Positions 1 through 55,407 of a DNA stretch of 55,407 nt are shown piece by piece. The number at the start of each line of letters is the position of its first letter. The stretch's first letter is position 1. The position numbers were made by a program, and so were the translations under genes. The stretch spans positions 84,273-139,679 of the forward strand of contig NW_006766896.1 of assembly GCF_000275845.1 (NCBI RefSeq). The letters are read 5' to 3'. A model generated the notes under the pieces. It saw only the letters and a program-made list of their open reading frames with translations, had not been told where the DNA came from and ran no database searches. This DNA is from Dichomitus squalens LYAD-421 SS1 (lineage: Eukaryota; Basidiomycota; Agaricomycetes; Polyporales; Polyporaceae).

Positions 1-924
1 GACGGAGATGAGGTCGAACGTCGTGACTGCGATACCCGGGACTGCGATAGACATGTCCCCGCTCCACACCAGCCTGTCCCGTTTCGCGCCATCGGTCAAA
101 GTGGAAGTGCCATTCGTGATGGTCGTGTTCAGCCACCAGTCCAGTGTACCGGTGACTGTCGAATTGCTCGTAATTACATTGAGATAGTTGAGAGCGTCGC
201 CACGGGTCGGGTCGATCGTCACGAGTTGATTGGTGTACGCCCCTGCATCATCGTGAGTACGAGTTGCAGGTCAGGATGGGCGACCCTCTCACCAGCGTAC
301 CACACCCTACGGCGACCGTCAGCTTGAGTCAGCTACGTAGCATTGAGTGGGCACACACCGGTTCAGCTTCTCGTCGTTAGAATGGAACCATCCTGTGTAG
401 TTCCGCAATGAGTCGGCTCTCCAATGCGGCATCGCCGTGAAATGCACCCAGAGGTCGTTGATGGAGACCTGGCCGGGACCGAGGTTGACGACCGTTAGAT
501 AGCGGAACGCGCCACGCTCCCTGTCAGTAGGAGGCGCATAATGTCCCGCACCCGTAAGGTTGAACACGAGAGGTGCGTCCAATCCCGCGTCCGCCGTGGC
601 GTCGGATGCATCTGCAGAAATCCACAGAGAGCTTTCGGTGAAGGTGAAACCGACCGCCCCGCCGTTCGAGGTTGTATTGAAGTTGACCGAGCCGGCGATA
701 TTTTTGCCAAAGTCGTATGTTACCGAGGAGTTGAAGGTATCTAAGATGAGACTGAGGGAAACCTGGCTGTCTAAAAGAGCAGTTGCAGCGGAAAGTGAAC
801 CGCTTTGGAGCCGTACGGCGACGGGTCGAAGAGTTCGCGAGGGAGGAGCAAGGATGTATTGTTGGTAAGGTACGGCAGCCACAGCCGTTGCGCAGAGCAG
901 CGGAGTTGGGTACAAAACGCGCAT
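1..924 (-). CDS. GH78-like secreted glycosidase (alpha-L-rhamnosidase family), 5' part, runs off left edge
   Basis: Likely a secreted six-hairpin glycosidase of the alpha-L-rhamnosidase (GH78) type that removes terminal sugars from plant glycans outside the cell. Exons on the minus strand: 924-359, a 14-nt exon 306-293, and 242-1 continuing beyond the window. The 274 codons visible contain no stop. The protein opens with a signal peptide (MRVLYPTPLLCATAVAAVP) and has the same order of blocks as the intact paralogue at 26298-28470: YDFGKNIAG, a WVHFTAMPHW block, then WYAGAYTNQL across the microexon, and AKRDRLVWSGDMSIAVPG. Intron positions and phases match that paralogue exactly. The first intron ends in TAG. 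The sequence upstream of the ATG resembles the paralogue's only around the TATA-like box, so this is an older copy and not part of the 25-31 kb / 50-54 kb duplication. Family assignment is from recall of conserved blocks; substrate unknown. Confidence 0.8.
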
Positions 925-988
925 GTCGACGCCGATGGCAAGCCTATGGAGAGTCGCGACTCAACATCCCCTCCAATGCCTTTCACAC

Positions 989-993
989 TATAT
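989..993 (-). promoter_or_regulatory. TATA-like box of the left-edge GH78-like gene
   Basis: CTACATATAG on the minus strand lies about 65 nt before the ATG at 924. The paralogue at 26298 has CTACATATAAC about 55-60 nt before its ATG, inside otherwise weakly similar sequence. That conservation supports a core promoter element. Confidence 0.5.
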
Positions 994-999
994 GTAGCC

Positions 1000-2950
1000 T
1001 CCTTGATATCGCTTGAGTGTATGCGGGACCGGGTACGGGGGCAGAACTGGATGCCAAGAAGCGAAGACCCACATGACGGCGTTACGAACAGCAAGCAGCA
1101 AGCATCACCTCATAGCCATATGACTGGTCAGACGTTCATTGGGATGCTTCTAAGGTAGGGGCAGTAACTTACATCAGACTAACCGTGAGTCCGCGAGTCT
1201 GGGTAGAGGTCATGGGCGGCCGGAAAAGATGATCGTCCATCGCGTGTCATAGAGGTATCCCGTACTCCGTGTTATGAGCTCCAAGGAAGTCGACAGGGCG
1301 CACGTCGTGCAATGGCGTGTCGCTGTAGCCGTATCTATAGGATGCTTGAGGAGATGAGGAGTGATAGACGGCGGCGGTACTCGAGAGTCGAAAGAACGAG
1401 TCGCAAGCGCCGGCGTTGGGCGTGGTGATATCGCGCCTCCGCCGCCCCGGGCCGGGCTCTCCTCTGGGTCACAGCCGCTATCACGGGTGACGACATTTGA
1501 CATCTACATACCAGGCCTCCACCAGGCCTCCACCCTTGAAGACCTGAATATTGTGCGAGCATACGCTTCATCTCGTGCGCCCCGAGTCTCCTAATTACTG
1601 GCACCTGTTACGGCTGACACTGACCAATTGAGGGGCTGCCACAGAAGGGGATGAGCAAAGAAACTCTTACTGCCAAACACTCGGAATGCGCAAGACGAGC
1701 GCATGTCACTTTCGCCAAAAGGACAAACGTCTCCTATGTGTTGTGAGAGTGAACGAGTACGTTTCCCTTCACTCTACATCATCGTCTGGGTGAGGACAAC
1801 TAGCATGCAGCACGCTGTATGCTTCCAATACGGCGCATATATGCAGGCTCCGGGCAGACCAAAATAGTGTTCCGAGTAGGCAAGGCTAGAGCTCGATTTT
1901 GTTCCTTGCGCCCGTCAGTCGGCATAGTATAGGCTGACCCAAGCAGTGTCGCCAATGGTCTTACGGCCGCATATATTCATGCTAAACGAATTTCGGCACA
2001 AGACAACCCACCACATTCCGATCTCGTATCTTATGCCGCATGGAACGTGTCAGACGGTGTATGGTCTTGCACTCCATGTTACCTCAATAATTTACAAGAA
2101 ACGCGAAGGACGCGCGAAGCTCGAGAAGGGTTGCGCCGTCCGCTCACCCGACCCGAGGACCAGATAGGGGCAACTATCCGGTAGCTATTTGCCTAAGCAT
2201 AAAGTGTCATCAGATCGAGAACGAGAAGTGCTTGATGCATAATCAGGGCATATCCAGCCATGAGTGCTCGAGTGCTGACGAATGGGACGTAATATGCTGG
2301 AAGGCGCGATGTTCATCAGCGATTGGGGCACACGAAAGTTGACATAGACTGCATTCGATGCATCCTCATGCCATGAGTTCTATTTCTGCTCAGTTCAAAC
2401 CGCGAATCTATCCGTCTTACTCGCACCCTTCGTTACGTAGCGGTCCACTCTAGAATGGATATATGATGCTATACCTTTGGTTTCATTTGGCCAGCAGAAC
2501 CGTAACTCTGCTATTCTCGGACGGGTCTCCACCGACGGAAAGTGCTACTGCTCCCCAGCTTAAAACCCCCTTCTTCACTCCGAATGCCTCTGCAGCAGGT
2601 GAGCAGAAACATTTTACACGTCGGCTCGTAAGCCCTCTGATATAGTAATCTAAACTCATATCCGTGCTCTCGTCCATTCATCGTTGAGGTTAGAAACTAT
2701 CTATATGCTACCGACGGTGCACCGGTGAACTTTGAGATTGTGTCCGGAGCTTCTATGATATCTATTATTGAGAATGAGGGATCTCAGTTGGAAGGTGAAT
2801 CATTTCAGGCTAGTTCGCACAACAGAGGCTGGTCATGGGGCTAATATTGCATATCACCATCTGATATCACGAAGGAGTGAAGTGTTCCTTCATGGAACCA
2901 TGAGACAAGATAAGGAGCCACCAGTTAACTCACATTATGGATCTTGGTAC
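1000..2950. other. Intergenic, no gene recognised
   Basis: About 2 kb between the divergent GH78-like gene and DUF6533 gene 1. Only short overlapping frames occur, and none has a recognisable domain or spliceable continuation. It must contain the promoters of both flanking genes. Confidence 0.5.
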
Positions 2951-2951
2951 G

Positions 2952-2957
2952 TATATA
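2952..2957 (+). promoter_or_regulatory. TATA-like box of DUF6533 gene 1
   Basis: TATATA 67 nt before the ATG at 3024, followed by a C/T-rich stretch typical of fungal transcription starts. The two paralogues have similar boxes at comparable distances (38557 and 46101). Confidence 0.45.
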
Positions 2958-3023
2958 CACTCCCCCCGCTCTCCGTGATTGCCCTCTCACAAACCACGCA
3001 TTGTATCCATCCCTCCTGTTCGC

Positions 3024-4742
3024 ATGTCGTCCTCTCAGGCTGCACAGTTAGCTGTTCAATATGCTAACAAGTGAGTCGCGTCGTTTTGCATCTCAAGCTC
3101 AAACTACAGGCACTGAAGCCTGCCCACACGGTGTAGCATGATCGGCAATTACTGCTTTTGTGCTGGAGCAGGTATGCCGCTCATTCGCAGTCCGTCGTTG
3201 GGCCCTCAACACCATGTAATTGCTGCTAACCCTGCGTATCACAGTGGTCTTCTTGTACGACTCAATCGTCACTACAATAGACGAAATACGGTTCTTCTGG
3301 AGAGGGAAAGTGACCGGAGCGGCCATACCCTTCTGGCTGAATAAGTACATAACCACGCTCACCTTGGTCTGGGACCTTGCGACTGGATTGAGCATATCCG
3401 ACAAGGTATGTAACCTCCATTGGATGAGCTGAGTATGTCCGCTGACAAACTATGCCAGAGGTGAGTTGATCCTACTGAGCCGCTCCTGCTCAGGAGTGCT
3501 AGAACCTCACATGTATGTGTAGCTGTGCCCTCTCTATGAAAGGGGATTATGCTGTGGGTTCCTTGCTAAACCTAATTCCAGCAGGTGAGCCCCGCGTACC
3601 TCTTGTTCCGAAGTGAATCCAACTCAAAACTGGTTCATTCAGCCTTCGTAGCTATACGTGTTTATGCACTCGGAAGGAGCTGGTTTCTATGCACTATTGC
3701 CATCGTCCTATCCGTAGTGCCTGTGGGAGCCAATTTCGTGAGATTGTTGTGTAACACATAGGTCATCGTCTCCTGACTGCTTGACAATTGGCAGGTCAAC
3801 TTCTGGTATCAACTGACGGGAAAGAATATCTTCCTCTTCGGATGTGAAGAGATCGACCATACCCCCGTGGCTCTCTCGACAAAGTCAGTCCCTACCGCCG
3901 CTTGTATAGTGATGTGCTAATGCCTTACTAAAAAGATTGCATTCGCTTCAGACGTAAGGCGTATACCTATACTAGATAGCCCCCAACTCTGACGGGCGAT
4001 TATGTTAGTTGTCATTATATCCCGCTCCTGCCTGATTGCGGCAGATTTCCTCGCCATTGGTGCAACATGGTCCACACTGGCCCAACGACCTCACAGCGTC
4101 CACCATATGAGCGTGCTCAAAGGCACTATATCCAGTGTCTTCTTGCTTGATGGTAAGCTCTAGCGTGTACACCCAATTTTCTCCTAGCGACGCCAACGTT
4201 ATTGCATTCAGGGACAGTCTATTTTGTGTGAGTCGCATACAATAGTCTTCCACCAAATCTCACCATCACCTTGCCTAGCACCCTTTCTATCCTCAACTGC
4301 TTGCACCTAGTTTTCACGGTTCTCTCGGTAATGCGGCACTTGTTATCCTAGGTTATGATACACTCATGTCCAACAGCTGGATTCGAATGGGCTGCAAAGC
4401 ACTAGCGCATTAACTACTTTCACAATCCCGTATGAGTGTATCTTCCCATATCGGAAGCTTTCTACTGAACTAGGATCATGCTTTCCAAGGTTATCGGCCA
4501 TTCTCATATCCCGCTTCCTCCTACATCTGCAGTCGGCGAGTCTCCGAGACGTCGGCTTCATAGCCTCTTCGCATGCTACCTCGACAAACCCCGAAGGCTC
4601 TATTATATTCGACCGGGTGGTCGGATCACTTGGTACTCCGATTGAAGCCCATGATTATATCAGACCAGAAGATGACTATGGGGAAGATGATGACGAGGTC
4701 AGAAATGAGGAAGCAGACCCGGCCTGCACGTCCAGAGAGTAG
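3024..4742 (+). CDS. DUF6533-type multi-pass membrane protein, paralogue 1 (335 aa)
   Basis: Integral membrane protein of the basidiomycete DUF6533 family, seven-helix-like, function unknown. Exons: 3024-3070, 3137-3171, 3245-3405, 3459-3460, 3523-3584, 3643-3737, 3795-3883, 3952-3953, 4009-4152, 4212-4227, 4279-4327, 4377-4429, 4490-4742, which sum to 1008 nt with no internal stop. The DUF6533 core (FLYDS...DEIRFFW...GAAIPFWLNKY) comes from exon 3. Further hydrophobic segments follow (AFVAIRVYAL, SRSCLIAADFLAIGATW, LSILNCLHLVFTVLS, LSAILISRFLLHLQSAS), then a hydrophilic acidic tail (EDDYGEDDDE) presumably in the cytoplasm. Two 2-nt exons, AG at 3459-3460 and AC at 3952-3953, are required for frame. 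The start MSSSQAAQLA matches MASSQTAQLA of paralogue 3. Exon structure is shared with 38648-40367 and 46158-47881. Family call is from recall of the conserved core; a receptor-like role is only a guess from topology. Confidence 0.8.
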
Positions 4743-5216
4743 GTAGACTGCCTGCGGTTGTGATGTAAAGGAATTACAACCACTGTTTCATTGGATCGAC
4801 GCCCTCGAATTCCCCATGCCGATTGCCAGTCTTCCGATCCGTCTGAGAATGGACGTGTGCGATTATATATTCCGCTTCACTATACAAACACACTTCAGTT
4901 GGTATTACGCCGCACGTTTCTCTTCTCCACGCGTATGGCGCGACTTCCCGACCTCCGTCAAGAAGTTCGTCCACTATCATGTGCTACAGGGCGCGGCACA
5001 ATCGACAGGAATGCCAATGCATCGTCTTCTGGCATACACCTGGATACTATGACGAGCTCAAGGGTGTCCTATGGCTCCATCAGGTCAGCGATAGTGCCGA
5101 GATTAAAGCACCTCATTCATACGTAAACCAAATGTGTCATGGAGCCAAGTCATAGTCAATCGTTATGAATCCTACAATACAGCGAGAAACTAATGCAAGG
5201 ATGAACGCTTCTATAT
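4743..5216. other. Intergenic between converging genes
   Basis: DUF6533 gene 1 (+) and the sugar transporter (-) converge here. I see only short frames with no family resemblance; the stretch probably carries both 3' ends. Confidence 0.5.
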
Positions 5217-8014
5217 TCAGATCTTCTCTGGGGCGTTCTCTACTTCTACAGGAGGGGGTGGGGCTTTTTCATCCTCGCCTGCCTCTACCTCCGAGTCGGG
5301 CAGCGGCATCTTGCCCTGGATGCGGTTCCGCTCCGCCTCCTCCTTCATCCGCTTGAAGTTCGCCTCCTCGTCCCACACGAACGGACTCTTGCTCATGAAC
5401 AAGTAGTCCATCTCCTCGAGAGTCCTGTTCGCCGTCTCGGGGTAGAATGCCCAGATGAGCGGAATGCTCAAGAAGTTGATCGCGCCGAAGATGTGCAGTG
5501 TGTTCTCGCCGATGCGGTTGAACATGACCGGGTTCAGCAGCGTCAACCATCCATTGCCTGCCAAGCCAGAAGTAGAGCGCCCTCAGCTATCCGCACAGCG
5601 CGCCCAAGAACAACAAGAGAAGACGCACCAATCGACCAACCAAACACTCCGAAGGCGTTACCCTTCGCGCGCACCTCGAGCGGGAACGTCTCCGTCGGGT
5701 ACACCCACGGGATCGTCAACCATGTCGCGCCGAATATGAACGTGTATAGGAACACGAACAGGGCCGCCGCACCACCGTACTGCGAGGCCTTCTCCGGGTG
5801 GTCCTTCAGCAGCCGCGCAAACGCGCCAGCGAGGATGAGCGAGATGCCCTGGCCCACGGCGCCCCACCAGAGACCGACACGCCGGCCGAGGCGGTCGATG
5901 GTCACCACGGCAAGGAGCGTACTCAACATGTACGTAACCTAATTGCGGTTGCGTGCGAGGGTGGATGATCGTGTAGGGCGGACATGAAGGAGAAAGAAAT
6001 CACGAAGCCAGCATGTAGCACAAGGGAGAAGCAACGTCAGGCACGCGAAGAACGCCAAGGACAAAGGATAATAAGCATCGCAACAAGAGCAGCTGATTAG
6101 AAGCGAGGCAAATGGGGTCGTACTTACGTCGTTAAGCCCGGACAACCACTGCGCCTTGCGAGCGCCATAGCCAGCCTCCGCAAAGATGGTCGGTGCGTAG
6201 ACAGTGATCGCTGCAATTCCAACCCACCTATCAAGCCAAACGATTAGCTCTTGGCGACGTAAAGGGTTGCTGATGACGAAGCGAGAGAAACACGCACTCC
6301 TGGACGATCTGGAGCCAGACCGAAAGCTGCACGCGCCGTGCGATGTGCAAGCCGCCATCGTGAAAGCCAAAGAACATGGAGATGTACGAGTTGCGCTTCG
6401 AGTGTTCCTTCTCGAGCGTGACTGTCGCGGCGATATCCTCGTACTCGCGCTGTGCCTGGGGCGCCTCGATGTTCCCGTCCTCTGAGCGCAGACGGCCGAG
6501 AATTGCGCGCGCTTCGTCGACGCGACCCATCTTTATGAGCCACCGAGGAGACTCTGTGGGGTATCGCGAGTGCAGGATGGAGGGTTTCGGATTAGTCAGC
6601 ATGGGCTTCGTACGTTCGTTTGAAGGGGAACGTTAATTACCGGGCATCCATGGAATGCACGCCTGTGATGAGATGAAAGGCGTGAGACCGACGAAGACGT
6701 CAGCTGGCACGCACGCGAGCGGTACTCACCATGAACCCGAGCACAGGGATGATTTGGAACGCAATCGGGAACTGCAATGGACAAGAACCAATGAGTTCTC
6801 GTTTGTCATGGGGCCTTCGGTGGACTGCATGCATCACGTACCCTCCAGCGGACTTGGGACGTGCCGTCCCCCACGAAGCCGAGGCCGAACTCGAGCCAGT
6901 ACGCGACGACCACGCCAAAGATGTTGAGTGTGAACTCGCTTGCGATGAACGCTCCGCGCGAGGTGTGTGTCGCCACTTCAGCGCTCCAAACGGGTACAAT
7001 TGCGTTGAGGTGGCCAGTTCCAATACCGTTGATGATGCGGGCACAGCACATCCTGCGATCACCGGAGTCAGCATAAGTCGAACGTTCGGTTTGTGCATGG
7101 GCGAAGGCCGTCTACACAGGTCGATGATTCACCATCGGCCTGAGGACCCAGCGGTGGATCGCCCCATGAATGCATCCTGACCACCTTCTGTGCCACCCCT
7201 GCCGAGCACACAGGCGCCTTCCCCGCAACTCTAAACTCTAGTTGGCGCGCACACAAGGTGTAGCACCTCCTAACTCGTTCGCGAAGCTCGCGCGTATGAG
7301 ACGACAGCATGTAGCGAAGTCGACGGACATGAGGCAAAGCCCCCTGACGGAACCATGGCACCAGCTCCGGTGGTAATCCATTCGGAGAAGCATCTCTGAT
7401 ACTGCGAGGCCAGAAAGACGCGAGCTCACCATGCAATATTCTGAGCGGAGCACTGGAGCGCAGCGCCAAATAGAACCCAAATGCTGCCCTGTTGAGGTTG
7501 ACGTAAGTCAGTTGCCGCACTAACACCATGGTGAGGTGAAGACTACCAGAATCATAGTCTTGATACGTCCAAGCCTGCGTAACGTGACGTTAGCTCGCGT
7601 ACAAAGACGTCTTGAAGGCATACCTGTCTCCAAGTACGCCACCCATCAGACACCCCAATAGCGTGCCGAAATAGTAGATGCTAACGATGCCGCCCTGCCG
7701 TGTCGGTTCCGTAATATGTGCTACATAGCCCTCTGAAGGACCTTCATAGCTGCATGCGAGCCATTGCGCATATGAGCGTTGTACATGGCGCATTACTTTG
7801 TCAGACTTACGTCGAGTATCCGAGCTTCATCACCCGAACATAGTCGGGAGAGGTGTTTACACCTCCCATCATGCCTTGATCATAACCGAAGCTGAGGCGG
7901 AAGTCAATATCACGATATGGGAAGAGGTAGTGCAGAAACGCACAAGAAAATTGCCAGTCCAGCGACGGCGTTGATAGTATAGTACAGTCGTCTACCCGCA
8001 AGCCTCTTTACCAT
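5217..8014 (-). CDS. MFS sugar transporter (548 aa, 12 exons)
   Basis: Major facilitator superfamily sugar transporter of the plasma membrane, probably hexose/disaccharide-proton symport. Minus-strand exons: 8014-7944, 7891-7811, 7749-7624, 7574-7547, 7488-7430, 7052-6842, 6771-6730, 6662-6641, 6553-6298, 6227-6128, 5938-5629, 5557-5217 (1647 nt, no internal stop). Signature motifs: FGYDQG in helix 1 (residues 25-30), GDRLGR after helix 2 (about 91-96), PESPRWL before the central loop (213-219), DRLGRR after helix 8 (347-352) and PETANRTLEE after helix 12 (475-484). The C-tail is charged and proline-rich (KAPPPPVEVE). The start at 8014 puts a short basic N-terminus (MVKRLAGRR) directly before helix 1; a longer upstream exon cannot be excluded. 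Two introns are unusually long for this window (377 nt at 7429-7053, 189 nt at 6127-5939). Substrate cannot be told from sequence. Confidence 0.88.
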
Positions 8015-11000
8015 CTTGTGCGGACTCACGCCAGTGTCCTAGTGTGCGATGTAAGGCCTTCACGAGAAATTTGTGCAAGGGGAGGAAGGGGAAGTCGTGG
8101 AGAGGCCTCTCGAGCGTCGGTTACGCTGGGTCAGACGAGGAGGGCACAAGTCAAGTTTGTTTGGCGACCGCCTCCCTTTAAGTCGGGCACTACCGCCGCC
8201 GCTATCGCAGTGAGCAGAGGGCGGGGTAAGAGCCGACTCCGGCATGATAGCTTTCCCGAGCTCGTCGCACCCGTTCGCAGGCGAGGTGGAGTCTTGTGAT
8301 CATCCTTCTTCGAGTTCGTGCACTTCGACTACCATCATGCCCGTCGCTTAAGCAGCCCGGGCCGCATAACCCGCACGTACGCGCCCACTGCGAAACTATG
8401 AAGCGGGACAAAGTGACGCATTGACTCTGTTCGTCGAGCGGATGAATATTTCCGTACACAACCTTAGAGGTCATGAGAGCGTAACTAGTGGCGCATCCCG
8501 ACGTCGGTAATTTCGTCGACGCTGCACTCCTTGTCGGCGAGCGCACTTGGTGCCTGAGAGGCTCTCATTTCACGTCAACGCAGATCGGCATGCGCCCTTC
8601 TGCAAAATTGTATGAGTTCTTGTGGTTCACTGTGGTGTCGGCGAGGCGGCAGAAAAAGTCTTACACGTCAAACAAAAGCTGGCCCTTGAACTTCGCCTGC
8701 ATCGACTGTCTGCCGACAATCATTGTCAAGCCGCCGTGTCCCAGGACATATGACGTCGGCGATGCCCCAGAATTTGCTAAGCGGCGTTACGGGCCGTGAT
8801 GTGGGTACAATGCGCCCGCCGACGAGGGAATCCGAACGACAGCAGGGACTTGAGCAGCTGCATGAAATCAAGATTAGTCCAATGCATGCATGACATCTTC
8901 TCTAGAAATTCGTGCCAATGCATCGAAAGCTTGAAGTCAAGCGAGGCGAAGTTCATGCGCGAGGATGCATATATAGAGGCACAGTTCGGGACGGGGTGAT
9001 ACGGGGTACGGCTAAAGCGGCGGGACCTCGAGCGTTCCGAACTTTGTTCCGACCCACCATGGGCGTCTATACGACCACGGAACCGATGCCGCCTTCCACA
9101 ATCGGCCACTCCTCCATCATCCTGCCACATCGACAGTTCTCTCTGCCGGAATGCAGCTCACTCCACCACTTGCCTTCCTTCGAACCGCTTATGTTTCTTG
9201 CACTTGTCGAGGAGAACCGACTTGCCTGGCCACTTGCATCAGCAGCACATTTTGCACCCTCGATCTCAGGCGTCAGTACACGCAGCAAGTCAGCGTGACG
9301 CCCTGCCACTAGTGCGCCGAGTCTCGCATCGGAACACCTCTGGCATCCCGTGTCAGAAGCAGTTGGAGATGGCTGTGGCATGCCGCCAGCACTTCAGTCA
9401 GGTGCGAAGTATATCTGAGCGTGGTCTCGTACAATTACGGTTGACATGCGTCTCGACTATATTGATGAGATCGGGAGGAAGACCGTCGCATCTTCCGTGC
9501 AACGTCGTAAACGTAGCATTCTGTGCGAGTGCAGAACCCATGAGCATGCAGACTCTCACGGCAGGGCTATCCTTGTCGATTGAACAGCTTCCTCAGCTGG
9601 ATCACCTCCTGGCCGCCTTCGGGTCAGTTCCTACCTTGGAAGAGCGGAATTAGCAGCGGCCACGACGCCCTCGAGGCCAAATTCTCCCTCCAGCGCCGAC
9701 TTAAATACGTCATTATCCTTCATGTCGTGCCTGGAACGGAGGGAGCATCCAGCCAGTTGAGTGAGTAGCTCCAGCGTTCACCGTTTGTCAACTACGTGCA
9801 GCCTTCCATACCCAAGTACATCAGGCCAAAGACATGCGCGCATATAAGCCGTCTCTGGCTTGGCGCTATACAAGGTAGGCGTTTGTCTCAACTCTGTGCA
9901 CATGCGCCCTGTTGAAACATACATCATCTTCAGGTTGACGGGCCAAGGCCCTGCCGCGCGCCGTGAACGAAGGGCGTCGATGTGCTGTTCTGTAAGATAT
10001 GTCCGGAGCGCTGACCCCTTGCGAACTTGACACATCCTTTCCCTTCTCGCAGCGCTAATAGCTCCAGGTCCAGAACCAGTCTCTGTTGCCCTCCGTGACG
10101 CCTATGCGGAGAACGTTTCTTTAGACGACCTTCGTACCGGGTGTGGCGTCGCTGAAATCAGCTACCCCATTGGCTGCCTTGCTTCTTCATTGACTCTTTC
10201 TGCCGGTCCCAAGTCCAATGTCATCTCAATGACCACATCGGTCTAGCCGAATTGAACATCCAGGCTCTCCTGGCCGCTACTGAACGTCCGCCGAGGTGCA
10301 GACCGCAGCCACACTGGAAAATTTTGCTGCGCCACATGACGGCACCAGTCAGGGCCCTATATGGCAGTTTTCCGACCCAGTCTCGCTGACGACGTCGATC
10401 CTGGGTAACTGCACCCAGAAACAGCTCACCGTACGATCCGTCCCTGCATATCATATCGTTCTAGGTCCCCCGATGTCACACCCGACGGTCACAACGCCGA
10501 GCATCTGACGTGCGTCGAAGGGACCCCCTATTACCGGCCGTGCTTCTCTTGCTCAGCGCAAGACACCTCCCAGCCACACACCATCCGCTTATGGTAATCG
10601 GAGCTTTTTGCACATCGCGTCCTCACGGTATCTCCGTGATTCCTGCGCGCTACGTGTCGACTGAAGGCGATCGTCTCAAGTAACCACCCGCGCTTCCATG
10701 TTCCCTGTCGTATCGTGAGGCCATGAGCATCCGTGCGTACTCACGAGCCTGCTGATCTCGATGCATCCTACATCGTGCCCCGCATTCGCAGTGCCTTCTT
10801 TCTGCTCTACCGTCCGTGACTCGTCTCCACCTGTCCTCGGGCCTGGGAAAACGCTTGCGTATGCCCCTTCGAACCAGAACGCCTGGGATATCTCGACCTC
10901 TCGTGAAGGGATTGCGACGGCTGCCTTCGCGAAGTTGCCCTCAGCATGCTATGACGACAACCTGCCTCGGCATCTGTATTGCTCTCTCTAGCGACAGCAT

Positions 11001-12061
11001 CCGGACTTAGGACTCCAGAAGATACCTCGCAGCCAAAGCCTACAGTCGTGACGTGGTCGTCTTGCTGCGCGCGACCCTTCATCAGCGCAAACTCAACTCT
11101 CACACTCCCAACCCGGGTGCACTCGATCAGCAGCCAGCAATCGCCCACGGCCAAGGACTCGGCGCAATTCAGTGCCAGGCGCTATAGAAGGTCAAGGAAC
11201 CGAGCGCAATCACAGACCGTGCCTTGGGGGCCGTCTTCAAAACCACAACGTGCACCCGTTCTATGAATCCATGGAAGCCCAACGCGCTCAGCACTTTGAG
11301 CTAGCTGCACAACGAGGCCTGCGGGCTGATGTGGAGTGCACTGCTGACTGACTCCTTTCAGTCCCTTTGGGCAGTAGGCCGTGCGCATCCGAGCGTTTCC
11401 CGGCACCTCCGGATTCTGAGTCCCGCTCGATCCTGCGCTCTCTCGGGACGCCGTCTATATGTCTGCTGCGAACGGAACGGTGGTGTTACGGATGGTACTG
11501 GCGCGCCACTGCGATGCCATTCCGGCGTGTGTGGCGTGCATATTGTGCACTATGCGCGTGGATCACGCTGTAGTGGCGAACCGTATGGCATTAGCGTAGC
11601 AGACGAGCTCTAAGAACGCTCAGAACGCGTCTGCACGCGTCGTGTTGGTTACAACTGCGAGCTCCGCGTCGCCACTCTGCCCGTACTGCCCGCGTTCGTT
11701 CTAGCGGCGGCGCCTTTCTTGCCCCCCTCACGGCAGGCAAAGCGCGATGGTCCGGGTGAGGAAATCTATGCTAAATATACGTGCCATGCAATGTGCCCGT
11801 AAGATTTCCCAAATCACAAAGAGGGATACAAAGGCCCACTGGAAATGCTAGGGTCAGGTTGCGTTGCCCATAAATGCCACACAACTTTCCCTGCTCGGAG
11901 CCTGGCGCTTTGCCCGCCGTGCCTCGCCTAGTTTGCCTGGCGATGATGCACGCCCCGTGTCCATGTTAATAGTGCGCCAATCCCTCAGAAGCCTTCGCGT
12001 TCCCGTACGTTGGTGGAGGGCTGCCAGTACCAGTGCCGGTGTTAGTGTCGAAGCCAGGCAG
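8015..12061. other. Gene-poor stretch, no gene recognised
   Basis: About 4 kb upstream of the sugar transporter. There are many short frames on both strands, none with a recognisable domain, convincing splice continuation or transposon protein. The stretches at about 9040-9660 and 10030-11600 have somewhat coding-like composition but are cut by stops in every frame, so they may be decayed genes. Confidence 0.45.
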
Positions 12062-12991
12062 CTGCAGCGCGAGCCTCGCGCTCGATGCTGATCTCGTTCC
12101 TCCCATGCATGCGGATCGCCCAATCTCCCATCGCCCATCTCGAGAGGCGCGCTGCGAGACGCGAGATTCGGGGAGATTCAGATGGCGGGGACGAGATCGC
12201 AACTGGACCCTGAGCGGAGGCCTGCCCAATATTGACGCGTATTTCCCCCAGGACACGTGATGCGTCGTGTAGATATCTGCGCGGACGTCAGCACTGGCCA
12301 ACCGTACGCGCTGTGCTTACTGGGCCCGCGTCCGCCTCCCACGTTCACGTCCTCGGCGATGGGGAGCTCCTCGGGATCGCTCGCAATCGCATCGCTATCA
12401 AGCTCGCTGCGCTCCCGTCGCCGGATCTACGACTTCTTGCGCCCGATACAGCAGCACGCGAACGATGGCGGTGCCCCGCTTGTCACTTACAGCGCGGCCG
12501 CAACGTGTTCACGGTGGCGGAGCTCCCCGCCGGCTCGGACGACAGACGGTGTGAGTCGTCTGGCTGTGTATCTGTACGTATCCTTGCATTCATATTCGTC
12601 TTCGAGTGGAGCACAATACCAGGCTAGGCGGATAGTGGCAGAATGGGACGCCGTCTCCTGGTGCACGTTGTGCGCGAAGGACGTCTTCTGGTGAGAAACT
12701 TGTGCTTCGTTCGACAAACTGCCTCTCACAGCTCCATTCATAGATAAGTGCCCGTGCCTCCTCCCACCTTTCTCTGCCCTCCGAGTGTCTCCTTGGAAGT
12801 CGGAACGTGCGGGCTTCTCGTTCTGATTTATTGATTTGGGCGTCCTCGTCGCCAGCCACCATCACTCGCGGGGTCGAATAAGCCGCCCGTTGGCACGCTG
12901 GGTCCGACGTCCCCGTTCAGGAAGCAGCTCGAGCAGTCATTAGACTCTGGTCATTGGCTTGAGAGGAGGGAACCAGGGATGGCCGAGTCGG
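12062..12991. repeat. 930-nt direct repeat flanking N gap 1, left copy (probable assembly duplicate)
   Basis: The sequence from CTGCAGCGCG to GAGTCGG is repeated without visible difference at 13228-14157, on the other side of the gap, at a constant offset of 1166. A perfect repeat that ends exactly at the Ns on one side and starts exactly at the Ns on the other is the mark of two overlapping contig ends that were scaffolded without merging. No gene recognised within it. Confidence 0.85.
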
Positions 12992-13227
12992 NNNNNNNNN
13001 NNNNNNNNNNNNNNNNNNNNNNNNNNNNNNNNNNNNNNNNNNNNNNNNNNNNNNNNNNNNNNNNNNNNNNNNNNNNNNNNNNNNNNNNNNNNNNNNNNNN
13101 NNNNNNNNNNNNNNNNNNNNNNNNNNNNNNNNNNNNNNNNNNNNNNNNNNNNNNNNNNNNNNNNNNNNNNNNNNNNNNNNNNNNNNNNNNNNNNNNNNNN
13201 NNNNNNNNNNNNNNNNNNNNNNNNNNN
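12992..13227. other. Assembly gap 1 (236 N)
   Basis: Run of N. Because both flanks are the same 930-nt sequence, the true gap length is probably zero. Confidence 0.95.
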
Positions 13228-14157
13228 CTGCAGCGCGAGCCTCGCGCTCGATGCTGATCTCGTTCCTCCCATGCATGCGGATCGCCCAATCTCCCATCGC
13301 CCATCTCGAGAGGCGCGCTGCGAGACGCGAGATTCGGGGAGATTCAGATGGCGGGGACGAGATCGCAACTGGACCCTGAGCGGAGGCCTGCCCAATATTG
13401 ACGCGTATTTCCCCCAGGACACGTGATGCGTCGTGTAGATATCTGCGCGGACGTCAGCACTGGCCAACCGTACGCGCTGTGCTTACTGGGCCCGCGTCCG
13501 CCTCCCACGTTCACGTCCTCGGCGATGGGGAGCTCCTCGGGATCGCTCGCAATCGCATCGCTATCAAGCTCGCTGCGCTCCCGTCGCCGGATCTACGACT
13601 TCTTGCGCCCGATACAGCAGCACGCGAACGATGGCGGTGCCCCGCTTGTCACTTACAGCGCGGCCGCAACGTGTTCACGGTGGCGGAGCTCCCCGCCGGC
13701 TCGGACGACAGACGGTGTGAGTCGTCTGGCTGTGTATCTGTACGTATCCTTGCATTCATATTCGTCTTCGAGTGGAGCACAATACCAGGCTAGGCGGATA
13801 GTGGCAGAATGGGACGCCGTCTCCTGGTGCACGTTGTGCGCGAAGGACGTCTTCTGGTGAGAAACTTGTGCTTCGTTCGACAAACTGCCTCTCACAGCTC
13901 CATTCATAGATAAGTGCCCGTGCCTCCTCCCACCTTTCTCTGCCCTCCGAGTGTCTCCTTGGAAGTCGGAACGTGCGGGCTTCTCGTTCTGATTTATTGA
14001 TTTGGGCGTCCTCGTCGCCAGCCACCATCACTCGCGGGGTCGAATAAGCCGCCCGTTGGCACGCTGGGTCCGACGTCCCCGTTCAGGAAGCAGCTCGAGC
14101 AGTCATTAGACTCTGGTCATTGGCTTGAGAGGAGGGAACCAGGGATGGCCGAGTCGG
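13228..14157. repeat. 930-nt direct repeat flanking N gap 1, right copy
   Basis: Partner of 12062-12991. The real genome probably holds this sequence once, continuing to the right from 14158. Confidence 0.85.
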
Positions 14158-16260
14158 CATCTGGCGATGCCAGCAGAAGAGATTGAGGACGAAATCAAAG
14201 ATGCGTACCCGCGAGCCACGCTGGGCCCCTTCGTACGAACGCGTTCTGGTGCGTTGGGGCTTGGGGCTTGGCGCGCGTCTGGGCGAAGCACTTACCAGTT
14301 CTGTGCATACTTAGGAAAAAGAAGCAGATCTTGACGTCCCGGGCGAGGCCGCGGGAGGAGGAGGGGGGAGCAAACCGCCCCAGGCCTTGGCACATTGGCA
14401 CTGAGCGGGTCAGGTGTCCGTCCGTTTCGTCGTGTTCGCGTTCGTCTGGAAGATGGGAACAGTTCGACGTTCGCACAGGGTGGTCACTACTGGTAGAGGC
14501 TCGCACAGCGATTGGTGGGTGCTGCCCCTGCGAAGCTAGCGCATCTGACTGAACCTTTGGGTTCGATGCGGGTTTCAGACCCTCGACGTTCCCGTTGCCG
14601 CTCCTTCGTCTGCGTCAGGCATTCTTCTAGAACGCGAACTGACACAAGTGACCAAGGGCGAGGACGTGCGGGCAAGCTCCGGCCCAAGGGGGACAGTTTA
14701 CGTTGACTTTGATGGTTCTGGGACAAGGCTCGAGGCCCGAGACTCGCTGTGGGGAGTGGGGGCGAGGTAATTGCAGAGCTCGTCCATTCACTGCGTTCTT
14801 CGTTCAGGTCGGAATACGCACACTCCCGAGTCGTACTTCCTCCCCAACGCACGCGCAGGCGTGAATTTGGAATACCCATCGCATTCCGTCCCAATCCCAA
14901 TCACTAGCCCCGGGAACAGCCAGTGATGCGTGGTCCATCCGACACTCCGTGGCTCTGACCAGGAATGCACATCAGAAACCGCGCGGGCTGCGTGTCGCGG
15001 TGGGCAGAGGGTTCGCTGGGAGAGGATGTTTCCTTCCCGGGCAGGAAGGGCGTATGGCGCCATCACGCCGGCCTCGAGGCGAGCCTGCGTGCGTCCCGTG
15101 ATGGGCTGCGTCAGCGATGGCTGTTGCTATACTTGTGCATGTGGACGTCCTCGACACTGACTTATCGTTCCCAGGGAAGCGGGCAGGCGAGCGGGGACGG
15201 GACGGCTGGGTTGGCGCGCGCGGGGAGTGGCGGATGATGGCCGGGTCAACGATGGTGGCGTCCGTTCTACGGGAGGTTCGGGACGGCTGCTGCGATGGCT
15301 ATAGGGCGCCGTATGCATGCCGAGCGACGCTCGGCGGCCACAAGAGTACACGACGTGCGACAGCTTGGGGCGGGACGACGGGTGTGGCCCAAGAATGTAC
15401 TCGATTTCGTATGTACATACATGCATAGAAACGGGAGAGGTAAAAGATGACTCGGCGCGTCGGGCTGTGTACGTATGTCAAGGGAGAACCCCGAGCCGGA
15501 AAATGGAGAGGTGTGGGCTTGGGGTTTGGCAGCGACCGATCAGGTTCTCCGAAGGCGGAAGCCAGAAACGGGCAACGCATCAATCAGAGCGGGGGGTCGT
15601 GAGCCGTCCTGCACATAAGGTGCGCAGCTTCGAGACCATGAGTGCGTGCATACAGCAGATTCGATACTCTGGTGGGCAGGGCAGGTGATGGGAGTCGTGG
15701 TGCAGCGAATTGCGCGGCTGGAGTAGAACAGAGGATGCCGGTGCTTCTGGTACGTACAGGGATCGTGTACGTGAAGGGAGGGGGAGGTTCTCTGGACAGA
15801 GTGTGTGGCCGAGCTGTGTCTGTGTCGCACATGCGAGATTTGGATGGTGTAGTACATAGCGGCCGGGAAAGGCAGGAGGGGGGTGGGAGGACACGTTCCA
15901 GGGGCTGGAGACGGATATGCCTGAGAGGGGATGGTCCAGCGCTGGACGGCCGGGACGACGTCGGCGGAAAATGGTGCCTTTCATTGGGACCGCGTGCAGC
16001 AGAGGCCCAAACAGTAATCATTGTCCAAAACACGTGTAGAAATGGGAGCAGCCCAAAGCAGGCACCACCGAGCCGACTGTCACCCTGCGGTGGTTTCGGG
16101 ACGGAGGGCGGTAAGCCGCGACTTACCCGGAGCTGTAAGGGCATTTACACAAGGCTCAAGGCCGGGCTTACAGGGATAAGAAACCTCGGGAAACGTGCGC
16201 CAAGGGGATAATAGTGATTGAGCGGTGCGGTCGGAGTCTGTGTAGACGCCGGGCGGATGA
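14158..16260. other. Long GC-rich region upstream of the GATA gene, no gene recognised
   Basis: The open frames here (up to 189 codons) lie in GC-rich DNA and have low-complexity Arg/Pro/Ser translations. I could not extend any into a known family. The region may be the promoter and a long 5' leader of the GATA gene. Confidence 0.4.
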
Positions 16261-16268
16261 GGGAGCCC

Positions 16269-16273
16269 TATAA
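16269..16273 (+). promoter_or_regulatory. TATA-like box of the GATA factor gene
   Basis: CCCTATAACC lies 62 nt before the ATG at 16335 and is followed by a C/T-rich tract (16284-16320) that would suit transcription initiation. Confidence 0.45.
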
Positions 16274-16334
16274 CCGTACTCTGATCCCTCGTCTATCTCT
16301 GCTTCCTCTTCCTGCTCCCTCTAACGCCCGGTCC

Positions 16335-19279
16335 ATGCCCTCCATTCTCAACCTCAAGTTCAAAGTCTGTGTCTGCTGTTGTATGCGCACACGCACGCAG
16401 CAATGCTCACCTCTCTCCCTATGCCCCACAGGGGAACAAATCCTTCGTGCCGTTCAGTAATCTCAGCGATGCTGAAACTCTGACGAAGACATGGAAGGTC
16501 CGTCCCATCCATCCACCCCCTCTTCCCCTCGTAACCCTCGGAAAAATTTTCCTAGGTCTGTACCAAGGTCGCCAGCTTCCTGGAGCAGGGCCAGCGACTC
16601 GAGAACTTGAGCTGGAGGCTATGGCACCTCCAGAACCTTATGGTCGACAGCGACAATGCAAAGTCCAAGCGCGACTTCAAGAAGCTCTCCAAGTGCATGA
16701 GCGACAAGCTCGACAAGGAGAAGGGCAGGTACGTTTGTCTCCCGTCTCTTCGCCAATCCCCCTTTCCCTGACGCGACGACCCGGTCGTTAGGAGCATCGA
16801 GGAACTTCAAGCGCCCGACTTCAGGCGGAATCACTCCACCGAGCTTCTTCAACAGCGTGCCCTCGAGAAGGAGCGCGAGCGTGAGGCCAGCCAGAACGGC
16901 CTCCCCGGTACCATTCATCGCATGCAGTTCACATTCTCCGTCGACCAGCCCTCATCCGTCGCCGCCTCTGCCGTCCCCACCAAGAAGCCCGACATGAAAC
17001 CTTCCTCCGAGTTCAAGGACATCTCCAAGCGCGGACGCCCAGCCACTCGGTCCACAACCGCAGCTGAGGACTCATCCAAGGACGGCACCGGCGACGACAA
17101 AGACCAGCCCCTCACCCAGCGCGGCCGCAAGATGTCCTCCACCAAGAACGATGTGAACAAAGAAGAACTGTACCACGCCGCCTCCCTCCGCTTCCCCTCT
17201 CTCTTCTCAAACGACTTTGGACCCGCCGCTCTCCTCTACCCAACGCCCACTGTCACGAACGCCATGACCTACGGTGAGGGCGTCGGCTCCACCAACAATG
17301 ACTCCGACGGTTTCAGCATCGTCCGCCCCACCATCGAGCTCCCCCTTGACGAACTCCTCAACGCCGACAGCCCTGGCGGCTGGTCTTCTGGTTTCCACCA
17401 CCAGGAGACACGACGGGCAGACCGCCTCGACTCGCAGGAAGACGTCGAGATGAAGGTCGCGCCCTCCGACACCCCCTACCCGCCCCACGCCGTCCGCGCG
17501 GAGCCGTCCCACGAGGACGAGAACATGCTCAAGTCCGCCGCGCTCCGCAACGTCTCCGCCCTCAGCGCGATGGAGGACGTCGTCCCGCGGACCATCACCC
17601 CCTCGCGCATCGGCCCCAATTCGGGCCCGGGCGCGAACACCCCGACGTCCTCGACCGCGGGCACGAAACGGCCGTCTCTGAGCGTGCGCACGCAGTCCGT
17701 GGGCAGCCGCTCGACGGGCCCGTCTGCGACCCCGGTGAACTCGACCCAGCAAAACAACACGAGCAACTCTGCGCCCGGCGGCGTCAAGGCTGAGTGCTCG
17801 AACTGCGGCGCGACGCACACGCCCCTGTGGCGGCGGGGCCTGAACGACGAGCTGAACTGCAACGCGTGCGGATTGTACTGCAAGCTCGTACGTCTTGCGT
17901 CTCTTCGCGCCTCCTGGGTCGGGCAGTGCTTGAACCGTTTGACTGATGAATTACGTCCGTTTAGCACAAGCGCCCCCGCCCGAAGAGCATGCGCAACAAT
18001 CATGGGGAGGGGCGCGCTCAGGCTGCGCCCCGTCAGGAGTCGCAGGAAGTTGTTGGTGAGTATAGCCGAGGGCGCTTCTGCGTTCCCTGCCGTCAGCGGT
18101 TCTCACAGGACGCCTCCCCAGCGCAATGCTACAACTGCCACACGACCGCGACTCCGCTTTGGCGCAAGGACGATGAGGGGAAGACCGTATGTAATGCGTG
18201 AGTAATGTTCTACTCGGAACTTTAGCGTCTGGCGCTCACCGAAGCCTTCTCTTGCGTCTCTCGCGTTCCCAGTTGCGGACTATAGTAAGTGTCCCACTGT
18301 GGCCGCCAATGGGGTGCAGCGTGCTGACAGCCAATATAGCTATAAGCTGCATGGCTCCGCGCGGCCAATCTCCATGAAATCGGACGTCATCCGCAAACGT
18401 GCTCGCCACGATGCGCGCCGAGGCGTAGGAAACGGCTCCTCGGAGACCCCGCCCTCGGCCAGCCCAGGCGCAAGCCGCCGCCCGTCGCCAAACGCGGAGT
18501 CGACGCCGACGCTCGCGCCTGACTCCTCCACGCAGGTGTCGTACGGCGGCGGCGGCAACGAGGGCAGCCCACACCACGGCGGGAACACCATGGAGTACCG
18601 CGGCTCGATGCAGTCCGAGCTCATGGGCGCGCTCGGCTCGGGCGACATGCACTACAACAACCAGATGTACAGCACGAGCTACTTCCCGGGCCCGTACCAC
18701 CCGGACGTCATCTCGCAGCTGTACAGCATCCCGAGCGACCCGCTCCCTTTCTCCTCCTCGGGCGACACCTCGGACGCCGACTCGGTCTCGGAGGCGCGCG
18801 TGAACAAGCGCCGCAGGATGAGCAACGACTCGGCGTCCGAGCCGCCCTCGTCGGCCGTCTCGTTCAGCTCGTACTCCGACTCGTTCACGTCCGCGTCGTC
18901 GTCGACGTCGCACTCGCAGCGCTCCTCCGTCGACTTCCCGTACACGCCTTACTCGTCTGGCTCGTTCAACATGCTCCGCGGCGCGAACTGGCACCCGCCG
19001 ATGCTGCCCCCGGGCGGCGGCGGGGACGGCTCGCCGCACTTCATCCACCCGCCGATGCTCCCGCCGTCGTCGGACGACTCGCCGATGTTCTTCCACCAGC
19101 AGATGATGCAGCACGACGAGACGGACGCGCTGTTCGCGGCGTACCTGCACCCGCCGATGCTGCCCCCGGACGACTCGCCGCCGATGAGCTCGTTGCAGCT
19201 CCACCCGCCGATGGTCCCGAACGAGTGGAAGATGCACGGGCAGAACGAGTACGACAACAACACGATGGTCACGTTCTGA
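16335..19279 (+). CDS. GATA-type transcription factor with DUF1752 and two zinc fingers (827 aa)
   Basis: Nuclear DNA-binding regulator of the fungal GATA family. Exons: 16335-16364, 16432-16497, 16556-16728, 16792-17887, 17965-18055, 18122-18197, 18273-18284, 18340-19279 (2484 nt). The N-terminus carries a DUF1752-like block (LTKTWKV...LENLSWRLWHLQ, about residues 27-60), as in nitrogen GATA regulators of the AreA/Gaf1 kind. Finger 1 is C425-X2-C428-X17-C446-X2-C449 and finger 2 is C488-X2-C491-X17-C509-X2-C512, followed by the basic tail HGSARPISMKSDVIRKR. The inter-finger linker is short and lacks the Cys-rich insert of siderophore regulators (SreA/Urbs1 type). Finger 2 is split by a 12-nt exon (18273-18284). 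The C-terminus has four HPPM repeats (residues 733, 751, 785, 803). The intron 18056-18121 is 66 nt with no in-frame stop, so retention is possible. Which pathway it controls (nitrogen, iron, other) is not settled by the sequence. Confidence 0.9.
18991..19215 (+). repeat. HPPM(L/V)P repeats in the C-terminus of the GATA factor
   Basis: Four in-frame copies of CACCCGCCGATG encode HPPM at residues 733, 751, 785 and 803; the first three continue LPP and the last VP. They sit in an Asp/Ser/Gly-rich tail and look like a short linear motif array. Confidence 0.8.
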
Positions 19280-22200
19280 CTCTGAGCGTGTGTGCCGCAC
19301 GTCGCGTCGCGTCGCGGCGACTATATGCCCCCTCCTCCCGCTCTATACATGCCCACCCTCTCGTGCATCCCCACACGGACAGAAGCGTAATGGACGATTC
19401 GCGATGTAGCATTTCATCCCCACCATTTTCCGTTTCCCACCCGCTCTCCACGTTCATCTCTATGATCTCTATGGGTTTATGCGTAATATGGCTGTCTACC
19501 CCTACCCTCCTTCCCTCCTCTCACGAGCTGCGATCTACGTTTTCCTTCTGCTTCCGCTTCGTCATCATCATCCTCTTCGTCTCCTCTCCTGGGCTCCTCG
19601 TCGACGTCATGATGTTTTCCATCACGCTTCTCCAGTCTCCCCATCCATCACGCGTAGATCGTCACGTTCTGTCTCATGTTATGCTGCATTCCCGGTCCGT
19701 TGCATTACCAGTCCCTGCTCGTGCTGCATCGTCATCATCACAGCATCTTCCTTCTCTTTCTCTTCATCGTCTCGCCTCCTCGCTGTACGCCCCATCCGCT
19801 TCTCTCCGGCCCGTCGCACCCAGTGTCACTATATCCATACTTTCTCCTCTCTCCTCTCTCTTCTCTCTCGCCTTCTTGCCCCTCCTCCCGCATTCCTCAC
19901 GTGCCGACTTCCTCGATCTCCTTGCTTTCCCAATTCCTCCCCTCTTAAAATTATTTTGCAAGTAGGTGTACGAGAGAACCCCCAGAAGAAGTGCAGACGA
20001 TACTACATAGTACCCATCGTAACTGCTTCCCCCTTGTTTCTCTACGCGAAGGGCTTCGCGATCCAAGCCCCATCAACTCAGAATAGATATTTATCCACTC
20101 CGCTTTCTTCCTCTCCCTGCCGCCCTCGTCCGGGTCCCCGAGTCATCAAGATTCGAGCCTCGAGGCGAGGGGCACGGGCGCGTTTTCCGTGGTTCTTGCC
20201 AATCTGTCTTGTTCCCTCTACAATCCCCCGATCCGTATCTCCTCTTGTTGTGCATAGTGCATTGGTACTGTCTGGTATCTGGCAACGTGTCCCTATACCC
20301 ATCTCCCGTACGTAGTTAGTAAGTAGTTGAGAAGTTGCGCAGTCAAATCAATCTTGTGTCGATAGTCTCGTTCTTCTTCATCAAAGCCGCTAGTGTGCGC
20401 TCGCTCGCTCAGCCCGCCGCCGACGGCTCATTCCAACTGCCAAGATTGAAAAGTCGTGTTGCGCCGGTCGGACGGCCTTGTTCTGTTCCTCGTCCCAATG
20501 TAGGCCTGTGTTGCCGCAATTCGAACAGCTCCACCTTGTACATTCTAGTTTTACGTACACTACTACTCGTACTTCGCACCAATGACCTGTGCTCCCCCCC
20601 TTCTTTGGCATCTTTGCGCTGCGAGTGCGGCACTATGGAGTGCGAAGACTCGGGCTTGAAGATATCGGTGGCTTTCAGGGCTGCACGGGGCGTGGATCCG
20701 CACCTTCCACCGGCAGCATACGGTGTGTCGGCGGGGCGGAACCGGCGGTCCGCGGTGGTGCTGCGGCTCAGAGGAACTAGTACAGTATTGTGGAGGTCCA
20801 AGGTTCGCGGCTGCGTGCAAGCCTGCGTGCGCATCCCCTCCAAATTGCAGAGTGCCGCTGGTCAACTCCGACAGAAGCACTTCGAAAGATGCAACGCGTT
20901 CGTAGTATCAGACAGACGTGGTGATACGGGCGGCACGCCGACTGTGCGCGCGAGCGACGAGGATTGACATGGGGAGGGACATTTGGGGGAAAGTCGACTT
21001 CATTTGGGAAGCGGGGGCACTTCGACAGCACGAACGCGATACGCGCTGGTTTCTGTGGACAAGGCATGTGGAGATGCGTTGACACAGCAGAACGGGGAGG
21101 TGCCACAACGTGTGATGCAGAGTATGGCATACGATGTCTTCCGCGACTTCGTGCGCTCTCAGGCTCGTCTTCGAATGTTAGCAGCTGCTATGCGTCGAGC
21201 GCTGGAGCAGTCGGCAGAGAGGAGGTTGCTACTGACGTCGTGCCCGTGCGTCATTGCCATTGGCGAGCGCGGTGTCGTACGCTTTGTTCTCAGGCCTAGG
21301 GCGTACCGTGGGCGATTCGGCCGGGGAAATGTGGCAGCGCTGTGGGAAGGAGATGTAGTTGAGCCCGAGTCGGCTACACACCCTGTCGACGACGGAACTT
21401 CGAGCATGTGCATGCACGTTCCTGAGGCTTGTCTATTTCTCAGACGCTACGAATAGCACATTCAAATGCCAACCCGTCTTCCCCAAAACTGGGCGGCTGG
21501 TGCGGGCAGGAGGCCACACATGAACCGCACTTCGCAAATGCTGTCCGCGGCGGGACATCTCCATCGTCGGCAGAGGCTGCATGCTCGGCACCCAACGTCC
21601 TCAGCTTCCCACGTCATTTCTCAATGCCAATGAAGTAGAGGTTGGACCTGAGATATGACCTAGTAGGAGCGAAGAGGCGTGGGGTAGTGGAACTGAGCAT
21701 GACAAGAATAGCAAAATCATGGCCGAGAACGCACTGGCACTGGATGGTGTTGGTATACGTTGCCCATATGAGGGTTATAAGAGGAGGCCAATGTCTACGT
21801 CTGTTCGGGTTAAGTCTGCACTGTATGTGTAAAATAGAGAGAGCACGCACTCGACCAGTAGCAAAATAGGCTCAATAGTGATCGAGATAAGTGTTCATTC
21901 ATACCATCCTCAGAGCGATCCCTTCAGGGACGCGTACCTCTCAACTAGTAGCGTAGGCATAATGTACACGGTGACCTGGTTTAGCCACACACGTATGTGT
22001 CCTGGTCGTGGCCTACACTCAAATCCTATGTAAGGAGACAACAAGGCCCATGGGTAGGCTTTAATCGCAACGTGGGCCACTGGGAAGGCCTTCGGGCCTA
22101 CTGAGCGTCGCCGCAGCTGGGCCTGGAAAACGCCGGACAGTGCAAATGATCCGCATTGCCCAGGAGAGACAGAAGACAAAAGCTTCAGTAGGAGGATCGC

Positions 22201-25129
22201 CATAGAATCCACGCACTTACTTGAGAATTTAGTAAGATTCACCTCTATCAAACATGCCGACAGAAGTCGCAGGAGCGCATCAGGATGTCATGCATGAGTC
22301 GAGTATGGTAAGGTCGCAGATCCCATCTGACCCCGATGTTCTCTGAGTGTAATCTAGCAGCAAGTCGTTTCGCTGCGTACATGCGTTTCAACTCGCTCGG
22401 AACGGTAATTCTTCGAGGGTTTGCGTAATCTCCCGCTTCCATGACAATGCAGTATATGTTCGGCACACAGGGTGCGGACTTAGGGGCGGCGAAACGGTCG
22501 CACGCGTGCGGTCCCGGTTCCTGATTGTCTGAGTACAAGCAATACCGTCAGTATCACAGATATTGCTCGCAGCGGTCATGCGGGGGATTTACAAATGGTC
22601 GCTCACTGTTTGGTGCCACGCCGGGTGCGGCTCTGGTTCGACATTGAGATCCGGCATTGCGGGGCGGCATGTGACACCACCCGCCCTAGTGCTGGAAGGC
22701 AGAAATGAAAGTTTGGAACCGTCGACGCAGATCCTGTCTAGTGCGGGGACAGAGTGTAAGTTCCACAGCGCACCTGCTCACATGATCAGTAGACATGACT
22801 GGGGGACTTGCGATCCGTATTGCACTCCAAGACGCGGCCACATGTCAAGGAGAGTTTGCTGGAGCAAAAGGAAACGATGGGTCACAAGACGAGCAAGACT
22901 CGATGGATCGCTGAGCACACCTGCTACCTTAGTTTCTGCCCTTGGCCGCGCCGGCCTGACAGTCCCATGCCGAGGTTACTAGGTCACGCGTCCATGTTCC
23001 GCATCCAAGAGTGGGCTTTGCGAATCGCTTGCTAGGCATGGGCAGAGCTGACGCGGCCTGCGATAAGTGCGCTTGCTTGTTCAGCAGTCTTCAGTCGAAG
23101 GGTACTCAGGTGATCGCGAAGATGGGATCATCGCTTAGGGCGCCACATCTTGCATCTGGTGGGCCATGCTGGAACAGGTGAAAACTGCTCTCGGGTCGTC
23201 CTCCCAGGTCGCCGTCGCTTGTTAGACACGGAACGCCAAGGCGGCAGTTGGCAACTGAATGAAAATATGCCCACCGCCGTACTCGGAAGCTCATAGCCAA
23301 CGGCAAGAGTTCGATATTGGGTAGTCAGGCAGCGTTTCGAGAGGACGAAGCCGCAGGTAGTGGTCTCAATAGAACATCAGATGTCGGGGATCACAGAAAA
23401 GTAGTCCAACAGCAGCAAGACAGGCTCCGAGACGCGGAACACGCTCAATAGAAGGCCGATGTTAGGTTCGGTGTGGGCGTTCGGGACGCTGACGACGTAG
23501 ACGAGATAGGGAGATCGCCGGCCGAGGAATGTAGAAGAGAAAATGTGACCGCAGCGTGTAGGCGACATGAGGCTCAGGCAGCCGGACGCGATATGTATAC
23601 GGACCGTTGAGTCTGACCATCGAGAGTGAGGTTTGATCTACAAGCGCCGAGGATACCCGGACTGCAAACGGAGGTGCTGCATTCTATAGCACGGCGTTCG
23701 GTTCCACACTCGAGTGCAGACAGGAAGACGGTCTGGTGCCCGGTCCGTGATCGCGATCGGAAGGCGTGCTTGCAGCGGAATGCTCGGAATTCGGCGCTGA
23801 ATGAGTAGGTGAGCTCGTACTAGCACCGAATTGTGCTGTTCAATAGCACGCTGCGCAGCCGCAGGGGCGAGGAGGACGTGCGGCAGACAGGAGGATGCCT
23901 ATATCGAGATAAAATGCGAGGCGTACGCGTCGTGGACGATAAGAATTAAGCATCGTCCTGACCCGCGAGCTCAGATCTTCATCGCGCCTTGTGCCTCACG
24001 CCTCGAGGCCTGCGCACGTCGTGGTGTGGAGGCTTCTCCCACGCGCGCTGGGCGCTGTCGCCGGCCTCGAGTCGTAAGGGAACATGCATGTGCTTCGAAG
24101 TCAGCAGCGATCCATCTTCATTGCAGTGAATATCCGCATACCGACCGTTGACGATCAGTGCTAAGCAGATGATCTCGTGCGCAGGACGCGGCATCAGCGA
24201 CTGTGGCGCCACAGTCTCCGGATCTTCAGTGTCACTCATGATATCCTCCTGGTGATTTGGAAGTCGAATAGGAAGTTCAGCAATGCTAGAAGCGAGCAAT
24301 TACCAACAGCAAGGAAGGCCCTACCTCATACCTCAGGGGGAGTCATCATTATGCGGGTCGACCTGCTAGAACACTGCCGGACTGCCGGACCGTATGCCAA
24401 TTCATATGTCCTTTGGCGGCGATTCGAGGTCCACGAAAACATACAAGCCTTAGGAATGTGCATTCCCAGGCTTATACACAGACCCAAACTTGGAGATCAT
24501 ACGCCTCTGGGTATATGGCCGGTACGTTGACCTGGATATTTTGGGCTCTAAAACCCGCATCTGCGATCTGTGACCATTCAGCAAGCAATCAATCTGGAAC
24601 AGCTTGCGCCCCTCACTCATCCCATACAAGTCCAGCACATATCGGTGTACGCGGAGATGTCAGCATGCATGAGGCCACTCAGGGCCGCATAGTCGACATT
24701 GCTTCAAGATGGTATGTGGGAAGCTGGTCTGTAAGCTCGCCTACCGGTATTAGCTTGTCCAACCTGTCCAGCTATAAGGGCCGGCCGCCCTTAGCACAGA
24801 TGAGCCCCGTGATGTACACATATACCCGCCGGTGAGCGGAATAAAAGACTATTGTCGGATGGTCATCTGATACTGATGTCACCACCTCCTCCACCACCGT
24901 ACATGGGAATAGTAAGTGGATGAATTCCCAAGCCTCTGGCCAACCTTCCTCCCCGAGTCACAAGGCCCACAACCGTTTCATGAAACAAAGCAGCGTACCG
25001 TGCTCCGTCGATTGGGTACCGCAGGTCAAGGTAATTGCCCGAGAATGTATGCAGCTGGGGCCACCCGGCTTGTTAGATGAAGCAGGAAGTTGGAAAGCCA
25101 AGGGTAACATGTATATACGAATCATCGTG
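19280..25129. other. About 5.8 kb without a recognised gene
   Basis: The first part (to about 20300) is strongly pyrimidine-rich on the plus strand and probably contains the 3' UTR of the GATA gene. From 20300 to 25100 only short frames occur. A frame at 20983-21456 (+) and one at 23979-24299 (-, with SSIAELPIRLPNHQ) are the least random, but neither has a recognisable domain or a splice partner I trust. No RNA gene seen. Confidence 0.4.
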
Positions 25130-25414
25130 ACGGCTAGAGGGGAGGAGCGCCGCCGCCGCGGGGCGCGGAGAGTCGGTCGCTCACCGGCGCTTACAATGTT
25201 CTCTCTTGCCCATCCGCCACTACCGCTCTCCCTGATGGATAAAACCCCGATGCGCCATAAGTCACGAACAGCGTAGGAAAAAGCCTTCAGGATCCTCCGT
25301 GGTAGAATACCACGCCTGTGGAAGGCCCATACAACCATCTCCTTGCAGTGATGCAGACAGCAAGGCAACAGGGCCAGCAACGCATCATGGTGAGCATATG
25401 CCGTTCAATATGTT

Positions 25415-25457
25415 GGAGAGTGCGTTTCGGGAGAGTGCGTGTCGGGAGAGTGCGAAT
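25415..25457 (+). repeat. Small tandem repeat, 15-nt unit x3
   Basis: GGAGAGTGCGTTTCG, GGAGAGTGCGTGTCG, then GGAGAGTGCGAAT. Copy B of the duplication (near 50339) has about one unit fewer, so the array has changed length since duplication. Confidence 0.7.
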
Positions 25458-26238
25458 GTCATGAAGGTACGCATTGTTGGCATTCGGGTATTGCGCAAGC
25501 CATACCATACAGTCCGGGTTTGCGACTTGCACACCCTACATGCGCTTCTCTCTGTCATGCATGCCCATCGACGCTGTATCTCATTCTCGTGAAACTCCGA
25601 ACAGCTGACTTCTGGTGTTAACGCGGACGCCTCGGTGGCGGAGTTATGCCTCTCAAAGCTACAACGAGGCCGGGCATTCATCGTCGACTCACAGCGCGAC
25701 GCGCAAAGTGAGCCGATGATTGCCTGTCCGGACAAACGGAAGGGCTTATACACATCTACCGGATAGACGGGATCGTTGAACACATGTCATTCTACTCTAT
25801 TCGCAAGTGCGCGCTGGTATAACGTAGCTCGAACGCGCCAGCGGAAGCGGCCTTACGCCATAAGGCATGACGACAGTCTGTACTCCCGAGTCCCCCACCT
25901 AACTCCATCGCAGACGGGCTTCGCGAAGTGCTGCCTACAAGCCGACGATGGCGTGGAGGTACTGTACATACCCGACGACCTTGCGCGGGACTGTTATGCA
26001 ACCATCTGCCCTGATATGATGAACGCGTCTGATGAATGCTACGCAGGATCTTGGAGCAGGCTTACGGTCATGACGCAACATGATGATGGACATCTTCTCT
26101 AGCAGCTCATGACCTGCACCGGGACTTCGCGCGGACCCGCAGATAGCACGCGCTCCCCGCTTCGGAAGCAGCAAGAAGTAACTCAATACACGTACGATCA
26201 GTCATATGCCTGAGGCATGACGCCGTTCGTAGCCTACA

Positions 26239-26243
26239 TATAA
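26239..26243 (+). promoter_or_regulatory. TATA-like box of the intact GH78-like gene
   Basis: CTACATATAACG lies about 55-60 nt before the ATG at 26298. The left-edge paralogue has the same CTACATATA at a similar distance. Confidence 0.5.
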
Positions 26244-26297
26244 CGTGACGGCGTTGGAGTCAACGACAATCGCAGCTCGCCTTTCGCAAGGGTCAGT

Positions 26298-28470
26298 ATG
26301 CGTGTACTGCCACAAATTCTCTTCTTCGCGGCGGCGGCGTCAGCTGCCGTGCCCTACCAGCAGTACATCCTCGCCCCTCCCTCGCGGACTCTCAGACCCA
26401 TCGCTGTCCGTCTCGAGAACGGGACGCTATCCACCGGAGCTGCTCTGCTGGATAACCAGACGTCTCCCGGGCAAAATCTCACCCTCCCCACTTTCAACTC
26501 CACAGTGACATACGACTTTGGCAAGAACATCGCGGGCTGGGTCAACTTCAACACGACCTCAAGCGACGGAGCTATCGGCTTTACGTTCACCGAAAGCTCC
26601 TTGTGGATTTCCTCGGAAGCATGCGACGCCTCGGGGGGCTCGGAACTGGACGCGCCTCTGGTGTTCAACATAACAAGCGCAGGCCACTATGCAGCGCCCA
26701 CTGAGAAGGAGCGTGGCGCGTTCCGCTATCTCACGGTCGTCAACCTCGGTTCGGACCAGCTCTCTATAGACGACCTTTGGGTGCATTTTACGGCGATGCC
26801 TCATTGGGAAGACGATGCCTTGGGAAACTATACGGGTTGGTTCCACTCTAATGACGAGAAGCTGAACCGGTGCGTGCCGTCCCGCTGCGGTGTCCCATCT
26901 CAGCTGAAAATCCTTTCAGGGTGTGGTACGCCGGTGAGGATGCTATATATCCTACGCTGCAATCACTATTGACGATCGCGCAGGAGCATACACCGATCAG
27001 CTGGTCACAATCGATCCGACGCGTGGCAACGCTGTCATATACCCCGCCAGCACCAGTAGCGGTTCGTCGGCCGACGGTTTCAACTGGTATCTCAACACGA
27101 CCATCACGAATGGGACGTCGACTGTCACCGACGGCGCGAAACGAGACAGACTGGTGTGGAGCGGCGACATGTCGATCGCGGTCCCCGGTATCGCAGTCAC
27201 GACGTTCGACCTCATCTCAGTGCAAAACGCCCTTGACTCGCTCTACAGCCTCCAAAATCCCGATGGGATGCTCCCGTATGCGGGAATCCCCTTCAACGAC
27301 GCCGGAACGGTGTCCTTCACCTACCACCTGTACGCGCTCATCGGCGTGGGGAACTTCTTCCACTACGGCGGGGACCGGTCGTACCTGGACGGGAAGTGGG
27401 CCCAGTGGAAGGCAGGCATGGAATGGGCCACGGCGCAGATCGACGGCACGGGCCTCGCGAACGTCACCTCGTCCGCCGACTGGCTGCGGTTCGGCATGGG
27501 CGGGCACAACATCGAAGCGAACTCCATCCTGTTCTACACCCTCAATCTCGGCGTCGCCCTCGCGCAGAACCAAAACGACTCCGCAACGGCCGATCTCTGG
27601 GCGCAGCTCGCGGCGGGGATCCAGGCGGCCGCGATCCCTCTGTTGTGGCAGCCAGATGTGGGGCTGTTCAGGGACAACGAGACGACGACGCTCGCGCCAC
27701 AGGACGGAAATTCATGGGCAGTGAAGTCAGGACTCGTCACGAACGCGTCGCAGGTGGTGCAGATCTCGAACGCGCTGCAGGGGCGGTGGGGCCAGTATGG
27801 GGCGCCTGCACCGGAGGCGGCGGACGCGGTGTCCCCTTTCATCTCTGGGTTCGAGCTGGAGACGCACTTTGCGGCGAACCGGACGACGGCGGCGCTCACC
27901 CTGATTCGAAATATGTGGGCGGACTTCATGCTTGACGATGCGCGGATGACGAACAGCACGTTCATCGAGGGGTACTCTACGAGCGGAGAGCTGCACTATG
28001 CGCCTTACGGGGACGAGGATGCTCGGATCTCGCTAGCGCATGGGTGGGGAACGGGGCCTACGAGCTCACTCATGGTCAGCGATCGAGCTTTCGCCTGATT
28101 GCGTTACTGAAGAACGATGGAATTCGTGCAGACGTATGTCGGTGGCATCCAGCTTGTGGGCGCGGCGGGAGCTACGTGGGCGATCGTGCCTCAGGTGGGC
28201 GACTTGACGCACGTCGATGCCGGGTTCTTGACCACTCTCGGTCGCTTCTCGTCGAAGTGGTTCACGGACGGATCTGTCTTTCGGCTCGAGATCAGCACGC
28301 CGAAGGGGACGACGGGCACTGTCGGTATACCCTTCCCGGGCAACCGTACGACAGCTACCCTGATCCGCGCAGATCGACCAGGCGTACGCGTGACCGCGGA
28401 CGACTTGGGGAGGTATTGGATAACGGACCTGGCTGGCGGAGATCATCAGTTCGTTGTGGTTGGGTGGTGA
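26298..28470 (+). CDS. GH78-like secreted glycosidase (alpha-L-rhamnosidase family), 671 aa, intact
   Basis: Probable extracellular six-hairpin glycosidase related to alpha-L-rhamnosidases, acting on plant polysaccharide side chains or glycosides. Exons: 26298-26869, 26920-26933 (14 nt), 26984-28074, 28132-28470, totalling 2016 nt. Signal peptide at 1 to about 19 (MRVLPQILFFAAAASAAVP). N-terminal beta-type region (YDFGKNIAGWVNF), then the helical catalytic barrel with TDGAKRDRLVWSGDM, SFTYHLYALIGVG, SSADWLRFGMGGHN (around residue 360) and AHGWGTGPTS, then a C-terminal beta domain ending VVVGW. The last intron (28075-28131) is 57 nt with an in-frame TGA, so an unspliced reading looks like two separate genes; splicing joins PTSSLM to TYVGG. 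Several N-glycosylation sequons fit secretion. Same intron layout as 1-924. The duplicate at 51009-51941 is broken. Exact substrate not determinable. Confidence 0.85.
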
Positions 28471-28676
28471 AATCCGTATCCATTCTGAGTCGATGATGTC
28501 CATGGAGTGGCTCAAAATCCAAATTCTAGCATCACAAAGAAATGTCATTCTCCACTTGGCTGTTATCGAGCCCTCTTGCAGGCCTCCGGTCCTGGTACTT
28601 ACCGTATGCCCTCCGGTAAGCTGACCCGGAACTGATGGGCGTTGACATGGCGATTGAATTGTGACTTCGCGACTTT

Positions 28677-29041
28677 GTCTTGACTGACTACTTTACAACG
28701 CCGGGCCCATGCAGGCCCTCCTTGTACTCATTCTGCTAATTTTACCTCTCCCATTTGAGAACCCAGGATGTAGCGCCGAGGAGTCCGGTATGAAAGCGAA
28801 GTCAAACACGTGCTGCATATTTTGCAAACGTTTGCAGACGTGACTATGTGCGTCGTCATATGCCTGAAGGCACGCTACCTTGATACACTCCTTTTTAGGG
28901 ACGACAATTAGTACAGCTAGTGCCAATGTGCCAATGTGAATCTTCCATTCCGCATGGGACCGTGGGCGACATTCCCGTATCCTCCCCCCCGTCTTGACCG
29001 CTCATTGAGACGCCAAATGTCAAGACAATAGGGTCCGTCTT
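28677..29041. other. 360-nt extra segment bounded by GTCTT repeats (copy A only)
   Basis: Copy A has 360 nt between GTCTT at 28677-28681 and GTCTT at 29037-29041, where copy B has a single GTCTT (52148-52152). No terminal inverted repeats or coding frame of note. It is either an insertion with a 5-bp target duplication in A or a microhomology deletion in B. Confidence 0.7.
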
Positions 29042-29178
29042 TCTCACTGTGATCTACTGAACTGCGGCCCTCACATGTATAATCAGACGCTCGCAAGTCG
29101 GAGCCCAACCTCCGGCTACGAGATAACATAGACCGTGCGTATACATTCCCAGGCCCCGAGTCTGTCCTCGATTCCGCC

Positions 29179-30986
29179 ATGACCACTGCTACGCGTCGCT
29201 CGTTGACCGACGTCCCGGACATCCTCTATAATGTATTTTCCCACTTCGACGTGCACGCCGTCTGGTACGACGATAACAGATCTGCCGCACTCTAAGATTC
29301 TCGTCGATCCCTGGCGATGGCCGCGAGGACTTGTCGGGCCTTCACTAATCCAGCTCTGAAGATGCTTTGGAGCAGCCTTCCTGATGACCAGCCTCTTGCC
29401 GATCTCCTTTGTACTCTTGGAATGGCGACGAGAGAACGAGGCTCGGACGATCAGTCATGCCATGACGAGGACAAACCCCAACGATATGTGCTGCCCACAG
29501 ACGATGTTGGAGGATACCCGGTTTTCGGAGCTATAGAGGCATATGAGCAGCGCTGGAAACGGTCGAGAAATTATGATGTCAGATATGTGCGTGTCGTGGG
29601 CCTGCAAAACATGGTACATACTCACTCACACTTGCCTAGTCCATCTCCATCCCCGGTAACCCCCGAACACACGTCCATTGGGCTCGCTTCGTCCAGTATG
29701 CATCCCGCGTCCGTGCCGTCGCGCTCTTCATCTTTGACGGTCCCAAATGGTCAAGGCTCTGGGATGAGTTACAGCATGCAACAGGCGGTATCACGATACT
29801 GCCGATGCTCGACACTGTCACATTCTGCGAGATCGGACCCAGGCGAGCTCTGACACCCGGAATCTTTGCTCTCATTCCCCCTTCTGTTGGCAAACTCCGC
29901 CTTCCGTTGCCCCCTTCACGCCTTGATCCATCCATGATACGATCATACTTCCCCCAGATTCGCCACATGGACGTGCAGCCCGAGTGTGGCGTTGAAGACC
30001 TCCGGATGCTGGCTGGGTTTCCTACATTGCGGTGCCTCTCCATCTCGGTATCCTTTGCCGTTCCTTCTCCGAACCTCACCCTTCCAGTTTTGGGGACACT
30101 GGTGATGGAAGGTTCGTGGCCGAACCTTACTACGCTGCTCAACAGCGCGCATCTTCCGTCGCTACACACGCTCTCGGTAACAGGTTGGGAAGGTGAAGAT
30201 AACGCTTCCAAGCTCGCCATGGATGCCATACAGTGTTTGCACGCCATCTCCCGCTACAAGTCCATCACCAATCTGTCGATATACACAACATATACCCCTC
30301 AGTACGAATACGGCTGCGTCGAGGATGATATTCCGGAGGTGCAGGGTACCTCCCACGGGAGCCTCCTGGACACTATGCGCCCTTTGCTTTCCCTCCGTTC
30401 CCTCCGATATCTCGCGACCAGGCTCCCAGACTACCTGGTGGGGACCGAATCCGACCTCTCCTTGATGGCAGATGCGTGGCCTGACCTCGTCGAACTCCAC
30501 CTTGTCATCTGGGTATATCAAGGTTGGAGCAGAGCCTATACTCCGCGCCCAGAGCGTCCGTACGGCGGTCGGCTGGAGGGCATCGCGCATTTCGCGCGCA
30601 AGTGCCCCCGGCTCCGTGTTCTACATCTCCCCGCGATGGAACTAGCGGAGGAGTCTCTTGGAGCTGTCGAGTTCCCCAGCGAGACTCATAGCCTATGCAC
30701 GCTCGTCATCGAGAAGGTGCTGTTCCCCCATGGAAGGGCGGACCTGGCGGGGCAGATTTCGGAACTCGTCCGACGTGTCTTTCCTCGGGTCGCGTCCGCA
30801 TTTGAACAAGATCAGATCAGATTCGGAAAGGAGGAGTTCTATTTTTCCGAGGACGATGACTCCGACCCTGGGGAGGAGGAGGGGAAGGAGGAGGAACAGG
30901 AGACTTGGGGCTTCGTGAAAGGTGCTTCTGGTCGATGTGATGATTGTACTAAGCATATGTGGCTTAGATGGAGAGTCGCCTGGTGA
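29179..30986 (+). pseudogene. F-box/LRR-like protein gene, copy A, broken by one nonsense codon
   Basis: Orthologous duplicate of the intact gene at 52285-54087. Exons 29179-29586 and 29640-30986 with the same intron position; the remaining frame is open and would give 584 aa. Codon 39, TAC (Tyr) in copy B, is TAA here (29293-29295), within the F-box-like N-terminal domain. The rest of the protein (LRR-like core, e.g. MRPLLSLRSLRYL and HFARKCPRLRVLHLP, then an acidic tail) is well preserved, so the break is recent, or translation restarts at the in-frame ATG at 29317 giving a protein without an F-box. The promoter also differs: CTATAAGG of copy B is CTACGAGA here. F-box proteins act as substrate adaptors of SCF ubiquitin ligases; the family role is known, the target is not. 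Confidence 0.8.
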
Positions 30987-31636
30987 CGTATGGTCGATAT
31001 ATGCCGTCTAGAGAAGCAGGCCCTTAAACAGAAAGAAACGCGGAACGTCGTTGACCTTCTCATACTACTGCACCAGCGATCTATCGATGTTCATATGTCA
31101 ATACATGGGAACGCTGGCGAGCACAAGGAGCTCTCGGACTTATTTATTAGAGGAAAGTTGAACAATCATGAAGCCAGTCAATGTCTTCGTTCGCAAGGGC
31201 CACTCGCATGTAGCGCCAGCATTTGCTTACATGCTTACATAATATTGCGGGCCTGGCGCAATCCTCTTTCTCCCGACCAAGCTCCTCCGAGACGGGGTCG
31301 CCTGACGGGCATTCACATGTGGACTTCGCCTCTTCGAGTCATTGCTCTGCTAACCAGGAGCGACACAGGTTTAGCCTGCCTCATGGAACCAACCACATCG
31401 CAGCCTTGAGGCTCAATGAATCGAGTCCTCCCTCATGAGATCCAGTGCGCGATGCGCCTGCCATGCTAAGCCCTTCCAATATGCCTAGATCGAATCGTAA
31501 TCCACCCAGTTCGTCTCGTGTTGCTATCAGTGAGTGTTCTCCTGCAGGCAGCCACTGGCACCCAGCGGCTTGCTAAACAGCTCTCGCTTCATGTGTGTGC
31601 TAGAAGAGTCTTGAATATCAAATCACAACAGCAGGC

Positions 31637-32096
31637 TGCGGCCCTGGGTCCAGCGGTCCTACGGAACACTCGGGCCGCAGCGCTCCATAGAACGACTTTT
31701 GCTGTGCGTGTACCGTTCTGCCTCATCCCCCCCATCAGGATGGTCACTGCTACATTGTGCTCCTTAGCTCACACTCCAGACATCCTCTATCGCATCTTTT
31801 CCTACTTCGACGCTGATGACCTGGAGCGTCAGTACCTCCCGGGCGATGTTTACGAGTCTCGTCGATCCCTCGTCTTTGCCGCAAGGACTTGCCGGGCATT
31901 CGCTGACCCAGCTCTGCGAGTGCTGTGGAGTAGCCTGCCTGACGACCAGCCTCTCGCAGACCTCCTTTGCATCCTTGGGATTGCCGCTCGAGAGCGCAGC
32001 CTAGATAATCAGGGTCTCAGTGATGGGAATCCTAGACGTTACCCCTTGCCGAATCAATATGGCGGATTTGGCTTGTATATTCCTGACCATACCTAC
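31637..32096 (+). repeat. 460-nt repeat left of N gap 2 (probable assembly duplicate; start of an F-box gene)
   Basis: Matches 32302-32761 apart from a CAG/CACG difference near 31650 and a C-homopolymer of 7 versus 6 near 31730. It contains the start (ATG 31740) of the F-box gene whose complete version begins at 32405, and it stops exactly at the Ns. Most likely an unmerged contig end with homopolymer errors, not a second gene. Confidence 0.85.
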
Positions 32097-32301
32097 NNNN
32101 NNNNNNNNNNNNNNNNNNNNNNNNNNNNNNNNNNNNNNNNNNNNNNNNNNNNNNNNNNNNNNNNNNNNNNNNNNNNNNNNNNNNNNNNNNNNNNNNNNNN
32201 NNNNNNNNNNNNNNNNNNNNNNNNNNNNNNNNNNNNNNNNNNNNNNNNNNNNNNNNNNNNNNNNNNNNNNNNNNNNNNNNNNNNNNNNNNNNNNNNNNNN
32301 N
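32097..32301. other. Assembly gap 2 (205 N)
   Basis: Run of N with the same 460-nt sequence on both sides. Confidence 0.95.
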
Positions 32302-32761
32302 TGCGGCCCTGGGTCCACGCGGTCCTACGGAACACTCGGGCCGCAGCGCTCCATAGAACGACTTTTGCTGTGCGTGTACCGTTCTGCCTCATCCCCCCAT
32401 CAGGATGGTCACTGCTACATTGTGCTCCTTAGCTCACACTCCAGACATCCTCTATCGCATCTTTTCCTACTTCGACGCTGATGACCTGGAGCGTCAGTAC
32501 CTCCCGGGCGATGTTTACGAGTCTCGTCGATCCCTCGTCTTTGCCGCAAGGACTTGCCGGGCATTCGCTGACCCAGCTCTGCGAGTGCTGTGGAGTAGCC
32601 TGCCTGACGACCAGCCTCTCGCAGACCTCCTTTGCATCCTTGGGATTGCCGCTCGAGAGCGCAGCCTAGATAATCAGGGTCTCAGTGATGGGAATCCTAG
32701 ACGTTACCCCTTGCCGAATCAATATGGCGGATTTGGCTTGTATATTCCTGACCATACCTAC
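32302..32761 (+). repeat. 460-nt repeat right of N gap 2
   Basis: Partner of 31637-32096; continues without a break into the complete F-box gene. Confidence 0.85.
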
Positions 32762-34144
32762 GAGCCACGGTGGAGACAGTCGAGGGGGTACGATGTCAGA
32801 TACGTCAGTGATCTACTGGTCATATCGCGTCAGGCTTGTTCCTAATCGGTCCGAACTCAGTTCTTCCTGCACGGTGGGGATCCTCGTCGACTTCCTCAAT
32901 GGACTCGGTTCCAACAATACGCATCATATGTTCGTGCGATCACTCTCTTCGCTTTTGATGGTCCGAGGTGGTCCAAGCTATGGGAAAAGCTGCGATCGTC
33001 TATCGATGGCGCTCCAATCTTACCCGGACTATCCTCAGTGTCCTTCTGCTGTTTCTCGTCCCGCGAGATTACTCAAGGCATCTTCGCCCTCATTTCTCCT
33101 TCGGTACGCAAGCTCGACTTCGCAATCCCTAGCTACTCTTGGCCCGAGTCTGATGAGAAGGCGCGTCGCGTGTTCTCGAAGGCATTCCGCGCCGGACCCG
33201 GGATCACGACACTCCGTCTCGCATTACCACCTTCTACCCTTGGCCCGTCGCTTTTGAGGAATCACTGCTCCTACCTCCGCCATCTTCAAGTCACACCTCG
33301 TGTCAATGTCGATGACCTCCGCCTGCTGGATGATCTTCATGCCCTTGAGCACCTGTCCATCTCATTATCCTCTGGTTTGCGCCCTCTCCACCTGACACTG
33401 CCCTCCCTCGTCACATTGGTCATAGCGGGGCACTGGAAAGATATGTGCATTCTCCTTGACACAATGCGTCTCCCCTCGATGCAGATGCTTTCCATGACGG
33501 GCTGGGAGGGCGCACAAGGCGAAGCGGACGTGTCAGCTACCGAGCTCGTCACCGGTGCGATCCAGTGTTTTTCGGCAATTTCCACCTGGTACCCGTCTAT
33601 AACGAGTCTTTGCGTAAACTCGACGCACACTCCCGTAGAGCCGCGGGGCTGCGTCGTGCCTTACCTCCCGCAGGTGGTGGCCCCGTTCAACGGGCGTCTT
33701 ATCGACACCATCCGTCCCTTGCTGGCCCTCCGCGCGCTTCGCTACATTGCAATCCGACTCCCGAGTTACTTCGGTGTGGTAGCAACAGCATCTGACGGGG
33801 CGTTGATGGCGGACGCGTGGCGCAACCTCGAGGAGCTCCATCTGGACGTGCGGAGGTACAGCTACGGCCTCAGGATGTACGATCCCCGCCCCTGTGGGAT
33901 CCCGCAGGAAGGAATTGCGCACTTCGCTCGCAAGTGCCCGCGGCTTCGTGTGCTCCGTCTCCCCGGAATGGAGATGGAAATAGCAAAGGGGTCCCGTGCG
34001 GCAGGGAGGTCTGCGAGCCAGCCTCGCGGCGGCGTGCGGAGACCTATCATGCCGAAATTATGGTCCAGACTGCCATGGAGGACGTGGCGAAGCAAATTCC
34101 GAAGCCTGTGGGAGGGCCATTTCCGAACGCGGCATGTGTCTTGA
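32405..34144 (+). CDS. F-box/LRR-like protein, paralogue C, C-terminus probably frameshifted
   Basis: Paralogue of the genes at 29179 and 52285. Exons 32405-32803 and 32861-34144 (intron 57 nt, phase 0, same position as the paralogues) give 560 aa. The F-box-like domain (TPDILYRIFSYFD) is followed by an arginine/tryptophan segment (PQWTRFQQYASYVRAITLF) and LRR-like repeats up to HFARKCPRLRVLRLPGME. After about 33975 this frame becomes Arg/Ser/Trp-rich and unlike the family, while another frame reads on more naturally (ETYHAEIMVQTAMEDVAKQI...) to 34359. A single-base frameshift near 33985-33995, real or a sequencing error, would explain this. Expected role: adaptor that presents substrates to an SCF ubiquitin ligase. 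Confidence 0.7.
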
Positions 34145-34832
34145 AACGGGAGCAGACTGCTGTCGTGAAGCCCGAGCATGAGGAGGGTTTGGTAAACTCG
34201 TTTGAAACTCCAAAAGCAGGCCCGTTGTCCAAGTTATCCGTATGTGCCTCAGGCCCGGGAAGCACGAGGGACCGGCTACGGTCCGCGTTTTATTCACTCG
34301 GCTTTGTCATGTCTTTAGGCGAAGGCATTGAGGGGCATCGCTGTGGCAGAGACACGTAGATCGTACATGAATGTTCAACTGTTCAATGACGTCCAATAGG
34401 TATGGTGATTGGCTGCACTGTATGATCCTACGTAGTATAAAATGAGATGCGTTCGTGTAGAGTACATATATACCAGGGCGTATGTGTTGAAAACGCCTGG
34501 GCTGACTGAAAAAACAAATGTTTGACTAGTATGTGCTCAGAGACAGCGCGACGTTCTGCATCGCGGAGGACTGCAGCGCTCTGACAAACCAGCTCGTGGA
34601 GGGTGATGTAACTTCATTGTACTGCGGCCTGAGTCGATAATCACGGTAACAGAGGATGTCGTGTCTCTGACGGACACTTCCCGATGCCTACGCGTCATAG
34701 CGACAGTATATGCAACACTTGAGACTATCGATCGACGTCCAGCGGTACTATAACTTTGTGCCAGTCGTAACGCGACGTGCAGGACGACTAGCATAAATCA
34801 CAAAGCCTCTTCTGTCTTTTCAAGTTCTCCGC
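34145..34832. other. Spacer between F-box gene C and the decayed fourth copy
   Basis: Up to about 34359 it may hold the frameshifted tail of gene C. The rest shows no gene. An A/T-rich TATAAAAT occurs near 34436, but no start codon with a sensible frame follows. Confidence 0.4.
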
Positions 34833-35198
34833 ATGGTATCACTGCGCTTTCCCACCTACGACCTCGCATACACGTCGGAAGATGTGCAAGCCCTGTACGA
34901 AGTCTGCCCTTGATGGGAGGAGCTCCGTCTCGACTTCGGCGTTGCTTTAGGGTCCCGTGCGTGGATATATTCGCTCGCCGACTTCGCTCGCAATTTTACA
35001 CGCCTACGCATTTTGGGTCTACCAGGGATGGACGTTGTGGATAATACTCTCACAGCTGCCAGTGCTGCTGCGACCCCGCATGCGACTCTGTACGAGCGGG
35101 TTATTCCACATGTGGTGTTCCAAGGGACGGATGAAGCCAGGCATTCCGCAGAGATGTGGCGCGTGGCTGTTCCCAAATGCCGCTCGACTTTGTACTAG
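34833..35198 (+). pseudogene. Decayed F-box/LRR-like gene fragment (3' part)
   Basis: One frame from 34833 to 35198 reads through a single TGA (34911-34913) and gives WEELRLDF, then ADFARNFTRLRILGLPGMD, matching the paralogues' LVELHL and HFARKCPRLRVLHLPAME blocks, with a plausible natural end. The F-box and most LRRs are missing upstream. It is the fourth member of this family in the window and lies directly downstream of paralogue C, consistent with tandem duplication and decay. Confidence 0.65.
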
Positions 35199-36149
35199 GA
35201 TCGGCATGCAGAGCTGATAGGGAACGTACGTAGTTTGACCAGCTTTCAGTCACCGCTCAGATGTGAGTCGCTCGTGTTCTATAGGTACCTGTGGACATCA
35301 CCCATGCTTATCAGCATACTCTCAGGTTGGAGTGTAAACAGCCCAAAGACACTGGTAACCCTTACTCGCATCCGTACAAACAGGACCGTTGCTGCGTGCG
35401 AGCGCAGTCGGGTCGACGGTCTCAGTTGCCACGGGGTTGGTGACCGCAGTGATCGAATACGTGTGTCGCCTTGGGGTTCTCTTCAGCATGTGCATCGCTG
35501 GGAAGGAAGAAGAGCGTGGCCTCGGGGCCGATGCGTTTACCACACAACCATTCGCAGCCTGGTCGCGGGTGATGGTTTGAATCACCTCGGTACCAGATAG
35601 ACGACCATGTGCCGCAAAACGGCCTCCGAATGTTTGTCGCGATTTGCTATCAACCAACTGGCTGGGAGAAAATGCGGCGTCCACATACCTGATTCGCCCA
35701 CGGTATCTGACCCTTCTCGCTGACGAATGGTGCGAGCAGATATCTACCCGAGACGGAGCTCTGCTCGACGAGTACACAATAGCCGGTGTCACTGTTTGCA
35801 AAATGGAAAGACGCATTCAGCATCGGCGAGGATATGCTTGAATGGAAAGGGCTGTCGTGCTTCGGTTGGCTCTCAGAGCACTTTTGTTGAACGGCGGGGT
35901 GGAAGACGTAAGAAAGCCGCTTCGAGTTGTGAATAGATGGCGCGCCGATTAACTTGAGCTTAAGAGCCAGGTCAATAAGAGGATACACTATAGATTAGTA
36001 TGTTCAGTTGGTGAGAGCGAGCAACGGTAGGGGCCAGTGTAGAGGATAGGGAAAGAGTGACGATATCGCCCGATTTCCGTTTGGGGGTCGAAGAATGTAC
36101 CACAGGAGCAAAACCTCAGATGACATGACAATATAGTGCCCCCATAGTG
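35199..36149. other. Intergenic, no gene recognised
   Basis: Short frames only, with no domain resemblance and no RNA gene seen. Confidence 0.4.
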
Positions 36150-37150
36150 CTGATATGCGTGTTATAGTGGGGCTAGAGCTGGAAAGACGAGCACGAACAA
36201 AGAGAGAGCATCGAGTCGACAGGATGGTTGCATGTCCAGGCCAGAAACTGGCGCTAGGCAGAGACGGCGCGGGACGCCGGCCCGTAGCGGGCCCAATGAG
36301 CGAGCTCAATTCGAACACTGCGGCTCTCATCGCGCCACGATCCTCAAGCTGGAAGGCTGAAAGCTTTAGACAGTCGTACGGGGCTCTGCTCTACAGTAGC
36401 ACTGGTTTCCCAACGACCGCAACTCACCACCTGAGCCCCTATCAACTCTAGCCCCGCTACGCAGATGCCGGAACACACTCATCACGGGACGAGCAGTGAA
36501 AGCAGACACGAAAACCAGTCCGTGCTCCCTGGTTCGATCAAGAGGATAAGGGGAAGTGACACAAGATGGTGAGTACGTTCTGAAACGTTTTGAGCGTGTA
36601 CGATGTCCTACTGTGAACGTCTGTCGCGAAGCGGTGTATGCCACGGGTAAGTGGCCCCGAAGTTCTCCATGCGCATGTTCTACAAGACCAATACGCACCC
36701 TCTCCCCGGTGTGTGCGGCTCCATAGACTGAGACAACCCTTTTCTATGCTAACACGAACATCTCATTAGCAGACTTTGATGTCCCGATGCTTTGACGACA
36801 CGAGCAATTCGCCCACCGACGACTCTAAACTTTATATGTTCTTCCCATAGATAAAGGAGTATGATGGCCCCGATTTATGGAGCAGATAGGTTCCCCTCTC
36901 GAACGAGTACGTGAGTCTTCGTCTTATGCAGCCCTTGCATGTATCTGCAAGGATATATCTCTACGTTCGAGTCTTTTCTGCGTGCATAGTACGCATATAT
37001 GGGCGTTCAGAGAGGACTGGGCCGGGTTCAACGCGAGATGATGGGCAAGTGCAGATGCTCTCGTCCAATCCTCTTTTACTGTGGTTCAACGGCATATCTT
37101 CATCGCCTGAGCTACTTTCACTGTACTTTTCCCGATGACCTTGCCCTCGT
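36150..37150 (+). repeat. Diverged duplicate block X1
   Basis: Similar in order to about 42140-43330. Matching stretches include GCTCTGCTCTACAGTAGCAC / GCTCTGCTCTATAGTAGCAC, CGCAACTCACCACCT in both, and GTGAACGTCTGTCGCGAAGC in both. Many substitutions and indels separate the copies, and no shared reading frame survives. It precedes DUF6533 gene 2, as its partner precedes gene 3. Confidence 0.65.
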
Positions 37151-38556
37151 TATAGTGAATGTGTGCGTTTCAAAATGAGATGTTTTACGATATTCATCCG
37201 CTGCGCACAAGTCTCTGTTATGCAGCGTGCAGAGTTTCTGAGCTCGCCATCGTCACAGACTTGACTGTCATCAGCGATTCCACGACCGTCCACAAATCTC
37301 CCTGCTCATTCGTCGATACTACTCCAGATATATGAACAAGCATTTTGGATAGAAGAAAACAAGCGCGCTCGCATCCGACACCGTTTCTTCCACGTTTCCC
37401 GTCGCGCTCTCCATTGCCATCCTTCATATTCTCATAAATTCCTCCGCTATCGCCACTGTCTCGGACTTCGAGTTCTCACCCCTCCAATGTCGGCGAAGAG
37501 AAAGGTGAGGTAGAGATAGGAGGGACCACGAGACAAACAAGCACCTTTGTATGAGGGCGAGGACAACGGAACATCGCAGAGGCAGCTTTCCGAGGGCATG
37601 CAGACGATGGCGAGCTTCTCGGAGAATGGAGCGAAGAACCGCACGAAGACAGCTTTCCCCGCGTGTACACCCATGCCTGTCCCTGTTTGCCTGTATCGGT
37701 GCACCCGTTCTATCCGTAGCTTGTACGGGCGATCGTCTGGTGCTGCATTCGAATGAGGCGATCGCAAGGGAGACCCGGGAGGTGAGGAGCGGCTCCTTGC
37801 TCAGGTCACGCTAAAGGCGGTTCTTATGTCAATCAAACGTCGAGAGCTTCTTCAGCCTCATGCCGAGGCACGACACGCAAGAACTACGCGTGATGCTTGG
37901 CGCGCCTCTCGTCCAAGCCTCTGCCACGGTAGTGGACGGCGGGCAACTGAATTATCCATGCTGTCATGGTTTGCGTCATTCGTCAAAATTGCATCGCCTT
38001 CTACGCGCATACCCACGGCAGGCTGGGCGGAGTGAACATCCCTCATACCCACTTAGGGATCGAGAAGGGCATGAGTACTATGTTGGGGTATGGGAAAGCC
38101 CACTTATAGGGAGCTCGTCCGGACTGTGGGGGCTTCGGCTTATTGCAGTACAAACACCGTGCCAGAAACGTGACAAGCAGAGCACCAGCCCGATCTCAAT
38201 GGTGCTCTACACCGGTCCCTACGCTTGCCCAGCCGGTCATAGCACTGAGGCGCGCAGTAGCGCTACTAAGAGCCGATTATGTGTCTCGTGTTGTCAGTTC
38301 GGTCTCATGATATCACATACCGACCCCTGATCACGCATTCTGGTTTCCTGATTCTAGGCGGGAGCACAACAGCTGGTGTCTAACTTTAGCTTCCAATACA
38401 TCTTCTCAGACCGCACAATCGGAATTTGCTCGGCTCTTGACCGGTTAATGTACTCATCTATGGCTCTTTTCCTGGCATCAGAGCTTCACTTATCAATCCC
38501 AGAAGGCTTCTCCATCACTATGACCAACACGTGTTCTGAATTCGCGCCAGCTGTCA
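37151..38556. other. Intergenic upstream of DUF6533 gene 2
   Basis: No recognisable gene. Short frames on both strands only. Confidence 0.4.
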
Positions 38557-38563
38557 TATAAAG
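38557..38563 (+). promoter_or_regulatory. TATA-like box of DUF6533 gene 2
   Basis: TATAAAG 91 nt before the ATG at 38648. Confidence 0.45.
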
Positions 38564-38647
38564 TTTCAGGAATCAATGGACTGAGAAGCTGATAAATGTT
38601 TGTCGTCGGTGAACCTCGCGCTTGTAGTGAACCAACTGCCCACCACC

Positions 38648-40367
38648 ATGGCTTCCTCACAGTCAGACTCGATTGATGCAGAATATGCCACCGGGTCAGT
38701 TGTTTTCCCTTCTGCCCAGCCATGGAGAAAGGTGACTCAATCCTTCATGTCGTGTTAGCATTGTTGGTCTTTGCTGCAACGTTGCTGGAACAGGTATCCT
38801 AGTTCAAGCTTGTAGTCGAAGGCTCTCAAACAACCACTCACTCACATGGCTACCATTTTGCAGTTGCATTTCTGTATGACGCAACCATCACAACTGGAGA
38901 AGAAGTTCGCTGTTTCTGGGGGCGTAAAGTCACCGGCGCTGCTATTCTTTTCTGGCTGAACAAATACATGAACGCAATGTTTCTGGTTTGGCTCTTTGTC
39001 ACAGACTTCAAGATTTCGGATGAGGCAGGTACTTTCCTCTTGATTGTTAGTGAATTGTTCCTGAATGACCATACAACTTCATCAGAGGTCAGTAGAGCCC
39101 GTTACCTTGTCTGGTGCAAGTTCTATAGTCACCCTTCTCTTGACAGCTGTGACCGCTCTGCCAAAGGAACCGCAGTTGTGAACTACCTGATTTACCTGGT
39201 TCAAGCAGGTGAGCGTTGTTGTCTCATTAATCAATGTGGACACGATTCAGCGTCGGTATCCTAGCCTTCATCGCATTACGTGTATATGCACTCCAGAAGA
39301 GCTTGATTATATGCGCAATGGCCTTCATGTTGGCTTTAGCGCCTCTCACAACCAATTTTGTAAGTACTCTTCAATAACTGTTAGCCTCATACAGCAGTCA
39401 TCATGATAGCAGGCCAACTTCGCTTTCGGATTGTGGGGCGGAAATGTGGCGCTATTTGGGTGTACCCAATTCTACAATACTACATTTGATATCGCCAGAG
39501 AGTCAGTCCTTTCTAAGAAATTGTGATGCATCGCCTTGACTGAAGCGAACTCTGCTCTTCTAGATGCAAGTTGTGCACGAATACTAAGCTCACACATACT
39601 CATTTGCGCACCATTCAGTAACCGTCATATCCCGTTCATGCATGATTGCATCAGACGTGCTCGCTGTTGCTGTAACATGGTACACACTAGCTCATCACAG
39701 CACCATCAGACGTTTCAGTATGTTCAAAGGCACCATATCGGGTGTCTTGTTGATTGATGGTGGGAAATACATGACATACACACGCTCCTTCAATATAGCT
39801 GACTGTCAATCACAGGAACAATTTACTTCCTGTTAGTAGCGCGTTATAGAATGTGCAAGGACTCATTATCTTTCTTAGTATCCTTGTTCTCGTGAATTCT
39901 CTACACCTGGCATTCACATTACTGTCGGTACGCACATGTCCTACTTCATTTACTCGATCGATAATAATCTTAAACGTCATAGCTTGACATTGACGAGCTG
40001 CAAGTAACAAGTGTGATTACGAACTTCACCATCCCGTATGTCTCCCTATTTATTTAATTGCTCTCACTAAATTCTTTCAATGCACCCCATGCACATCCGA
40101 CACTCTAGCTTTTCTGCCATCCTCATATCGCGTTTTCTTCTGCACCTACAGTCTGCAAGCATCGGGGACACTGGCTCCATACTTTCATCCCGAGACTCCT
40201 TGACGAACCTCGATGGAGGCTCTGTAATCTTCGAGCGGGTTGTTGGGTCACTCGGGGCTTCCATTGCGCCCAGTGACTACCTTGTGCAGGACAATCACTG
40301 GAACACCGGTGAAGACGAGCACGGAAAAACGGAAGAGATCGAGCTGAATGAGACGTCGAAGGAGTAA
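38648..40367 (+). CDS. DUF6533-type multi-pass membrane protein, paralogue 2 (336 aa)
   Basis: Exons: 38648-38694, 38759-38793, 38864-39024, 39086-39087, 39147-39208, 39265-39359, 39413-39501, 39564-39565, 39619-39759, 39816-39831, 39879-39927, 39983-40035, 40109-40367 (1011 nt). The DUF6533 core reads FLYDATITTGEEVRCFWG then AAILFWLNKYM; further membrane segments follow, and the tail is charged (EDEHGKTEEIELNETSKE). Two introns use GC donors: 39025 (GATGAG|GCAGGT) and 39566 (AT|GCAAGT). Both adjoin the 2-nt exons AG (39086-39087) and AT (39564-39565). Without the AG microexon the frame hits TGA at once. Exons 1-8 have lengths identical to paralogues 1 and 3. Function unknown; the family is expected in a membrane. 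Likely duplicated together with flanking blocks X and Y. Confidence 0.8.
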
Positions 40368-41259
40368 CAGTTCCACTAGAGAGCCATTTGAGTTCAAGTT
40401 CAGGGGCGATCAAGGCATCAGTAACCTGACACATATGTACGACCAGTTTCACTGGTGACTGGTAATTTGTATACTACCTCGCAATTGAAAAGCTTCATAT
40501 CTGGTTGATTATGAAGTATTACTTGAAATGAAGTGATCCCCAGCCAGAGACATGCCGTTGTCCCACAAAACTCCTGACGTACCCGACTGGCAGGGCAGCG
40601 AGAAATCGACAGGGTCCTGGTTTGCATACGACTCTCCTCGCGGTGCGACACATGCATGAGATTGGCCGTATGACAAATAGAAGGAAGCAGCAAGGACATG
40701 AGGGTATGTATTTGTACAGCCGACCGGGACAGACAACATACAAAATGTAGGGGAATCAAGCAATGCAGCGGACAGCGAAACGATGATCAAGTTCAATTGG
40801 GGGTACGCAAAGAAGAGGGGATAAGACATCTTGGAGCAATGAAGGCGACGAGTATAGGATGGTGAAGGTTCGCGGTCCTCTATGACGACCACTGCGTAGT
40901 GTGCGAGCATGATGTTGTTCTGGAACTACGCTCACTGACCTGGGTTGAATGCGGCCGCAGAGTTTGCCCAGAGCGCAAGATGTAGCAAGCCCGAGAGACC
41001 CGCATCGTCCCGTCCAGCGTCTTTCCGTCCCCATGGACGGGGTTAGGGGCCGTTTTGTGCTAGCCAGAGCCGACAAGCGGGAAGGTCGGAGACCTAGGAG
41101 GCAGCGAGGACGGGTCGCGCTCAGGGACAAGGCGAGCTACACCCGATGTTTTTCTGGCCCTTTGAAATCAGTGCATCGACTGGAGCTAGGTAGGAGGAGC
41201 TTCGTACCACGAACGACGGGGACGAGGTGACCAACCCAGTCGCGTCTTCTCTGAATGAC
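40368..41259. other. Intergenic, no gene recognised
   Basis: Downstream of DUF6533 gene 2. Only short frames, none recognisable. Confidence 0.4.
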
Positions 41260-42110
41260 CAGCTACTGCTCAGGATCCGGAGATCGAGATTCGATGTGAT
41301 GGACCATAGCCGCGCATAACACGAGTGGGGGGGTTTCAGACGAGATGCGGACCGTGCGCTGTATCAGATTCCGACAGCCAGGTGAGCGCGACGAGTCCTG
41401 TGAGTCCTGCTGGAGGGACAAAGAGACAGCCGAAGAAGTCAACGTCGGGGGGTTAAAACTGCTCTGATTCGTGAGCCTACCGTCTGCATGAGGACCAAAA
41501 CGCCCTATAAAATTTGACCGTGGAGCTGAACACGTACCCGCAAAGTGCAACATGAACGTCCAAGCACCTCATCCAGAGCTTAACAGGTTACGTCAAGGCG
41601 ACGGGTGTGCTAACGCACTAGATGCCGCTAGGAACGTCGCTATGGTTGTTGATCGTGGCGGCGTGAGTGTGCGGAAAGGAGAGGCCCTGATCGGTGAGTA
41701 CTACTAAATGGTAGATGTCGTGGTCGGCGGCGAGGAGTAATGGGCTTGGTCTATAAGAAAGTTGCTTCGAGCGGCGCGGCCAGACGTGGAAACGTTGCTT
41801 CGCGCTGCAGGTGTCCGTTGCGCCTGTCACTTTGAACCTGTATGAGAGGGAGACCGGTGAGAGCATAGCCTGACCGGAAGTCGTGTCATATTGGTGCATG
41901 CGAGCGACACAAGAAGGCAGGAAGAGAGAGCTGGAAGGGGATGTGACCTCGCCTATCGCGCATCACTATTCACTTGGAGATGATAGAGCGTCCATAGGCA
42001 GACCTATGGCATGTCATCCCACGACCTTCTTTGGACGACGTCGATTTGCGCGACCGGGAGCCGCAATTGCAGGACGGCGCGGCGAGGCCTCGTGCATGAC
42101 GGTGAAGTGA
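41260..42110 (-). repeat. Diverged duplicate block Y1
   Basis: Similar in order to about 48980-49930. Shared stretches include AGTGCAACATGAAC, the AGATGCCGC...GTCGCTA...GTTG pattern, TTGAACCTG and GAGGGAGACCGGTGAG followed by CATAGCC. The strand of any ancestral gene is unknown; frames are broken in both copies. Confidence 0.6.
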
Positions 42111-42139
42111 CACTCTCATATAGCTGACAGGCACATATT

Positions 42140-43330
42140 GGGGTGGACCCAGAGCAGGAGAGACGAGCACGGGGAGAGGGAGAGCAGATCGGACGATGTA
42201 GTAGTCCTGCCCAAGGTCTCGTCTGCCAAGCAAGCTGGCGCCAGGCGGATATGGGCGTGGTAATACGGCCCGTGTCCCCGTGCCGGCAAGTGCGACTCGA
42301 GACGCCTTGGCCCTCAACACACCACCATCTGTGAGTTGCAAGACTGAAGGCTCCGGCAAGTCCGAGCATGGCAGGACATATGGCCTGCGGATACTCGAGC
42401 GGGTACGCTAAAGCCATCCTTTACACATGCTTATAGGGCTGACGTACAAGCTCTGCTCTATAGTAGCACTGGCAGCCAATGACCGCAACTCACCACCTCG
42501 GCCGCCCCCCAGTCTGATCTAGTCTCGCTACGCAGGAGTGGAACATCGCTCACCACGGGGCGCGCGGCGAGATCAGACACGAAGGCAAGCATGTGCCCCG
42601 TACAGCTGGCATAGAGACGAGACGAAATGACACATGATGGTGAGCGCATCTTCTTTCCGCATGTTGAGCGTGCACGGTGTCCTACCTGTGAACGTCTGTC
42701 GCGAAGCTGTGCACGTCGCAGTAAAGCGGGACCGACGTGCACCATGCGCACGCCGTACGATATGGTCCGCCACGATGATGTATGTGACTGATATGCCCCA
42801 TCCCCCACCCCCAAGTATGCAATGCGCAACAACCATGAACGTCGGCGTCTTTGGAAGGCTGAAATAGTCTAGTCCGATGCATGTGTGTATATCTCGTCAG
42901 CGGACTCTTGTGTCCCGATACTATGACACGAGCGGCACGTGCATTGACTATACTTGACTCATGCAGGACGAGTCCCGGCTTCTGTTTACGGAGCAGAAAA
43001 GTTACCCTCTTGGTTTATCGCGCTACTCTTCCTTTCCTGCCGTCCGAGAATATGTGCGCCAGAGTCTCTTCTGACCTGTAAGTGTTTTTTGCCGCCTGGT
43101 ACGGATATATGCGTATTTAGAGAGGGCTGGGTGGGCTTTGGCGCAGGAAGATGCACCCAACCAGACCGGTGCCCCCTCTCCGAATCTCGTCACTTGTGGC
43201 TCATGTACCAATTGCCTCAGTTGCTTACACTCTCCCTGTTATCAAAATCATCAATTTCAGATAGTCTTGCCCTCAACATACCGCATATATGCGTGTCAAG
43301 ACGATCAATGCATTGATACGCGTCGACCGC
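42140..43330 (+). repeat. Diverged duplicate block X2
   Basis: Partner of 36150-37150. It follows Y1 directly, which makes the arrangement X1-DUF6533-Y1-X2-DUF6533-Y2, a tandem duplication of a unit of about 6-8 kb. Confidence 0.65.
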
Positions 43331-46100
43331 GCGCAAGTTGTCTCCATATCCGCCACGCTCTCTACCGTGCTCTCCGCCGCTGCGGCTTCCTGCGGCCCCT
43401 CGCCTAGAAGCGAGGTCGCGAGACCGATAGCCCCATCCGATAGTGAGGACAGGACCGTCAGCTGTCAGAATCGCCGGATGGTTACGATCTCTCTGAGGGC
43501 GACCGGAGGAAACGTAGGAAGAGGCGGACGGTTCAGTGCGCGAGTCCTTGGTGGTGTCGTTATGCGGTGAGTGTGCCTGCCCACTATGTCTTCCCCTGTC
43601 GTGATTCCCGTATCTATGCCCATGCCTACGCAAGCTACCTCTCATGTGCCGGTCTCGGAGTACCACTTGTTGCATCGCTTCGACCCAAAGGTCACGCAGG
43701 CGATCGAATCGCTGAAAAGGGTTCGGAAGAGGAGAACTGCGAAATGAAGGACAAGGTTCATCCAGCCTTGAAGCCGCTCCTCGCCCAGTACGCGCTGCAG
43801 GGAGCCATCCTCAAAGACAACGGCAAACCTCCGACCTCATGCCGAGGCAGTTCCTGTACAAGTGTGGACATCGTGTGAGTCGTGCATGACGCTGGTGCCC
43901 TTCCTCGCTCTCCCCGTTCAAGTCAGACCAACCCTTTGGTTGCTATCTCCCACATTTTCAACCATTCTTACTCATCCACACATCCGTCTCTAGACCACTG
44001 AACAAGATGAGAAGATCATTATCCTTGCGCCCTCCACCACCGTTCTCCGTCGCTCTCTCCACCGCCACCCCTCTGCCCGCACTCTTCATATCAGATGGGA
44101 GGTCAAGTTCGCAAGACCAGCAGGTAGCTCTATGAGACGGGGAGGAAGGCGGGTCGTTAGAGATGAAGCTGTCCGAGGGTGGGCAGAGTGACTGTTGCGT
44201 GCTGTGACCGTGTCGAGAGCGCATCGCCGACGTCTGTTGTCCCTTCCCCTGTCGTTGCCCGCCTATGTCCGTGTTCGTGCCTGCACCTGTGCTAATGCCG
44301 GAACATGACTCGCGGCACCCGTTCTACCCGGTGCTGGAGCAAGGCGATCGAGGTGCTCGAGGAGGCGACTGCGAAAGAGAACTAGGAAGTAAGGGGGAAG
44401 TCCTCGCCCGGGCTGAAGCTCATTCTCGCGTAAGTCGCGCTCAAGGTGGTCATCCTCGAGGAATACGACACGAACCTCTCCAGGCTGAGGCTGAGGCTGT
44501 TGGTCACGATGATGGTGCGTTGCCTCGTGCGCATGTATTTGGAAGGGTATATACTCACTTCGCCACATAAGGTCATCAAGCGGCAAGACCATGTGCTTTT
44601 TGACAGGCAAGATGCGCTCATCGAGAAGCTGCATGGTCTCGTACGCACGCCTCTTCCGCACTCCCGTCACACGCGCACCTTCTTTTTCCGATCTTCTTTC
44701 TTGCAGTAAGGCGCCCCGAACGTGCGAAGTCGCCGTCTGCAGCGAAGGCTTCAACGGTGTCGATCACTCACAGCAACGGGCAGGCGACGCCCATGATGCC
44801 CCACACGCCTCTTGACTAAGCTATTGCCGCGGCAGGGGACGATGGCGAGCGCGAGGATGGCGTGGGTAGCAGTGGGAGGGGCCAGGACACACATCCTCCG
44901 GCGAAGTGGTACAGGCTGACAGACCAAATGAAGACGATCATCTGGCAGTTGGTGTGTCTGAGCAACAAGTGTTGTCAGATACAGAGCGAGAAGAAATGAG
45001 TGGTTCGTTCTTAGACGGAGAGCATCGCGTGAAGGCTGCTGATCATCGGCGCGTGTAGCGCACTTGAGGCCTCGAACCAGATCGTCAGTGACGAGGGTGT
45101 GCGGAAGAACCTGTTTCAGAAGGCATGCATCGTATCTCGGTTGTCGTCAGAGCGATATTGACTCCATCACGTACCCGAGATCATTGCCGCTGTCCTCGGG
45201 ACAGATCTCGCGTGAACTGAGCGTGGTGAACAAAAAAATACGAGAAGGAGGCGATGGAGAACGACTGAACCTTCCATGCCGTCGTCGCTTGTATCTTCCA
45301 TCGAACATTGTGGCGTCGCTTCTCTGTGCCACCGCCTCTGCTTGTGCGCGCTTGTTAGTGCGGTTTCCTCGGCACTTATTCTCCTCAGTGTGATTCGCAG
45401 GCGTACCCGGCTGTCTCGCCGCTGCTTTACCTGTACGCTTGGTTACTAGTGCTCTACCCTATCACACGTGTATGATAATGTACCTGTGCTTCCTGACTCT
45501 GTATTCGTTTGTTTGTCCGTGTTATTGATACATTGTTTCACCTCAAATCTTCGAAACTCTCAGGAACAAGGGCCGCGTCTCAGCAGTTCCTCAACACCCG
45601 TATGTATACGTACTTGCCGTCATTCCTCGATCGCAGCTCTAGCAATGATCGTGTATGGCACACCCCTTCCCGTTGAGCAACTCTACCGCTGGTGAGCTCG
45701 AGGTCTTTCTTACTAACATTGACCCACGTTGACATTAGCCCATCTTTTGTCTACTTAGTCCTATTCTGTCCCAGTTCAACTTCCCCGGAAACACCCCGCG
45801 GACCTGCGTTGATGTGGCTCAAAATGTCCATCTCCGTACAGTATGATCACGATGTGAAGGGCTAGACCGGTGCTGTCAAGTGCTGTCCAATGCTTTAAGC
45901 TTTCCGGAAGGGTCTAAGGGATGTCCATACACGACGTTGCTTCCACGCCGAGCTATCACTCATGGTGCCCGCCAGCTTCTTCGATACCAGACGATCGAGA
46001 GATGGAACCACAGTGCAAAGCATTCAATAATAGTGTCGTCTGTGTCGCGGTGGACGGCGTGTCCTCGAGGCGACCAGAAATGCACATTACTTCTCCTCAA
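43331..46100. other. Intergenic upstream of DUF6533 gene 3
   Basis: About 2.8 kb with no recognised gene. The stretch at 44300-44710 has helical-looking translations split over several frames (for example VVILEEYDTNLSRLRLRL), so it may be a decayed gene, but I cannot name it. Confidence 0.4.
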
Positions 46101-46106
46101 TATAAG
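46101..46106 (+). promoter_or_regulatory. TATA-like box of DUF6533 gene 3
   Basis: TATAAG 57 nt before the ATG at 46158. Confidence 0.45.
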
Positions 46107-46157
46107 AAGAGACAACCCACAGAGCTCGCGTCGCCACTCTGACTCTCCATTCCAACC

Positions 46158-47881
46158 ATGGCTTCCTCACAGACAGCACAGCTTGCCGCTGAGTATTCTA
46201 GCGTGTATGTGACCTGTCCTCTGACTGAACCCGATACTGCGGGCGCTGACGATGGATCGCCTGACCGCATAGCATGACAGACAACTACTGCGGTCTCGCA
46301 GCAACAGGTACAGTCCCTACTGAGCGGGAGCATACCATTCGAATGCCCTTGAGAATCAATGCTAATCCATTCACCGATCTGTTTGGCAGTGGTGTTTTTA
46401 TACGACTCGATTATCATGACTGGTGAAGAAATCCGGTGTTTCTGGGGACGGAAGATAACAGGGGCAGCCATCTTGTTCTGGCTGAACAAGTACATGACCG
46501 CGCTCTATCTCGTTTCGGACCTTGCAACATTTTTCAATCTATCCGATAAGGTCTGTCCTCCGCCCTTGCTAGGATCGAATGAATCCACATATATCTTGAC
46601 TTCACCAGAGGTAAAGCAATTCAATGGAGTCCCTACAGAGCACTGCAATCAATCGTGTCCATGCAGCTGTGCCCTATCTGTCAGGGGTAGTGATGCCATT
46701 GAATACTTGACGTTTATAGTCCCCGCAGGTGAGCACCTCGTATCCACTGATATCTTCGAGCAAATCTCGATATTTTGATTTCCCAGCGTTCACAGCCATC
46801 CGTGTCTATGCACTCAGGAGGAGCTTAACTCTGTGTGCTATCACTGCTGGCCTATCCTTAGCGCCTCTCGGAACTAACTTTGTGAGATTGGATCGCGGCA
46901 TGTTCATTGCTTTCCTGTGGATACTGATTCATTAACAGGCGATCTTCAGGCTCGGACTGACCGGCCAGAATATATTTCCCCTTGGATGCACAGGATTTGA
47001 CAATGTGTCCACTAGTCTCGCACAAATGTAAGGCTCCCTGAGAGCGTCGATTGAGACTCCACTGAAGCCCAACCTACCTATCATAGATGTAAAGTGCAAT
47101 CCAAGTCTACATGAACGCTCAATCTTACCAGCTTCTTTAGTTACTATCATTTCTCGGTCATGCGTCATTGCAGCAGATTGCCTCGCCATAGGTTTCACAT
47201 GGTTCATGTTAGGTCTGCAGTATCCAGCTTACCGCGGAGGCGTGCTTAAGGGCTCGATAGCTAGAGTCTTGCTGATGGATGGTGCGTGCTGAGTAGTACT
47301 AGTGTTGACTGAGGCGTAACATGCTAACTATATTGTTCACCCAGGGACAATCTATTTCCTGTGAGTGGGGTGGTTTTGCAGCATGTCGCATCTCACTCCT
47401 TTCTCATGTAGCATCCTCGCTGTGCTCAATTCCCTGCATCTTGCTTTCACGTTGCTTTCGGTGAGTTCACACTCTATAACTGAACCAGCACAACTTTCGA
47501 CCATGTGTTTTCAAGATCAATACAGACGCACTTGAACCTACAAGCGTAATGACAACCTTCACATTTCCGTACGTGCGCCTATGTACGTGTCACTCGATCC
47601 TATGTCTCCTGACTCTTCGCATGCACGTTCAACCACCCAGGCTATCTGCCATCCTCGTGTCACGCTTCCTCCTCCACCTACAGTCAGCTAGCCTTCGGGC
47701 GGTCGGCTCCATACCGTCCTCACAGATCTCGTCGCTGCACTTCGATCGTTCTCTGGTATTCGAACGGGTAGTTGGATCACTCGGAGCATCAATTGCCCCT
47801 GCAGATTACCTCAACGAGGACCATGGTGATGGTGACGATGGGGAGAGCGCTGACGAGCCAACTCAGGCATCGAGGCAGTAG
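46158..47881 (+). CDS. DUF6533-type multi-pass membrane protein, paralogue 3 (330 aa)
   Basis: Exons: 46158-46204, 46273-46307, 46390-46550, 46609-46610, 46667-46728, 46787-46881, 46939-47027, 47087-47088, 47141-47281, 47345-47360, 47412-47460, 47516-47568, 47641-47881 (993 nt, no internal stop). The DUF6533 core reads FLYDSIIMTGEEIRCFWG then AAILFWLNKYM. Later membrane segments include FTAIRVYALRR, SRSCVIAADCLAIGFTWFM, ILAVLNSLHLAFTLLS and LSAILVSRFLLHLQSAS. The tail is acidic (NEDHGDGDDGESADE). The 2-nt exons are AG (46609-46610) and AT (47087-47088); all introns here are GT-AG. Omitting the first microexon runs into TAG within eight codons. The start MASSQTAQLAAEY matches paralogue 1. Family function unknown. 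Confidence 0.82.
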
Positions 47882-48324
47882 TCTGGCTCAACGACTGGTG
47901 GAGTTTAGGAATGCGACAAGGACTGTGATATCTGGGCAGAAGTGAGATGCATCGCGTACCGTCTGCTCGTTGATGTAGGGATTGTATCTATTCGCGCTTG
48001 ATTCCTGAGTGAATTCAGGGCTATATGAATCGTGTTACCATGTCGAACGGGACGAGATTTCGTTCGTATTTGCAGCGATCACTGACAGGCGCTATTCAGT
48101 CATATCCTGTTCGTTGGCTTCATCCTCGTCGCTGGCTAGTTGAAGCGAGGCATGGAGACACTTTTTTACCAAGGTTTTCAGCAGATCAGTCTGTTCTGCC
48201 TTCAAGGAGCTCTTCGTACAATATTGCAACCAGCGACACTCTCTGGAGTATTACATAATACACTTGCGATGGTAAGCATAAGCAAAACAGCGTGAAACCG
48301 AACAAAACAGGGCAGGAAATCGAT
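47882..48324. other. Intergenic, no gene recognised
   Basis: 3' flank of DUF6533 gene 3; no convincing frame. Confidence 0.4.
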
Positions 48325-48897
48325 TCAACGTTCTACCGTGAGCCAGAGGTCAGGGAGACCGTCTTCGGGTGAATCGCGTACAGCAACCGCGGTGCCCACT
48401 ATGGAGTGCTTTCGTCCTAGAACATTAGCTAGCTCGGATAGACCATATCTGCGGCGATTATTTCCCGGACGCAAGAACAGGCATATGATACTCGTTGGGG
48501 GAAGGGCAGGGTTCGGAACTAGTTTGCCTGCATGGACGAGATTTTCATTGAGGGCAGTTTTGTCCACAGCGTGATTGTCAGGCGAGACGATTGGTGCCCC
48601 AGGAGGCAGCGACTGCGCGTCTACTGGGTCGGACTAACCGTTGATCATGCCCTTGGCGACAGCAGCCCGGAAGGTAGACCCGTTGTTCTTCTTGTCCTCC
48701 GAAAGCGAGACAGCCTTCGGACTGATGTATCGATTACAGTTGTGCAGGAGGGACACCATGGTTCTCCAAGCACCGCTCGTCTCTGTGTTCAGCCGGTACT
48801 CGGAACTCACGCCACAGACACTGGGAGAACCTAACGCCGTCCGCGACCTAGTGCTAGTGGTGTTCCATGACGGCGGCAATATGAGACGAGCTTGCAC
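48325..48897 (-). pseudogene. Possible unrecognised gene fragment (3' end)
   Basis: On the minus strand, a frame from 48897 to about 48638 (YRLNTETSGAWRTMVSLL then SPKAVSLSEDKKNNGSTF) can be spliced with a phase-correct GT-AG intron (GTTAGT ... ATGCAG, about 48637-48530) to a second frame (GKLVPNPALPPTSIICLF ... GLPDLWLTVER) ending at 48325. The translation is less random than its surroundings, but I recognise no domain, find no start, and sequence further upstream is broken. It could equally be a chance frame. Confidence 0.25.
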
Positions 48898-48979
48898 TTG
48901 TGCAGTAAGCAGACGTCTGAATGAACATATGCTTCGACTTGAATGTAGGCAGGGCGGGCAAGACTTCGCGTGGTGTGGA

Positions 48980-49930
48980 CATAGATGAAGATGGGGAGCC
49001 TAAGAGTGGAGAGGTTTCGGGAAACAAGAGATGCGAATCATGCGCCACGTCAGACCGTAAGAGGAAGTTTCTCGATGAGCATTCCAATGTGCTCTCCTGA
49101 AGGTAGGGAGAAACAGTGGAGGGGATGAACGTCGGGAGGAAAAGCCGTTCCGGCACATGCTAGTACAACACCAGCGCCAAGTCGTCTGAGGGGACGGTGT
49201 CGTATAGCAAGCACGCTCCGCCGTCAAGGTAGCAATCGTGAGCCTATCCTCGGCGTAGGGCGCAGAAACGCCCTGTCCGCTAGCAGCTGAAGCTGAGAAC
49301 GCACCCGCAGAGTGCAACATGAACATCTCCCCCTCTCCGCCCATATCTCGACACCAATCAAGCACGGTATCCGCAACCACGTCTTGCTGAAATCCATAGC
49401 GTAACGGCGTAATTGGGGAAGACGGGTGTGCAGATGTACCAGATGCCGCCAAAATGTCGCTAGGGCCGTTGCTCGGTGGAAGAGTGGGTGTCCGGTAGTG
49501 GGAAGACCTGCTCGATGAGGACTTCATTATGCTATGTCGCGCGCGGTAGGAACTTAATCAGCACGAGCATAAATATCACTAGAAAACGACGTCGTACCTA
49601 TGTTCACTCTACTAAGAGGGCTTCCTTCGAGCAAGGAGGTGGAAAGCAAAAGGGTTGCTCCGGGTTGTGGATATATGCCACACCTATCGACTTGAACCTG
49701 CATGTGAGGGAGACCGGTGAGCCCATAGCCTAAACGTTAGCGGTGCTCCATCCATGAGTGCGTGTACACAAGGAGCCAGTAAGGAGGATCGGGAAGACGT
49801 GTGGATCGTTAACTGATCGTGATCGCTACTCACCTGGCGATGACGGGACCACCCGAGACAGACCGACTGTATGCATTCCGACGTCCTTGTTCAGGCGATG
49901 TTGACTTGCGGAGGAGAGAGCGGACTGGGT
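48980..49930 (-). repeat. Diverged duplicate block Y2
   Basis: Partner of 41260-42110, lying downstream of DUF6533 gene 3. It abuts segmental copy B, whose similarity to copy A starts near 50065. Confidence 0.6.
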
Positions 49931-50064
49931 GCGCGCTTGGAACGGGATGGTGCAGCGGCGGCTGAGACGAGGGCGAATGGCGAGGGGACAGGACGTGCAG
50001 AGCGAGAGACGTGCAAAGCGACTTCACTGGGAAGACGTGAAAGTGAGCAGCGGACGAGGCGACC

Positions 50065-51008
50065 GGTACGAATTATCGCGGCTGGTCGCTCACCGGCGCT
50101 TGCAACGTTCTCTCCTCTCCATCTGCCACTACCGCTCTCCCTCAATGGATAACCCCCTGACGCGCTATAATTCACGCAACTACATGAACAGCGTAGGAGA
50201 AACCCTGCAGGATCCTCCGTGATAGACTGCCACACCTGCGGAAGGCGCATACAAGCATCTCCTTGTAGTGATGCCGACAGCAGGGCAACAGGGCCAGCAA
50301 CACATCGAGGTGAGCATACATATGCCTGTCAATATGTTGGAGAGAGCGTGTCGGGACAGTGCGAATGTTAGGAAGCTGTACACGGTACGGATTGTCGCTT
50401 TCGGGTCATGCGCAAGCCATAACATACAGTCCGGGTTCGCGACTTGCACACCCTACATGCGCTTCCCTTTATCACGCACGACCATTGATGCTGTATTTCA
50501 TTCTCGCGAAAATCCGAACAGCTGACCTCTGGTGTTAATGCGGACGTCTCGGTGGCAGAGTTATGCTTCTCAAAGCCATAACGAGGCCGGACACTCACAG
50601 CGCGACGCGCAAAGCCAGCCAATGATTGCCTGTCCGGACAACCGGAAGGGCTTATATAACGTAGCTCGAACGCGCCAGCCGAAGCCGTTACGCCATAAAG
50701 CATGTCGGGGGTCTGTGCTCCTCCGCGTAACTGCAGCGCAGACGGGTGTCTAAAGGCCGACGATGGCATGGAGGTACTGTACATACCCGACAACCTTGCG
50801 CGGGACTGTCGTGCAACCATCTGCCCTATGTATCATATGATGAACGCGTCTGATCAATGCTACGCAGGAATTTGGAGCAGGCATATGGTCATGACGCAAC
50901 ATAGTCTTTTCTGACGGCCCATGACCTACACCGGGACTTCGCGCGGACCCGCAGATAGCATGCGCTCCCCGCTTCGGAAGTAGCAAGAAGTAACTCAATA
51001 CACGTACC
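50065..51008. other. Leader of duplicated block B, no gene recognised
   Basis: Corresponds to 25180-26195 upstream of the intact GH78-like gene. No shared open frame is conserved between the two copies, so this is probably noncoding. At 51008 it joins directly to the middle of the GH78 gene. Confidence 0.5.
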
Positions 51009-51941
51009 ATCGAAGCGAATTCTATCCTCTTCTACACCCTCAATCTTGGCGTCGCCCTCGCCCAGAATCAAAACGACTCTGCAACGGCGGATCGCTGGGC
51101 ACAGCTCGCGACGGGGATCCAGGCCGCGGCGATCGCGCTGCTGTGGCAGCCAGATGTGGGGTTGTTCAGGGACAACGAGACGACGACGCTCGAGCCGCAG
51201 GACGGGAACGCGTGGGCAGTGAAGTCAGGACTCGGCACGAACACGTCGCAGGTGCGGTAGGGACAGTATGGGGCGCCTGCACCGGGGGTGGCGGACGCGG
51301 TGTCCCCCTTCATCTCTGGGTTCGAATTGGAGACGCACTTTGCGGCGAACCGGACGACGGCGGCGCTCACCCTCATTCGGAATATGTGGGCGGACTTCAT
51401 GCTTGACGACCCGCGGATGACGAACAGCACGTTCATCGAGGGGTACTCTACGAGCAGAGAGCCGCATTATGCGCCGTACGGGGATGAGGATGCTCGGATC
51501 TCGCTCGCTCATGGGTGGGGAACGGGGCCTACGAGCTCGCTTACGGTCAGCGATCGAGCTTTTGCCTGATTGCGTTACAGAAGAACGATGGATTTCGTGC
51601 AGACGTATGTCGGTGGCATCCAGCTTGTGGGCGCGGCGGGAGCTACGTGGGCGATCGTGCCTCAGGTGGGCGACTTGACGCACGTCGATGCCGGGTTCTC
51701 GACCACTCTCGGTCGATTCTCTTCGAAGTGGCTCGCCAACGGAACGGTCTTCCGTATTGAAATCAGCACGCCTCAGGGGACGACGGGCACCGTCGGTGTA
51801 CCTCTTCCAGGTAACTACACGACAGCGACGCTTAGCAGCGCAGATGGCGGGGGCGATGTCGTGCGCGCGGACGAGTCGGGGAGGTATTGGATTAGGGACC
51901 TGGCTGGTGGAGAACATCGGTTCGTTGTGGTCGGGTGGTGA
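51009..51941 (+). pseudogene. GH78-like glycosidase remnant, copy B (5' half deleted, internal stop)
   Basis: Equivalent to 27510-28470 of the intact gene. The leader sequence up to CACGTAC (51007) joins straight to ATCGAAGCGAA, so about 1.31 kb is missing, including promoter, start codon, signal peptide and the first 370 or so codons. A 27-nt in-frame deletion near 51253 and a Trp-to-TAG change at 51258-51260 break the rest. The last intron and the C-terminal domain ending VVVGW (stop 51939-51941) remain well conserved. Confidence 0.85.
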
Positions 51942-52227
51942 AATTCGTATCCATTCTGAGTCGATGATGTCTATCGAGTCGCTCAAAATCCAAATTCTAG
52001 CATCACAACGAAATGTCAATCCCCACTTGGCTGTGATCGAGCCCTCTTGCAGACCTCCGGTCGCGGTACTAACCGTATGCCCTCCAGTATGCTGACCCGG
52101 AATTGATGGGCGTTGACATGGCGATTGAATTGTGACTTCGCGACTTTGTCTTTCTCACTGTGATCTACTGAACTGCGGCCCTGTCATGTACAATCAGACG
52201 CTCGCAAGTCGGAGCCCAACCTCCAGC

Positions 52228-52233
52228 TATAAG
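52228..52233 (+). promoter_or_regulatory. TATA-like box of F-box gene copy B
   Basis: CTATAAGG lies 57 nt before the ATG at 52285. In copy A the matching bases are CTACGAGA. Confidence 0.5.
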
Positions 52234-52284
52234 GTAACATAGACCGTATACATTCCTAGGCTCGAATCTGTCTTCGATCCCGCC

Positions 52285-54087
52285 ATGACCACTGCCACGC
52301 GTCGCTCGCTGACCGACGTCCCGGACATCCTCTATAATGTATTTTCCCACTTCGACGTGCACGCCGTCTGGTACGACGATAACAGATCTGCCGCACTCTA
52401 CGATTCTCGTCGATCCCTGGCGATGGCCGCGAGGACTTGTCGGGCCTTCACTAATCCAGCTCTGAAGATGCTTTGGAGCAGCCTTCCTGATGACCAGCCT
52501 CTTGCCGATCTCCTTTGTACTCTTGGGATCGCGACGAGAGAACGAGACTTGGACTCTCAGTCACGCCATGACGATGACAAGCCCCAACGATATCTGCTGC
52601 CCACAGACGATGTTGGAGGATACCCGGATTTCGATGCTATAGACTCATATGAGCGCCGTTGGAAACGGGCAAGAAGATATGATGTCGATTATGTGCGTAT
52701 TTGCGGGGCAGCAAACGATGTCATATACTCACTCGCACTTGTCTAGTCCATCTCCACCCCTGGTGACCCCCGAACACACGTCCACTGGGCTCGCTTCGTT
52801 CAGTATGCATCCCGCGTTCGTGCCGTTGCGCTCTTCATCTTTGACGGTCCCAAATGGTCAAGGCTCTGGGATGAGTTACAGCATGCAACAGGCGGTATCA
52901 CGATTCTGCCGATGCTCGATACTGTCACATTCTGCGAGATCGGACCCAGGCGAGCTCTGACACCCGGAATCTTTGCTCTCATTCCCCCTTCTGTTGGCAA
53001 ACTCCGCCTTCCGTTGCCCCCTTCACGCCTTGATCCATCCATGATACGGACATACTTCCCCCAGATTCGCCACATGGACGTGCAGCCCGAGTGTGGCGTT
53101 GAAGACCTCCGGATGCTGGCTGGGTTTCCTACATTGCGGTGCCTCTCCATCTCGGTATCCTTTGCCGTTCCTTCTCCGAACCTCACCCTTCCAGTTTTGG
53201 GGACACTGGTGATGGAAGGTTCGTGGCCGAACCTTACTACGCTGCTCAACAGCGCGCATCTTCCGTCGCTACACACGCTCTCGGTAACAGGTTGGGAAGG
53301 TGAAGATAACGCTTCCAAGCTCGCCATGGATGCCATACAGTGTTTCCACGCCATCTCCCGCTACAAGTCCATCACCTATCTGTCGATATACACAATACAT
53401 ACCCCTCAGTACCAAGACGGCTGCGTCGAGCCTGATATTCCGGAGGTGGAGGGTACCTTCGATGGAACTCTTCTGGACACTATGCGCCCTTTGCTTTCCC
53501 TCCGTTCCCTCCGATATCTCACGACCAGGCTCCCAGACTACCTGGTGGGGACCGAATCCGACCTCTCCTTGATGGCAGATGCGTGGCCTGACCTCGTCGA
53601 GCTCCACCTTGTCATCTGGGTATATCAAGGTTGGAGCAGAGCCTATACTCCGCGCCCAGAACGTCCGTACGGCGGTCGGCTGGAGGGCATCGCGCATTTC
53701 GCCGGCAAGTGCCCCCGGCTCCGTGTTCTACATCTCCCTGCGATGGAGATAGCGGAGGAGTCTCTTGGAGCTGTCGAGTTCCCCAGCGAGACTCATGACC
53801 TACAAACGCTCGTCATCGAGAAGGTGCTGTTCCCCTATGGAAGGGCGGACCTGGCGGGGCAGATGTCGGAACTCGTCCGACGTGTGTTTCCTCGGGTCGC
53901 GTCCGCATTTGAACAAGATCAGATCAGGTTCGGAAAGGAGGAGTTCTATTTTTCCGACGATGACTCCGACCCTGGAGAGGAGGAGGAGGAGGAGGGACAG
54001 GAGACTTGGGGCTTCGTGAAAGGTGCTTCTGGTCGATGTGATGATTGTACTAAGCATATGCGGCTTAGGTGGAGAGTCGCCTGGTGA
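52285..54087 (+). CDS. F-box/LRR-like protein, copy B (582 aa, intact)
   Basis: Probable SCF ubiquitin-ligase adaptor. Exons 52285-52692 and 52747-54087 (intron 54 nt, phase 0). The N-terminal F-box-like domain covers about residues 8-55 (LTDVPDILYNVFSHFD ... ARTCRAFTNPALKMLW). After the intron comes THVHWARFVQYASRVRAVALF, then irregular leucine-rich repeats (LRMLAGFPTLRCLSISVS, MRPLLSLRSLRYL, LVELHLVIW, HFAGKCPRLRVLHLPAME) to about residue 510, and a strongly acidic tail (DDDSDPGEEEEEEG) before a Cys/Trp-containing end (RCDDCTKHMRLRWRVAW). The unspliced exon 1 frame stops inside the intron, so splicing is needed. The duplicate at 29179 has a nonsense codon; paralogue C (32405) and a fragment (34833) lie between. 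Fungal families of this kind are large and variable; the target is unknown. Confidence 0.8.
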
Positions 54088-54412
54088 CGTATGATCGATA
54101 TATGCCGTCTAGAGAAGCAGGCCCTTAGACATAAAGAAATGCGTTACGTCGTTGACCTTCTCATACTACTGCATCGGTAATCTATGGATGTTCTTATGTC
54201 AATGCATGGGAACGTTGGAGAACACAAGGAGCTCTCGAGATTATCTATCAGAGGAAAGTTGAAAGCATGAAGCCAGTCAACGTCTTCGTTCGGGAGGGCC
54301 ACAATGCTCTTTCTCCCGACCTCGACATCAAATTGTCAGTGCAATTTATATCGACTGTCCTGTCCAGGAATGCGTACATCTGGGGGAATTTACCAAAGCA
54401 GCTAGTAGTCTA

Positions 54413-54948
54413 TCATTTACGACCCATTGCGGTCACATTCAGGTGAGCCCTTGCCGACTCCAGATCTTCGCCGTCATCGACGACCTCGAATTCCTCGAAA
54501 GCCGCTGTGAACCTCGCCCACCGCCCTCCATCCCAGGCTATCATATTCTTCCACTCTTCGCTGTCTTCCCCGAGACACGTTTTGAACCATATGAAGAAAC
54601 TCGCTAGTCGGATGTCCGCAAATGTGATTCCGACCTTGCTGCCCATGAAGAACAGCTTCTCCTCGCCGCTGGAGTCGGGGGCCGCCCCCAGCCATGTTGC
54701 GATCCGGTGTAGACCCTGCCTGGTCTCCTCCCACTTCTCCGTCCGCTTCGTGCTCCCAGGCGGCGCAAGCTCCTCGAACTTTCCCAGCCGCTCCTCCCGA
54801 GTCCTCCGGAAGTATGGTTGGCTCGCAGGGCGTAGGATCCGGTACAGGGGGGGTACGATGATGTTGAAAGGGCCGTACGTGGGGAACACTGACCAGAACG
54901 ACTCCTCGAACATGACGGTGAACGCGTCGGCCTCAACAGGCAGCACTA
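54413..54948 (-). pseudogene. Glutathione S-transferase-like gene, 3' part, interrupted by a copia LTR
   Basis: C-terminal all-helical part of a cytosolic GST-like protein, closest in my reading to basidiomycete UstS-like GSTs. The frame from the LTR edge to the TGA at 54413 gives VLPVEADAFTVMFEES ... LYRILRPASQPYFRRTREER ... FFMGSKVGITFADIRLASFF ... EEWKNMIAWDGGRWARF. The expected N-terminal thioredoxin-like domain that binds glutathione is absent. The frame is cut at 54949, where the copia LTR starts, and the 5' half should lie beyond the element, outside the window. The remaining coding sequence is undamaged, so the insertion may be recent. The GST class is an inference. Confidence 0.65.
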
Positions 54949-55146
54949 TGTTAGAGTTCACACGAGAGAGAGAAGCTGAGAAGCAGGGAAGGATGATTGA
55001 TCGAGGGAAAAGAAGCCGTAGCTTATATACATGATGTAGACTAGCAAAGCGTAGAGTAGAGGATCCGCATAATAGAGAAGGCGCTTGACAGCCTGTCAAG
55101 CGCGTGACAAAGGGTACAAAGACAGCGTGCCCGCAATATTCCAACA
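54949..55146 (-). repeat. 3' LTR of the copia element (198 nt)
   Basis: Starts TGTTGGAATATT and ends CTCTAACA on the minus strand, with the short inverted ends TGTTRG/CTAACA usual for copia LTRs. It contains TGTATATAAGC (about 55020-55030), a likely promoter TATA box, and a strong palindrome at 55081-55103. Confidence 0.85.
55081..55103. repeat. Perfect 11-bp inverted repeat in the LTR
   Basis: GCGCTTGACAG, one C, CTGTCAAGCGC. It lies in the U3 part of the LTR upstream of the TATA-like box, a position where a transcription factor dimer site or a hairpin could act. Confidence 0.8.
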
Positions 55147-55153
55147 CTCCCCC
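55147..55153 (-). other. Polypurine tract of the copia element
   Basis: GGGGGAG directly after the Pol stop codon (TGA) and immediately before the LTR, where plus-strand DNA synthesis is primed during reverse transcription. Confidence 0.75.
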
Positions 55154-55407
55154 TCAACTCTGTACTGGGAGGATACCGAGTTGCGTCCGAAGAAATTGAA
55201 AACGATCGCGTGCGAGGGCCTTGGTGAACAAGTCGGCCGAATTGACGTCAGTGGGGCAGTATTCGAGTCGTATGGTCTCGGCGGCGATGCATTCGCGAAT
55301 GAAGTGATGGCGGATATCGATGTGCTTGGTGCGTGCGTGCAGAACATTGTCTTTGGACAATTCGATGGCGGACTTGTTGTCGGCGTTGAGTTTCGTGGCC
55401 TCGGTCG
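55154..55407 (-). CDS. Copia Pol polyprotein, C-terminal RNase H region (partial)
   Basis: Open frame from the window edge to the TGA at 55154-55156. It reads ADNKSAIELSKDNVLHARTK, then HIDIRHHFIRE, EYCPTDVNSADLFTKAL and LGILPVQS. The D-N-x-S-A-I block, H-x-R-T-K-H-I-D and the A-D-x-F-T-K-A-L block are the classic end of Ty1/copia Pol (RNase H). The frame has no damage in this stretch, so the element may be young. Confidence 0.9.
   Translation of the reverse strand, partial: TEATKLNADNKSAIELSKDNVLHARTKHIDIRHHFIRECIAAETIRLEYCPTDVNSADLFTKALARDRFQFLRTQLGILPVQS

Follow-up and report, generated by a model that had tools for sequence, protein, structure and literature searches.

The window – a 55,407-nucleotide stretch of contig C14 in the 40.35-Mb genome (G000) of Dichomitus squalens – carries three forward-strand genes whose spliced proteins match DUF6533 (PF20151) at 26.9 (gene 1), 33.1 (gene 2) and 47.7 bits (gene 3), all above the Pfam curated cut-off of 24.1 bits. 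A first-pass annotation had proposed that each of these genes contains two exons of just 2 nt: one at site A, which separates exon 3 from exon 5, and one at site B, which separates exon 7 from exon 9. We remodelled the genes with our own spliced aligner, which fits DNA to a protein profile, accepts GT or GC as donor and AG as acceptor, lets codons be split across introns and permits exons of any length; we assigned the weights of its splice sites by hand. Run with the residues at the junctions masked, the aligner returned the same exons and the same intron lengths for all three genes, to the base.

In gene 1, exon 3 (3244..3405) lies in the DUF6533 region and ends in phase 0 with the residues SDK. 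It is followed by intron A1 (3406..3458, 53 nt, GTATGT..CCAG), microexon A (AG, 3459..3460), intron A2 (3461..3522, 62 nt, GTGAGT..GTAG) and exon 5 (3523..3584, 62 nt), which opens with C|TGT, so that AG supplies the first two bases of the serine codon AG|C. Exon 6 (3643..3737, 95 nt) and exon 7 (3795..3883, 89 nt, ending in phase 2) lead to intron B1 (3884..3951, 68 nt), microexon B (AC, 3952..3953), intron B2 (3954..4008, 55 nt, GTAAGG..TTAG) and exon 9 (4009..4154), which encodes SRSC and, as in the other two genes, was modelled as far as the query extends.

The order of elements is the same in the other two genes. Gene 2 comprises exon 3 (38863..39024), intron A1 (39025..39085, 61 nt), microexon A (AG, 39086..39087), intron A2 (39088..39146, 59 nt), exon 5 (39147..39208, 62 nt), exon 6 (39265..39359, 95 nt), exon 7 (39413..39501, 89 nt), intron B1 (39502..39563, 62 nt), microexon B (AT, 39564..39565), intron B2 (39566..39618, 53 nt) and exon 9 (39619..39761). 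Gene 3 comprises exon 3 (46389..46550), intron A1 (46551..46608, 58 nt), microexon A (AG, 46609..46610), intron A2 (46611..46666, 56 nt), exon 5 (46667..46728, 62 nt), exon 6 (46787..46881, 95 nt), exon 7 (46939..47027, 89 nt), intron B1 (47028..47086, 59 nt), microexon B (AT, 47087..47088), intron B2 (47089..47140, 52 nt) and exon 9 (47141..47283). The sequence AGAGGT sits in the middle of the site A interval in each gene (3457-3462, 39084-39089 and 46607-46612). Thus the microexon positions and intron lengths put forward in the first-pass annotation were reproduced exactly by an independent alignment. Two donors of gene 2 are GC rather than GT – A1 with GAG|GCAGGT (39025) and B2 with AT|GCAAGT (39566) – and a GC donor (GCACGT) is likewise found at A1 of one further paralogue, L034. 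By eye, a small exon of 16 nt is also apparent after exon 9 in gene 1 (4212-4227, GGACAGTCTATTTTGT) and gene 3 (47345-47360, GGACAATCTATTTCCT).

Relatives of these genes are numerous. A family search found at least 150 DUF6533 matches in the genome; of the 150 listed, 91 fall within 94 loci that we modelled at both sites, seven more within loci examined at A only, and 52 lie outside the sample. The 94 modelled loci are made up of a close clade of 22 – the three window genes, 14 loci on the same contig (L033-L046) and five more (L093-L097) – and 72 others (L003-L032 and L051-L092); duplicate entries were left uncounted (L001, which is gene 1; L002, which is L044; and L047-L050, which are L003, L008, L013 and L024). 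When exons 3 and 9 were used as protein queries, the close clade proved to lie mostly on the window's contig. There, at roughly 20-398 kb of C14, DUF6533 genes have expanded strongly, with 21 close matches on both strands, one of them with a stop in exon 3 (C14:397469).

Within the close clade, a 2-nt exon was modelled at A in 22/22 loci and at B in 20/22, and the B element is also present in both of the exceptions, found by a frame-constrained search in L040 and by eye in L043. Exon lengths, with five loci fetched in part, are nearly constant and typically run 162, 2, 62, 95, 89, 2 and 143 nt. The two bases at A are AG in every member except L040, which has GG; those at B are AC, AT, GT or GC.

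We asked the aligner to model the same clade with exons shorter than 8 nt forbidden. Every clade gene could still be modelled, as would be expected if each gene instead used a single canonical intron of its own, with another in-frame donor or acceptor and a few residues added or dropped. However, the score fell in 22/22 clade genes, by 12 to 63 units, and in the window genes by 47, 41 and 31 units (genes 1, 2 and 3; both sites summed). The substitute structures of the three window genes moreover differed from one another and inserted intron-encoded residues. For gene 1 the aligner chose the single acceptor GCTAG|AAC, which the first-pass annotation had pointed out as an alternative. We regard gene-specific single introns as very improbable.

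Across all 94 loci, the main pass of the aligner placed a 2-nt exon at A in 63 (L004, with a first intron of 138 nt, being doubtful among them) and at B in 62. The flanking phases were 0/2 at A in 63/63 and 2/1 at B in 62/62, and all 125 two-base exons of this pass lay at A or B. These counts describe one gene family in one genome, and related loci share ancestry and are hence not independent. In seven loci (L010, L016, L017, L032, L057, L077 and L085) the aligner had misread the donor GTATGT as Val-Cys. A second pass, in which the Cys after A was masked and the intron penalty lowered, gave 61 at A and 64 at B; because it recovered some loci and lost others, we report counts for each pass and as a union. 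In the union of the main and second passes, 72 of the 94 loci have the exon at A, 65 at B and 54 at both.

A frame-constrained search of the leftover loci found a right-phase 2-nt solution in 12 more at A (L003, L026, L029, L032, L058, L060, L067, L070, L074, L075, L081 and L084) and eight more at B (L010, L012, L040, L058, L072, L073, L079 and L090), bringing the counts to 84 and 73 of 94; here single canonical introns were set out next to the two-intron solutions, with score sums, over two and four splice sites respectively, that are not comparable. Five of the 94 remain without an assigned structure at A (L014, L018, L024, L030 and L088), among them L024, which has a frame-correct 2-nt solution but was left out of the count because its upstream donor is in an unlikely place. 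At B, neither of the two passes nor the frame-constrained search yielded a model for 13 loci. In three of them the B element was seen by other means: L061 and L019 in the aligner's first pass, L019 having been matched by protein, and L043 by eye. The remaining ten have no assigned structure at B (L004, L011, L059, L064, L065, L067, L074, L080, L082 and L085); in L082 and L085 a single intron of 58 nt lies near B, but the exon upstream measures 70 nt, and neither locus was counted as a loss. In nine further loci, examined at A only and by eye, the arrangement AG, two bases, GT was present in 9/9. Five of these loci have AG as the two bases, L100 and L101 have GG, and L104 and L105 have AC; L104 can alternatively be read with an AG six bases downstream.

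Apart from the 125 two-base exons, 16 internal exons of 9 nt or less, seven of them of 8 nt, occur in the main-pass models. In low-scoring loci, a few 2-nt exons outside A and B also came out of the first pass (for example in L081) and the second (for example in L005 and L088). In L018, L056, L075, L078, L081 and L088, an 8-nt exon after a phase-2 intron at B corresponds to the 2-nt exon plus two codons; all six loci lie on the smaller side of the family tree, in a divergent DUF6533 subfamily. Another subfamily (L053, L091, L010, L016, L017, L032, L057, L077 and L085) apparently lacks the conserved Cys after microexon A; a 2-nt exon was modelled in L053 and L091, and a YAG-AG-GT element is present in most of the others.

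The letters of the microexons vary across the sample – AG, GA, GG, AC, AT and others at A; AT, GT, AC, GC and others at B. At A they are AG in 43/63 main-pass loci, and the codon completed there encodes Ser in 44/63, otherwise Gly, Glu, Asp, Thr, Met, Leu, Asn or Arg. The first-pass annotation had expected a Ser codon and a restored frame at A. The frame is restored and gene 1 does carry the Ser codon AG|C, but Ser is not an invariant of the family. Because the completed codon varies among paralogues, a copy without Ser at A does not speak against the microexon.

The frequency of AG directly before GT at A (43/63 loci) also brings to mind recursive splicing at a zero-length ratchet point, YAGAG|GT, in which the AG before the second donor would act as acceptor and no base would be retained. 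We consider this reading practically negligible: the frame would be left two bases out, AG and GT do not adjoin at A in 20/63 loci or at B in 61/62, and the two bases stay coding in paralogues that have a single intron (described below). As a class, zero-length recursive splice sites do not fit these intervals, in which the frame requires 2 nt.

How often might such candidates arise by chance? When the intervals were shuffled with dinucleotide composition preserved, a 2-nt candidate of any quality appeared in 16% at A and 15% at B, and one matching the observed quality in 0.8% and 0.5%; the 22/22 and 20/22 of the close clade exceed what chance would give. We also reran the aligner on clade genes in which the inner interval had been shuffled while the donor and the last 45 nt of the interval were retained; a 2-nt exon was then placed in 19/132 runs at A and 16/120 at B, and the score dropped by 24.7 on average.

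Measured one by one, the flanking introns resemble the other introns of the same models. Mean lengths are 57.7 (A1), 58.0 (A2), 56.6 (B1) and 57.6 nt (B2) against 63.5 nt for the other introns, and the four medians fall between 56 and 57.5 nt. Mean acceptor scores are 3.16, 2.75, 2.81 and 2.96 against 2.67 for ordinary introns, and mean donor scores 3.32, 2.53, 3.90 and 3.04 against 2.87, the A2 donor being slightly weaker. A YTNAY motif lies near the acceptor in 54/63 (A1), 44/63 (A2), 53/62 (B1) and 50/62 (B2) introns, compared with 138/196 ordinary ones; it is no commoner at A2 acceptors than in ordinary introns. Counted intron by intron, most introns of each kind therefore have a branch-point-like motif of their own, although YTNAY is a common motif. 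A1, A2, B1 and B2 thus look like ordinary short U2-type introns, each with its own GT or GC donor and its own AG acceptor.

A small number of paralogues carry only one intron at a site. At A, L055 and L064 have the phase-2 intron only (47 and 55 nt), and the two bases end the upstream exon; L022 and L078 have the phase-0 intron only (59 nt each), and the two bases start a 64-nt exon. L065 is intronless at A. At B, L007 and L022 have the phase-1 intron only (52 and 54 nt). L055, L022 and L007 are the firmer cases; L064 and L078 score low and were drawn otherwise by the second pass. The existence of single-intron paralogues of both types indicates that the two A introns occur separately, at positions 2 nt apart. 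The residue count at the junctions – on which the first-pass annotation had made its reading depend – is unchanged in the single-intron paralogues of A and of B. Consistent with its two-microexon interpretation, paralogues share the positions and phases of the introns, and the single-intron copies join the two bases to a neighbouring exon.

These paralogues also bear on a reading in which each interval is a single long intron (~100-145 nt) whose 3' end is non-canonical, so that the mRNA retains the final AG ahead of exon 5 or exon 9. Such an intron would restore the frame at both sites and, where the microexon letters are AG (43/63 loci), would yield an identical mRNA at A. Yet such introns would end in 12 different dinucleotides at A and in 11 at B, and the reading leaves unexplained both the conserved acceptor-plus-donor in mid-interval and the doubled length. 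It predicts Val as the second residue at B in 54/62 loci, whereas single-intron paralogues L007 and L022 have Leu at that residue; with the microexon included, the residue is Leu or Phe in 53/62. Paralogues with an intron at just one or the other of the A positions also speak against it. We therefore give the retained AG very little credence. Because the microexon AG has the same letters as the acceptor before exon 5, plain cDNA cannot distinguish a 2-nt exon from a long non-canonical intron at A, and a cDNA aligner would probably report a non-canonical intron at the AG copies of that site.

To place these states in the history of the family, we mapped them by hand-set labels onto a tree of 90 proteins, from which L004 and L080 had been left out on score and L065 and L074 by hand. 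The four single-intron states at A require four changes, and copies with the 2-nt exon fall on either side of the midpoint root; support is moderate, with 39 of the 87 inner branches under 80. For these two reasons the double-intron arrangement was probably ancestral to the sampled family and has now and then been simplified by the loss of one intron.

Taken together, these observations make us highly confident that the 2-nt exons are a real feature at the level of the DNA. The explanation we favour, with a probability of about 0.93, is that each gene has two constitutive 2-nt coding exons, set between pairs of short introns at two old positions, and that the introns of a pair are removed successively. 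Site A consists of a phase-0 and a phase-2 intron 2 nt apart, and site B of a phase-2 and a phase-1 intron 2 nt apart; the spliceosome would include the two bases between them. Introns of ~57 nt would suit recognition across the intron, and the two introns of a pair may be excised consecutively by intron definition, in either order. U1 covers a donor from -3 to +6. At the second donor this footprint extends onto the final base of the first acceptor, and the two sites could therefore hardly be occupied together; given this overlap, the two introns likely leave in succession. Skipping either microexon shifts the frame by two, and inclusion is therefore needed for a full-length protein.

The intervals share several properties with ultra-short (1-3 nt) constitutive microexons: usable flanking introns with standard splice sites, preservation of the frame (phases 0/2 and 2/1 without exception in the main pass), conservation – here among paralogues of one genome – and copies in which the bases form part of a larger exon (L022, L055, L064 and L078 at A; L007 and L022 at B). 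The closest likeness is a confirmed 1-nt exon in the CYP621A P450 genes of Fusarium, called the first for a fungal gene in a study that also cites exons of 2-5 bp elsewhere (PMC12940212, 2026). There, as in the DUF6533 genes, an ultra-short and frame-essential coding exon lies between short fungal introns in an interval of doubled length, and a homologue without introns serves as a length marker; the CYP621A exon had been missed by annotation. The CYP621A exon measures 1 nt, occurs once per gene and was followed in orthologues across species with reads from two of them (PMC12940212), whereas the exons described here measure 2 nt, occur twice per gene in dozens of paralogues of one genome, are known from DNA alone and have single-intron paralogues for both A positions.

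Exons of 1 nt have also been confirmed in plants, in Arabidopsis APC11 and in VPS55 (PMC4674806, PMC8831610). These too are conserved among homologues, and for APC11 intron-lacking copies carry the base within a larger exon; they differ in being plant exons of 1 nt, one per gene, studied with reporter constructs (APC11) and RT-PCR (PMC4674806, PMC8831610). Nearer in taxonomy, the P450 genes of Phanerochaete chrysosporium are a basidiomycete family with many microexons and introns of 45-55 bp, but the shortest exon reported is 6 bp (PMC1184071). Stwintrons (spliceosomal twin introns) resemble the present intervals in placing two U2 introns in one fungal stretch for consecutive removal. In a stwintron, however, a splicing signal of one intron is split by the other; in the window genes two coding bases separate two complete introns, and we do not assign them to that class.

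Within the accessible parts of the open-licence PMC literature, we found no earlier report of a 2-nt exon in basidiomycetes or in DUF6533 genes; phrases such as 'exon of 2 bp' occur there in papers on the sago palm genome, HLA-F and a rare-disease database. Relative to the known 1-nt exons, what appears to be new is the size (2 nt), the pairing and the family-wide scale.

DUF6533 is described as basidiomycete-specific, and one protein with this domain, SNB1 (Snowball), has seven predicted helices and is needed for fruiting-body patterning (PMC10949477). The window genes share its Pfam domain. A more speculative idea, which we think unlikely, is that this genome has more than 150 two-base exons, all in one receptor-like family, and that their inclusion is more than tolerated and acts as a gate, such that conditional skipping would shut off many paralogues at once through a shared splicing state.

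Exons of 1-3 nt have hitherto been known as isolated curiosities, whereas most of the 94 modelled paralogues share one and the same pair of 2-nt exons. With varied letters, varied splice sites and natural one-intron copies, this family of fungal membrane-protein genes offers a ready-made series on minimum exon length, and the same series bears on which intron leaves first and on the competition between U1 and acceptor factors at a 2-nt exon. If the two-microexon reading is true, automatic gene models of the family – including, by domain, snb1 – would likely be wrong at two places.
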